A stretch of DNA of 44,833 bases, taken from Desulfamplus magnetovallimortis (lineage in GTDB: Bacteria; Desulfobacterota; Desulfobacteria; Desulfobacterales; Desulfobacteraceae). Shown here piece by piece: positions 1 to 44,833 of the stretch. Numbering within the stretch: the stretch's first letter is position 1; the number at the start of each line of letters is the position of its first letter. The notes below the pieces were generated by a model, which was not told the DNA's origin, did no database searches, and worked only from the letters and a program-made list of their open reading frames with translations. The stretch spans positions 163,591 through 208,423 of the forward strand of contig NZ_LT828549.1 of NCBI RefSeq assembly GCF_900170035.1, written 5' to 3'. Position numbers and translations under genes: made by a program.

Positions 1-47
1 GGTGTCGGCTTTGAGCATGTACGTTATTTGGAAATCACCTGTTTTTT

Positions 48-1292
48 TTATCTCTCATCAATATCAACAAAGGAACACTCATTAGGGCCGCAGTACTCTC
101 CTACATAGGCAGCACCTGGTCTGTAGAGCGCAGGTTTTGCAGCAGCCTGGGCAAACTGCTCCTCTATTACATGCGCTGCCCATCCGCACACCCTGGATAC
201 GGCAAATACAGGGGAGAAAAGATCAGTGGGGATACCCATTGCATAGAAAAGAGATGCGCTGTAAAAATCAACATTTACAAAAATATCCAGATTTTTTCGG
301 GCTTTAAATGCTTTTTTGGCGCGTTTTTCAACTTCAGTTGAAAGATCGTACCATGTTGTATCTTCAATTATCTCTCCCACACGTTTTGACATGGGAGCAA
401 GTATAAGTGCCCTTGGATCATCAACCTGATAAACTGCATGGCCAAGTCCCATTATAAGGCCGCCGGCATTCAGGGTATCTTCAATATATGAGTCTATTTT
501 ATCCACAGTCTCAATTTTTTTAAGCATCTCCATAACCCTTACATTGGCGCCTCCATGAAGTGCTCCAGAAAGTGACCCTATGGCCGCTGATATTGCTGCA
601 TACATATGGGCTTTTGTGGAGGCAACCTGCCTTGCTGTAAATGTGGATGCATTAAGGGAGTGTTCTGCGTGAAGTACAAGCGCTGTGTCAAAAAAATGTA
701 TCATTTCTTTGTCGGGCATCTCTCCTTTTAGCATGTATAGAAAGTTGCCGGCATGGCTTAGGTCATCACGGGGCATTACAGGTTCTTTGCCGTTTCGGAT
801 TCTGTCCCATGCACATGTGATTACACATAGGGCAGCAATGAGATTCAGAGCACTCTCCTTTGCTGCATTGAGGCCAGAAGCTGGGTCTTTAATTGCGCTG
901 GATGCATTATCAGAGGATGTTTTGCCTGCACTTGTGCTCTCTTTATGGGTTTCTCTTTCCATAAGGTTGTAAAGCAGAGGTACTGATGATTGCAGCACAT
1001 CCATAGGCTCGGTATCCTTTGGGATCTGTTTAAGGAAGGAGAATATTTCTGCAGGCAGCTTTCGTTTGTTTTGCAGTGATTTACTGATAGCTTCAACTTC
1101 ATCTTTGATGGGAAGTTTTTCATTAAGAAGAAGAAACACAATCTCTTCATAGCTTGTTTTTTCAGCAAGATCAGCAACAAGATAACCTCGGTAGAGAAGT
1201 TTTCCAAGTTGACCATTGACATCACTTATACGCGTACTGGCAACAGCGGCTCCCCTGAGGCCGGTATCCAGTATGGGGGTACATTCATTCAT
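48..1292 (-). CDS. gltA: Citrate synthase
   Basis: Condenses oxaloacetate and acetyl-CoA to citrate, the entry step of the TCA cycle in the cytoplasm. The 414-residue product carries the three family catalytic residues: His246 in ALHGGAN, His285 in GLGHAVYQ and Asp342 in NVDFYSA. The length is near that of bacterial enzymes, but residues about 112-146 form a Ser/Ala/Lys-rich insert that looks like linker. The start is supported by TAGGAGT seven bases upstream of the ATG. It lies downstream of the FTR/glutaredoxin genes on the same strand, but a 296-bp gap with a hairpin repeat makes separate transcription likely. With the nearby KorAB genes it fits an oxidative TCA cycle of a complete-oxidising sulfate reducer (inference). 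2-methylcitrate synthase is a less likely alternative. Confidence 0.93.
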   Translation of the reverse strand: MNECTPILDTGLRGAAVASTRISDVNGQLGKLLYRGYLVADLAEKTSYEEIVFLLLNEKLPIKDEVEAISKSLQNKRKLPAEIFSFLKQIPKDTEPMDVLQSSVPLLYNLMERETHKESTSAGKTSSDNASSAIKDPASGLNAAKESALNLIAALCVITCAWDRIRNGKEPVMPRDDLSHAGNFLYMLKGEMPDKEMIHFFDTALVLHAEHSLNASTFTARQVASTKAHMYAAISAAIGSLSGALHGGANVRVMEMLKKIETVDKIDSYIEDTLNAGGLIMGLGHAVYQVDDPRALILAPMSKRVGEIIEDTTWYDLSTEVEKRAKKAFKARKNLDIFVNVDFYSASLFYAMGIPTDLFSPVFAVSRVCGWAAHVIEEQFAQAAAKPALYRPGAAYVGEYCGPNECSFVDIDER

Positions 1293-1588
1293 ATATGTGA
1301 CTCCTAAAATTGAGGATACTTTAAAAAGTCCGGTTATGAAATTTTTTCAGCCGTAACCAACTTATTGTTCTTTCAAGGTTTGATTGTCGGGTAGAAAATG
1401 CCTTGAACCTTTGAAGAGTCTTAAAAGTCACCCGATAGTTTAAACTTGAAGAAGCACTTAGGAATGAGTATGAAATAACTTTCCAGATTTACCCCTCGCA
1501 ACTCTGTGCGAGGGGATGTGGGGTGAGGTAAATGGACAAGTTATTAAAGACCGATTCCTTAATGCGGTGGTCATTCGGAGAAGTGTTA
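1293..1588. other. Intergenic gap with family E repeat
   Basis: No gene is seen. The gap holds the citrate synthase ribosome binding site next to its start and one C-rich palindromic repeat (family E, 1458-1562). The remainder is AT-rich without a recognisable signal. Confidence 0.6.
1458..1562. repeat. Family E palindromic repeat (copy 1)
   Basis: Imperfect inverted repeat with nested arms. The outer arms are TTAGGAAT and ATTCCTTAA, the middle arms AATAACTT and AAGTTATT, and the core is a perfect 9-bp stem CCCCTCGCA/TGCGAGGGG with a 6-base loop. Related C-rich palindromes lie at 12665, 16741, 24086, 30175 and 40641. Layout is that of a MITE or long REP element. Confidence 0.7.
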
Positions 1589-1918
1589 TTACATGATTTT
1601 TTCCACAGGTCTTCTTTCCGGTATATATCTGGCTTCAACCCTGCCTTCATGGAGATCCTTTGAAACATAAAGTCCGCAGAAGCATGCACCAAACTCCTTT
1701 GCATCTTCCTCACGATACTCACATGGACATGTTATATCTTTGTCCCATTCACGATCTCCTGAAGCAAGGCGGCATGGACAGGCCATGTAGCCATATCTCT
1801 CCTTGTTTTTTATGAGAGAGTCCAGAAGTTCAAATACAAGATCCTTGTCCTTGTTAAAAAAATAGCCTTTTGGCTCCTGGATTTTTTTAAGGTTTTCATA
1901 GAGTGTCTTAACATCCAT
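1589..1918 (-). CDS. Ferredoxin-thioredoxin reductase catalytic-subunit-like protein
   Basis: A 109-residue protein with the FTR catalytic beta-subunit signature: CPC (about residue 48), CPC (about 65) and CFC (about 80). In the family these cysteines bind a [4Fe-4S] cluster and form the redox-active disulfide that passes electrons from ferredoxin to thioredoxin-like proteins. The start lies only 2 bp after the stop of a glutaredoxin-like gene, so the two are almost certainly cotranscribed, and the glutaredoxin is the obvious thiol partner (inference). No variable (alpha) FTR subunit is seen nearby, as is usual outside oxygenic phototrophs. Confidence 0.85.
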   Translation of the reverse strand: MDVKTLYENLKKIQEPKGYFFNKDKDLVFELLDSLIKNKERYGYMACPCRLASGDREWDKDITCPCEYREEDAKEFGACFCGLYVSKDLHEGRVEARYIPERRPVEKIM

Positions 1919-1920
1919 AT

Positions 1921-2193
1921 CTATATCCCCAGTGCCTCCCTTATCTCATTTTCCTGAAAACCCACAATCACTTTATTGTTGATAACAATGGTGGGAAAGG
2001 AGCATCTGGGATTGATCTTTTTAATATCGGCAATTGTGTTTTTTCTTTCATCACCTGTAAGGCAGTCAACCTCAACGCATGTAAAATCAACATGGCACTC
2101 GCTGAGAAATTTTTTTGCTGCCTTGCAGTGGCTGCATGTACTAAGGGCATATAGTTGTGCAGGACATCTGTTATTGGTTTCTGTATCTGGCAT
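1921..2193 (-). CDS. Glutaredoxin/NrdH-like redox protein
   Basis: A 90-residue thioredoxin-fold protein with an N-terminal CSHC active site after a YALSTCSHC strand-turn, a cis-Pro segment (SFPTIVI) and a C-terminal GFQ/E helix, all as in the glutaredoxin and NrdH families. It sits between a zinc-ribbon gene (2-bp gap upstream) and the FTR-like catalytic subunit (2-bp gap downstream). This suggests that it is reduced by the FTR protein with electrons from ferredoxin rather than by glutathione (inference). Confidence in the fold is high; the exact partner is unknown. Confidence 0.85.
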   Translation of the reverse strand: MPDTETNNRCPAQLYALSTCSHCKAAKKFLSECHVDFTCVEVDCLTGDERKNTIADIKKINPRCSFPTIVINNKVIVGFQENEIREALGI

Positions 2194-2195
2194 TT

Positions 2196-2405
2196 TTACT
2201 TTTCATCCTCCATTTTACACTCATTATCCCACTCAGGGCAGGCATCTTTCATAGGGGTTTCATATTTAAGGATACATTCGCTGCACTCCATCTCTACATT
2301 GGGAATATCGCCATATCTTTTTTTGATTTCATCTTTTGTAAGGTGGGATACGGCACTGCATCCGCACTGGGGACAGGATGTTTTTAATTTGTATTGTCTT
2401 GACAT
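2196..2405 (-). CDS. Small zinc-ribbon protein
   Basis: A 69-residue protein with CPQCGC near residue 11 and CSEC near residue 41, consistent with a treble-clef or zinc-ribbon metal site. No enzyme domain is recognised. AAGGAG seven bases upstream of the ATG supports the start. It is the first gene of a tight three-gene unit with glutaredoxin-like and FTR-like genes, so a role in the same thiol/ferredoxin redox system is plausible but unproven. Confidence 0.7.
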   Translation of the reverse strand: MSRQYKLKTSCPQCGCSAVSHLTKDEIKKRYGDIPNVEMECSECILKYETPMKDACPEWDNECKMEDEK

Positions 2406-2587
2406 GTCTGACTCCTTTTTTTGCAGAGAAAATTTTGATGAGCATGCAAAAAGTCCGTTTCCAGATTATTTTATGCTGTAACATGCTAAAATTATTAACA
2501 TCTGATCTGGAGTATTGAACTTTTTACGGGACGATCAACCTAAAAGTTAAGTAATACATTGATATTTCAAGTTTTGACTCTCTTTTG

Positions 2588-2693
2588 GGCATCCTTCATA
2601 TGACACCAAAAGTACTTTACACTTTTTTATGAAGGATTACTTCCATTCAGTGTTTTTTCTTCGGAAAGTGTAAACTGAAAAATGAAGCATGCC
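2588..2693. repeat. Family A palindromic repeat (copy 1)
   Basis: About 106 bp with imperfect terminal inverted repeats: GGCATCCTTCATATGA at the left pairs with AAATGAAGCATGCC at the right. A second inner arm, CTTTACACTTTT, pairs with GGAAAGTGTAAAC. The middle is variable. Other copies lie at 2791, 8902, 9048, 9215, 12531, 14401 and 24317. Confidence 0.85.
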
Positions 2694-2790
2694 CTCTTTT
2701 GAATCTTAAGAAGATAACTCAATTTTAAGGGTTTTAAAACCTATAATTAAAAAATTATTAATTTCCTGAATCAATATTCGTGCCAGATTT

Positions 2791-2939
2791 GGCATCCTTC
2801 AGATGACTCCAAAAGTACTTTCATGCCAGATTTTGCTTCCTTCACATGACCGCAAAATTACTTTACATTTTTTTGTGAAAGATTTCCGCCACTCAGAATT
2901 TTTTTTCCGGAAAGTGTAAACTGGGAAATGAAGCATGCC
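2791..2939. repeat. Family A palindromic repeat (copy 2, duplicated left arm)
   Basis: Same termini as copy 1, but the left arm is partly duplicated: GGCATCCTTCAGATGA at 2791 is followed by GCTTCCTTCACATGA at about 2835. The right arm (AAAGTGTAAACT, then ATGAAGCATGCC) is intact and nearly identical to the copy at 8902. Confidence 0.8.
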
Positions 2940-3132
2940 CCAGATTTTACTTGCAAATAGGGTTCATTTGCGTTTTTATACTCTTATTCACCATATATCC
3001 TTAAAATCAGGGGGTGAGCCTCTTTTCGCCCAATTTTTGATTGTCCCTGTTAAAAGAAGATGGCCGTACTTGGTCACCCCCCAACCTTGAAATTTTTTTA
3101 AACCTGTAACCTGAATTATTTAGGGGAGATGA

Positions 3133-4875
3133 ATGAAAACTGATATTACAATAAAAATTGGAGGGGAGGCCGGGCAAGGCATTCAGACAATTGGTACCCT
3201 GCTTGCAGAGGTGTGCCATTGCGCCGGGCTTTATATCTTTTCCGTGGATGATTTTGAATCAAGAATCCGTGGTGGTCACAGCTTCAGTCTTCTGAGAATA
3301 AGCAATGAGCCTGTTATGGCTCCTGGGCATCTGCCTGATATTCTTGTTGCAATTGACAAAAGAACCATGGAGCTTAACCGTGATACACTTCCGTCAGAGA
3401 GCATGGTGATTCTCAACTCCGACACAGAGACAGGTTTTAAAGACAATGTTTTGAGCATACCTCTTAAGGGTCTTGCAAAGGAGGCAGGCGGCCTTATTAC
3501 TGCCAATACCGTTGCTGCAGGGGCAGTGCTTTCCCTTCTTGGCACACCTGTTGAGATGTTGAAGGATCTGATGGCAAAGAAGTTCAAAGCCAAGGGAGAG
3601 AAAATCATCAACCTTAATGTTAATGCTGCCCAGAAGGGCTATGATGCAGCAGGAGAGCATAGATATCACAAACAGTTTGACTGGAGTCCCGAAGAGACCT
3701 CAACCGTTGTCATAAGCGGAGCAAAAGCAGCAGGTCTTGGAGCACTGGCTTCGGATTGCCGATTTTTTCCTTTTTATCCCATGAGTCCTGCAACAGGTGT
3801 TATTTCAAGTGTCATTCCATATGCGGGAAAGCTTCCGGTGGTGGTGGAGCAGGCAGAAGACGAAATTGCAGCCGTCAACATGGCAATTGGAGCATCCTTT
3901 GCAGGAGTTCGTGCCATGACATCCACATCCGGCGGTGGCTTTTGCCTTATGACTGAGGGGCTTGGGCTAGCGGCCATGACTGAGACACCACTTGTTGTTG
4001 TTAATGCTCAGCGTCCCGGGCCTGCAACAGGGCTTCCCACCCGTACAGCCCAGCCTGATCTGCTTTTTGTTATAAATGCTTCACAGGACGCTTTTCCAAG
4101 ATTTGTGTTTGCTCCCGGAACCCCTGCCGAAACATTCCGTACAGTTAAAAAGGCCTTTAATCTTGCATATAAATATCAGGTTCCTGCCATAATACTTCTG
4201 GATCAGTTCCTTGCAACTTCCCAGGTAACCCAGGAGAATATTTTTACTGTGGAGCCGGAAGAGAGCAAGGAATCCGATATTGAAGAGGAGATTGAAAAGG
4301 TTTTTGAATCTTTTACCGTAACAGACGATGATTTCGAGGATCCTGAAACCTATAAACGTTTTGAGTTGACTCCGGATGGCATATCTCCAAGGGCTGTGCC
4401 ATGCATGGGAAAAGCCATTGTAAGGGTCACCGGAAACGAGCATGACGAAAAGGGAGGCATAAGCGAGGATGCTGCCAACAAAATCCGCATGAACAGTAAA
4501 AAGGATGCAAAGCTATCATTTATGGTTAAGGAGATGGAGATGCCTGATATTCTGCATCCTGAAAGCCATTTCATGCTGACAGGCTGGGGCTCATCAAGGG
4601 GGATAATTATTGAGGCTTGTGAACTTTTGAGGGAAAAAGGCGCGGATGTAGGTTGTATAATGTTTAACGATATCTGGCCAATGGACCCGGAGCAGCTTAA
4701 ATCCTCTCTTGCCGGCAAAAAACTTGTCATGGTTGAGCAGAACAGTAACTGCCAGATGGGCAGACTCATTGCCCAGGAGACCGGAATTATGTACCATGAG
4801 GCAATTCTGAAAGATGATGGCAGACCCCTTTATCCGGAATATATTGTGGAGAAGGCTTCCGGGATTGTCGGATGA
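3133..4875 (+). CDS. korA: 2-oxoacid:ferredoxin oxidoreductase, gamma-alpha fusion subunit (KorA-type)
   Basis: Together with the next gene it oxidatively decarboxylates a 2-oxoacid, most likely 2-oxoglutarate, to its CoA ester and reduces ferredoxin. The 580-residue chain fuses a gamma domain (about 1-185, with GGEAGQGIQTIG and SRIRGGHSFSLLRIS) to the alpha pyrimidine-binding domain (FYPMSPATGVIS, VEQAEDEIAAVNMAIGAS, TSTSGGGFCLM), as in KorA-type enzymes. GGGGAGA precedes the ATG by five bases. The beta subunit follows 25 bp downstream. No separate ferredoxin-like delta subunit is visible. Substrate is inferred from family architecture and the citrate synthase nearby; 2-oxoisovalerate or pyruvate are alternatives. 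Confidence 0.9.
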   Translation: MKTDITIKIGGEAGQGIQTIGTLLAEVCHCAGLYIFSVDDFESRIRGGHSFSLLRISNEPVMAPGHLPDILVAIDKRTMELNRDTLPSESMVILNSDTETGFKDNVLSIPLKGLAKEAGGLITANTVAAGAVLSLLGTPVEMLKDLMAKKFKAKGEKIINLNVNAAQKGYDAAGEHRYHKQFDWSPEETSTVVISGAKAAGLGALASDCRFFPFYPMSPATGVISSVIPYAGKLPVVVEQAEDEIAAVNMAIGASFAGVRAMTSTSGGGFCLMTEGLGLAAMTETPLVVVNAQRPGPATGLPTRTAQPDLLFVINASQDAFPRFVFAPGTPAETFRTVKKAFNLAYKYQVPAIILLDQFLATSQVTQENIFTVEPEESKESDIEEEIEKVFESFTVTDDDFEDPETYKRFELTPDGISPRAVPCMGKAIVRVTGNEHDEKGGISEDAANKIRMNSKKDAKLSFMVKEMEMPDILHPESHFMLTGWGSSRGIIIEACELLREKGADVGCIMFNDIWPMDPEQLKSSLAGKKLVMVEQNSNCQMGRLIAQETGIMYHEAILKDDGRPLYPEYIVEKASGIVG

Positions 4876-4900
4876 TTTTTAAAAGATATAGGAGCGTTGT

Positions 4901-5749
4901 ATGGTTGAACCCAGGGATTATGATAACGATTTTGAGAATAAGTGGTGTCCAGGCTGCGGTAATTTTTTGATCCAGTCTGCCATGAAACAGGCCTTTGCCC
5001 AATTGAACATTCCGCCTGAGAAAATGCTTTTTGTGTCAGGCATAGGCCAGGCAGGCAAAACCCCCCATTTCATGAAGGGGAACATGTTCCACTCTCTTCA
5101 CGGAAGAGCTTTGCCTGTTGCCACAGGCGCTAAATGTGCCAATCATGATTTAAATATTGTGGTTAATTCCGGAGACGGAGACTGTTATGGAGAGGGCGGT
5201 AACCATTTTCTTGCCGCTGTCAGAAGAAATATTGATATTTTGCTTATGGTTCATAATAATCAGGTTTATGGCCTTACAAAGGGTCAGGCCTCTCCCACAT
5301 CAGCTCTTGGAATGGTGACAAAGACTCAGAAGGATGGGGTAACTTCTACTCCTTTCAATCCCCTTGCAACAGCCATTGCAGCAGGTGCCGGATTTGTTGC
5401 AAGGAGTTTTTCAGGCTCGACTGATCAACTGGTTGATCTTATAAAAAAGGGCATGGCCTACAAAGGATTTGCTCTGATTGATATCTTGCAGCCATGTGTC
5501 TCTTTTAACAAGATAAATACCCATCAGTGGTACAAGGAAAGGGTTTATGATCTTGATGGTGAGTCACATGATCCTTCAGATATATCAGCGGCCTTTCAGC
5601 GTGCCATGGAGTGGGGGGATAAAATTCCCACAGGTATAATCTATGAAAAAGAGTCTGTTCCATTTCATCAGCGGGTGCCTGTTTTGAAAGAAAAACCTTT
5701 GATTGCCCATACATTTGATGGGAAAAAGGTCACTGCTGCATTTTTTTAA
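4901..5749 (+). CDS. korB: 2-oxoacid:ferredoxin oxidoreductase, beta subunit (KorB-type)
   Basis: Thiamine-diphosphate-binding subunit, 282 residues. Visible features are the N-terminal WCPGCGN motif that contributes cluster-binding cysteines, the GIGQAGKTPHF segment, and the TPP/Mg motif beginning VNSGDGDCYGEGGNHF and ending in HNNQVYGLTKGQ. This is a two-subunit enzyme with the gamma-alpha fusion encoded 25 bp upstream. AGGAG precedes the ATG. Beta subunits of this size normally carry one [4Fe-4S] cluster; a separate ferredoxin would take the electrons (family knowledge). Confidence 0.92.
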   Translation: MVEPRDYDNDFENKWCPGCGNFLIQSAMKQAFAQLNIPPEKMLFVSGIGQAGKTPHFMKGNMFHSLHGRALPVATGAKCANHDLNIVVNSGDGDCYGEGGNHFLAAVRRNIDILLMVHNNQVYGLTKGQASPTSALGMVTKTQKDGVTSTPFNPLATAIAAGAGFVARSFSGSTDQLVDLIKKGMAYKGFALIDILQPCVSFNKINTHQWYKERVYDLDGESHDPSDISAAFQRAMEWGDKIPTGIIYEKESVPFHQRVPVLKEKPLIAHTFDGKKVTAAFF

Positions 5750-5772
5750 ATGATGAGAATGGCAAGTTTTTG

Positions 5773-5935
5773 TTAGAAAGTCTCCATAGCATGCTGATAT
5801 ATAACGACTTTCATGTTTAGTTGTGATGCATCAGCAAACATGGGGGTTTATTAGAAAGTCTCTGCAACAGCCTGTTTTTTTATGACTTTCATACTTCGTT
5901 GAGGCAGGTATCTGCCATGGCAGCTATTTTTTAAG
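5773..5935. repeat. Family F repeat (two units)
   Basis: Two neighbouring units begin with TTAGAAAGTCTC and end with ATGACTTTCAT-like sequence, forming imperfect inverted repeats. The unit resembles sequence at 9795-9970 (AAAGTCTCCGTAAAATG, TATATATAACGG, ATGAAAGTCC). It lies between korB and the FMN dehydrogenase gene and may interrupt or attenuate read-through (inference). Confidence 0.6.
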
Positions 5936-5969
5936 CCTATTCCTGAGCGGAAAAAAGGAGTGTTAAAAT

Positions 5970-7139
5970 ATGGTAAAATGGTATTGCGTTAATTGTCATA
6001 CAGAGTTTGATCAAAAGGAGCATCCAGGAAACTGCACCACATGCCTTGCTGATGAAAAACTGGTTTTAAACATGGAAGAGGGCATACCTTCAACTCCTGA
6101 AGCAATTCGTGATATTGCAAGAAAACGTCTAAAGGGACTTTGTGCTGCCTATCCTTCCTGTGACGGCAACTTTGACAAGGTCTGCCAGAAAGAGGCATAT
6201 GGCAAGCCAATAGGATTTGGAGGAGCAGGGCAGGGGGCATCATTTCGTAATAATGCCCAGGCTCTTCTCAATCTGAAATTGAAGATGCGTGTGGTGGGGG
6301 AACATGTCGAGCCTGACACATCAATTGACTTTCTTGGCATGAAACTTGATTTCCCTGTTATGGGATCATCAACAGCAGGAATTGAAAAGTACAACAGTGC
6401 AATGCCGGAAAAGGATTTTTGTCGTGCAGTTGTAAGAGGTTGCAGGGAGGCAGGCACCATTGGCTGGAGAGGTGACACCTGGTTTTATACACCGGAAAAC
6501 AACCCTGCCCTTGAGGTACTCAGGGAGGAGAACCTTAAAAATGAAAATGGCAGAGGTATTCCGATTTTTAAGCCACGTGCACAGGATGTGCTTAAAAAAC
6601 TGATTAATATGGCTGAAGAGGCCGGTTGCCCTGCAGTTGGGCTTGATCTTGATGGATGCGGCTCTACTATAATGGCACGGCACGGCCAGCCTGTATTCAG
6701 AAAAAGTGTAAAAGATTTAAAAGAGTTGATAGAATTTACATCTCTTCCCTTTATAACCAAGGGTATAATGTGCATAGAAGATGCCGAGGCCTGTGCCGAA
6801 GCCGGAGCAAAGGTTGTCTCTGTATCCAATCATGGTGGCAGGGTTCTTGATGCAACTCCAGGTGTTGCAGAAGTGTTGCCCGAGATTGCATCAAGTCTTA
6901 AGGGTAAGGTATTTATCACCGCAGACGGAGGTGTCCGTACAGGGTATGATGTGATCAAGATGATAGCCCTTGGAGCTGATGTGGTTCTTCTTGGAAGAGA
7001 TATCATACGTGCTTCTGTTGGAGCAGGCGCTCTTGGCGTAAAAATTCATATGGAGCATATCAGGAAAGTCTTCAAAAAAGCTATGTTCATGACCGGACAG
7101 AGCAGTGTTAAGGATATTGATCAAAGAATTCTGTGTTAA
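5970..7139 (+). CDS. FMN-dependent alpha-hydroxy-acid dehydrogenase with N-terminal Cys ribbon
   Basis: A TIM-barrel flavoenzyme of the lactate/glycolate oxidase family, 389 residues. Residues 1-40 form a small ribbon (CVNC then CTTC) of rubredoxin-like spacing. The barrel has the family active-site residues: Lys in FITKGIM, the catalytic His-Gly-Gly-Arg in SNHGGRVLDATPG, and the phosphate-binding ADGGVRTGYDV...LLGRD. In an anaerobe the acceptor is unlikely to be oxygen; electrons may pass through the Cys ribbon to a carrier such as the flavodoxin encoded next (inference). AAGGAG lies nine bases upstream of the ATG. The substrate is not determinable from sequence; lactate is possible. Confidence 0.85.
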   Translation: MVKWYCVNCHTEFDQKEHPGNCTTCLADEKLVLNMEEGIPSTPEAIRDIARKRLKGLCAAYPSCDGNFDKVCQKEAYGKPIGFGGAGQGASFRNNAQALLNLKLKMRVVGEHVEPDTSIDFLGMKLDFPVMGSSTAGIEKYNSAMPEKDFCRAVVRGCREAGTIGWRGDTWFYTPENNPALEVLREENLKNENGRGIPIFKPRAQDVLKKLINMAEEAGCPAVGLDLDGCGSTIMARHGQPVFRKSVKDLKELIEFTSLPFITKGIMCIEDAEACAEAGAKVVSVSNHGGRVLDATPGVAEVLPEIASSLKGKVFITADGGVRTGYDVIKMIALGADVVLLGRDIIRASVGAGALGVKIHMEHIRKVFKKAMFMTGQSSVKDIDQRILC

Positions 7140-7141
7140 TT

Positions 7142-7156
7142 AGGTGTCGATTTTGA
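7142..7156. repeat. Family C terminal fragment
   Basis: Contains GGTGTCGATTTTGAG, the terminus of the family C element, with no inner palindrome. A similar stub (GGTGTCGGCTTTGAG) is at bases 1-15 of the window. Confidence 0.45.
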
Positions 7157-7247
7157 GAATATTAGATATTTGTGATTTGGTATGTGATTTTGGTATGTGA
7201 ATGGGTATTTTGAGATTGGGTATTAACGCTTTTTTCAGGAGGTAATA

Positions 7248-7679
7248 ATGGGTGAAATTTTAATCGTATATGCATCAAGAACAGGTGAGACAAAAAAAAT
7301 AGCTGAACTTATTGCAGAAGGTATAAGAATATCAGGGCATGGGGCCACTATCAAAAACGTCAACGATATTAAAAATGAAGAGGCTCTTAAGGGATATGAT
7401 GGTTATGTTTTTGGATCTTCAACCTATCATGGAGAGATGATATCTTCCATGAAGCAACTTCTTTTCCTTGCAGAGCGCGCTGATCTTGAAAACCGTGTTG
7501 GTGGTTCCTTTGGTGCATTTGGCTGGAGCGGAGAAGCGCCCCAGAGAATTTTTGACACAATGGCCAATATATACAAGATGAAGATGACAGGTTCACCCTT
7601 GATGCTGAAGGCAAGCTGGCTTGAAGGTGGTATTGTCATGGCTCAGGATTACGGTAAATCTGTTGCAAAACTTCTTTAA
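7248..7679 (+). CDS. Flavodoxin
   Basis: A 143-residue flavodoxin-fold electron carrier. The FMN phosphate loop is ASRTGETKK near residue 9, and the second flavin loops are GSSTYHGEM (about residue 64) and FGAFGWSGEAP (about 88). Length matches short-chain flavodoxins. A strong AGGAGG site precedes the ATG. It lies 108 bp after the FMN dehydrogenase and 3 bp before a kinase-like gene. The same FGxYGWSGEA-type loop recurs in the flavodoxin domain of the flavodiiron protein at 10310. Probable role: low-potential electron transfer in place of ferredoxin. Confidence 0.88.
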   Translation: MGEILIVYASRTGETKKIAELIAEGIRISGHGATIKNVNDIKNEEALKGYDGYVFGSSTYHGEMISSMKQLLFLAERADLENRVGGSFGAFGWSGEAPQRIFDTMANIYKMKMTGSPLMLKASWLEGGIVMAQDYGKSVAKLL

Positions 7680-7682
7680 TCA

Positions 7683-8696
7683 GTGTCACAGCTTATTTCC
7701 ATAGTTCTGCAAGCATGGAAGATTGATCTTTATGCTGTAAGGGATGATATCAACATTGCCGGAAGTCCGGAGAGGTGTGAAGAGCGTTTTGTGGTTGAAG
7801 ATAAAGACCACAGGCTTTTTATCCTTGAAAGAATAGCTTCCGGTGCTGTTGCCCGTCGCAGGCAGATTGCCATTATTCTGGATTCATTGAATAAAGGCGG
7901 CCTTGCCCAGGCTCTCTCCTATATCCCTTCCCAAAACGATCCTTTGTCGCCATATGTTGTTTGTAAACAAGGCGCTTTCTGGCAGTTATCTTCCTATATT
8001 TCAGGCATTTCTCTTAACAGACCGCAATATGTGTTTGACCATTGGCGTGGCAGGGAGATGTCTGACTTTCTTATTGCACTGCGAAGAAGATCTTTTCCAT
8101 TTAATACTAAAAAAGAAGATCATTTGCCAATGATGGGCCCTCACATAATAAAATCAGGTAATACCTGTTTTAATGAAAACTCCCTCTTTTCCATAGTTGC
8201 ATATATCAATGATCTTTCAGAAACCATAACACGTCGTGAACCAGGTTTGATCTGCAGGATTGAACCTGTACTTGAGTTTCTTGGCAGGGAATTCATGCAG
8301 ATCCATGACACACTTCCGGTTGCATTATGTCATGGCGATTTCCATCCACTGAATATCATATGGTCGGAAAATGGCATCAATGCAGTTATTGACTGGGAGT
8401 TTATGGGGTATAAGCCTGAAATATATGATCTTGCCAATCTTCTTGGTTGTCTTGGTATTGAAGATCCCCGTTCCCTTGACCATGATCTTGTTGAGGCTTT
8501 GATTACAGGCTTAAAGAGTGCAGATATTTTTTCATGTGAAAGTTGGTATTATCTTGTGGAGTTTATGATTGCCATGAGGTTTGCATGGCTTTCGGAGTGG
8601 CTTCGTAAAAATGACAGGGAGATGATTGATCTTGAAATGGATTATCTCTACCTGCTTATGGATAACGCATCTGATCTTAAGCAATTATATTCTTAA
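7683..8696 (+). CDS. APH/choline-kinase-family phosphotransferase
   Basis: A 337-residue protein with the kinase-like catalytic loop CHGDFHPLNI (His-Gly-Asp...Asn, near residue 220) and the Mg-binding IDWEF about 20 residues later, as in the aminoglycoside phosphotransferase / homoserine kinase II superfamily. The GTG start lies 3 bp after the flavodoxin stop with no separate ribosome binding site, suggesting translational coupling. The substrate is unknown; small hydroxylated metabolites are usual, and antibiotic resistance should not be assumed. An intrinsic terminator follows about 160 bp later. Confidence 0.75.
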   Translation: MSQLISIVLQAWKIDLYAVRDDINIAGSPERCEERFVVEDKDHRLFILERIASGAVARRRQIAIILDSLNKGGLAQALSYIPSQNDPLSPYVVCKQGAFWQLSSYISGISLNRPQYVFDHWRGREMSDFLIALRRRSFPFNTKKEDHLPMMGPHIIKSGNTCFNENSLFSIVAYINDLSETITRREPGLICRIEPVLEFLGREFMQIHDTLPVALCHGDFHPLNIIWSENGINAVIDWEFMGYKPEIYDLANLLGCLGIEDPRSLDHDLVEALITGLKSADIFSCESWYYLVEFMIAMRFAWLSEWLRKNDREMIDLEMDYLYLLMDNASDLKQLYS

Positions 8697-8853
8697 GCAG
8701 TTTAAAATAGTCATTATGTCAATTTTAGATAAGTATTTGATTTTATTGAACTCTTAAAAATATGGTTTGTAATATAATCAATGGGCTATGGAAAATCGAT
8801 ATAAAACTTAATGTTTTTAATTACCTGTAAATCTCTTCTGATCAAAGCAGTGA

Positions 8854-8890
8854 AAAGGGCAGACAAAATTGTCTGCCCTTTGTGTTTTTC
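8854..8890 (+). terminator. Rho-independent terminator
   Basis: A perfect hairpin AAAGGGCAGACA / TGTCTGCCCTTT (12-bp stem) with a 4-base AAAT loop, followed by GTGTTTTTC. It closes the plus-strand run from korA to the kinase-like gene. Confidence 0.88.
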
Positions 8891-8901
8891 ATAATTGTAT
8901 T

Positions 8902-9007
8902 GGCATCCTTCATATGACTCCAAAGATACTTTACACTTTTTTGTGAGAGATTCCCGCTACCCAGAATTTTCTCTCCGGAAAGTGTAAACTGGGAAATGAA
9001 GCATGCC
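8902..9007. repeat. Family A palindromic repeat (copy 3)
   Basis: A full-length copy with GGCATCCTTCATATGACTCC and CTTTACACTTTT on the left and GGAAAGTGTAAACTGGG then AAATGAAGCATGCC on the right. It is the closest to a consensus copy in the window and lies just after the terminator. Confidence 0.85.
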
Positions 9008-9047
9008 ATTGTATTTTCATAAATTGGCTGTTGACTGTGGGAAAAGA

Positions 9048-9206
9048 GGCATCTTTCATATCGACTCAAAAGTAGTTTACATTTTTCTGAAAATTTTGAA
9101 CCATGATTAAAAGGATTACAGGATTAACATGATTATAATCAAGGTAATCCTGTAATCAAGAAAATCATGGTTCAAAAAAAGTGTAAACCGATAAATGAAA
9201 GATGCC
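9048..9206. repeat. Family A repeat (copy 4) with nested family B repeat
   Basis: The family A termini (GGCATCTTTCATAT, AGTTTACATTTTT; right arm AGTGTAAACCG, AAATGAAAGATGCC) are kept, but the middle is replaced by an 84-bp palindrome of a different family (B, 9094-9177). Confidence 0.8.
9094..9177. repeat. Family B palindromic repeat (copy 1, nested in A)
   Basis: Inverted repeat with arms TTTTGAACCATGATT and AATCATGGTTCAAAA (small mismatch) and inner arms AGGATTACAGGATTA and TAATCCTGTAATC. It sits in the middle of a family A element, as does the second copy at 12557. Confidence 0.8.
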
Positions 9207-9214
9207 GAAAAAGA

Positions 9215-9318
9215 GCATCCTTCATATCATACAGAAAGTACTTTACACTTTCCGGAACAGGAGCCTCTAAAAACGGGCTTCTGTTAGGAAAAGTGTAAAC
9301 TGGCAAATGAAATATGCC
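9215..9318. repeat. Family A palindromic repeat (copy 5)
   Basis: Starts GCATCCTTCATATCAT and CTTTACACTTTCC; ends AAAAGTGTAAACTGG then AAATGAAATATGCC. The inner variable part is its own hairpin: AACAGGAGCC...GGGCTTCTGTT. It follows copy 4 by 8 bp, giving three family A units in a row. Confidence 0.8.
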
Positions 9319-9366
9319 CGAAAAAGATATATTTTTCTATCTTTGGATGTAGGGCAATCTAATCAT

Positions 9367-9702
9367 TTAATCCAGAACTTCCATGAGCTTTCCGCAGCAT
9401 GGTGGAATTCTGTCACCTTTTTTCAGTTCAACATATTTGTTGCATGTCTGGCAGTAGCATCTGCAATCTTCATTGGCATAGGCTTCTGGGAAGGCATCTT
9501 TTGAAGGATTTAAAGCATCTTCTCCCTCAATTGCAAATCTTGCAAGTTCATCCTGAGAAGGAACATATTGACCAACTGGCACAAGTTTCTTGTTAAATCT
9601 TGTGCAGTCAACAATAGTTTTCCAAAGGGCCTCAAGTTTTACCTTTTCATCTGCTGTTTCAGGAGTAAATTCCACAAGATTTTTGTCAATGTTGATTTTC
9701 AT
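9367..9702 (-). CDS. Desulforedoxin/zinc-ribbon-tailed small protein
   Basis: A 111-residue protein. The N-terminal 75 residues are charged and match no family I recognise. The C-terminal 35 residues hold DCRCYCQTC and PPCCGKLMEVLD, i.e. CxxC plus CC, the ligand spacing of desulforedoxin and of the N-terminal iron site of desulfoferrodoxin. AAGGAGA lies seven bases before the ATG. It is a probable small electron carrier or metal-binding protein next to the flavodiiron and superoxide-reductase genes. Confidence 0.65.
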   Translation of the reverse strand: MKINIDKNLVEFTPETADEKVKLEALWKTIVDCTRFNKKLVPVGQYVPSQDELARFAIEGEDALNPSKDAFPEAYANEDCRCYCQTCNKYVELKKGDRIPPCCGKLMEVLD

Positions 9703-10309
9703 TAATAGTCTCCTTGGGTTTGAATTGATGTTATCAAGTTGATATGTTGCAACAAGGTTTGTCCGTGTTTCATTAAAAAATGTGTGTTTTTTTTATTATA
9801 AAGTCTCCGTAAAATGTTTATATATAACGGCCATGGCATACATATTTGCCACAACGAAGCATGAAAGTCCTTAAAACCTTAAAAGACGGGGACTTTCTTA
9901 TAACATACATGGCGGCATTACCGCCACAATCGAAGAGATGAAAGTCCTGAAACGGCGGGGACTTTCATATAAAAAGACTTTAATTAATTGTTGTGATGTC
10001 TCGTGATCATGAGGTTTTATTAAAAAGTGTGTGTGCTTCATTAAAGATTGTTTGTGTTGAAACAAAGTTGATGTATGGGGCAATCAATTTGATTTATATT
10101 GATTTATGTTATCAAGAAATGTGCCATGGCTGGCAGGAAACTCGCATAAACATTTAAGGATATATTATGATGGGGCTCTCTCCCGCTCCTGACATAAATT
10201 TATTAACAAAAAAAGTCTTATGGTTTACAAAGCAGGCGAAAATAGATAATCTGCCCGTTAAATTTTCATGGCAGTTGATTTTTTTAAATTGAAAAGGAGA
10301 AAAAGTCTC
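9703..10309. other. Intergenic region with family F repeats
   Basis: Divergent region between the zinc-ribbon gene and the flavodiiron gene, so both promoters must be here. It holds two family F units (9795-9970). The remainder is AT-rich and I see no gene or clear operator. AAGGAG at about 10294 is the flavodiiron ribosome binding site. Confidence 0.55.
9795..9970. repeat. Family F repeat (two units)
   Basis: Units run from ATAAAGTCTCCGTAAAATG to GACGGGGACTTTC, and from there to GCGGGGACTTTCAT. Each holds ATGAAAGTCC facing GGACTTTC, forming hairpins; GGCGGCATTACCGCC adds a short perfect stem. Related to 5773-5935. Confidence 0.6.
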
Positions 10310-11512
10310 ATGTTTAAACCTGTTCAGATTGCCGACGGCATCTACTCTGTTGGGTGTCGTGACTGGGATATTCGTGATTTTCATGGATACTCCACATATG
10401 AAGGCACATCATACAATGCATTTTTGATTCTGGATGAAAAGAACGTACTTGTAGATACAGTAAAAAAGGAGTTTACCGATGAACTTCTGGATAATATAAG
10501 CAAGATCATTGATCCTGCAAAAATTGATCTTGTGATAAGCAATCACACCGAGATGGATCACTCAGGTGCGCTTCCTGGTGTAATGCAAAGGATCGGGCAA
10601 GACAAAACTGTCTTATGCTCTAAAATGGGGCTTAAAAATCTGAGAAGCCACTTTACCGGAAGCCTTAATTTAAAGGCGGTTGACAATGGTGAGGAGCTTT
10701 CAATTGGCAAACGCACCCTTACTTTTATTGAGACAAAAATGCTTCACTGGCCGGACAGTATGTTCACTTATATAAAGGATGAAGGCATACTTTTTTCAAG
10801 TGATGCCTTTGGTCAGCACTATGCAGGGGATTGTGCCTTTGATGATGAGATAGGTGATGCAGTTATGGATCATGCTGCAAAGTATTATGCCAATATTTTA
10901 CTTAACTATTCGTCAAGGGTTCAGGATCTGCTTGAAAGCGTAAAGGAGTCCGGCCTTGACATCAGGATGATCTGCCCTGACCACGGTGTGATATGGCGCG
11001 ATGATCCTGGAAAGATTATTGCAGCATATGATCGCTGGAGTCGCCAGGAGTGTGATAAGAAAGCCGTTGTTCTTTTTGATACAATGTGGAGCAGCACAGC
11101 AAAGATGGCAAGGGAGATAGCAAAAGGTATTGAGTCTGTGGATGTAAAGGTACGTCTGATGAATACCCGCAAGTGCCACAGAAGTGATATAATGACCGAG
11201 GTTATGGATGCAACTGCTCTTATTGTTGGCTCTCCGACCCTGAATAATGGCATTTTTCCAGTTGTGGCCGATGTCATGACCTATATAAAAGGCTTAAAGC
11301 CAAAGAATCGCATGGCAGCAGCTTTTGGCTCCTATGGGTGGAGCGGGGAAGCTGTAAAGATTCTTAATCAGGAGTTTGATGCCATGAAGATGGAAATTGT
11401 GGATCAGGGATTTAAAGTTCAGTACGTGCCTAAGAAGGAAGATCTTGACCAATGTTTTGAGCTTGGAAAAAAGATCGGGCTTAAAATTGTGGAAAGAATT
11501 GAAAATAAATAG
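10310..11512 (+). CDS. fprA: Flavodiiron protein (rubredoxin:oxygen oxidoreductase)
   Basis: Reduces oxygen to water, and possibly NO, at a diiron site with electrons from rubredoxin. The 400-residue chain has an N-terminal metallo-beta-lactamase domain with the diiron ligands in NHTEMDH, the His of MLHWPDS, the Asp of SSDAFGQHYAGD and the His of CPDHGVIWR. A C-terminal flavodoxin domain follows (FDTMWSSTAKMA, GSPTLNNGIFP, FGSYGWSGEAV). I chose ATG 10310 because AAGGAG lies ten bases upstream; an in-frame ATG at 10268 would add 14 unconserved residues. No fused rubredoxin is present, so the donor is separate. Confidence 0.93.
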   Translation: MFKPVQIADGIYSVGCRDWDIRDFHGYSTYEGTSYNAFLILDEKNVLVDTVKKEFTDELLDNISKIIDPAKIDLVISNHTEMDHSGALPGVMQRIGQDKTVLCSKMGLKNLRSHFTGSLNLKAVDNGEELSIGKRTLTFIETKMLHWPDSMFTYIKDEGILFSSDAFGQHYAGDCAFDDEIGDAVMDHAAKYYANILLNYSSRVQDLLESVKESGLDIRMICPDHGVIWRDDPGKIIAAYDRWSRQECDKKAVVLFDTMWSSTAKMAREIAKGIESVDVKVRLMNTRKCHRSDIMTEVMDATALIVGSPTLNNGIFPVVADVMTYIKGLKPKNRMAAAFGSYGWSGEAVKILNQEFDAMKMEIVDQGFKVQYVPKKEDLDQCFELGKKIGLKIVERIENK

Positions 11513-11644
11513 ATATACGTAAACGAGCCTCTTTTATTGATAGAATAAACATTAATAACTTAAAATACCCTGCGATAAGAAAAATGAAGGGTGGTTTCAT
11601 GGTAAAATTTATCAATAAAGGATGCCATAAAATTTGGAGTGGAA

Positions 11645-12127
11645 ATGAGCTATAATTTTAGTGCAGATGAAATATTTGAAATGGCAAAACAGATTGAGGT
11701 GAATGGCGCAAAATTCTATAAAGAAGCGGCTGAAAAGGTTCAGGGTGAATCTGAAAAAGAGTTTCTGACAACCCTTGCACATATGGAAGAGAAACATGAA
11801 AAAACCTTTGCAAAGATGCATGAGCAGTTCAAGGCCATTGTAAAGGATAAGGATGAGTCAATGTTTGATCCGGATGGAGAAGCTGTTAGGTATCTTAAGT
11901 CTCTTGCTGATTCAAAAATATTCTTTAAAAAGGATCCTCCAGGGGATACCATGGAAAATATTCTTCACTCAGCAATCAGAGCTGAACAGGACTCTGTTAT
12001 TTTTTATCTTGGAATGTGCGAGCTTGTTTCGGATGAGCTTGGCAAGAACAGGGTTGACAAAATTATAAAAGAAGAGCTGGATCACATTCGTATTCTTTCC
12101 CAGAAAGCAACCGAGATAGGTATTTAA
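11645..12127 (+). CDS. Ferritin-like rubrerythrin-domain protein
   Basis: A 160-residue four-helix-bundle protein with the diiron-binding pattern of rubrerythrins: Glu near residue 18 (AKQIEVNGAKFY), EEKHEKTF, AEQDSVIFY and EELDHIRIL. It lacks the C-terminal rubredoxin domain present in the rubrerythrin at 14519, so it is a minimal ferritin-like diiron protein, probably a peroxidase or iron-handling protein. GGAG five bases before ATG 11645 favours this start over GTG 11639. It sits between the flavodiiron and DsrE-like genes. Confidence 0.82.
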   Translation: MSYNFSADEIFEMAKQIEVNGAKFYKEAAEKVQGESEKEFLTTLAHMEEKHEKTFAKMHEQFKAIVKDKDESMFDPDGEAVRYLKSLADSKIFFKKDPPGDTMENILHSAIRAEQDSVIFYLGMCELVSDELGKNRVDKIIKEELDHIRILSQKATEIGI

Positions 12128-12181
12128 GGAGTGTCAGATGGAAATTTGAATCCATTCCCACGGTAAATAAGGAATAATTTG

Positions 12182-12529
12182 ATGTCAAAAAACGCACTTT
12201 TTGTATTTAACGGAGATTCAATGTGTTTTATTCATGTGCTTCTAAATGCACTTGATATGAACTCTAAGGGAGATGAGGTTAAAGTTATTCTGGAGGGTGC
12301 TTCAGTTAAACTTATTCCGGAGCTTGTTTTATCCGGTAATCCTTTGAATGCATTGTGGAAAAAGACCATTGAAGCTGATCTTGTGGCAGGAGTCTGCAAG
12401 GCATGTGCCCAGAAACTTGGCACGCTCAATGATGCTGTTGCCCAGAATCTGGAACTTCTTGCTGATATGTCAGGTCATGCTGGTATGGCAGCATATCAGA
12501 ATAATGGGTACAATATTATTACATTTTAG
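12182..12529 (+). CDS. DsrE-family-like small protein
   Basis: A 115-residue alpha/beta protein of DsrE/DsrF-like type, with an N-terminal strand ALFVFNGDSM and a VKVILEGASVKLIPEL motif. CKACAQKLG near residue 80 supplies two cysteines where some relatives carry the sulfur-transfer cysteine. AAGGA upstream supports ATG 12182. It is 55 bp downstream of the ferritin-like gene and may share its transcript. It could be a sulfur carrier or a redox-stress accessory protein; function is not fixed by sequence. Confidence 0.7.
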   Translation: MSKNALFVFNGDSMCFIHVLLNALDMNSKGDEVKVILEGASVKLIPELVLSGNPLNALWKKTIEADLVAGVCKACAQKLGTLNDAVAQNLELLADMSGHAGMAAYQNNGYNIITF

Positions 12530-12556
12530 AGCATGTTTCATTTGTCGGGTTACTTT

Positions 12557-12640
12557 TTTTGAACCATGATTTTCATGATTAAAGGATTATCCTGATTTTT
12601 AATCTTGTTAATCCTTAAATCCTTTAATCATGGTTCAAAA
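12557..12640. repeat. Family B palindromic repeat (copy 2, nested)
   Basis: Arms TTTTGAACCATGATTTTCA and TTAATCATGGTTCAAAA, with inner arms AAAGGATTATCC and TCCTTAAATCCTTT. Same outer arms as the copy at 9094 and again inside a family A unit. Confidence 0.8.
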
Positions 12641-12664
12641 TATTCCGAAAAGTGTAAACTACTT

Positions 12665-12771
12665 TTTAGTAATTGGGTTTAATTAACTTACCCAAACTCC
12701 CCCTCGCAAGTCTGTAAAATGTGGCTGGGGGGCAAGATGAATGGAGAAGTTATTAAAAATCAATTCCTTAG
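12665..12771. repeat. Family E repeat (copy 2)
   Basis: GGGTTTAATTAACTTACCC then ACTCCCCCTCGCAAG on the left; GGGGGGCAAG then GAAGTTATTAAAAATC on the right. The left arm is nearly identical to the reverse complement of 16801-16822. The core stem is poorly conserved here. Confidence 0.55.
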
Positions 12772-12814
12772 TTGATATGAAAGATGCCGGAAATTGTAAA
12801 TTGATTTTGGGATT

Positions 12815-12879
12815 AAACGGGCATGATTGTGTATCAATCACCCCCAAATATAAAAATGATAGTCATTTTCACGTTAAAT
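12815..12879. repeat. Family D repeat (copy 1)
   Basis: About 65 bp: AAACGGGCATGATTG, an inverted TGAT..ATCA section, CACCCCCAAATATAAAAATG and AGTCATTTTCACG. Closely similar units are at 30335 and 33541. Confidence 0.75.
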
Positions 12880-12911
12880 AAAGGGTGACCAGGGCGGTCT
12901 TCTTTATTTAT

Positions 12912-13646
12912 TTAGTCAAAAGCCATATCTGTTGTCCAGTCTTTCCAGACATTTCCAACAAGATCAATTCCTGGCTTTAACACCTTTTTGCCTGGCTTCC
13001 ATCCGGATGGTGTGGCCTGGGTGCCTTTAGATTCACGTACAAGCTGGTAAGCCTGGATTTGTCTTAAGGTCTCACTTACATTTCTGCCAACAGGTGGAGT
13101 CAGAACCTCAAAACCCTGGATAATGCCGTCCGGATCAATGAGAAATCTGCCCCTGTTTTCCACACCTGCGTCAGGATCATAAACTCCGTATAGAGTACCG
13201 ATTTTCCCGCCTGCATCGGATAGCATGGGAAATGGTACCCCACCTTTCACCATTTTAGAAAGCTCATGATCGTTCCACATTTTATGGACAAACATGCTGT
13301 CAATACTCATTGAGAGAACTTCAACGCCCAGCTTCTGGAACTCGGGGTATTTTTCAGCAACTGCTGAAATTTCAGTGGCTCATACAAAGGTAAAATCACC
13401 TGGATAAAAGCATAGAACCACCCATTTCCCAAGTTTTTCGGATAGTTTTATATTTACAAAGGCATTTTTATGAAATCCTGCGGCAGTAAAGTCAGGGGCT
13501 TTTTTTCCAACCTGTATAATGTTTCTCTCCTTTTTGATTTCAGGGGTTTTGTTTTGCTCTTCCATTGATGAATCTGTTATTGAAGGTTCAGGTTCTGCAG
13601 GCCCGCTTGATGGTCGCTGGCATCCTGCACTCAGTTCTTCAGACAT
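12912..13646 (-). CDS. prxU: Selenocysteine-containing peroxiredoxin (in-frame TGA at 13382-13380)
   Basis: Reduces hydroperoxides with an active-site selenol. One 244-residue reading frame is interrupted only by TGA at codon 89, exactly where AhpC/Prx proteins have the peroxidatic Cys: FYPGDFTFV-U-ATEIS. Both sides match the family (GKKAPDFTA before; VEVLSMSIDS, GRFLIDPDG and PSGWKPGKK after). A SECIS-like hairpin follows the TGA (13352-13369). The usual resolving Cys of the VCPxxWKPG motif is replaced (ATPSGWKPG), so an external thiol must regenerate it (inference). Residues 1-40 form a Pro/Glu/Ser-rich extension. TCAAGGAGGC lies five bases before the ATG. Selenocysteine peroxiredoxins are known in anaerobes. 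A pseudogene is the alternative but is unlikely given intact flanks. Confidence 0.88.
13352..13382 (-). promoter_or_regulatory. UGA codon and bacterial SECIS-like hairpin
   Basis: On the mRNA strand, UGA (13382-13380) is followed after ten bases by UUUCAGC-AGUU-GCUGAAA, a 7-bp stem with a 4-base loop. The loop begins 17 nt after the UGA and has G as its second base, within the published bacterial SECIS pattern. Not folded by computation here. Confidence 0.75.
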
Positions 13647-14002
13647 GCATGCCTCCTTGATTATAAGAGTTTGTTTTTGGGTAATGGCTCACATTTGTTG
13701 ATATAAATAAACCCTTTTCTCTATCAATGGCACATCAACAGATCCAAGGGTTTCAAAAAAAAGCCTTTCTGGCATCATTCATTTGTGACGGTTATCCATC
13801 ATGTATGTTGCTTAACTTACAATCGACACCTTATTGCTTTGTCAGCACTCATTGCATTTGTCTGAATCAGGATACCCAGGATGAAAAGGATGTTCAGGAT
13901 AGCTAATCCTGTCTTATCCTGTTAATCTCGGGTATCCTGATTCAGATATTGACAAGGCTCAGAAGCTCATAGATGTCGAATTTGAGTACTTAAATCCCTT
14001 TC
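13647..14002. other. Intergenic gap with family C repeat
   Basis: No gene is seen. The gap contains the peroxiredoxin ribosome binding site (TCAAGGAGGC) close to its start and a family C element (13821-13987) that may also terminate the desulfoferrodoxin transcript, since it forms a large stem (inference). Confidence 0.55.
13821..13987. repeat. Family C palindromic repeat (copy 1)
   Basis: Ends AATCGACACCTTATTGC and ATAGATGTCGAATTTGAGT. The inner long palindrome runs from CTGAATCAGGATACCCAGGA to GGGTATCCTGATTCAG with GATAGCTAATCCTG at its centre. Same design as 23620, 33366 and 44703. Confidence 0.8.
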
Positions 14003-14377
14003 CTATGCTTTCCAGAATCCATGCAGATTGCAGAATTCACGGGCAGTGACATTCTGTGCATCTGTGATAAATGTGGCTTCAGGCTTATCTCCTGGTTTTA
14101 GGAATTTTCTGTAAACCATGCCTTCTGCATTAAGCTCAATCCATTCGATTAGGTGCTTTTCTTCCATTGGATGGGCAACGCTGCCCACTTTGACAAGATA
14201 GCCACCTTCAATTTTTTCAATTACCGGAACATGTTTTTCAAGTGCTGCATCCACTGTGTTTTCAGTAAGCAGTGTCATGGGCTGGTTGCAGCAGCTCATT
14301 GGGGGTTTTGCTGCATGAAGAACCTCTGCGATGTTTCCACATTTTTCACATTTGTAAATTGCCAGTTTTTCCGCCAT
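14003..14377 (-). CDS. dfx: Desulfoferrodoxin (superoxide reductase, 2Fe type)
   Basis: Reduces superoxide to hydrogen peroxide without making oxygen. The 124-residue protein has both iron sites: desulforedoxin-like center I with Cys10, Cys13, Cys29 and Cys30, and superoxide-reductase center II with His49, His69, His75, Cys116 and His119 (motifs [23 protein letters not shown]). AAGGAG is eight bases before the ATG. It lies downstream of rubrerythrin and the rubredoxin-reductase-like gene on the same strand, so the peroxide it makes can be removed by rubrerythrin and the nearby peroxiredoxin. Confidence 0.96.
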
Positions 14378-14400
14378 CTGAAAATCTCCTTAGAATTTAT

Positions 14401-14509
14401 GGCAACCTTTGTATCACCGAAAGGTAAGTGGTCACTTTCCTTATGGATATTCCTGACATATGGGAATTTTAATAAAGAGTGTGAAAACTTCGGTAGATGA
14501 AGGATGCCG
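14401..14509. repeat. Family A repeat (copy 7, diverged)
   Basis: Lies between rbr and dfx. Left end GGCAACCTTTGTATCACCG, right end GTGTGAAAACTTCGGTAGA then GAAGGATGCC. Inner hairpin CATATGGGAATTTT / GGATATTCCTGACATATG-like. More diverged than copies 1-5. Confidence 0.6.
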
Positions 14510-14518
14510 AATAATTAA

Positions 14519-15097
14519 TTAATAGTTTTCACCAAGTAACTCGAAGTGTGCCTGGGGATGTGCGCATGCAGGACACTCCACTGGTGCAGAATCACCTTCA
14601 TGTGTATAGCCGCAGTTTCTGCATCGCCATGTAACACCTTGGCTACGTTTGAAAACTCTATCATTCTCTATATTGGCTTTCAGGTCAAGGAATCTTTTTT
14701 CATGCTGTTTTTCAGCCACGGCAATTGCCATGAATACTGCTGCAATGTCGTTGAATCCCTCTTCTTTTGCTGTTGTTGCAAATTCCGGATACATGCTGGT
14801 ATGTTCATGGTGTTCTCCTGCGGCAGATGCTGCAAGATTATCCACAGTTGTCCCTATGTTTCCAGCAGGAAAGGCGGCTGTTATCTCAATCTCTTCACCA
14901 GTTGTCAGGAACTTGAACAGCCTTTTGGCATGTTCTTTCTCCTGGTTGGCAGTCTCTTCAAAGATATCTGCCATCTGAACATAACCTTCTTTTTTTGCCA
15001 CGCTTGCAAAATAGGTGTATCTGTTTCTGGCCTGGGACTCACCTGCAAAGGCCATCAGTATGTTTTTTTCGGTTTTGCTTCCCTTTAATTCAGGCAT
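14519..15097 (-). CDS. rbr: Rubrerythrin
   Basis: Diiron peroxidase of anaerobes that reduces hydrogen peroxide with electrons from rubredoxin or its reductase. The 192-residue protein has a ferritin-like N-terminal domain with ligands Glu20, Glu53, His56, Glu95 and Glu129/His132 (motifs AGESQARNRY, ETANQEKEHAKR, AVAEKQHEKRF). A C-terminal rubredoxin domain carries Cys159, Cys162, Cys175 and Cys178 (WRCRNCGY and VECPACAHPQAHF). The ATG overlaps the last base of the upstream flavoprotein stop codon (TAATG), indicating translational coupling. Length is typical of the family. Confidence 0.96.
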   Translation of the reverse strand: MPELKGSKTEKNILMAFAGESQARNRYTYFASVAKKEGYVQMADIFEETANQEKEHAKRLFKFLTTGEEIEITAAFPAGNIGTTVDNLAASAAGEHHEHTSMYPEFATTAKEEGFNDIAAVFMAIAVAEKQHEKRFLDLKANIENDRVFKRSQGVTWRCRNCGYTHEGDSAPVECPACAHPQAHFELLGENY

Positions 15098-16425
15098 TAC
15101 TGTGATTCTCCTTTGATCGTTTTTACAATTTTATTAAAATCTGTGGTATCACCAACCATTATGCAGCCGATGATTTTCCCATTGTGATCCTTGACGATTT
15201 TTTTATAGACGGTATCAGTTGAAGTTATATTGCACTCCATTTTTCCGTCAACATCTATCTCTCCTGCGGATGCAAGAGATATGCCAGCAACTTTCAGGAC
15301 ATTGGACGGAGGGATGTTTTTGTAAACAGCACTTCCTCCGGCCATGTTGATGCCAGCAACCCTTCCCTGTTCTGTGGCTTCCGGCCAGATGGAAAAGTTG
15401 ACTCCCATAAACTCTGCCACATCTCCGGCAGCATAAACAGAAGGCAGTGATGTCTCCATCCGTTCATTTACCACAATGCCTTTATCTGTTTTAACAGCAT
15501 ATTGATTGTCTCCGGACTTTTTGGAGTTATATCCATTTATTTCAGATTCTTTTGTGCTGCATATATCTATGTCTGATTTTTTTGTGCTGTATTCATTTTT
15601 TTCTGACTCTTTTGCGTCGTGCTTATTTGTGTCAGGCCCTTTTGCAAGGGTGATATCCGCTCTTACACCTGATGAGAATATAACAAGATCAGCCTGTAAT
15701 ATATGGCCGGATTTAAGTTTTACAAGCTTTGGTGGCGCAGAATGGTCATACTCCCTGTTTTCTGATGCTTTTGAGTTTTTGGGATATTTCTCTTTGATCT
15801 CTTCAGTCACCTCTCCGAGCATAAATGTCAAACCGTTTTTCTCAAGAAGTCTCTGGAGTCGGCAAGCTCCCTCTTTATCAAGTTGGCGTGGAAGAAGTCT
15901 TTCAAAGAACTCCACCACAGTAACCTTATGTCCTGAGAGCCCAAGTGAAGAGGCAGTCTCAATGCCAAGAAGCCCTCCACCAATAACTACAATATTTAAT
16001 GGTTCTTGACAAATCTGCACTATTTTATCTGCATCTTCAATATTTCTGAGGGTCAATATACCCTCTGTTTCTCCTCCTTTCACAGGCGGGATAAAAGGTG
16101 TGCTGCCTGTTGATATTAATACTTTGTCATAATTAAAAAATTTTCCGTTTGATGCCAAAGCCTTTTTATTTGTAAAATCAATTTGTTTTATGGTCGTGTC
16201 TGTAATAAGTTCAATATTGTTGCGTGTATGCCACTCCTTTGATTTTATTATAAGGCGTTCTTTTTCAACTTTTCCACAAAGATATTCAGGGAGTCTTATA
16301 CGGCTGTATATTGGAAAATTTTCACTTGTGATCAGCGTTATTTTGCAATTTTGATCAATTTTTCTAATATTTTCCGAAGCAGTTGTTCCTGCTGTTCCAT
16401 TTCCAATGATAAGGTACTGTTTCAT
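15097..16425 (-). CDS. NAD(P)/FAD-dependent oxidoreductase, rubredoxin-reductase-like
   Basis: Pyridine-nucleotide disulfide oxidoreductase family (class I flavoprotein), 442 residues. It has the FAD-binding IIGNGTAGTTA near residue 7, the NAD-binding VIGGGLLGIE near 146, the VYAAGDVAEF FAD motif and a C-terminal substrate-binding domain like NirB/rubredoxin reductases. The gene is translationally coupled to rubrerythrin, so a role as electron donor to rubrerythrin (via rubredoxin) is likely. Before the ISLPSVYAAGDV-type segment the protein carries four tandem 10-residue repeats (coding bases 15496-15615), absent from typical relatives. The start is weakly supported (GAGAG only). Confidence 0.85.
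   Translation of the reverse strand: MKQYLIIGNGTAGTTASENIRKIDQNCKITLITSENFPIYSRIRLPEYLCGKVEKERLIIKSKEWHTRNNIELITDTTIKQIDFTNKKALASNGKFFNYDKVLISTGSTPFIPPVKGGETEGILTLRNIEDADKIVQICQEPLNIVVIGGGLLGIETASSLGLSGHKVTVVEFFERLLPRQLDKEGACRLQRLLEKNGLTFMLGEVTEEIKEKYPKNSKASENREYDHSAPPKLVKLKSGHILQADLVIFSSGVRADITLAKGPDTNKHDAKESEKNEYSTKKSDIDICSTKESEINGYNSKKSGDNQYAVKTDKGIVVNERMETSLPSVYAAGDVAEFMGVNFSIWPEATEQGRVAGINMAGGSAVYKNIPPSNVLKVAGISLASAGEIDVDGKMECNITSTDTVYKKIVKDHNGKIIGCIMVGDTTDFNKIVKTIKGESQ
15496..15615 (-). repeat. Four tandem 30-bp repeats in the flavoprotein gene
   Basis: Encodes AKESEKNEYS, TKKSDIDICS, TKESEINGYN and SKKSGDNQYA: a degenerate 10-residue unit with pattern xK[EK]S[EDG]x[ND]x[YC], four copies, inserted in a loop between the NAD domain and the last FAD motif. 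Confidence 0.8.
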
Positions 16426-16997
16426 GTCAGGTTTTTGCTCTCTTGATTTTCAGATTAATTGTTTTTTTGACCTCATCATGTCGGTTTTTTCCGCGACATG
16501 CTGTTTCATTATTCTGAAACACTTTTGATTAATGGTGTGATACAGATATGTATTAAAAAAGGGGTACTCTTTTATATACAGGCAATTGACATTTAGCTCT
16601 ATGCTATGTTTAAATCATATTTCAAGAATATGGTCAAAGCTATATGGCACTTTTTTACCGTGGAAATAGATACAAATTTTCATATTCGGGGGAGGCTGGA
16701 TGGCAGCCATGACCGTTTACCGTGCAAATACCCCCTATGAATTTGTATTAAATAACTTACCCGTTTATCTCACCCCCCTCTCCATGAATGTAGAGGGGGA
16801 GTTTGGGTAAGTTAATTAAACCCTATTACCTATCATTTTTCATAATCAGGGGCGGCAGTAGAGACAAGGCATGTCTTGTCTCTACTGTCATGACGGTTTA
16901 TATTGAAAATACTGTCCCTTTCATTTGTTGTTTTAAATTTATGGATAGAAAATCGTGCGTCAAGGGCGGACACAAGATATATCAAGGAGATAATATA
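16426..16997. other. Divergent intergenic region with D- and E-type repeats
   Basis: Promoters for the minus-strand flavoprotein-rbr-dfx run and for the plus-strand efflux operon should lie here. The region holds a D-like inverted sequence (TTTTTTACCGTGGAAATAG and GACCGTTTACCGTGCAAAT, about 16648-16732) and a family E unit (16741-16826). No gene is seen before ATG 16998, although the frame is open from 16803. Confidence 0.5.
16741..16826. repeat. Family E repeat (copy 3)
   Basis: AAATAACTTACCCG, then a perfect CCCCCTCT/AGAGGGGG stem, then GGGTAAGTTAATTAAACCC. Right arm matches the copy at 12665 in reverse complement. Confidence 0.7.
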
Positions 16998-18608
16998 ATG
17001 ATCTTTTTACAAAATGTTCCAAAAGAGTTGCACCATGTTTCAGAATTTTTGAAGAGCATGATAAAGACTTTGCATGAAGATCCTCCATGTGCTCTTTATG
17101 GTAAGCAGGAAAATTCTGGAAATGTTGAAATAGTGAGAGATTCTGTCGCTTTAAAGCTGCCGCAGCTTAAGCTAAAAAATACTTCTCTTTTTATAAATAG
17201 CAGTTTTGTGGAGTTTTTCTTTTTGATATTTATACTTTTTATTTTTTTGTCTTCTTCAAACCTTTATGCCGCCAATGATAAGCTTGCACCTGATGATGAA
17301 ACTGCATCTAAATCCTCTTCTCTTTCATTGTCAGATGGAGAGACCCTCACCGTAGAAGACGCCATTAAAATTGCTCTTGTTCAGAATCCAGATATTGGAA
17401 TTGCAAGGGATAGACTCAATATTGCTTCCGAGGCACTTGAGAGAACTGATTCTCTTTTCCGCCCCCATATGTCACTGTTTACAGAGTTTTCAACTGGGGA
17501 CGCACCTTCTGCCTATCTTTTTAAATCCATTGATCAGCGTGATCTTCCCAACGATGTTGTGTTTAACGATCCAGGCACATTTAACAATATTGAGACCGGC
17601 GTTCAGTTGCATTTGAATATCTATAACGGAGGTGTTGACTCTGTAGCTGTAAGAGTGGCGGAATCTGATATCAGGGAAAAAAGAGCAATGACCAAACAGA
17701 TGGAGAACAGGATAGTATCTTCTGTGATTCATCTATTTTTTTCTGTATTAAAGGCAAATGAATATATTGAGATTGCAAGACAGTCAGTTGAGACCATTAA
17801 AGAACAGCTCAGAATCATGACTGTCAGATTCAAAGGAGGAGGTGTTCTTAAATCTGACCTTCTTTCACTTGAAGTAAGGCTTGCAGAAGCAGGAAAGGAT
17901 CTTGTCCACAGCCGCAATATCCACGCAACTACCTTAACCGCCCTTAACGTTATAATGGGAAGAAAACCTGACAGTGATATTTACCTTGCAAAATCCTGTG
18001 AATGTCCCATTGTTTTTCCGGGATCATACCAGGAAGCTGTTGTTGTTGCCATGGAAAAGCGCCCTGAAATGATAACTGCAAGGGAGATGCTTCAGAGGGC
18101 AAGGCTTGATCTTAAAAAAGCATGGGCAGGCTACCTGCCCCGTGTGGATCTCAATGCCCGCTGGTATCTTGACAGCGATGATTTAAAGTTCAATGGAAGT
18201 GATAACAACTATACTGCTGCAATGATAATGAATTGGGATTTCTACACAGGCCAATCAACGGAATCGGATCTTCTCATGGCCGGCCATGGTATTGAGGCTG
18301 CCATTAAAAATGTTAAAAAGACAGAGCTCAATATTTATCAGGATGTTAAACGTGCATATTTAAACCACGAGGATGCAAAAAACCGCCTTGATGTTGCTGG
18401 AAGAAGCGTTGAGATGGCTGATGAATCTCTTATTCTTGTAAAACAGCGTTATGAGGGTGGGTCCGAGTCTGTGACCCGTTATCTTGAGGCGGAGCTTGCA
18501 AGAAGCAAGAGTAGGATGAACAGGACAGCGGCATTTTATGATGAAAAGATTGCCTTGAGCGACATTGCGGTCTCCATGGGCATTCTGTCACAGATATGGG
18601 AAAAATGA
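16998..18608 (+). CDS. TolC-family outer-membrane efflux protein
   Basis: Outer-membrane channel of a tripartite pump. The mature part is a two-repeat TolC-like barrel and coiled-coil protein: TVEDAIKIALVQNPDIGIARDRL at the start, GVQLHLNIYNGG, a central duplicated AVVVAMEKRPEMITAREML, and KRAYLNHEDAKNRLDVA with QRYEGGSESVTRYLEAE at the end. The hydrophobic segment EFFFLIFILFIFLSSSNLYA, a likely signal peptide, lies about 75 residues after ATG 16998, which is unusual. ATG 16998 was chosen because AAGGAG lies eight bases upstream. No Met lies right before the signal, so the true start or an N-terminal extension is unresolved. Adaptor and pump genes follow. Confidence 0.85.
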   Translation: MIFLQNVPKELHHVSEFLKSMIKTLHEDPPCALYGKQENSGNVEIVRDSVALKLPQLKLKNTSLFINSSFVEFFFLIFILFIFLSSSNLYAANDKLAPDDETASKSSSLSLSDGETLTVEDAIKIALVQNPDIGIARDRLNIASEALERTDSLFRPHMSLFTEFSTGDAPSAYLFKSIDQRDLPNDVVFNDPGTFNNIETGVQLHLNIYNGGVDSVAVRVAESDIREKRAMTKQMENRIVSSVIHLFFSVLKANEYIEIARQSVETIKEQLRIMTVRFKGGGVLKSDLLSLEVRLAEAGKDLVHSRNIHATTLTALNVIMGRKPDSDIYLAKSCECPIVFPGSYQEAVVVAMEKRPEMITAREMLQRARLDLKKAWAGYLPRVDLNARWYLDSDDLKFNGSDNNYTAAMIMNWDFYTGQSTESDLLMAGHGIEAAIKNVKKTELNIYQDVKRAYLNHEDAKNRLDVAGRSVEMADESLILVKQRYEGGSESVTRYLEAELARSKSRMNRTAAFYDEKIALSDIAVSMGILSQIWEK

Positions 18609-18888
18609 TGCTGTCAGAATTCTGGAATGATTCATTTTCCGTTTTTAACTTTCAAGAGAAACACACTCAGATTTCAAGGGTTTGACTTAAGCAAATCGTA
18701 AACTACTTTGGTAGATATATGAAAGATGTCAAAATTCAGGAGAGATGGTCATTATGCAAAGTATAAAAGAGAAAATAGTGCCAGGCAAGGAACTTTTTTT
18801 TATGGGGTTTCCGGTTTTAATAAACAGTGGAAACTGGGATTCAACCACTTTTCTGTTTCGGGTTAACTTAGGCGAAGTGGGTCCCGTG
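18609..18888. other. Gap before the adaptor gene
   Basis: Contains a partial family A right arm (GTAAACTAC at about 18697 and ATATGAAAGATGTC ending at 18730). The adaptor frame is open from ATG 18745, so the last 144 bp may be coding. Confidence 0.45.
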
Positions 18889-19980
18889 ATGAAACTTGGG
18901 TTCTTTTATGCCTGTTTTATGCTGGTTTTTGTGACATCTGCTATGGCACAGCCGGCAAATGATTATGTCCCTTCCGAGACTGTTATGGCTTCCCTTGAAA
19001 CCGTTGTGCAGACTTATAAAGCGGTTGGTACTGTAAAACCCAAAAGTGAAACCAGCATTGAGTCTGAGGTTCGGGCACAGGTAAAAGCTGTTCATGTCCA
19101 GGCTGGAGACAGGGTGGAAAAAGGAGACCTGCTTGTTTCCCTTGATGACCGTCAGGCAGCATCCCGTCTTGATGGTGCAAGGGCATCCCTTAACAGTGCC
19201 ATTGCCAACAGGCAGCAGGCCATTCAGGGGGTTACAGCAGCGGAAGCAGCTTTTAATGAGGCAAAGCTTCAATATGAGAGAATCCGTGGTTATTATAGCT
19301 CAAATGCTGCTACAAAGCAGGAACTTGAAGGTGCGGAGTCAAGTTTTATCCAGGCAAAGGCAGCACTTAAGCGCTCACAGGAGGCCCTTGCTGCTGCAGA
19401 TTCTGGTATAAGACAGGCCAGGGAGTTTGTGGCTGAAGTAAAGGTAGGAGCTGATTTTTCCAGAGTTATCTCCCCCGTAACAGGAGAGGTTATACGCTGC
19501 ATGGTCGAGCCCGGTGATCTTGCCATGCCAGGCAAACCCCTTGTTGCCCTTCGCACTGAAAGCGGTTTCAGAATGGAGGCACATGTTCGTGAAGGTTTGA
19601 TTCATAAAGTACGTCCGGGCATGATTCTGAAAGCGGAGATAACAACCCTTGGACTGACTTGTGATGCCGAGATTGAAGAGATAATTCCATATGCAGATCC
19701 GGAAACCCGATCATTTCTTGTAAAGGCACTTCTTCCTGTTATGGATGGGCTTTATCCCGGCATGTATGGAAAACTTCTGATTCCGGATGGCGACAGGGAA
19801 GTTGTCCTTTTACCCATGAAGGCAGTTATCCATACTGGCCAGCTTGAGCTTGTCATGGTTAAATTGAAGGATTCATGGCAACTCCGGTACATCAAGACAG
19901 GAAAACACTCAGGTGACATGGTGGAGGTGCTTTCCGGACTTGCAGGGGATGAGACTGTGGGTGTGGGAGGGCTTAATTGA
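18889..19980 (+). CDS. RND efflux periplasmic adaptor (membrane fusion protein)
   Basis: Links the inner-membrane pump to the TolC-like channel. A start at 18889 gives a clean signal peptide (MKLGFFYACFMLVFVTSAMA then QPAND), followed by a split biotinyl-lipoyl domain (VRAQVKAVHVQAGDRVEKGDLLVSLD and ISPVTGEVIRCMVEPGDLAMPGKPLV), an alpha-helical hairpin in between, and the beta-barrel and membrane-proximal domains (AEIEEIIPYADPETRSFLVKA). The frame is also open from ATG 18745 with AGGAG before it; that start would bury the signal 48 residues in. The stop overlaps the pump start region. Substrate cannot be told from the adaptor. Confidence 0.88.
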   Translation: MKLGFFYACFMLVFVTSAMAQPANDYVPSETVMASLETVVQTYKAVGTVKPKSETSIESEVRAQVKAVHVQAGDRVEKGDLLVSLDDRQAASRLDGARASLNSAIANRQQAIQGVTAAEAAFNEAKLQYERIRGYYSSNAATKQELEGAESSFIQAKAALKRSQEALAAADSGIRQAREFVAEVKVGADFSRVISPVTGEVIRCMVEPGDLAMPGKPLVALRTESGFRMEAHVREGLIHKVRPGMILKAEITTLGLTCDAEIEEIIPYADPETRSFLVKALLPVMDGLYPGMYGKLLIPDGDREVVLLPMKAVIHTGQLELVMVKLKDSWQLRYIKTGKHSGDMVEVLSGLAGDETVGVGGLN

Positions 19981-19982
19981 TC

Positions 19983-22900
19983 ATGGAAGAGAAAGGGTTT
20001 GAAAACAGTGGTTGCAACCATGGTGGTGAAGAATCCGAAAAGCAGGGAATAATAACAGCATTTGTTGAAAAATTTCTTGACGGAAAACTCTCAATAATGC
20101 TCATGATTATCTCTTTGTGCCTTGGTGCTGCATCACTTGTTGTGACACCAAAGGAAGAGGAGCCACAGATAGTTGTGCCCCTTGCAGATATATATGTAAG
20201 TGTTCCCGGGGCAAGTGCCGAAGAGGTGGAGCAGCTTGTCGCAACCCCCCTTGAGCAGTTTCTTTGGCAGATTGATGGCGTTGAATATGTATATTCCATG
20301 TCAAAAAAAGATATGGCTCTTGTAACAGTACGTTTTTTTGTGGGTGAAAACAGAGAGGACTCCTTAGTAAAACTGCATAACCGTATCTCCATGAATATGG
20401 ACAAGGTAACATCAATTGTAAAGGGATGGGTCATAAAGCCTGTGGAAATTGATGATGTCTCCATTGTAAATATTGCTCTCTACTCTGAAAGCCATGGCAG
20501 TGATGAGTTGCGACGTATAGGTGAAGAGGTTATTGCAAGGATTGGAAAGGTTGAGAATATCTCAAGGACAACCGTACATGGGGGGCGTTCACGGGAGATA
20601 AGAGTGGAGCTGGTTCCTGAGAAGATGCAGGCAATGTCTGTCTCATTTATGGACGTTCAGGGGGTTCTGTATGGTGCCGATGCTTCCCTGACAGCCGGAG
20701 CATTTTCCAGAAGCAATCATGAATACCCTGTTATGGTAAGTTCATTTCTGGGAAGTGTTGAAGAGATTGAATCCCTTGTGGTTGGGGTCACAATGGGAAG
20801 GCCTGTTTATCTGAGGGATGTTGCTCTTATAAAGGATACCCCTGAAGAGGCCAGGAGTTACTCAAGAATTCTCTTTTCAGACAGTTATGCCGGCGGGGTA
20901 AAAGGCAATAATAATATGGGGAGCAATGCCAAATATAGTGCAGTTACCCTTGCAGTATCCAAAAAAAGGGGTACCAATGCCGTAACTGTTGCAGATGATG
21001 TTATCCTTGCCTTTCACGAACTTGCTCCAAAGCTTCTTCCGGATGGTGTTTATTTTGAGATTACAAGAAATTATGGGGAGACTGCCCATGAAAAGGTCAA
21101 TGATCTATTAGGCTCACTTCTTTTTGCTGTTGCCTCCGTGGTTGTCCTTCTGGCGTTTACCCTTGGCTGGCGAGAGGCTTTGATTGTTGCCTTTGCGGTT
21201 CCCATAAGTTTTTCACTGGCTCTTTTTGTAAACTACCTTTTTGGCTACACCATAAACAGAGTGACGCTTTTTGCACTTATTCTCTCGCTTGGCCTTGTGG
21301 TTGATGATCCCATTACCAATGTGGAAAATATCCAGCGCCATATCCAAAAAGGCATTCTCAATCCTTTCAGGGCAACTCTTCGTGCGGTCAATGAGGTATT
21401 GCCCCCGGTTATAATGTCAACCCTTGCCATTATTGCCTGTTTTATTCCTCTTTTTTTCATAACCGGAATGATGGGGCCTTATATGGCTCCAATGGCAGCA
21501 AATGTTCCTTTGACAGTCACCTTTTCTACTCTGTGTGCTTTGACAATTGTTCCGTGGCTCTCTTACATATTGCTGAAATCCTCTTCTGGCAAGGTATCAG
21601 AGCTAAAAGAATCAACAAATATTTCATCAGGTGCTTCAACGGCTACTTCATCAGTTACTTCAGCGGGCACTTCAACAGGAGCTTCAGCAGGTGCTTCAAC
21701 AGGTGCTTCAACGGCTACTTCAACAGGTACTTCAACAGGTGCTTCATCAGGCACTTCGGCAGGTGCTTTAGCGGGTACTTCAACAGCTATTTCATCAGGC
21801 ACTTCGGCAGAAGTTGCAGCAGAGGTAAAAGTTCCAGAGAGCAGTTCACAATCTTCAGCCCTTGAAAAAACTTTGCTGTTCAGGATTTACAGGAGTATAG
21901 TAGAGCCTTTTTTAAACTCGGGTTTCAAGAGATTTATGCTTTTTTTTATGATAGTTATTCTTCTTGGAGTCTCCTGTTCACTTGCTGTTTTCAGAAAGGT
22001 TCCTCTTAAACTTCTGCCCTTTGATAACAAAAATGAGTTTCAGATTGTAATTGATATGGATGAAGGCACAACACTTGAGCATACTGATTCTGTGGTTCAG
22101 GTGTTTGAGGATTATCTAAGGAGTGTGCCGGAGGTTACTTCCATTATCTCTTTTACAGGAGAATCATCTCCCATGGATTTCAATGGCATGGTGAGGCACT
22201 ACTATTTGAGAAAGGGAAGCAACTATGCTGACATCAGGGTAAACCTTCTGCCCAAAGATGCGCGAGATCAGCAAAGTCATGGTATTTTACTGCGTCTGAG
22301 GGGAGATCTTGAAGCCATTGCAGAATCAAATGGCGCAAAAATCAGCCTTGTTGAGGTGCCTCCAGGGCCACCTGTACTTTCAACAATTGTGGGTGAGATT
22401 TATGGAAGCATGGATTTGCCACACGAAAAACTTGTGGCATCTTCAGAACACCTTCTGAAAGTTATGAAAGATGAACCCTTTGTTGTGGATATTGATGCCA
22501 TGACAGAAAAAGTTCATGATCAGGTGGAGTTTGTTATTGATCGGGAAAAAGCTGCCCTTCACGGAATTGACACCAAAACAATTACAGCTACAATTGGTGC
22601 AGCATTGAATGGTGTTGTTCCGGCATTCATGCATCTTCCAAGGGAGCGTCAGCCCCTAAAAATAAGGGTGACTCTTCCAAGGGAACTGAAGTCTGGTATT
22701 TCTGATCTTAAGGCCGTTCCTGTAAAGTCAGCCAAAGGAAGAATGATATCTCTGGCAGAGCTTGTTACTGTAAAGATTGTCAGCAGCGAACAGACCATCT
22801 ACCATAAAAATCTTGAAAGAGTGGTCTATGTGCTTGCAGACACAGCAGGCAGGGCTCCTGCCGAAGCAGTTCTTGATATGCAGTCCCGACTTAAAAACGA

Positions 22901-23489
22901 TCCCATGCCCCATGGAGTAAGGGTTGACTGGGATGGTGAAGGTGAATGGAAGATCACACTGCGTGTTTTCAGGGATATGGGAATTGCCTTTGCTGCTGCC
23001 CTTGTCGGTATATATATTCTGCTTATTATCCAGTCTGGCTCTTTTCTTATGCCTGGCCTTATTATGATGGCAATTCCGTTGACACTTCTTGGTATTTTAC
23101 CGGGTTTTCTTCTTCTCAACACTTTTGGGACAGTGCCTGTTGGAGGCTTTGAGAACCCTGTCTTTTTAACTGCAACAAGCATGATCGGCATGATTGCGCT
23201 GGGTGGTATTGTAATAAGAAACTCCCTTGTACTGATTGAGTTTATACAGGATGCCATGAATGGCGGCCTCCCCTTTAAGGAGGCTATCTTGCAGAGCGGA
23301 GCAATAAGGATGAGACCAATCCTTCTGACAGCTCTGACAACTGCCATTGGAGCATTTCCCATAACCCTTGATCCTGTGTTTTCAGGCCTTGCCTGGGCAC
23401 TGATTTTTGGGTTGTTTGCATCCACTCTTTTTACATTGCTGGTAATTCCTGTGACATATTTTGCTGTTTATAGAAGAAAATTTTCATAA
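19983..23489 (+). CDS. RND efflux pump, inner-membrane permease
   Basis: Proton-driven AcrB/MexB-type transporter of about 1168 residues with the usual 12-helix, two-porter-lobe plan. TM1 is near residues 30-48 (LSIMLMIISLCLGAASLVV). The TM4 proton-relay region is LGLVVDDPITNVENI; TM10-12 regions include GMIALGGIVIRNSLVLIEF and LTALTTAIGAFPI. A low-complexity insert (about 550-615) lies in the loop between TM6 and TM7, encoded by a 12-bp tandem repeat. The start is ATG 19983, or TTG 19977 overlapping the adaptor stop; GGGAGGG lies upstream of both. Substrate class is uncertain, but the VDDPITNVE variant differs from the multidrug pumps' VDDAIVVVE. Confidence 0.92.
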   Translation: MEEKGFENSGCNHGGEESEKQGIITAFVEKFLDGKLSIMLMIISLCLGAASLVVTPKEEEPQIVVPLADIYVSVPGASAEEVEQLVATPLEQFLWQIDGVEYVYSMSKKDMALVTVRFFVGENREDSLVKLHNRISMNMDKVTSIVKGWVIKPVEIDDVSIVNIALYSESHGSDELRRIGEEVIARIGKVENISRTTVHGGRSREIRVELVPEKMQAMSVSFMDVQGVLYGADASLTAGAFSRSNHEYPVMVSSFLGSVEEIESLVVGVTMGRPVYLRDVALIKDTPEEARSYSRILFSDSYAGGVKGNNNMGSNAKYSAVTLAVSKKRGTNAVTVADDVILAFHELAPKLLPDGVYFEITRNYGETAHEKVNDLLGSLLFAVASVVVLLAFTLGWREALIVAFAVPISFSLALFVNYLFGYTINRVTLFALILSLGLVVDDPITNVENIQRHIQKGILNPFRATLRAVNEVLPPVIMSTLAIIACFIPLFFITGMMGPYMAPMAANVPLTVTFSTLCALTIVPWLSYILLKSSSGKVSELKESTNISSGASTATSSVTSAGTSTGASAGASTGASTATSTGTSTGASSGTSAGALAGTSTAISSGTSAEVAAEVKVPESSSQSSALEKTLLFRIYRSIVEPFLNSGFKRFMLFFMIVILLGVSCSLAVFRKVPLKLLPFDNKNEFQIVIDMDEGTTLEHTDSVVQVFEDYLRSVPEVTSIISFTGESSPMDFNGMVRHYYLRKGSNYADIRVNLLPKDARDQQSHGILLRLRGDLEAIAESNGAKISLVEVPPGPPVLSTIVGEIYGSMDLPHEKLVASSEHLLKVMKDEPFVVDIDAMTEKVHDQVEFVIDREKAALHGIDTKTITATIGAALNGVVPAFMHLPRERQPLKIRVTLPRELKSGISDLKAVPVKSAKGRMISLAELVTVKIVSSEQTIYHKNLERVVYVLADTAGRAPAEAVLDMQSRLKNDPMPHGVRVDWDGEGEWKITLRVFRDMGIAFAAALVGIYILLIIQSGSFLMPGLIMMAIPLTLLGILPGFLLLNTFGTVPVGGFENPVFLTATSMIGMIALGGIVIRNSLVLIEFIQDAMNGGLPFKEAILQSGAIRMRPILLTALTTAIGAFPITLDPVFSGLAWALIFGLFASTLFTLLVIPVTYFAVYRRKFS
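21630..21809 (+). repeat. 12-bp tandem repeat array inside the RND pump gene
   Basis: Fifteen head-to-tail 12-bp units of the type GGTGCTTCAACA (variants GGCACTTCGGCA, GCTACTTCATCA). They encode about 60 residues of [GA][AT]S[TAS] repeats between TM6 and TM7. All units keep frame because 12 is a multiple of 3, so copy-number change would not break the gene. Confidence 0.9.
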
Positions 23490-23833
23490 AGTTTGAATAA
23501 CTGTTGATGGAAGAGATTGACGGAACACTATATTGATCTTAATGTTTATTGGGATATTTATGGCATTCTTATTTTGATAATTATAATAAATATCAATAAA
23601 ATTAACAAGATGCCTATTTACTCAAAATCGACATTTTATTGCTTTTTTAGAAGTTATTGCAGTTGTCTGAACCAAGATAACCAGGATGGATAGGATGCTC
23701 AGGATAGATAATCCTGCCCTATCTTTGTTAATCTTGGGAATCCTGATTCAGACAGTGTTGACAAGGCTTACAAGATCATAGGTGTCGATTTTGAGTTTTT
23801 AGAGTACATTAAAATTGAAGGAGTATTTGAAGC
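23490..23833. other. Intergenic gap with family C repeat
   Basis: Between the RND pump and the glutaredoxin gene. It is mostly taken up by the family C element at 23620-23796. No gene is seen. GAAGGAG at 23817 is the glutaredoxin ribosome binding site. Confidence 0.55.
23620..23796. repeat. Family C palindromic repeat (copy 2, full length)
   Basis: A 177-bp element with terminal inverted repeats ACTCAAAATCGACA and GTGTCGATTTTGAGT. The inner palindrome spans GTCTGAACCAAGATAACC...GGGAATCCTGATTCAGAC with GGATAGATAATCC at the centre. Nearly identical in reverse orientation to 33366-33540. Confidence 0.88.
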
Positions 23834-24076
23834 ATGCCTGAACTTGTACTGTATTATTCACCCTCATGCCCTTTTTGTAAAAAAGTGACTGATTTTATGT
23901 TGAAGCATGATATTAAAATTAAAATGGTGGATCGTGACTGGTCACAGGAAAATCGTCAGGAGTTGATCGATAAGGGTGGAAAACCACAGGTACCCTGCCT
24001 TTTAATTGATGGAAAAGCACTTTATGAGTCAGATGATATTGTTAAATGGTTTCAAGACAATTTGGTGGCATCTTAA
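23834..24076 (+). CDS. Glutaredoxin
   Basis: An 80-residue thioredoxin-fold protein with the classical CPFC active site (YYSPSCPFCKKV), the cis-Pro motif QVPCLLIDGK and the C-terminal YESDDIVKWF helix. It matches GSH-type glutaredoxins in length and in the ESDDI motif. GAAGGAG lies ten bases before the ATG. It stands alone between two repeat-filled gaps, so it is likely a monocistronic gene. General thiol-disulfide reductase; partner unknown. Confidence 0.9.
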   Translation: MPELVLYYSPSCPFCKKVTDFMLKHDIKIKMVDRDWSQENRQELIDKGGKPQVPCLLIDGKALYESDDIVKWFQDNLVAS

Positions 24077-24085
24077 AAAAAATAT

Positions 24086-24163
24086 AGAGTACCCTTTTTG
24101 AACTATTCTTCCCCCCTCGCAAGTCTGTGAGAGGGGGCAGGGTGAGGTTTCATATAGTTTTCC
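24086..24163. repeat. Family E repeat (copy 4)
   Basis: GAGTACCCTTTTTGAACTA, then CCCCCCTCGC.AAGTCTGTGAGAGGGGG forming a C-rich/G-rich stem. The left arm matches the outer arm of the copy at 30175. Confidence 0.65.
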
Positions 24164-24316
24164 AGAAAAATATTTTATTTTTTGCTCAAAAAAATTAATC
24201 AAGATAACAGATAGTTAGACTTTTCCATTATCAATTTAATTGTCTTGAATACTATAGCAACAATTTACGCCGGATATTCAAAAAAGGGTACAATCAAAAA
24301 AAATATGCCTGATAGT

Positions 24317-24421
24317 GGCACTCTTCATCTTATCCTGAAAGTATTTTACACCTTTTTGGAGGAGATTCCCGATAAACGGAGATCTGTTCAGGAAAGTGTA
24401 AAGTGGAAAATGAGGGATGCC
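24317..24421. repeat. Family A repeat (copy 8)
   Basis: GGCACTCTTCATCTTATCC and GTATTTTACACC on the left; GGAAAGTGTAAAGTGG and AAATGAGGGATGCC on the right. An inner CGATAAACGG/GATCTG section is variable. Confidence 0.75.
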
Positions 24422-24459
24422 CTTACAGTAAATAATTGGAGTTGAGGTCTCATCTTGTA

Positions 24460-25719
24460 ATGAAGTATTTTCCTTTTAAAACCGTACTATTCTGTATATT
24501 TATCATACCCTTGTTATATACTGCTACCCTTGTCGGGGTGGAGAAGGGTTTAAGTATCTTTTACCAGAACAAAATCGAGCAGGTGCTTCTTGGAAATAAG
24601 AATGATAAATCATCTGATCTGACTGACAGTAACCAAGCAGTACAGGAAGAATTGAAGAGCAATTCCCTGGTTGACGGTGATAAGCCTCAAGGTAATGTTG
24701 CTGAAGATTATGTGCAAGCTTATCCTGATGTTGATCTTCTTTCTTTTGAAAGGATCCTTCAGGTAAGGCTCAAAAGTTTTATAGATCATGATTGGTTCCT
24801 GAACCAGGCAAGGCTTTTTCCTGCAATACGCATTCATCGAAAAGATGGAAGTATTCTTTATGTCTGTCCGCTTTCAGGTGGCACTACTAACTTTTCACCT
24901 GATTTAAAAGAACCGGATGTCATATCAGGAATTTTCCCCCCTGATGTCACTGTTGAAGTTATTATCCCCCTAAGACATAACACTCTGCTATCAAATATTA
25001 TACTTTTACTTTATTTGATGGTTTCATTTCTGCTGTTTCAATTTTTTTATAAACGAGGCATCAAAAGGGCAGAAAGAGATGAGAACCAGAGGGTCGGAGA
25101 GATTCAGAAGCTCAAGGAGGATGAGCGACAACAGAATGAACAGCTTGAAGAGTTGAAAAAACAGAGGGCATTTCTTGCTGAGCAGCTTAAAGAAGCCAAA
25201 TCTGATTTTCAGGAGGAGAGCAGAAAGGCAAGCATTGCAGAAGAGGAACTTTTTGAAGAGATTGCAAGGCTTGAAAAGAAGCTGGATGAAAACAGATCAA
25301 ACCAGGCAGAAAAAGAGCAGGAGATTGAGGAGCTTAAGGATCAGCTTGAGAGGCTTGAACGAAGAAAAACAGGTACAAGGAAAAGAAAGGCTATAGATGT
25401 TCTTGAAAAGCGTCTTACAAATTTATACAAAAATGTTGATATGAATAAAAAGGCACTCACAGGTATGATGGAGTTGACCGAAGATATGCAGATAAAAGCA
25501 GAAGAGGTTATCCATCAGCTAAATGATGATCCATCAGGTGTAACAGTAAAGCGAAAGGTGTTTGCCGGCAAAAAAAACAAGACAGCTTCTTTTGAAGTTC
25601 TTTTTGCCTACAATGGAAGGCTCTATTTCAGAAATGTTGAGGGCAACAGGATTGAGGTTCTTGTGATTGGAACTAAAAACAGTCAGGACAAAGATATGGA
25701 ATTTTTACACTATATTTGA
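24460..25719 (+). CDS. Bitopic membrane protein with cytoplasmic coiled coil
   Basis: Not recognised as a named family. The 419-residue protein has a TM segment at about 8-27, an extracytoplasmic region of about 145 residues, and a second TM at about 178-197 (NIILLLYLMVSFLLFQFFY). A long Glu/Lys/Gln-rich coiled coil (about 205-325) follows, then a compact C-terminal domain ending in RNVEGNRIEVLVIGTKNSQD. It lies 29 bp upstream of the secretion ATPase gene, so it is probably a membrane component of that system. Since no GspF-type platform is in the window, a scaffold role is conceivable but only inferred. An upstream TTG (24436) is possible. Confidence 0.75.
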   Translation: MKYFPFKTVLFCIFIIPLLYTATLVGVEKGLSIFYQNKIEQVLLGNKNDKSSDLTDSNQAVQEELKSNSLVDGDKPQGNVAEDYVQAYPDVDLLSFERILQVRLKSFIDHDWFLNQARLFPAIRIHRKDGSILYVCPLSGGTTNFSPDLKEPDVISGIFPPDVTVEVIIPLRHNTLLSNIILLLYLMVSFLLFQFFYKRGIKRAERDENQRVGEIQKLKEDERQQNEQLEELKKQRAFLAEQLKEAKSDFQEESRKASIAEEELFEEIARLEKKLDENRSNQAEKEQEIEELKDQLERLERRKTGTRKRKAIDVLEKRLTNLYKNVDMNKKALTGMMELTEDMQIKAEEVIHQLNDDPSGVTVKRKVFAGKKNKTASFEVLFAYNGRLYFRNVEGNRIEVLVIGTKNSQDKDMEFLHYI

Positions 25720-25748
25720 TGGCCTTTTTTTATGGAAAGAAATAATCA

Positions 25749-27479
25749 ATGTCACCCATAAAGCCTGTTAAAAGAAAACGTTTTGGCGAGATAGCTGTTG
25801 AACTGGGATTTATGACAGATGCCCAGGTCGGCAATATACTCTCACGACGAAACATCACACGCCGGATGCTTGGGCAGCTTTGCATTGAAGAAGGATATCT
25901 TGATTATGAGATGCTTGCCCGTATTATTGCTGCCCAGTATTCATGCAGCTATGCAAGCCTTGATGATTTAGAGCAGATAGATGATCCTGATCTGATTCAA
26001 CATTTTGATATTGATTATATGGTAAATAACAGGGTGCTTCCATTTCGAATTTGGAATAACACCTTTGATATAGCTGTTGCAGATCCTCTGGATTTCATGC
26101 GTGTTGCCGAAGATATATCCCTTGTTACAGAGCTTGAGATATCTTTTGTGGTTGTCTCTGAAAAACGCCTTACTGAGCTGCTAAAAAACATAGAATCATC
26201 AAGGGATCTGCTTGATATCTCGGATGAGATGCGTCTGCCCATTATCAGAGAATCTGACAGGGGAGAGTATGAGGTATCTGTTGATCGCATAAGCTCTGAA
26301 GAGAGTCCTGTTGTAAAGCTTGTGGACTCAACTCTGCTTGATGCAATAAATAAAAAGTCAAGTGATATCCATATTGAGTCCACTGAAAAAGGACTTATTA
26401 TACGCTACCGAATTGATGGCATGCTTCACCAGGCAGCAGAACCTCTGGAGCTTAAAAACCAAGGTGCGGTTCTATCCCGCCTCAAAGTTATGTCTGACCT
26501 TGATATATCTGAAAAAAGGGTTCCCCAGGATGGCCGATTCAAACTAAAGGTAAAGGGGAGATTCATAGATTTCAGGATATCTGTTCTTCCTTCGGTTTTT
26601 GGTGAAAATGCAGTTATCCGTATCCTTGATCAGGAGAGAATGTCCGTATCACAGGCATCTCTTTCATTGGATGACATGGATATTCCTGAAAAGGAGCTTT
26701 TAAGACTTCGAAGACAGATTAAGGCTCCCTATGGAATGTTTTTAATGACAGGCCCTACAGGAAGCGGCAAGACTACAACACTCTACAGAGCACTCTCAGA
26801 AGTAAATGACAAGTCAATAAAGGTCATCACCATAGAAGACCCTGTTGAGTATCAGCTTCCCGGAATGACCCAGATTGCAGTCAATCATAAAAAAGGCCTT
26901 ACTTTTTCCAAAGGTTTAAGATCCATTCTTCGCCACGATCCTGATAAGATTCTTGTGGGGGAGATAAGGGATGGAGAGACCGCTGAAATTGCCATACAGT
27001 CTGCATTGACAGGCCATCAGGTCTTTACAACTGTCCATGCAAATACAACATTTGATGTCATAAATCGTTTTATGCATCTTGGTATTGATACTTTCAACCT
27101 TGTCTCTGCCTTGAACTGCATTGTTGCCCAGCGTCTTGTAAGAAAACTTTGCTCATGTAAAAAAGAGCATAAGGTGACAGAAAAAATGATGATTGAGTCT
27201 GGTCTTGATCCTGATGAGTACAAAAATATGGTGTTTTTTGGCCCTGCTGGTTGTCGCCTGTGCAACGGAACAGGATTTGACGGCAGAAAAGCAATCCTTG
27301 AACATCTTGAACTTGACCCAAATTTAAAGGAGATGATACTTGAGAAAGCCACTCTTTCAATATTGAAAAAACATGCCCTTGAAAAGGGAGTTGTCTTTCT
27401 CAGAGATGCGGTTCTTTATGACGTCAGGCATGGCACAACAAGCCTGGATGAGGCAAATAGAGTCACCTTCATAGAGTAA
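25749..27479 (+). CDS. gspE: Type II secretion / type IV pilus assembly ATPase
   Basis: Hexameric cytoplasmic ATPase powering pseudopilus assembly. The 576-residue chain has the N-terminal MshEN/GspE-N domain (FGEIAVELGFMTDAQV) and a catalytic domain with Walker A GPTGSGKT (335-342), an Asp box TIEDPVEY (361-368), Walker B ILVGEIRD (401-408) and a His box TVHANT (428-433). A tetracysteine zinc site (Cys468, Cys470, Cys502, Cys505) marks GspE/PilB types rather than retraction ATPases. It is the first core gene of the cluster; PilM-, PilN- and PilO-like genes follow with gaps of 4 bp or less or overlaps. Confidence 0.94.
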   Translation: MSPIKPVKRKRFGEIAVELGFMTDAQVGNILSRRNITRRMLGQLCIEEGYLDYEMLARIIAAQYSCSYASLDDLEQIDDPDLIQHFDIDYMVNNRVLPFRIWNNTFDIAVADPLDFMRVAEDISLVTELEISFVVVSEKRLTELLKNIESSRDLLDISDEMRLPIIRESDRGEYEVSVDRISSEESPVVKLVDSTLLDAINKKSSDIHIESTEKGLIIRYRIDGMLHQAAEPLELKNQGAVLSRLKVMSDLDISEKRVPQDGRFKLKVKGRFIDFRISVLPSVFGENAVIRILDQERMSVSQASLSLDDMDIPEKELLRLRRQIKAPYGMFLMTGPTGSGKTTTLYRALSEVNDKSIKVITIEDPVEYQLPGMTQIAVNHKKGLTFSKGLRSILRHDPDKILVGEIRDGETAEIAIQSALTGHQVFTTVHANTTFDVINRFMHLGIDTFNLVSALNCIVAQRLVRKLCSCKKEHKVTEKMMIESGLDPDEYKNMVFFGPAGCRLCNGTGFDGRKAILEHLELDPNLKEMILEKATLSILKKHALEKGVVFLRDAVLYDVRHGTTSLDEANRVTFIE

Positions 27480-27483
27480 TATT

Positions 27484-28407
27484 ATGTTTTTTAAGAATTC
27501 AGATATTAAAGTGTCTGGTATCAACATTGATGTCAAAGCTATTAAATTTGTAACTGTTGCAAGAAAAAATGGTGTATGGCACAGTATTACAAATTTAAAG
27601 CTTGATCTGCCTGCGGGATTACTTAAGCCTGGGTTTAATCGTAAAAATATCCAGGATCCTGCGGAGTTCAGGGCCGCGCTTTCATCTTTAAAAAAGATGA
27701 CAAGAATGAGGAGCTGTATGGTTGGAGTTTCCCTTCCTTGTGAAACCACAAAATTGATGATTCATCCGTTTCCAAAGCTTCCGCATGGAGACGAACAGAT
27801 AAAGGAGATGATTCTTTGGCGAATTGGCAAATTAACAAGGCTGGATCTTTCTGATATTGAAATAAGATGGGATGCTTTTCCTGGAGCAGGAGAGCAGTCG
27901 GTTGTTCTAATGGTCGGGCTTGTTTCAGGGGCTGTTTTGAGAGAATATGAAGAAAGTCTCAGAATGGCTGGATTTACAGTTGGATCAATATCTTCTGCTG
28001 ATATGAGCCTCTATAATTTCTATGCACCCGATATCCCCGAAGAGGGTGTTGTTGCATGGATTGGTCTTTTTCCTGAAAGCATCTCTATTTTTGTGCTCGA
28101 CAACGGTACCCCTCTTTTTTATAAAAATATGAAGAAGAAACTCATTGCACAAAATGATGCAGACAATATTGATATGCTCATTCAATATTTTATGGATGAG
28201 CATCCAGATTTAAACATTGACAGATATTTTTTAAGTGCAACACCATCCTCTGATTTGAACAGCGCTTTTTCATGTACTGTATTTAACTCTGAAGATTATC
28301 ATCTAATGTATCCTGCTGACCGGATTTCCATCCACCCTTCTGATCCTGATACAGCATGGAGCCATGCTGCTGCCACAGGTGCTGCCTGGAGTCTTGTTGA
28401 CCAATGA
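27484..28407 (+). CDS. PilM/GspL-like actin-fold cytoplasmic protein
   Basis: A 307-residue protein resembling PilM/MshI or the cytoplasmic half of GspL: an actin-like fold (VSGINIDVKAIKFVTVAR at the start, MVGVSLPCETTKLMIHPFP, AWIGLFPESISIFVLDNGTPLFYKN). It has no TM segment. It starts 4 bp after gspE and its stop overlaps the next ATG (ATGA), so the next protein supplies the membrane part. It probably couples the ATPase to the inner-membrane assembly. Confidence 0.8.
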   Translation: MFFKNSDIKVSGINIDVKAIKFVTVARKNGVWHSITNLKLDLPAGLLKPGFNRKNIQDPAEFRAALSSLKKMTRMRSCMVGVSLPCETTKLMIHPFPKLPHGDEQIKEMILWRIGKLTRLDLSDIEIRWDAFPGAGEQSVVLMVGLVSGAVLREYEESLRMAGFTVGSISSADMSLYNFYAPDIPEEGVVAWIGLFPESISIFVLDNGTPLFYKNMKKKLIAQNDADNIDMLIQYFMDEHPDLNIDRYFLSATPSSDLNSAFSCTVFNSEDYHLMYPADRISIHPSDPDTAWSHAAATGAAWSLVDQ

Positions 28408-28964
28408 AATCCATTAATATTAATTTCATACAAAACAGCAGGAAAAGCAGTAGAAAATTTGTTTTTTTGCTTGTTTTTCTCTTTTTATCTGTTGTCTATT
28501 TGGCGGCAATTTCTGCTCAGGAATTTTACCGGAAAGAGGCTCTCATTAAAGGCTATGGAGAAAAAATAAACAGTTATTCATCAGGTATGGATGTAAGGAG
28601 TGTACCTTCAGTATCCCCTTCTGAAGTTGATATTGTGGTGGCAGAGGTCAGTTTCATGAACAATCTTTTGCATCAGAGGGCTTTTCTCTGGATTGATATT
28701 CTTGATCGTCTGGAGTCTATTGTCGGAGAAGGTCTTCTTCTTAATCATGTGGAGATTGACAGGGAAAAGAAAAACATAAATATCCAGGGTAAGGCTCTTG
28801 AGGCTTCAACACTGTCTGGTTTTATAAGTGCAATATCTTCCAGCAATTTTTTTCATCTAAATGAGTTGAGCCAGGAATCAGGACAGAATACCCTGCTATC
28901 TTTTGAAATGAAGATGGTAATTCAGGCAGATGCAATATATCCTGAAAATGTAAAGAAATGGTGA
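28404..28964 (+). CDS. PilN-like inner-membrane assembly protein
   Basis: A 186-residue bitopic protein: short cytoplasmic start (INFIQNSRK, like the INLLP-type PilN motif that binds PilM), one TM (FVFLLVFLFLSVVYLAAIS, about 20-40), and a periplasmic ferredoxin-like domain. The ATGA overlap with the PilM-like gene supports a stoichiometric pair, as in PilM-PilN or GspL. The PilO-like gene follows 7 bp later. Confidence 0.78.
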   Translation: MKSININFIQNSRKSSRKFVFLLVFLFLSVVYLAAISAQEFYRKEALIKGYGEKINSYSSGMDVRSVPSVSPSEVDIVVAEVSFMNNLLHQRAFLWIDILDRLESIVGEGLLLNHVEIDREKKNINIQGKALEASTLSGFISAISSSNFFHLNELSQESGQNTLLSFEMKMVIQADAIYPENVKKW

Positions 28965-28971
28965 TTTTCTG

Positions 28972-29490
28972 ATGAAACCCGATCTGTTTAAACGCCTGAT
29001 TTTGTTCTGCCTTGTTCTTTTCGTGGCTCTACTATTCTTCAGATATACAGTGATTGAAAAACAGGGGCGTGAAATTGACAGTTTGATCTCAGACTATTCA
29101 AAGATACGGGAGAGGGGAAACTCCAATGATAATCTTTATCTATCATATGAAAGTGCAAGGCATCAGCTTGATTCTGTAAGGCTTGCGTTACCTCAATTCC
29201 ACGAGTTCCCCTATGTTATAAGTGATATCAATGACCTGCTGGAGAAAAATAACCTTGTGTCATCAGGGATGATTTTCAAGCCGGTTCTAACAGATAAACT
29301 TGACCTATGGAAATTTGCATCAAGCCTTTCAGTGGAGGGAAGTTACCAGAACCTGAAGTCATTTATTGCGGGTTTTCAGGCAATGCCTGGTATCAATACA
29401 ATTTCACGGGTTGTTTTTAATAAAGAGAAAAAGGAGAGTGGGTCAATTACCCTTGAAGTTGATATTGCTGTCTATTGTAGAAAAGATTGA
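28972..29490 (+). CDS. PilO/GspM-like inner-membrane protein
   Basis: A 172-residue bitopic protein with one N-terminal TM (LILFCLVLFVALLFFRYTV), a short coiled coil and a periplasmic domain with the PilO-like segment SFIAGFQAMPGINTISRVVF. Its length and its place right after the PilN-like gene fit PilO. It would pair with PilN in the periplasm to form the alignment ring under the secretin. Confidence 0.78.
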   Translation: MKPDLFKRLILFCLVLFVALLFFRYTVIEKQGREIDSLISDYSKIRERGNSNDNLYLSYESARHQLDSVRLALPQFHEFPYVISDINDLLEKNNLVSSGMIFKPVLTDKLDLWKFASSLSVEGSYQNLKSFIAGFQAMPGINTISRVVFNKEKKESGSITLEVDIAVYCRKD

Positions 29491-29523
29491 TCAACGGTGT
29501 ATTTCAGGAAGGAAGGATCAACA

Positions 29524-30144
29524 GTGGCCATTGACAATAAAGTCCGAAAAAAGATATTGTTCGGTTCCCTTGCTCTTCTGGCTGTTTCCGTAATATATCG
29601 GATTCTTAATCCATACAGCCAGCCAACTGTCAGGGAGCTTACTTACAAACAAGGCGATATCATATCTTCTGAACAGGCAAACAACAAAAAAACTGCCAAG
29701 TTTGATGTTGCTGCATCTCTTCTTGATTACAAACCTCAATCTTATTCTGTTATTCGAGACCCCTTTAACAAACCTGTCAGCAAGGATGTTGCAAGTCTGA
29801 ATACCCCAGAAGAACCTGAAACTCCTGAAAAAACACCGGAAGAGGATATTGTTCCGGAAGAATCCCATGCTGATATCAAGGAACAGGAGAAACAGATGGC
29901 AATAAGCGCAATTGTAAACGGGATCTCAGACCTTCGGATACTTGGCTCATGCATAAAAGATGGAATACTATCCTTTTTTATCAAGGATGGAGATATAGTT
30001 ACGGTTATTCAAAAGGGCACCAAAATAAAGGATACTTATCCGGTATCAGACTTGACCCAGGACTATATCCTTGTGAATATTCCGGAATTTGATGAAGATG
30101 TCCGAATAAACTTAAAGGATTTCAATGGAAACAGATATTTATAG
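29524..30144 (+). CDS. GspC/PilP-like periplasmic linker protein
   Basis: A 206-residue protein with an N-terminal TM (KILFGSLALLAVSVIYRI), a Pro/Glu-rich linker (about 90-115) and a C-terminal beta domain (AISAIVNGISDLRILGSCIKDG...VTVIQKGTKIKDTYPVSDLTQDYILV) of the homology-region type that binds secretin N-domains. GTG 29524 is preferred because AGGAAGGA lies about eight bases upstream; an in-frame GTG at 29497 is weaker. It joins the PilNO-like complex to the secretin encoded next. Confidence 0.75.
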   Translation: MAIDNKVRKKILFGSLALLAVSVIYRILNPYSQPTVRELTYKQGDIISSEQANNKKTAKFDVAASLLDYKPQSYSVIRDPFNKPVSKDVASLNTPEEPETPEKTPEEDIVPEESHADIKEQEKQMAISAIVNGISDLRILGSCIKDGILSFFIKDGDIVTVIQKGTKIKDTYPVSDLTQDYILVNIPEFDEDVRINLKDFNGNRYL

Positions 30145-30174
30145 AGTTCATGCGGATGCCAGTCACAATCAAAT

Positions 30175-30279
30175 GAGTGTACCCTTTTTTGAATGTCTGG
30201 CGTAAATTGTTGTCATTAAACTCCCCAGCTCCCTCTCACAGAGTTGCGAGGGGGAGAAAAGTTCAAAAAGAATACACTC
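30175..30279. repeat. Family E repeat (copy 5)
   Basis: Outer inverted arms GAGTGTACCCTTTTTTGAA and TTCAAAAAGAATACACTC, and a C-rich core CCCTCTCACAGAGTTGCGAGGGGG. Clean terminal inverted repeats of about 18 bp. It interrupts the secretion operon between the GspC/PilP-like gene and the secretin gene. Confidence 0.75.
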
Positions 30280-30334
30280 CGATCAGATGGATGAAAGTTT
30301 TTTAAAAACAGTTGGTTATAGATATTTTTATATT

Positions 30335-30401
30335 AAACAGGCATGGTTGATTGCTTATCAATCACCCCCAAATAAAAAATTATAGCCATTTTCACGGTAA
30401 C
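30335..30401. repeat. Family D repeat (copy 2)
   Basis: AAACAGGCATGGTTGATTGC, TTATCAATCACCCCCAAAT, TTATAGCCATTTTCACGGTAA. It ends 33 bp before the preferred secretin start, so it occupies the upstream leader. Confidence 0.75.
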
Positions 30402-30433
30402 AAAAAATGAATAATGGTAATGCTGGAGGCTGC

Positions 30434-32266
30434 GTGAGACTATTTATACTGGCTTTTCTCCTGACATCAATGTTAGTATTGCAGGGATGTATGGGCGCCG
30501 GCAGGATGGAGCCTTTGCCCTGCACAGAGATAGACTCAATGGATCTTAAGGCAAGGGTTGCCTGCTATCAGAAGCAACTTGAGACTGTGCCTCCCTCCAT
30601 GCGCCACTCCATTGAACTTGCCCTTAAAAAAGAGCAATACACCCTCTCCATTTTATATATGGAACAGGGAAGCCGATACCTTGAAGATAACAATCTCAGT
30701 CAGGCCAGTGATTTTTTGTCAAAAAGTATTGAGGCTTTTCCAGGTAACGATAGGGCATCACAGCTATTGATCCAAACCTTAAATCGTCAGAAATCACTTG
30801 AGCTTGTTGACAGGGCAGAATCTTTAATTGCACAAAAAAGTTTTGATTCAGCAAAAAAGCTTTTAGAGGAGGCTCTCACCCTCTATCCTGAAAATCGAGA
30901 AGCTCTTGGCTTTCTTGAGCATTTTAAAAACAGGAATTTCAGATCCTCAGAGTATGATATATTCATTGAATCAGATCAGAAATTTTCATTGAGATTCAAG
31001 GAGACAGCTATTCTGGATGTATTTGATATTATCTCAAAACTTGCTGATATTAACATTGTATTTGACAAGGATGTCCGTCAACAGAACATATCTGTTTTTG
31101 TAAAAGATATCTATGTGATGGATTTTCTTGAAATGCTGCTTAAAACCAACAATCTTGCGGCAAAACAGACAGATAAAAAAACCCTTCTTATCTATCCTGA
31201 CACCCCCCAGAAGCAGAAGGAGTATCAGGATTTACAGGTAAGAACATTTTATCTTTCCTATCTTAAGGCCAAGGATACACTTCCGGTTATTGCCAAGGTG
31301 CTTAATCTCAAGGATATCATTGCCAATGAAACAACAAACACTATAACTGTAAGGGACAGCGACAAGTCCATTGACATTGTTGCAAAGCTTATCAAAGCCA
31401 ATGACATTCCGGAACCAGAAGTGGTTTTAAATGTGGAGATGCTGGAGGTGAGCAGCACCCTTGAAGAAGAGCTTGGTCTCTCTTATCCTGATGTTATCAC
31501 ATTTGGTGTAAGCAATACCAGTTCGGGAATTAATTCATCAAGTGCATTCAGCCTTGCGGGATTTGGTTCTCTTAATGATCTTGGAACTCTTTCCAGCAGG
31601 GAGCTTTATCTTTCAATTCCCACGGTAAAGCTCAATCTTCTGAAACAGGACGGAGATACACGCATTCTTGCAAAACCAAGCGTAAGGGTGAGCAATAACC
31701 AGAAGGCCACAATTCTTCTGGGTGAACGTATTCCATTGCGATCCAACAGAAGGGTTGAGGATAATGGTGCTGTAACCTATGATTATCAATATCAGGATGT
31801 GGGCATTAAGCTTGTTGCCACACCTGATGTCAACAGAAACGAAGAGATCCGCCTAATATTAAACCTTGAGCAGAGTTCCCTTGGAAGCAACGTGGGAACC
31901 TCGGAAGATCCACAGTATGCAATTAATACCAGAAGTGCTGATACAGTTTTGACTGTTAAGGATGGCAGCACTGTAATTATTGGTGGTTTGACCAGGAAAG
32001 AAGATCGTAAAACTGTCAATACAGTACCATTGCTGGGTGATATTCCTGTTCTGAAAAAACTTTTTACCCACGAAAGCAATGGCGATACAAATACCGATCT
32101 TCTTATAACCATAACCCCTGTGATCATTTCCGGAGCGCCTCTTCCGGATGATGATACAAGCACCTTCTGGTCCGGCAACTGGCAGCGTATCCACACAACC
32201 GAACCTTATATAAAAAAGATGGAACAGCATGATCCCGTTATCCCTGAAATGCCGAAAGCTGAATAG
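30434..32266 (+). CDS. gspD: Outer-membrane secretin (GspD/MshL/PilQ-like lipoprotein)
   Basis: Multimeric outer-membrane gate. GTG 30434, with GGAGG four bases upstream, gives a textbook lipoprotein signal (MRLFILAFLLTSMLVLQGC); ATG 30407 adds nine residues without a good ribosome site. After the lipobox come TPR-like helices (about 55-150), a secretin N-domain (FSLRFKETAILDVFDIISKL, NIVFDKDVRQQNISV), a second N-domain, and the C-terminal secretin core (VRVSNNQKATILLGERIPL, GSTVIIGGLTRKEDRK, VPLLGDIPVLKKLF). The TPR region before the N-domains is a deltaproteobacterial feature. About 610 residues. Confidence 0.9.
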   Translation: MRLFILAFLLTSMLVLQGCMGAGRMEPLPCTEIDSMDLKARVACYQKQLETVPPSMRHSIELALKKEQYTLSILYMEQGSRYLEDNNLSQASDFLSKSIEAFPGNDRASQLLIQTLNRQKSLELVDRAESLIAQKSFDSAKKLLEEALTLYPENREALGFLEHFKNRNFRSSEYDIFIESDQKFSLRFKETAILDVFDIISKLADINIVFDKDVRQQNISVFVKDIYVMDFLEMLLKTNNLAAKQTDKKTLLIYPDTPQKQKEYQDLQVRTFYLSYLKAKDTLPVIAKVLNLKDIIANETTNTITVRDSDKSIDIVAKLIKANDIPEPEVVLNVEMLEVSSTLEEELGLSYPDVITFGVSNTSSGINSSSAFSLAGFGSLNDLGTLSSRELYLSIPTVKLNLLKQDGDTRILAKPSVRVSNNQKATILLGERIPLRSNRRVEDNGAVTYDYQYQDVGIKLVATPDVNRNEEIRLILNLEQSSLGSNVGTSEDPQYAINTRSADTVLTVKDGSTVIIGGLTRKEDRKTVNTVPLLGDIPVLKKLFTHESNGDTNTDLLITITPVIISGAPLPDDDTSTFWSGNWQRIHTTEPYIKKMEQHDPVIPEMPKAE

Positions 32267-32381
32267 CATCAGGGGCTGTGTGGCAGCTTTTTTTCCTTCC
32301 CTTGGCAGATGGCAGCAATCATTTGCCGGAAAGTGCGGAAGGGATGGTGCAGAATATTGCAAATCTTCACATAATGGGGTT

Positions 32382-32876
32382 GTGCCTGAACCACCTGTGC
32401 ATGTTGCAGCAATATCCTCTTCCGGAGCTTCATTCAAAGGGGTCACTCTTATTGAGCTTGTTGTCACCATGGCCATAATCTCCATTCTTGCATCAGGGAT
32501 TCTTCCACTTTCCCAGATGGCGCACAAGCGCAGCAGGGAAATTGAGTTGCGCCATGCACTAAGAACAATCCGTACAGCCCTTGATGAGTACAAATCCCTT
32601 GCAGATGAGAAGAAAATATCTGTTTCAGCCGACTCTTCGGGTTATCCTGAAACACTTGAAATATTGGTTGAAGGTGTACCTATTGCAGGCTCAACATATA
32701 AAAAGAAGTTTTTAAGGCGAATACCCGGGGATCCCATGACAAAAGATGGCACATGGGGTTTGCGATCCTATGCAGATGAACAAGATTCATCAACCTGGGG
32801 AGGTCAGGATGTTTATGATGTCTATTCAAAAAGCGACAAGACAGCCCTTGATGGAACCCTTTACAGAGAGTGGTAA
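32382..32876 (+). CDS. Type II pseudopilin (GspG-like)
   Basis: A pseudopilin with the prepilin peptidase motif FKG|VTLIELVVTMAIISILASG; Glu5 is present. The globular part has the GspG-like end: YPETLEILVEG, RRIPGDPMTKDGTWGLRS, DVYDVYSKSDKTALDGT, EW. The usual Phe+1 is Val. The start is unclear: the frame is open back to ATG 32229, overlapping the secretin gene, which would give a leader of about 69 residues. GTG 32382 or 32397 gives leaders of under 20 residues, so I place the start at 32382 with low certainty. Confidence 0.82.
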   Translation: MPEPPVHVAAISSSGASFKGVTLIELVVTMAIISILASGILPLSQMAHKRSREIELRHALRTIRTALDEYKSLADEKKISVSADSSGYPETLEILVEGVPIAGSTYKKKFLRRIPGDPMTKDGTWGLRSYADEQDSSTWGGQDVYDVYSKSDKTALDGTLYREW

Positions 32877-32955
32877 TACCACAGAACATATTGAAACTTA
32901 TGTCCATAATAAATTGATTTGGATCTCATCCTTTATATGGAGAACTCATATCACT

Positions 32956-33363
32956 TTGAAGTGTGCTGACATTTTTAAGTGTGAAGGAAACAAGGGAGCC
33001 AGGGGATTTACCCTGATTGAAATGCTCATTGTTGTATCCATCATGGGGATTCTTGCATCCATAGCCATGCCGAGTTTCCAGAAAAATATAATACAAAGCA
33101 GAGAGGCGTCCCTGAAAAACACCCTTTTTGTTTTAAGGGATGTAATTGATCAGTACAATGCAGATAATGGTCACTATCCGGAAACACTGGATGCCCTTGT
33201 GGAAAATAATTATATCAGGACACTTCCTGTTGACCCCTTTACAAAAACAACCACCTCTTGGATTACTGTATTATCAGACCAGGAAGGGGAGACTGGTATA
33301 TATGATGTTCATAGTGGCAGCTATAAGGTAAGTCTTGACGGGGTTCCATACAATGAATGGTAA
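32956..33363 (+). CDS. Type II pseudopilin (GspG-like, second copy)
   Basis: Prepilin motif ARG|FTLIEMLIVVSIMGILASIAMPSFQ with Phe+1 and Glu5, then a GspG-like body: DQYNADNGHYPETLDALVENNYI, LPVDPFTKTTTSWI, GIYDVHSGSYKVSLDGVPYNEW. It is the best candidate for the major pseudopilin. The TTG at 32956 gives a 17-residue leader; an ATG at 32851 overlapping the previous gene gives about 52 residues. It resembles the preceding pseudopilin in the EW-terminal region, suggesting a tandem duplication. Confidence 0.82.
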   Translation: MKCADIFKCEGNKGARGFTLIEMLIVVSIMGILASIAMPSFQKNIIQSREASLKNTLFVLRDVIDQYNADNGHYPETLDALVENNYIRTLPVDPFTKTTTSWITVLSDQEGETGIYDVHSGSYKVSLDGVPYNEW

Positions 33364-33365
33364 AC

Positions 33366-33540
33366 ACTCAAAGTCGACACTATGATCTTGTAAGCCTTGT
33401 CAACACTGTCTGAATCAGGATTCCCAAGATTAACAAGATAAGGCAGGATTATCTATCCTGAGCATCCTATCCATCCTGGTTATCCTGGTTCAGACAACTG
33501 CAATAACTTCTGAAAAAGCAATAAGATGTCGATTTTGAGT
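33366..33540. repeat. Family C palindromic repeat (copy 3, inverted)
   Basis: A 175-bp element with ends ACTCAAAGTCGACAC and ATGTCGATTTTGAGT, in opposite orientation to 23620-23796 and near-identical to it along its length. It starts 3 bp after a pseudopilin stop codon and may act as its terminator. Confidence 0.88.
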
Positions 33541-33675
33541 AAACAGGCATGATTGATTACGTATTAATCGCCCCCAAATATAAAAATGATAGTCATTTTC
33601 ACGGTAAAACTTCATGGCCGAATTCAACTGCCACCCCCGACCATGAAAATGTTAAGGGTATTTTCACGGTAAAAG
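33541..33675. repeat. Family D repeats (copy 3 and a fragment)
   Basis: AAACAGGCATGATTGATTAC, CGCCCCCAAATATAAAAATG and AGTCATTTTCACGGTAAAA to 33608, then a second partial unit ending in TTTTCACGGTAAAAG (33640-33675). It abuts the family C element with no spacer. Confidence 0.75.
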
Positions 33676-33781
33676 AATTAACTCTTTATGTGGTTCAATT
33701 TTCAGGAAGGGGAGAGGCATTAAGATTAACTCTTTACTTCTGTTCAACTTGCATGAAGGCCATCTGCATGGAGGCACTATA

Positions 33782-34255
33782 GTGTATTCCAGAATCTGTT
33801 CCGCAGCAGGTTTTACCTATCCGGCTGTGCTTGCCATGGTGGTTATTATAGGCATTGCATCAACATCAGCCCAGAAATCATGGACAACAATTGTAAAAAG
33901 AGAGAAAGAAAAAGAGCTTCTTTTCAGGGGTGATCAGTTTTGCAAAGCCATAGAGTCATATTATCGTGCATCAGAAGATAAAAAAAAGGGAAATTATCCA
34001 CCATCCTTTGACGATCTTTTAAAAGATTCCAGGTTTCCTGCTGTTAAACGGCATCTGAGAAAAGTCTACATTGATCCCATGACCGGAAGCAATGATTGGG
34101 GCATGATATATACTCCTGACAGGCGTATAAAAGGGGTCTTCAGCAAAGGGCAGGGTGAGCCTTTGAAAAAAAATGGCTTCAGTGTCCGTTACTCTCATTT
34201 TAATGATAAAGTGCAATATTCAGAATGGAAATTTGTTTATACTCCGGTAAAATAG
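33782..34255 (+). CDS. Minor pseudopilin-like protein lacking Glu5
   Basis: A 157-residue protein with a nine-residue leader and AAG|FTYPAVLAMVVIIGIASTSAQ, a prepilin-like cleavage site and hydrophobic helix. Position +5, normally Glu, is Ala. The body (FRGDQFCKAIESYYRAS, NYPPSFDDLLKDSRFP, RKVYIDPMTGSNDWGMIY) is like pseudopilins of the GspG/PulG type. GTG 33782 is chosen because GGAGG lies seven bases upstream and the leader length is normal. It probably caps or initiates the pseudopilus. Separated from the other pseudopilins by C and D repeats. Confidence 0.8.
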   Translation: MYSRICSAAGFTYPAVLAMVVIIGIASTSAQKSWTTIVKREKEKELLFRGDQFCKAIESYYRASEDKKKGNYPPSFDDLLKDSRFPAVKRHLRKVYIDPMTGSNDWGMIYTPDRRIKGVFSKGQGEPLKKNGFSVRYSHFNDKVQYSEWKFVYTPVK

Positions 34256-34451
34256 TATTTACTATTTCTTTTTTTTCAAAATAATGTAATAAATAAACAA
34301 TAAATAAATTATGCTTACCACTTTATCTTATGCATTAAAAGAAGACCCGGCAAAGTGAATATGTAATTTAAGAAGCGGAGCTATGTCTCCCTGAAACCTC
34401 ACCATGACTTTTTACCTTTCAAGCCTCTCCTCTTTTTCTTTTGGATTTCAT

Positions 34452-35735
34452 ATGAATAATTTAATCAAAGTAACTCACCTTGGTGCTGACAATTGCGTTA
34501 CAGGCTCTTGCCATCTTATTGAAACAGATAATGGCGTTAATATACTTGTGGATTGCGGCCGTGCCCAGGGAGATGATCCTGAACTTCCATTCAGCCGATT
34601 TCCGGTTCATCCTGACAAAATTGACTATCTTTTTATCACCCATGCCCATATAGACCACATAGGCAGGGTTCCGGATCTCATTGATGCAGGATTCCGTGGA
34701 GAGATCATCTGCACCCATCCTACAAAGGCTCTTCTTCTGCCAATGCTGCATGATGCACTCTCCTTTACAGGCAGAGATGAAAAATCTGTTCGTAAAATTG
34801 AAAATATGATTGATGAACTCTCCTGGGGTTTTGAGTATCGCCAGACCTTTTCCCTGAAAAGAGGCATAACATTTTTCCTTGGAAATGCCGGGCACATCCT
34901 GGGCTCCTGCTTTATCCGTTTCAGTTTTAATGACTCTTCAAAAGCTTCTCATCCTTATACCGTTATTTTTTCGGGTGATCTTGGATGTGCTGATACCCCC
35001 ATACTTCCTGATCCTGACACTCCTGACACCTGTGATCTTCTGATTCTTGAATCAACCTACGGAGACCGTAATCACTCCAGCAGAAAAGAGAGGGTAAAAA
35101 CCCTTGAAAGTGTTCTTGAAAAAGTTCTTGCAGACAATGGCATTGTATATATTCCGGCATTTGCACTTGGACGCACACAGGAGCTGATCTATGAGCTTGA
35201 CCGTATTGGTATAGCTGTTCCGGTTTTTATCGACTCTCCCCTTGGACTTGAAATTACAAAAATTTACTCTGATCTTGAAGAGTTCTGGGACATGGATGCA
35301 AAAAAACTCAAGGCAATGGGTGACCACCCACTTGATTTCAGAAATCTTTATTCTGTTGAAAGATATCGCGATCATCGCCGTCTTCTTGATATCAAAGGCC
35401 CATGTATCATAATTGCCGGAAGCGGCATGTGTACTGGAGGCCGCATTGTTGACCACCTTGAGCATGGTCTTGATGATCCGAAAAATGATATTATTTTTGT
35501 GGGATACCAGGCAAAAGGTACGCCAGGGCGACGTATTGTAGAGGGAAGGACTCCGGTAAAGGCTGGTATTTACACCCTTTCAGGCTACTCCGCCCATGCA
35601 GATCAAAATGGACTTGTCAACTGGGTAAGATCAATGCCTGAACCCCCAAAGGAGATAAGGCTGGTACACGGAGATGATGGTGCCAGAAAAGCGTTGTCTT
35701 CTGCGTTGAATCGTGTAATGGGCAAAATAAGTTAG
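34452..35735 (+). CDS. Beta-CASP metallo-beta-lactamase-fold hydrolase (RNase-like)
   Basis: A probable zinc-dependent RNA-processing nuclease of the beta-CASP/KH-less CPSF-like group, 427 residues. Visible motifs are THAHIDHIG (motif 2), GNAGHILGS (motif 3), FSGDLG (motif 4), and the beta-CASP motifs ESTYGDR (A), [10 protein letters not shown] (B region) and SGYSAHADQ (C), plus [11 protein letters not shown]. The ATG at 34452 leaves the family start [16 protein letters not shown]; an ATG 48 bp upstream adds Ser/Phe-rich residues of doubtful value. It lies 8 bp before gmd and so may be cotranscribed with it. Confidence 0.9.
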
Positions 35736-35742
35736 GAGTGAA

Positions 35743-36828
35743 ATGAAAAAAGCACTAATTACAGGAATAACCGGCCAGGACGGAGCATATCTTGCTGAAT
35801 TTCTATTGAGGAAAGGTTATGAGGTTCATGGCATCAAGCGCCGGGCATCCCTGTTCAATACCGACCGCATTGACCATCTATACCAAGATCCCCATGAAAC
35901 CGGCAGAAATCTGATTCTGCATTACGGTGATTTGACCGACGCCACCAATCTTATAGGCATTCTTCAGCAGGTTCAACCGGATGAAGTGTACAACCTGGCG
36001 GCCCAAAGTCATGTCCAGGTATCCTTTGAATCCCCTGAATATACGGCAGATACAGACGGGTTGGGAACCATGAGGCTGCTTGAGGGCATAAGGCTTTTAG
36101 GGCTTGAAAAAAAGACACGATTTTATCAGGCATCGACTTCAGAACTCTACGGCAAGGTACAGGAGATTCCTCAGACTGAAAAAACCCCATTTTATCCTCG
36201 CTCCCCATATGCGTGTGCAAAGCTTTATGCCTATTGGATAACGGTGAATTATCGGGAAGCCTATGGCATCTATGCATGTAATGGGATTCTGTTCAACCAT
36301 GAATCTCCGTTACGAGGAGAGACTTTTGTCACCAGAAAGATCACAAGGGCGTTGTGTCGAATTTATCTTGGCATGCAGGATTGTCTCTATCTTGGCAACA
36401 TGGATGCGCTTAGGGATTGGGGACATGCCAGAGACTATGTGGAGATGCAGTGGCTCATGCTTCAGCAGGAGACACCGGACGACTATGTCATTGCAACAGG
36501 TGCGCAGCACTCTGTCAGGGAATTTGTCCAGTGTGCCGCAAAAGAGCTTGGGATTGCCATCAAATGGGAAGGAAAGGGGGTGAATGAAAAAGGGATCAAC
36601 CTTGCCAACGGAAAAATCATTGTTGCCGTTGATCCAAGGTATTTTCGCCCAACAGAGGTGGATACGCTTCTCGGGGATCCAACCAAGGCTAAAACCAATC
36701 TTGGCTGGGAGCCAAAGATCTCCTTTGAAGAGCTTGTTTCTGAGATGGTGAGAACAGATCTTGAAGATGCAAAAAAAGATGAACTGTGCCACCGAGCAGG
36801 GTTCCAGGTGTATAATTACAATGAATAA
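35743..36828 (+). CDS. gmd: GDP-mannose 4,6-dehydratase
   Basis: Converts GDP-D-mannose to GDP-4-keto-6-deoxy-mannose, first step to GDP-L-fucose and GDP-rhamnose. A 361-residue extended SDR protein with NADP-binding [15 protein letters not shown], the catalytic Thr/Glu region [13 protein letters not shown], the YxxxK pair in YACAKLY, and the family segment [24 protein letters not shown] precedes the ATG. It overlaps fcl by 8 bp (ATGAATAA), a standard gmd-fcl pair that supplies fucose for surface polysaccharide. Confidence 0.96.
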
Positions 36829-37849
36829 AAACAGCAAAATTTTCATCGCCGGTGCAGGTGGCATGGTGGGCAGTGCAATTATCCGGAATATGTTGAAAAA
36901 TGGATTTCAAAATCTTGTTGGAAGCTATCACTCTCGCGTCCCCAGTGGTGAGCTGTTTACTTTGTCCCCAGGCTTTACAGATGTGCCTTCGGGGGTGCGG
37001 CTTGTTCATGTCGATTTGACCCGTCAACATGAGGTGGAACTTTTTTTTGAGAATGAAAAGCCAGAATACGTCTTTCTTGCTGCTGCAAAGGTTGGCGGTA
37101 TTTATGCCAACAACACCCTTCCGGCACAGTTTATCCGAGACAATTTGGCGATTCAGACCAATGTGATCCACGCCGCATATGAAAATAAAGTGGAGCGACT
37201 ACTGTTTTTGGGTTCATCCTGCATTTACCCTAAAGATGCGCCCCAGCCCATGGAAGAGGAGTCTCTTCTAACCGGGCTTTTAGAACCCACAAACGAACCC
37301 TATGCCTTAGCCAAAATTGCCGGAATAAAGATGTGCGAAGCCTATAACCGAGAGTATGGCACAAAGTTTATCGCTATCATGCCCACCAATCTTTACGGGC
37401 CTCATGACAACTTTGATCTGGAATCGTCCCATGTTATTCCGGCCTTGATTCGAAAGTTCCATGAAGCTAAACAAAGCGGTGCATCTGAGGTGGTGGTGTG
37501 GGGAACAGGTTCTCCCAGAAGGGAGTTTCTCCATGTGGATGAGATGGCCGATGCATCGATATTTGTGATGAGCATGGAGGATTCGATCTTGCATGAACAT
37601 CTTTTGAGCTATCCCAAACCCTGTTTCGTCAATGTGGGAACGGGAAAGGATTGCACCATCAAAGCGCTTGCAGAGATGGTTCAAGATGTGGTGGGGTATG
37701 AAGGGAGGATCGTGTTTGATAGAACAAAGCCGGATGGGACTTTGCTGAAATTATTAGATGTCTCTTCTCTGGCTAAAATCGGTTGGCAGGCAAGGATTTC
37801 ATTAAAAGAGGGTTTGCATGAGACCTATAAATGGTTTTTGAAAAGATGA
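36821..37849 (+). CDS. fcl: GDP-L-fucose synthase
   Basis: Epimerises and reduces GDP-4-keto-6-deoxy-mannose to GDP-L-fucose. A 342-residue SDR protein with [29 protein letters not shown], the catalytic [14 protein letters not shown] and [11 protein letters not shown] (Tyr-x3-Lys), and [15 protein letters not shown] 36821 overlaps the gmd stop; upstream in-frame codons lie inside gmd and are not conserved. A short extra loop (about residues 37-60) is present compared with compact homologues. The stop overlaps the ATG of an rpn fragment (ATGA). Confidence 0.95.
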
Positions 37850-38013
37850 ATCAATCACACGACCATAATTTCAAGAATCTGTTTCTGGATTTTCCCAAAG
37901 AGTCATTGGAGTGGTTACTGCCACAGGCTTATGAATTAGGAAAAATTCAATCCATAGAGTTCATCCGCCAAGAACCCAAAAAGCATAAGCTGGAAGCTAC
38001 CCAATCCCCATGA
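37846..38013 (+). pseudogene. Truncated Rpn/putative transposase N-terminus
   Basis: The first about 50 codons ([20 protein letters not shown]...IRQEPKKHKLEA) look like the N-terminus of one Rpn-type subfamily. At about 37998 the sequence switches to a segment shared with a different rpn gene (ACCCAATCCCCATGACAAA), in the wrong frame, and ends at a TGA. It is the left side of a chimera. Confidence 0.7.
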
Positions 38014-38572
38014 CAAACTCTTTCGTGAAGTCTGGAGTGATCTGGAAAATGTTCGAGGTTTCCTGCAGGAATATTTACCGGCGGATCAATTGGCTCTGAT
38101 AGAGCCGTCCAGCCTTGAAATCTGTAAGGATTCTTTCATCGAAAAAGAGCTTGAGGACTATTTTTCTGATATGCTCTATAAGGTGAGGTTGTCCGAGACT
38201 CCCGGCTATCTGTACGTTCTATTCGAGCATAAGAGCTACGACGATAAATACCTTCATCTTCAGCTGCTGGAGTATATGCTGAAAATCTGGCGATTGTTTC
38301 TGAAACAGCAGCCGAAAAAGAAAAAGAAACCGCCATTACCAATTGTTTTGCCGTTGCTGATTTACCATGGAGAGAGGCCATGGCCCAAGGAGCGGATTCG
38401 TTTTTCATCTCTGATGTCGGGGCCGGTGGCATCATTTTCGGCATACATTCCCGATTTCAGTTTCCGCTTGCATGACCTGACAGGCTTCACCGATGATGAA
38501 ATTCGGGGTACAATCATGGGCCGGGTGATGCAACTGCTTTTCAAGCACAAACTGGAAGTAAATGAAACCTAA
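37998..38572 (+). pseudogene. Truncated RpnA-like PD-(D/E)XK gene
   Basis: From about 38001 it matches the gene at 41458 (NPHDKLFREVW, DSFIEKELEDYFSDMLYKV, YLYVLFEHKSYDDKYLHL, LPIVLPLLIYHGE) at high identity through FTDDEIRGTIMGRVMQLLFKH. The first about 11 codons are missing, and the last about 80 codons are replaced by KLEVNET-stop. It could be translated from an internal ATG (38090), but it lacks the C-terminal third. Confidence 0.8.
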
Positions 38573-38804
38573 ATTATACGAAGAAGTTGTTTTAGTAATA
38601 GACGTACCTGAAAAAAATTTAAAAAAGGGTGATGTTGCTACGGTTGTCGCCCATCATCCTATTTCTGATGGTAAAGACGGCTATACATTGGAAGTCTTTA
38701 ATGCACTCGGAGATACGATAACTATCGTAACGGTTCCTGAATCGGCAATTGATCTGTTGACCGAAAATGAAGTGCTGGCTGTTCGTTCATTGATTGCGGC
38801 ATAA
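38562..38804 (+). CDS. DUF4926-like small protein
   Basis: An 80-residue protein (YEEVVLVIDVPEKNLKKGDVATVV...YTLEVFNALGDTITIVTVPESAIDLL) like the SH3-type DUF4926 proteins often found with toxin or defence genes. Its ATG overlaps the end of the truncated rpn gene by 11 bp. The context suggests that rpn recombination created the junction just upstream. Function is unknown. Confidence 0.75.
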   Translation: MKPKLYEEVVLVIDVPEKNLKKGDVATVVAHHPISDGKDGYTLEVFNALGDTITIVTVPESAIDLLTENEVLAVRSLIAA

Positions 38805-38899
38805 CCGGAAAAATGGGAATGCGCCCATTCGTTGGGAGGTGAACTCTTAAATTGTTGTTTTTGGGGTGAAAAAGAGGCGTTTAAGGGCGGAAATCGACT

Positions 38900-39997
38900 T
38901 TGAAATGGGTATTTTTGATGATAATTCAGAGGTTTATCTCTGTCCGACCCCGACCTATTCCTTACTCTTTGACCGGATTTGTGGATTTAAATAAATCTGA
39001 CCCCTTTTTCTTGGGGCGTGATCGAGGTGATGTTTTAAAATTCCTATGCAAAACCTGTGAAAGAGAGGTTGTTGAGCTGTGGTTTGCCGAAGAATTGAAA
39101 GCATACCAAAGTGCCGGTCAATATGGGGCGATCGATTTAATGACGGATTGGCTCAATGCAGATCAAGATTTGTCTCGATTGGTGCAGATCGCCTGCTTTC
39201 TGAAAAACGGTCCCTGCTTCAATGCAGTTGATTTTGCTCAAGGTCTGGCTTCGACCTGGGTATCGGTACCCCAAAAGAGTGTTCAGCAATTGAATATGCT
39301 GATGCTTCCAAAAGGGGAGGTACACGGTGTCTGGTCTTTGTTTGGGAATGTCCTGCTCGATGTGCTCGGGGGAAAGGGACGAAATATTCGTGCCAATATT
39401 GATGAAAATGAGGTCTTATCCATATTGGATTATTTTTTTCCAAAAAATAAAGAGGCTCAAGCGGAATTCAGCAAAACCAGAGGAAGGGTCATTGAATCTC
39501 TTGATTTGAAATCCAAAGGGATAGATGTAAAAGAGCTCATGGATAGAGTGACAAATAACAGCCATGATCAGTACCGCGTTGATGGTGAAGCGTTTCTTAC
39601 CTTGAGCTCCGATATGGAGTTCTCGACAGCTCAAAAAATGATTTTAACGGCGATTGCTCGAAATATTGCCTCTTTGAAAGAAGATGAAGATCCTGAAAAA
39701 AAAGAATTTTTTACAGATACCATCACCGGTTTAAAAAGGAAAATCATCAAGCTCAGTGAAGAGTACAGCCCGGTTTACACGGAAAGTGCGTGGGCTTGGA
39801 TCGATCAAGAGGAAGAGCGGGAATTGTTGGTCGGATTGTTAATGTTGACCTGTCTCAAGGGGGATCATAGTGATTATGTCGACGTTAAGAGAGCGATTTT
39901 TGAGAAACGCTGGCTGGCATGTAAAGTCATGGCTTTGACCAAAGATAAAGACGCGATCATGGAGTTGGAGGAGAGTGTCGCTTCGCTAAAAATCTGA
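38900..39997 (+). CDS. Hypothetical protein, possible 5' frameshift
   Basis: A 365-codon frame of unknown family, with a mainly helical, acidic C-terminal half. Readable segments are FLCKTCEREVVELWFAEELK, FAQGLASTWVSVPQKS, VWSLFGNVLLDVLGGKGRN and SAWAWIDQEEERELLVGLL. The TTG at 38900 opens the longest frame; ATG 38918 is the next option. A different frame starts at ATG 38905 (MGIFDDNSEVYLCPTPT) and closely resembles MNIFANNSDVYLAQIPT at 40001 just past the gene, so the original N-terminus may be in that frame with a frameshift near 38980-38992. No domain recognised. Confidence 0.55.
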   Translation: MKWVFLMIIQRFISVRPRPIPYSLTGFVDLNKSDPFFLGRDRGDVLKFLCKTCEREVVELWFAEELKAYQSAGQYGAIDLMTDWLNADQDLSRLVQIACFLKNGPCFNAVDFAQGLASTWVSVPQKSVQQLNMLMLPKGEVHGVWSLFGNVLLDVLGGKGRNIRANIDENEVLSILDYFFPKNKEAQAEFSKTRGRVIESLDLKSKGIDVKELMDRVTNNSHDQYRVDGEAFLTLSSDMEFSTAQKMILTAIARNIASLKEDEDPEKKEFFTDTITGLKRKIIKLSEEYSPVYTESAWAWIDQEEERELLVGLLMLTCLKGDHSDYVDVKRAIFEKRWLACKVMALTKDKDAIMELEESVASLKI

Positions 39998-40065
39998 ATA
40001 ATGAATATTTTTGCTAATAATTCAGATGTTTATCTCGCTCAGATCCCGACCCGCCGACCCGCTGC
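39998..40065 (+). repeat. Copy of the 38905 leader
   Basis: ATGAATATTTTTGCTAATAA and following bases to about 40056 repeat 38905-38958 (ATGGGTATTTTTGATGATAA), directly oriented, flanking the 365-codon gene. Confidence 0.65.
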
Positions 40066-40149
40066 GCTGAAACCCTTGACCGTCTGGATCACGTACCGGA
40101 TAAATTGCGAGAAGAAGTATTTGAACGATTTTTTGATATGATTCAATAG
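40066..40149 (+). pseudogene. Rpn C-terminal fragment
   Basis: AETLDRLDHVPDKLREEVFE then RFFDMIQ-stop, matching the conserved tail of PD-(D/E)XK transposase-like proteins (LDELPEKLQEEVF-type). It has no start and follows a leader in another frame. Confidence 0.65.
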
Positions 40150-40168
40150 ATAAAGGACTCTATTTCTT

Positions 40169-40222
40169 ATTCTTGCGGAAAAACTTCAGAAGGAAGGGGA
40201 AATCAAAGGGGGTGACCAATGA
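40169..40222 (+). pseudogene. Short Rpn tail fragment
   Basis: ILAEKLQKEGEIKGGDQ-stop is homologous to TLAEKLRKEGER near the end of the gene at 41458. Its stop overlaps the ATG of the antitoxin-like gene. Confidence 0.6.
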
Positions 40223-40446
40223 TTCACGAAATAATAAATACGAAAACAAATCAAGTTGTCATTACCTTACCCGCAGAATTTATTGACAGGGAACTGGAAT
40301 TAATGATTTTTCCGGCACCCAAAAGGGACAAAAAAGAAACAAAACGAATGATGGAACGCGTTTTTAAAAATGCAGAAAAAATTGATGTGGCAGATGATAT
40401 TGATATAGACGACATAATGAATGAAATGAATGATGTATTACCTTGA
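40219..40446 (+). CDS. Antitoxin-like protein
   Basis: A 75-residue acidic protein (MIHEIINTKTNQVVITLPAE, AprK-type middle, MNEMNDVLP end) with a beta-strand start typical of AbrB/Phd-like or small VapB-type antitoxins. AAAGGGGGTGA supplies a good ribosome site. Its 3' end overlaps the first codons of a PIN-toxin gene (40430), the usual antitoxin-toxin overlap; the toxin is truncated. It is therefore probably an orphan antitoxin. Confidence 0.65.
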   Translation: MIHEIINTKTNQVVITLPAEFIDRELELMIFPAPKRDKKETKRMMERVFKNAEKIDVADDIDIDDIMNEMNDVLP

Positions 40447-40474
40447 TACAAATATTCTTATCTATGTTCCATAA
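40430..40474 (+). pseudogene. PIN-domain toxin (VapC-like) cut after 14 codons
   Basis: ATGATG then YYLDTNILIYV, the diagnostic N-terminus of PIN ribonucleases with its first catalytic Asp, then Pro and TAA. At about 40467 the DNA changes into the tail of an rpn gene that matches 42303-42452. Confidence 0.8.
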
Positions 40475-40611
40475 TCCGAAATGCGGAAAAGCAAGGCTTG
40501 TCGGTGGAGGTGATCGCCCAAATTGCTCAGATTGATGTGGATTCAGTGAATAAAATCCTGAACAACGAGCAGATAGAGATTCCACTGCATCTGTTGGGAG
40601 ATGACAAGTAG
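40467..40611 (+). pseudogene. Rpn C-terminal domain fragment
   Basis: IIRNAEKQGLSVEVIAQIAQ, then IDVDSVNKILNNEQIEIPLH, LLGDDK-stop, about 47 residues, highly similar to 42306-42452. Helix-turn-helix-like repeat character. No start of its own; joined to the PIN fragment. Confidence 0.75.
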
Positions 40612-40640
40612 GCGTCAGCAAACATCACCCCCCATGAAAC

Positions 40641-40679
40641 CTCACCCCCCATCCCCCTCTCCATAAATGGAGAGGGGGC
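40641..40679. repeat. Family E-like C-rich hairpin
   Basis: CACCCCCCATCCCCCTCTCC ATAAAT GGAGAGGGGG: a perfect 10-bp stem CCCCCTCTCC/GGAGAGGGGG with a 6-base loop. It has no T-tract, so it is not a typical terminator. Confidence 0.7.
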
Positions 40680-40687
40680 GATCGGCT

Positions 40688-40795
40688 GTGGCCCTGGTGA
40701 TTCCCTGTCTTACCATCCGGGAGAACACAGAGCGGCCCATTACCATAACGGAAGGCACCAATGCGCTGGTGGGGAGGGGGCATCCCGTGAGGTGA
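40688..40795 (+). pseudogene. Fragment like UDP-GlcNAc 2-epimerase (WecB)
   Basis: VALVIPCLTIRENTERPITI then TEGTNALVG matches the conserved C-terminal P-C-x-T-x-R-x-x-T-E-R-P...G-T-N-x-L-V-G signature of non-hydrolysing UDP-GlcNAc 2-epimerases. Only about 35 codons remain, bounded by a C-rich hairpin on the left and an rpn fragment on the right. Confidence 0.6.
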
Positions 40796-40824
40796 TCCTT
40801 AATGCTTTTGGCAAGGTTAATGCA

Positions 40825-41333
40825 ACCCGACTATCCAATCCCCATGACAAACTCTTGGCCATGGCCTAAAGGTCGGATCCGTTTTCCAAGTATTATCTTG
40901 CCGGACTATACCGTGATCAACTGGAAAAAAACGAACTGGTGAATTACGACCAGCTTACACCTTGCTACGGCATCCATATCCTTGTAGATACCCTGTTCAA
41001 GGACATCGCCTTCATGAAGAGTTTTTGAGAGTGCAGAGAACCGAGCAGGCCAGATCGGAACGATTCAGGCAACAGTCCTTACTTGCCCTTCAAGCCCAGG
41101 CCAGGGAAAAAGCAGAAAAAGAAGCAGCCCTTCAAGCCCAGGCCAGAGAAAAAGCAGAAAAAGAAGCCCTCCTTCAAGCACACGAAAGCTCTGTACAGGA
41201 AGCCCTTAAGATCAAAGAAAAATCCATTCTTTTCATGAAAAAGCAGGGCAGCACTAAAGATGAGATTGCCGAACTCTTGAATATTCCGCTGGAAGAGGTT
41301 GAACCATTTTTTGACGAGAACGCATTAAGGTGA
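40825..41333 (+). pseudogene. Rpn mosaic with internal deletions
   Basis: At least three rpn pieces are joined. SNPHDKLLAMA-stop comes from the RpnA-like type, with the middle deleted to a point matching 41868. Next is KYYLAGLYRDQLEKNELVNY, an Rpn internal segment, running into GIHILVDTLFKD. Then there is a jump to LHEEFLRVQRTEQARS with a Gln/Ala/Lys/Glu repeat tail ending ...LLNIPLEEVEPFFDENALR. The last part is open from 40962 but lacks any nuclease core. Confidence 0.75.
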
Positions 41334-41457
41334 TGCGGGAGGCCGATTACTGTGATCCACCTCAAAAGGCTGATGTTGTTGTGCTGTTTCCTGGCCCTGA
41401 AATAAGTGAACCCAGCAGAGAAGCTGCTTGAAAGGTAATGGGTAATATTCTCTTTCC

Positions 41458-42303
41458 ATGAATGAAGAACAAAACCTAACCCGAGTACCCAATCCCCATG
41501 ACAAACTTTTTCGTGAAGTATGGGGTGACTTGGAAAATGTCCGGGGCTTTTTGCAGGAATATTTGCCGGCAGATCAATTGGTTTTGATGGATCCGGCCAG
41601 TCTTGAGATTTGCAAGGATTCGTTCATCGAGAAAGAGCTTGAGGACTATTATTCCGATATGCTCTATAAGGTGAGAATTTCCGGGACTTCCGGCTACCTG
41701 TACGTTCTATTCGAGCATAAGAGCTATGACGACAAATATCTTCATCTTCAGCTTTTGGAATATATGGTGAAGATTTGGAGATTGTTCCTGAAACAGCAGC
41801 CGGAAAATAAAAAGAAACCGCCGCTGCCCATTGTATTACCTTTGTTGATTTGCCATGGTGAGACTCCATGGCCCAAGGATCGGATCCGTTTTTCGTCTCT
41901 GATGTCAGGCCCGGTGGAAACATTTTCAGCATACATCCCCGACTTCAGCTTCAGTCTGCATGATCTGACGGACTTCACAGATGTTGAAATACGGGGTACA
42001 ATCATGGTTCGGGTGATGCAGTTGTTATTCAAGCACATCCGGGAACCGGATTTAATGGATAATAAGCTACCGGGAATTCTGTCGTTGTTGAGGGAAGTCA
42101 TGAGTAGTGCGACAGGGTTACACTGTTTGGAGATCGTTTTGAGATATCTGTTCGGTACGAGGGAAGATGCCTCTGCAGAATCGATAAAGAATATTGTCGA
42201 ACTGGCCTTGACACAAAAAGAGGGGGGATATGTCATGACGCTTGCGGAAAAGCTTCGCAAAGAAGGGGAAAGAAGAGGGGAAAAAGAGGGGAGAAAAAAG
42301 TAA
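41458..42303 (+). CDS. RpnA-like PD-(D/E)XK recombination-promoting nuclease / Transposase_31 family
   Basis: A 281-residue protein of the YhgA/RpnA type: PNPHDKLFREVWGDLENVRG, DSFIEKELEDYYSDMLYKV, the nuclease core YLYVLFEHKSY with its E-x-K, and LPLPLLICHGE-type middle. The family makes DNA endonucleases that stimulate RecA-independent recombination and act in phage defence (established for E. coli Rpn). The zero-frame ends at TAA right after A-AAA-AAG; a -1 shift there adds 50 conserved C-terminal residues (to 42452). It is the only copy of this type with a full N-terminus here. Confidence 0.85.
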   Translation: MNEEQNLTRVPNPHDKLFREVWGDLENVRGFLQEYLPADQLVLMDPASLEICKDSFIEKELEDYYSDMLYKVRISGTSGYLYVLFEHKSYDDKYLHLQLLEYMVKIWRLFLKQQPENKKKPPLPIVLPLLICHGETPWPKDRIRFSSLMSGPVETFSAYIPDFSFSLHDLTDFTDVEIRGTIMVRVMQLLFKHIREPDLMDNKLPGILSLLREVMSSATGLHCLEIVLRYLFGTREDASAESIKNIVELALTQKEGGYVMTLAEKLRKEGERRGEKEGRKK

Positions 42304-42452
42304 TTTCCATAATCCGAAATGCGGAAAAGCAAGGTTTGTCTGTGGATGTGATTGCCCAAATCGCACAGATTGATGTGGCATCGGTGGAGAAAATCCTGAA
42401 AAACGAGCAGATAGATATTCCACTGCATCTGTTGGGTGATAATACAAAATGA
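42294..42452 (+). other. Candidate -1 frameshift site and C-terminal extension of rpn
   Basis: The slippery heptamer A-AAA-AAG (42294-42300) lies in the zero frame immediately before TAA (42301-42303). Slipping by -1 gives GTA ATT TCC ATA ATC CGA, encoding VISIIRNAEKQGLSVDVIAQ and onward to a stop at 42450-42452. Purine-rich, Shine-Dalgarno-like AGAGGGG runs lie 2 and 13 bases upstream, and a weak UCCG/CGGA hairpin follows. A simple indel in the A-run is the alternative. Confidence 0.6.
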
Positions 42453-42480
42453 AAGATCGTTGATTGCTGAAAAAAATTTT

Positions 42481-42534
42481 TATGAGAGGCCGACAAGAAA
42501 GAATGCCTTGTCCGGTTTGACTGGGCCATGCAGT
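42481..42534 (+). pseudogene. Rpn N-terminal scrap
   Basis: ERPTRKNALSG-type frames; the DNA matches the region around 43635-43688 (CGCCTTGTCCGG, TTTGACTGGGCCATG), i.e. the start of the Rpn gene at 43648. It ends after about 50 bp. Confidence 0.65.
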
Positions 42535-42658
42535 GGGGATGATGGATATTTTGTGCCTGCATTGTAGCAGTTCCACATTTTATCAGCTACTTGCTTGAAA
42601 AGGACTTTGTACTTTTTCTTGTACAGCTCTCGGATCTTGATGTACACGTGAAGAAAAC
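42535..42658. other. Unassigned sequence between rpn scraps
   Basis: No gene is assigned. The minus strand stays open and reads HVYIKIRELYKKKYKVLFKQ and onward, so this may be a piece of an unknown gene in reverse orientation, but I do not recognise it. Confidence 0.3.
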
Positions 42659-42772
42659 CTGACGGAGACGGAATCCGGGGAGCTGGTGCTCATCGAGCTG
42701 CAGGTGGTGTCCCAGTACGATTATTTCCAGCGGATGGTTTACGGCACGTCCAAATTGATCACGGAGAACATT
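42659..42772 (+). pseudogene. Rpn nuclease-core fragment
   Basis: LTETESGELVLIELQVVSQY then DYFQRMVYGTSKLITEN, almost identical to the core of the gene at 43648 (residues about 60-100). It is an isolated catalytic-core piece without start or end. Confidence 0.8.
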
Positions 42773-42780
42773 AAGACAAA

Positions 42781-42821
42781 TTCAATAACTGCAAAAATGG
42801 CAATAAGATGTCGATTTTGAA
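42781..42821. repeat. Family C terminal fragment
   Basis: TTCAATAACTGCAAAAATGG then CAATAAGATGTCGATTTTGA: one end of a family C element, without the inner palindrome. It lies 13 bp before the next rpn start. Confidence 0.7.
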
Positions 42822-42833
42822 CAAATAGCAAAT

Positions 42834-43614
42834 ATGAAAATAAAACTGTACAATGATATTGTCTTTAAATGGGTTTTTGGTCGTCAGGAGCATACCGGCC
42901 CGTTGATATCTCTGCTGAATGCGGTGATGGGCTCTTCCTGCAAATTTTCAGATGTTCAGAATCCTTGTAGATACCCTCTTCAAGGGCGATGCAGATAAGA
43001 AGTGGTGGTTTCATCACTATGCCATGCTCAATACCCGAACGTATAAACCCCTGGCGAATCACTGGCACCTGTATTATATTGAGTTAAAGAAGTTTCAGAC
43101 CTGTTTGAGTGATAGAGAGGGTTTGAAAGTTGGAACTGAGCTTGAAAAATGGAGCTATTTCCTTGGAACCATTCAGGACAACAGAGAGCCCCTTGATCCA
43201 AAAGTGAGTGATAACCAGGCAATAAAGGAGGTGTATGAGATGCTTCAGACATTTACAAAGGAGGATCGACTCCGGGAACAGTATCGCCTTCATGAAGAGT
43301 TTTTGAGAGTGCAGAGAACCGAGCAGGCCAGATCGGAACGATTCAGGCAACAGTCCTTACTTGCCCTTCAAGCCCAGGCTCAGGCCCTTCAAGCCCAGGC
43401 CAAGGAAAAAGCAGAAAAGGAATCAGCCCTTCAAGCCCAGGCCAAGGAAAAAGCAGAAAAAGAAGCCCTCCTTCAAGCACACGAAATCTCTGTACAGGAA
43501 GCCCTTAAGATCAAAGAAAAATCCATTCTTTTCATGAAAAAGCAAGGCAGCACTAAAGATGAGATTGCCGAACTCTTGAATATTCCGCTGGAAGAGGTTG
43601 AACCATTTTTTTGA
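42834..43614 (+). pseudogene. Rpn gene with internal deletion and frameshift
   Basis: ATG 42834 opens MKIKLYNDIVFKWVFGRQEH then TGPLISLLNAVMG, a classical PD-(D/E)XK transposase-like N-terminus. At about 42955 the sequence jumps in another frame to ILVDTLFKGDADKKWWFHHY, so the catalytic core is lost. The rest (from ATG 42952, 220 codons) keeps LNTRTYKPLANHWHLYYIEL, a QAQA/KEKAEKE repeat tail and LLNIPLEEVEPFF, then stops because a T7 run replaces the T6 of 41333's copy. Downstream the intact rpn gene begins 33 bp later. Confidence 0.8.
43372..43482 (+). repeat. In-gene tandem repeat (Gln-Ala/Lys-Glu tail)
   Basis: About 39-bp units encode LQAQAKEKAEKEA-type repeats: CTTCAAGCCCAGGCCAAGG then AAAAAGCAGAAAAAGAAGCC. 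The parallel fragment at 41079-41180 carries one unit fewer and lacks the CAGGCTCAGGCC insertion. Confidence 0.75.
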
Positions 43615-43647
43615 CGAGAACGCATTAAGGTGATGCGGGAGGCCGAC

Positions 43648-44616
43648 ATGAAAGAACGCCTTGTCCGGTTTGACTGGGCCATGAAAAAGTTGCTTAGAAA
43701 CAAAGCCAATTTCGAGATTTTGGAAGGATTTCTGACCGAGCTTCTCAAGCAGGAAGTGAAGATAGAAAAGATTCTTGAGAGCGAGAGCAACAAAAACGCT
43801 CCTGATGACAAGCATAACCGTGTGGATCTTCTGACGGAGACGGAATCAGGAGAGCTGTTACTCATCGAGCTGCAGGTGGAGTCCCAGTACGATTATTTCC
43901 ACCGGATGGTTTACGGCACGTCCAAATTGATCACGGACAACATCTATGCTGGATATGGCTATGATATGGTGCGCCGAGCCATCTCCATCAATATCGTTTA
44001 TTTTGAACTCGGCCACGGCAGCGACTACGTTTACAAAGGCGTCACCGAATTCAGAGGAATCCATCACAACGATCTTCTGGAGCTAACCGGCAGTCAGAAA
44101 AATCGGTTCAACACCATTAAAAAGGTCTCCGATATTTTTCCGGAGTATTACATTCTCAAGGTAAATGATTTCGACAGTCTGGCAAAGGACACACTGGATG
44201 AGTGGCTCTACTTTTTGAAGCATTCGGAGATCAAGAGTGAGTTTTCAGCAAAGGGCCTTAAAAAGGCATCGGAAGCGCTGGATATCCTGAAACTCTCCAA
44301 AGAAGAGCGTGCCGCGTATGAGCGCTATATCGAGGATAGAAGGGTTGCTGAGAGCTCCATTAGAACCTCATGGTTTGAGGGGAGGACAGTTGGGATGATG
44401 GAAGGCAGAGAAGAAGGCAGAGAAGAAGGGAGAGAAGAAGGGAGAGAAGAAGGCGAGGCAATCGGCATTGAAAAAGGGGAGATAATCGGTAAAATTCAAT
44501 TGCTTCATGAAATGTCAGGGCTTCCGGTTGTATCAAGGGATGAATTAAAAGATAATCCCATTGAAATTTTGAAAGCAATGCTTGAATCTCTGGAAAAGAA
44601 GTGGAAGGAAAGATAA
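43648..44616 (+). CDS. Intact Rpn-family PD-(D/E)XK nuclease (putative transposase)
   Basis: A 322-residue protein: MKERLVRFDWAMKKLLRNKA start, a nuclease core with Asp in NRVDLLTETESGELLLIELQ (E-x-Q in place of E-x-K), YGTSKLITDNI, INIVYFELGHGSDYVYKGV, and the tail DILKLSKEERAAYERYIEDRR with four GREE repeats. This is the usual layout of the PDDEXK_2/Rpn group. GGGAGG five bases before ATG 43648 supports that start over GTG 43630. The related scraps at 42481 and 42659 show that another copy was destroyed. It would act as a DNA endonuclease in the cytoplasm. Confidence 0.88.
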   Translation: MKERLVRFDWAMKKLLRNKANFEILEGFLTELLKQEVKIEKILESESNKNAPDDKHNRVDLLTETESGELLLIELQVESQYDYFHRMVYGTSKLITDNIYAGYGYDMVRRAISINIVYFELGHGSDYVYKGVTEFRGIHHNDLLELTGSQKNRFNTIKKVSDIFPEYYILKVNDFDSLAKDTLDEWLYFLKHSEIKSEFSAKGLKKASEALDILKLSKEERAAYERYIEDRRVAESSIRTSWFEGRTVGMMEGREEGREEGREEGREEGEAIGIEKGEIIGKIQLLHEMSGLPVVSRDELKDNPIEILKAMLESLEKKWKER

Positions 44617-44702
44617 TATTGATAAAGATTTCTGGTACTTAGTACTCTTATGTCAATTGTTTGAATCAGAATAACAGAAGAAAAGGGTGTTCAGGATAAG
44701 AT

Positions 44703-44833
44703 ACTCAAAATCGACAACTTGATGGCTTTTTTGGTAGTTATTGAATTTGTCTGAATCAGGATAACCAATATGAATAGGATGTTCAGGATAGATAATCTGC
44801 CTTATCCTGGGTATCCTGATTCAGACAGTGTTG
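44703..44833. repeat. Family C palindromic repeat (copy 4, cut by window end)
   Basis: Starts ACTCAAAATCGACAACTTG and contains GTCTGAATCAGGATAACC...GGGTATCCTGATTCAGAC, then GTGTTG at the window edge. A decayed second unit (GAATCAGAATAAC, TTCAGGATAAG) lies just before at 44663-44700. Confidence 0.85.

Follow-up and report, generated by a model that had tools for sequence, protein, structure and literature searches.

Results

prxU, a peroxiredoxin gene with an in-frame UGA

We analysed a 44,833-nucleotide stretch of the Desulfamplus magnetovallimortis genome (hereafter, the window), in which two minus-strand open reading frames, at 13380–13646 (88 codons and a TGA) and 12912–13310, share one frame. 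When the TGA is read as selenocysteine (Sec), the two join into a protein of 244 residues with Sec at position 89, and the next stop is the terminal TAA. This gene, prxU (12912–13646, minus strand), begins with an ATG at 13646 that is preceded, at a distance of 5 nt, by the Shine-Dalgarno (SD) sequence AAGGAGG (13652–13658, minus strand). The promoter and terminator scan returned two and one candidates, respectively, against 3.1 and 1.1 in shuffled sequences, which corresponds to chance level. A sequence-only reading of this DNA had joined the two frames into one gene, and the single frame, the lack of any other stop and the PrxU family score all agree with it; the interval that it had assigned, 13352–13646, takes in the start of the gene and ends at the edge of a hairpin, and the gene itself runs on to 12912. 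Six other TGA-spanning frames of the window passed a filter for a first Met and exactly one TGA; as the same filter misses prxU itself, its list is no measure of absence.

The joined protein scored 409 bits against the curated NCBIfam family NF040737 (peroxi_PrxU), for which the cut-off is 270, so that the comparison with AhpC/Prx and PrxU proteins recommended in the earlier reading led to an established family. This match is near full-length, with residues 7–241 corresponding to positions 2–233 of the 233-position model, and includes the N-terminal arm described below. The protein also matched the AhpC-TSA and 1-cysPrx_C families of Pfam, and the solved chains closest to it in sequence are AhpC/Prx1-type peroxiredoxins. 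Its score against the NCBIfam AhpC family TIGR03137 was 185 bits, below the cut-off of 272. PrxU occurs once in this genome, which also encodes two distant relatives that contain no stop.

The selenocysteine codon and its SECIS hairpin

The TGA occupies codon 89 (13380–13382, minus strand), at the peroxidatic position of an active-site loop of the form PxxxTxxU and in the context FYPGDFTFV-U-ATE, just where the catalytic Cys had been proposed to be replaced. Our scan for relatives, limited to one genome per species, found 322, and in the best 80 of these, which were kept, the homologous codon is TGA without exception. The genes of Sec incorporation, which the earlier reading had named as a check, are present in the same genome: selA (596 bits), selB (362 bits), selD (370 bits) and the tRNA-Sec (76.6 bits; ARAGORN anticodon tca) each scored above the respective cut-off. 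The selD gene (contig C7:116941-117864) has one in-frame TGA of its own, as in Sec-containing SelD.

A 7-bp hairpin with an AGUU loop lies 10 nt after the UGA (13352–13369, minus strand), as previously read from the sequence, and the covariation of its pairs at third codon positions marks it as a bacterial SECIS element. The 52-nt hairpin stretch folds with −9.3 kcal/mol (z −2.19), a value reached by 3 of 200 shuffles. Because the Rfam scan of the window returned no family at the gathering score, the SECIS was judged by covariation instead. Eight pairs, those of the stem (seven) and the one that closes the loop, give 648 cells over the window and its 80 relatives; of these, 635 are Watson-Crick, whereas 2000 shuffles of the 3′ arms among sequences averaged 520.9 (sd 8.0, maximum 547); as this count takes identical hairpins repeatedly, the 17 distinct hairpins were also counted alone, giving 127 of 136 against 102.4 ± 3.9 (maximum 118). 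All pairs are formed in 74 of the 81 hairpins, the other seven having a broken pair. The pair at the Ser/Ala third base is A-T in 42, G-C in 33, T-A in three, C-G in two and G-T in one, variation that is nearly all protein-silent, and the loop reads AGTT in 43 sequences and GGTC in 38. In the phylum sample, part of which is shared with the 80 relatives, 98 of the 106 Sec rows and none of the nine Cys rows have one of these two loops at the corresponding position, and a simple stem scan of the 106 Sec rows gave at least 7 bp in 71 and at most 4 bp in 17.

Based on the TGA in the relatives kept, the PrxU score, the covariation of the hairpin and the Sec machinery of the genome, we assign prxU as a Sec peroxiredoxin, which is a known kind, and regard the Sec reading of codon 89 as settled, short of a selenium measurement. 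An ordinary broken gene, with the TGA as a nonsense mutation, would likewise present a lone TGA that splits the frame, but the conservation of this codon in 80 of 80 relatives, the covarying hairpin and the presence of the Sec machinery leave that explanation with practically no probability, and we reject it. Homologues with Cys at this site, which the earlier reading had considered a possible sign that the TGA is a lone mutation, do not occur among these 80.

The N-terminal arm and candidate resolving residues

Typical 2-Cys AhpC/Prx1 enzymes share the domain and the active-site motif of the window protein and combine a peroxidatic Cys with a C-terminal resolving Cys, whereas the window protein has Sec and Thr212 in these places. 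The C-terminal resolving Cys (xVCPxxW) is absent from the window protein, in which Thr212 (13011–13013, minus strand) aligns to this position in the EVCPAGW of AcePrx-1; across the window and its 80 relatives, the position is Thr in 79 and Ala in two. Exactly two Cys accompany the Sec in all 81 proteins, Cys9 and Cys79. Cys9 (codon 13620–13622) is part of a CxRP motif in a conserved N-terminal arm peptide (residues 1–19; 13590–13646, minus strand): Cys9, Arg11 and Pro12 are invariant in the 81 near relatives and the linker behind them varies freely. Cys79 (13410–13412, minus strand) falls in a predicted strand before the active-site loop. The AlphaFold model has a mean pLDDT of 64, and residues 1–43 lie below 50, so that the arm is not resolved in it. 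The PrxU of Eubacterium acidaminophilum has 203 residues and would accordingly be without an N-terminal arm.

The phylum-wide search with the family model gave some match in 263 of 297 genomes and a match above the PrxU cut-off in 95. Ten loci of this search, 105 further stretches (near full-length matches and selected shorter ones) and the 80 relatives formed a wider set, which was reduced from 196 to 187 distinct proteins when nine identical ones were dropped; L214, the window's own copy, was dropped. More than 30 residues precede the core in 155 of the 187, and 152 of these carry a Cys in the first 24 residues, a figure that is partly circular in that an N-terminal extension of this length containing a Cys was itself the criterion for the arm set. 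The three others (L111, L133 and L137) have unrelated N-terminal stretches. All 152 arm-bearing rows have Cys79, and their active site holds Sec in 151 and Cys in one; the C-terminal resolving Cys is retained in five, and two further rows have a Cys at place 234. The 152 genes encode Cys9 by TGC in 79 and TGT in 73 and Arg11 by six codons, and this mixture of synonymous codons at both positions indicates that the arm is conserved as protein sequence.

The 35 other rows comprise 19 with the C-terminal Cys, six with Cys at place 234, five with PCGW (two residues on) and five with none of these, namely L137, which is distant, L155, and the entirely Cys-free L122, L126 and L128. L122, L126 and L128 are Sec peroxiredoxins without an arm in which FYGGDYTFVU replaces FYPGDFTFVU, and two of their genomes (G207 and G230) contain, in addition, a match to PrxU of nearly full length. 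L155 is a prxU gene that has both the arm and the Sec TGA, and a further in-frame stop, TAG, interrupts its core, reflecting either an error or decay.

A quick tree, which took every fifth (16) of the 79 distinct near relatives and left out L155, placed 102 rows in an arm clade (support 95) beside short Sec peroxiredoxins that keep the C-terminal Cys. Rows without the arm fall inside this clade, and the tree warns of long branches. The independent-pairs test of arm against C-terminal Cys yielded two starred pairs (sign test, median p 1), and for Cys79 an average of 1.9 out of 2 independent pairs change along with the arm, which is non-significant. Phylogenetic pairing of the arm with either the C-terminal Cys or Cys79 was set aside, as the independent events are too few.

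A putative second start within arm-bearing genes

The linker of the window gene contains an internal SD sequence, AAGGAG (13527–13532, minus strand), located 6 nt before codon 43, which reads ATT (13518–13520). Counting as SD at least five bases of AAGGAGG placed 4–11 nt before an ATG at the linker's end, we identified an internal ATG with SD in 147 of the 152 arm-bearing genes (75 of 79 near relatives and 72 of 72 in the phylum sample). The five exceptions are the window gene with its AAGGAG and ATT, L051 with GTG, and L040, L048 and L076, which have an ATG without SD. The internal spacing is exactly 8 nt in 96 genes, and 127 of the 152 have an SD at both starts. Of 13 arm-less rows inspected, 10 begin at the codon-43 place with an SD, and the other three have an SD before the next Met.

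Codon 43 is accompanied by an SD in 141 of 152 genes against 34.1 (sd 4.6, maximum 54) in 500 same-gene synonymous redraws, a post hoc comparison on the same genes for which the SD pattern had been tightened after a looser first look. By the same pattern, 24 of 817 downstream internal Met codons have an SD. We also compared codon usage between alignment columns, a control that keeps phylogeny and is independent of the SD pattern, although its columns were chosen because of that pattern: the Glu column of the motif is GAG in 0.90 of 115, against 0.24–0.59 in 13 other Glu columns (those with Glu in at least 55% of genes), and the Lys column is AAG in 0.91 of 87, against 0.15–0.69 in 14 other Lys columns. 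As SD-like six-mers are also found at other sites in 94 of the 152 genes (203 hits, of which 169 lie 180 nt or more downstream of codon 43), the argument rests not on the motif, which by itself proves nothing, but on its constant position ahead of an ATG.

Genomic setting of prxU

The minus-strand neighbours of prxU in the window are a desulfoferrodoxin (superoxide reductase; 14003–14377; TIGR00320 over cut-off), a rubrerythrin (14519–15097; NF045767 over cut-off) and an NAD(P)H:rubredoxin-type oxidoreductase, a rubredoxin-reductase-like flavoprotein (15097–16425; Pyr_redox_2 and Rubredoxin_C). On the plus strand, we identified a flavodiiron protein (10268–11512; ODP and flavodoxin domains) and, by domain match, a rubrerythrin-like protein (11639–12127) and a DsrE-like protein (12179–12529). 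The desulfoferrodoxin, rubrerythrin and flavodiiron neighbours bear out the earlier description of an oxygen-defence cluster suited to a peroxidase; the cluster fits oxygen defence and names no reductant. The earlier reading also called this setting new, but it is not unique: Desulfocicer vacuolatum DSM 3385 has a prxU that is 83% identical in the same kind of cluster, with homologues of six window neighbours nearby.

This was the one locus among the 80 of the relatives in which the cluster was found again. Individually, the flavodiiron protein, the desulfoferrodoxin and the rubrerythrin-like protein recur in one locus each, rubrerythrin in three, the DsrE-like protein in four and the flavoprotein in 15, counts that are lower bounds with 34 of the 80 loci reaching at least 12 kb. 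The commonest neighbour, present in 16 of the 80 loci and just upstream on the same strand in eight of those, is a CoA-disulfide-reductase-like flavoprotein (named by eye from its sequence), which is a possible electron donor. Given how seldom either the oxygen cluster (one locus) or this commonest neighbour (16 loci) accompanies prxU in the 80, gene neighbourhood was rejected as a clue to the reductase.

Two other genes were noted. In L101, L108 and five loci at position +1 (e.g., L066), a PrxQ/Bcp-like split open reading frame with a hydrophobic N-terminus and the motif FYPKDDTxxU lies beside prxU as an apparent second Sec gene. At 1589–1918 (minus strand), the window encodes a ferredoxin-thioredoxin reductase catalytic chain (PF02943), which is related to the NCBI FtrB double-selenoprotein family at 53 bits, below the cut-off of 160.

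Discussion

Sec peroxiredoxins with a TxxU motif are listed among the prokaryotic selenoprotein families, with PrxU of Eubacterium acidaminophilum credited to Soehling et al. 2001 (PMC13188914, PMC9312934); this enzyme likewise has Sec at the peroxidatic place, as the TxxU of the review tables indicates. For sulfate reducers, such proteins are reported from Desulfococcus multivorans (PMC5109826) and, in PMC4046663, from Desulfotignum phosphitoxidans and D. autotrophicum, either under the name PrxU or, in one case, as a gene divided between two open reading frames, in keeping with the earlier reading's remark that the family is not new. These proteins are of the same kind as that of the window, and the relevant passages give no residue-level account of them. 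The comparison in PMC4046663 records PrxU in only two of its sulfate reducers, and the relatives found here span many more Desulfobacteraceae and kin. The name and description of the NF040737 entry, as displayed, mention neither the arm Cys nor the internal start. We found no account of an N-terminal resolving Cys or an internal start in a bacterial Sec peroxiredoxin in the open-access literature, which leaves most subscription papers outside and is weak evidence of novelty; the Sec peroxiredoxin family is known, and the arm Cys and the conserved second start are the features that we did not find described. These two features and the lack of the C-terminal resolving Cys had also escaped the earlier reading.

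We consider it very probable that prxU encodes a peroxide-reducing, presumably cytoplasmic enzyme in which UGA89 is decoded as Sec through the hairpin, and we propose that Cys9 serves in resolution and that the activity is protective against oxygen. SelB and the Sec-tRNA would decode this UGA with the aid of the adjacent downstream hairpin, and Sec89 in the PxxxTxxU loop would attack peroxide to form a selenenic acid. Cys9 on the presumably flexible arm would in turn attack the oxidised selenium, either within one subunit or between neighbouring ones; the bond would then be handed over, perhaps to Cys79, and the enzyme would be regenerated by a thioredoxin-like reductant. Beside desulfoferrodoxin and rubrerythrin, such a peroxidase may protect this anaerobe during brief contact with oxygen. 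In most arm-bearing relatives, the second in-gene start would also give rise to an arm-less form; the window gene has ATT at this place.

The role of Cys9 as resolving residue, which we infer from its conservation, has to be weighed against two other readings of the same residues. The enzyme may be a Sec-only peroxidase of the 1-Cys type, in which an outside thiol or redoxin reduces the selenium and Cys9 serves in docking or metal binding. The loss of the C-terminal resolving Cys and the match of the tail to 1-cysPrx_C fit such an enzyme, as do the three relatives without any Cys that keep the Sec and the overall sequence. The strict invariance of Cys9, Arg11 and Pro12 next to a freely varying linker speaks against it, and so does the make-up of the 16 remaining rows that lack the C-terminal Cys, six with Cys at place 234 and five with PCGW; we therefore rate a Sec-only enzyme as rather unlikely. 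Alternatively, Cys79, ten residues before Sec89, might resolve the selenium alone or end a Sec89-Cys9-Cys79 relay. Its presence throughout the arm-bearing rows and in eight of the 35 others (one of them the arm-bearing gene cut by TAG) agrees with this, and it tracks the arm in nearly every independent pair, but two pairs cannot reach significance, the residue sits in a predicted strand, and six arm-less rows combine Cys79 with the C-terminal resolving Cys. We assign this role of Cys79 a similarly low, though not negligible, probability.

As regards the internal start, the likeliest interpretation of these comparisons is that it represents the ancestral start, still in use, which would give armed and arm-less isoforms; this dual start would be a property of the family and is doubtful for the window gene. 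We advance more tentatively, at somewhat less than an even chance, that each arm-bearing prxU gene specifies two selenoproteins, one nested in the other: a long form in which the resolving Cys has moved to the arm (Cys9, in a triad with Cys79 and Sec89) and a short form with Sec and no arm. On this reading, the proportion of the two subunits in the oligomer would determine how oxidised selenium is resolved, and the window species would have lost the short-form ATG or would use AUU in its place. The AAGGAGG-ATG element could instead be unused as a start, acting as a pausing signal or persisting as a relic of the ancestral start. Inheritance is plausible given that arm-less relatives start here behind an SD of this type, and in the window gene ATT stands in for the ATG of this putative start. 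A relic would be expected to decay, yet the Glu and Lys columns of the motif stay almost uniformly GAG and AAG; a pausing signal would need no ATG; and an ATG with SD is nearly universal in arm-bearing genes, as opposed to the rare SD before downstream internal Met codons. We thus regard an unused element as unlikely, and favour the use of the internal ATG as a start in the relatives that have it.

Gene callers that stop at UGA split genes of this kind, and the peroxidase family is therefore easily missed, even though it exceeds the PrxU cut-off in 95 of the 297 phylum genomes sampled, some of these matches being Cys or arm-less forms. If the arm resolves selenium, it would constitute an N-terminal place for the resolving residue, and enzymes with the C-terminal Cys, with both or with the arm only would form a natural series in which to study resolution. 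Should the internal start prove functional, a single UGA with its SECIS would serve two isoforms, representing a conserved dual start in a selenoprotein gene.
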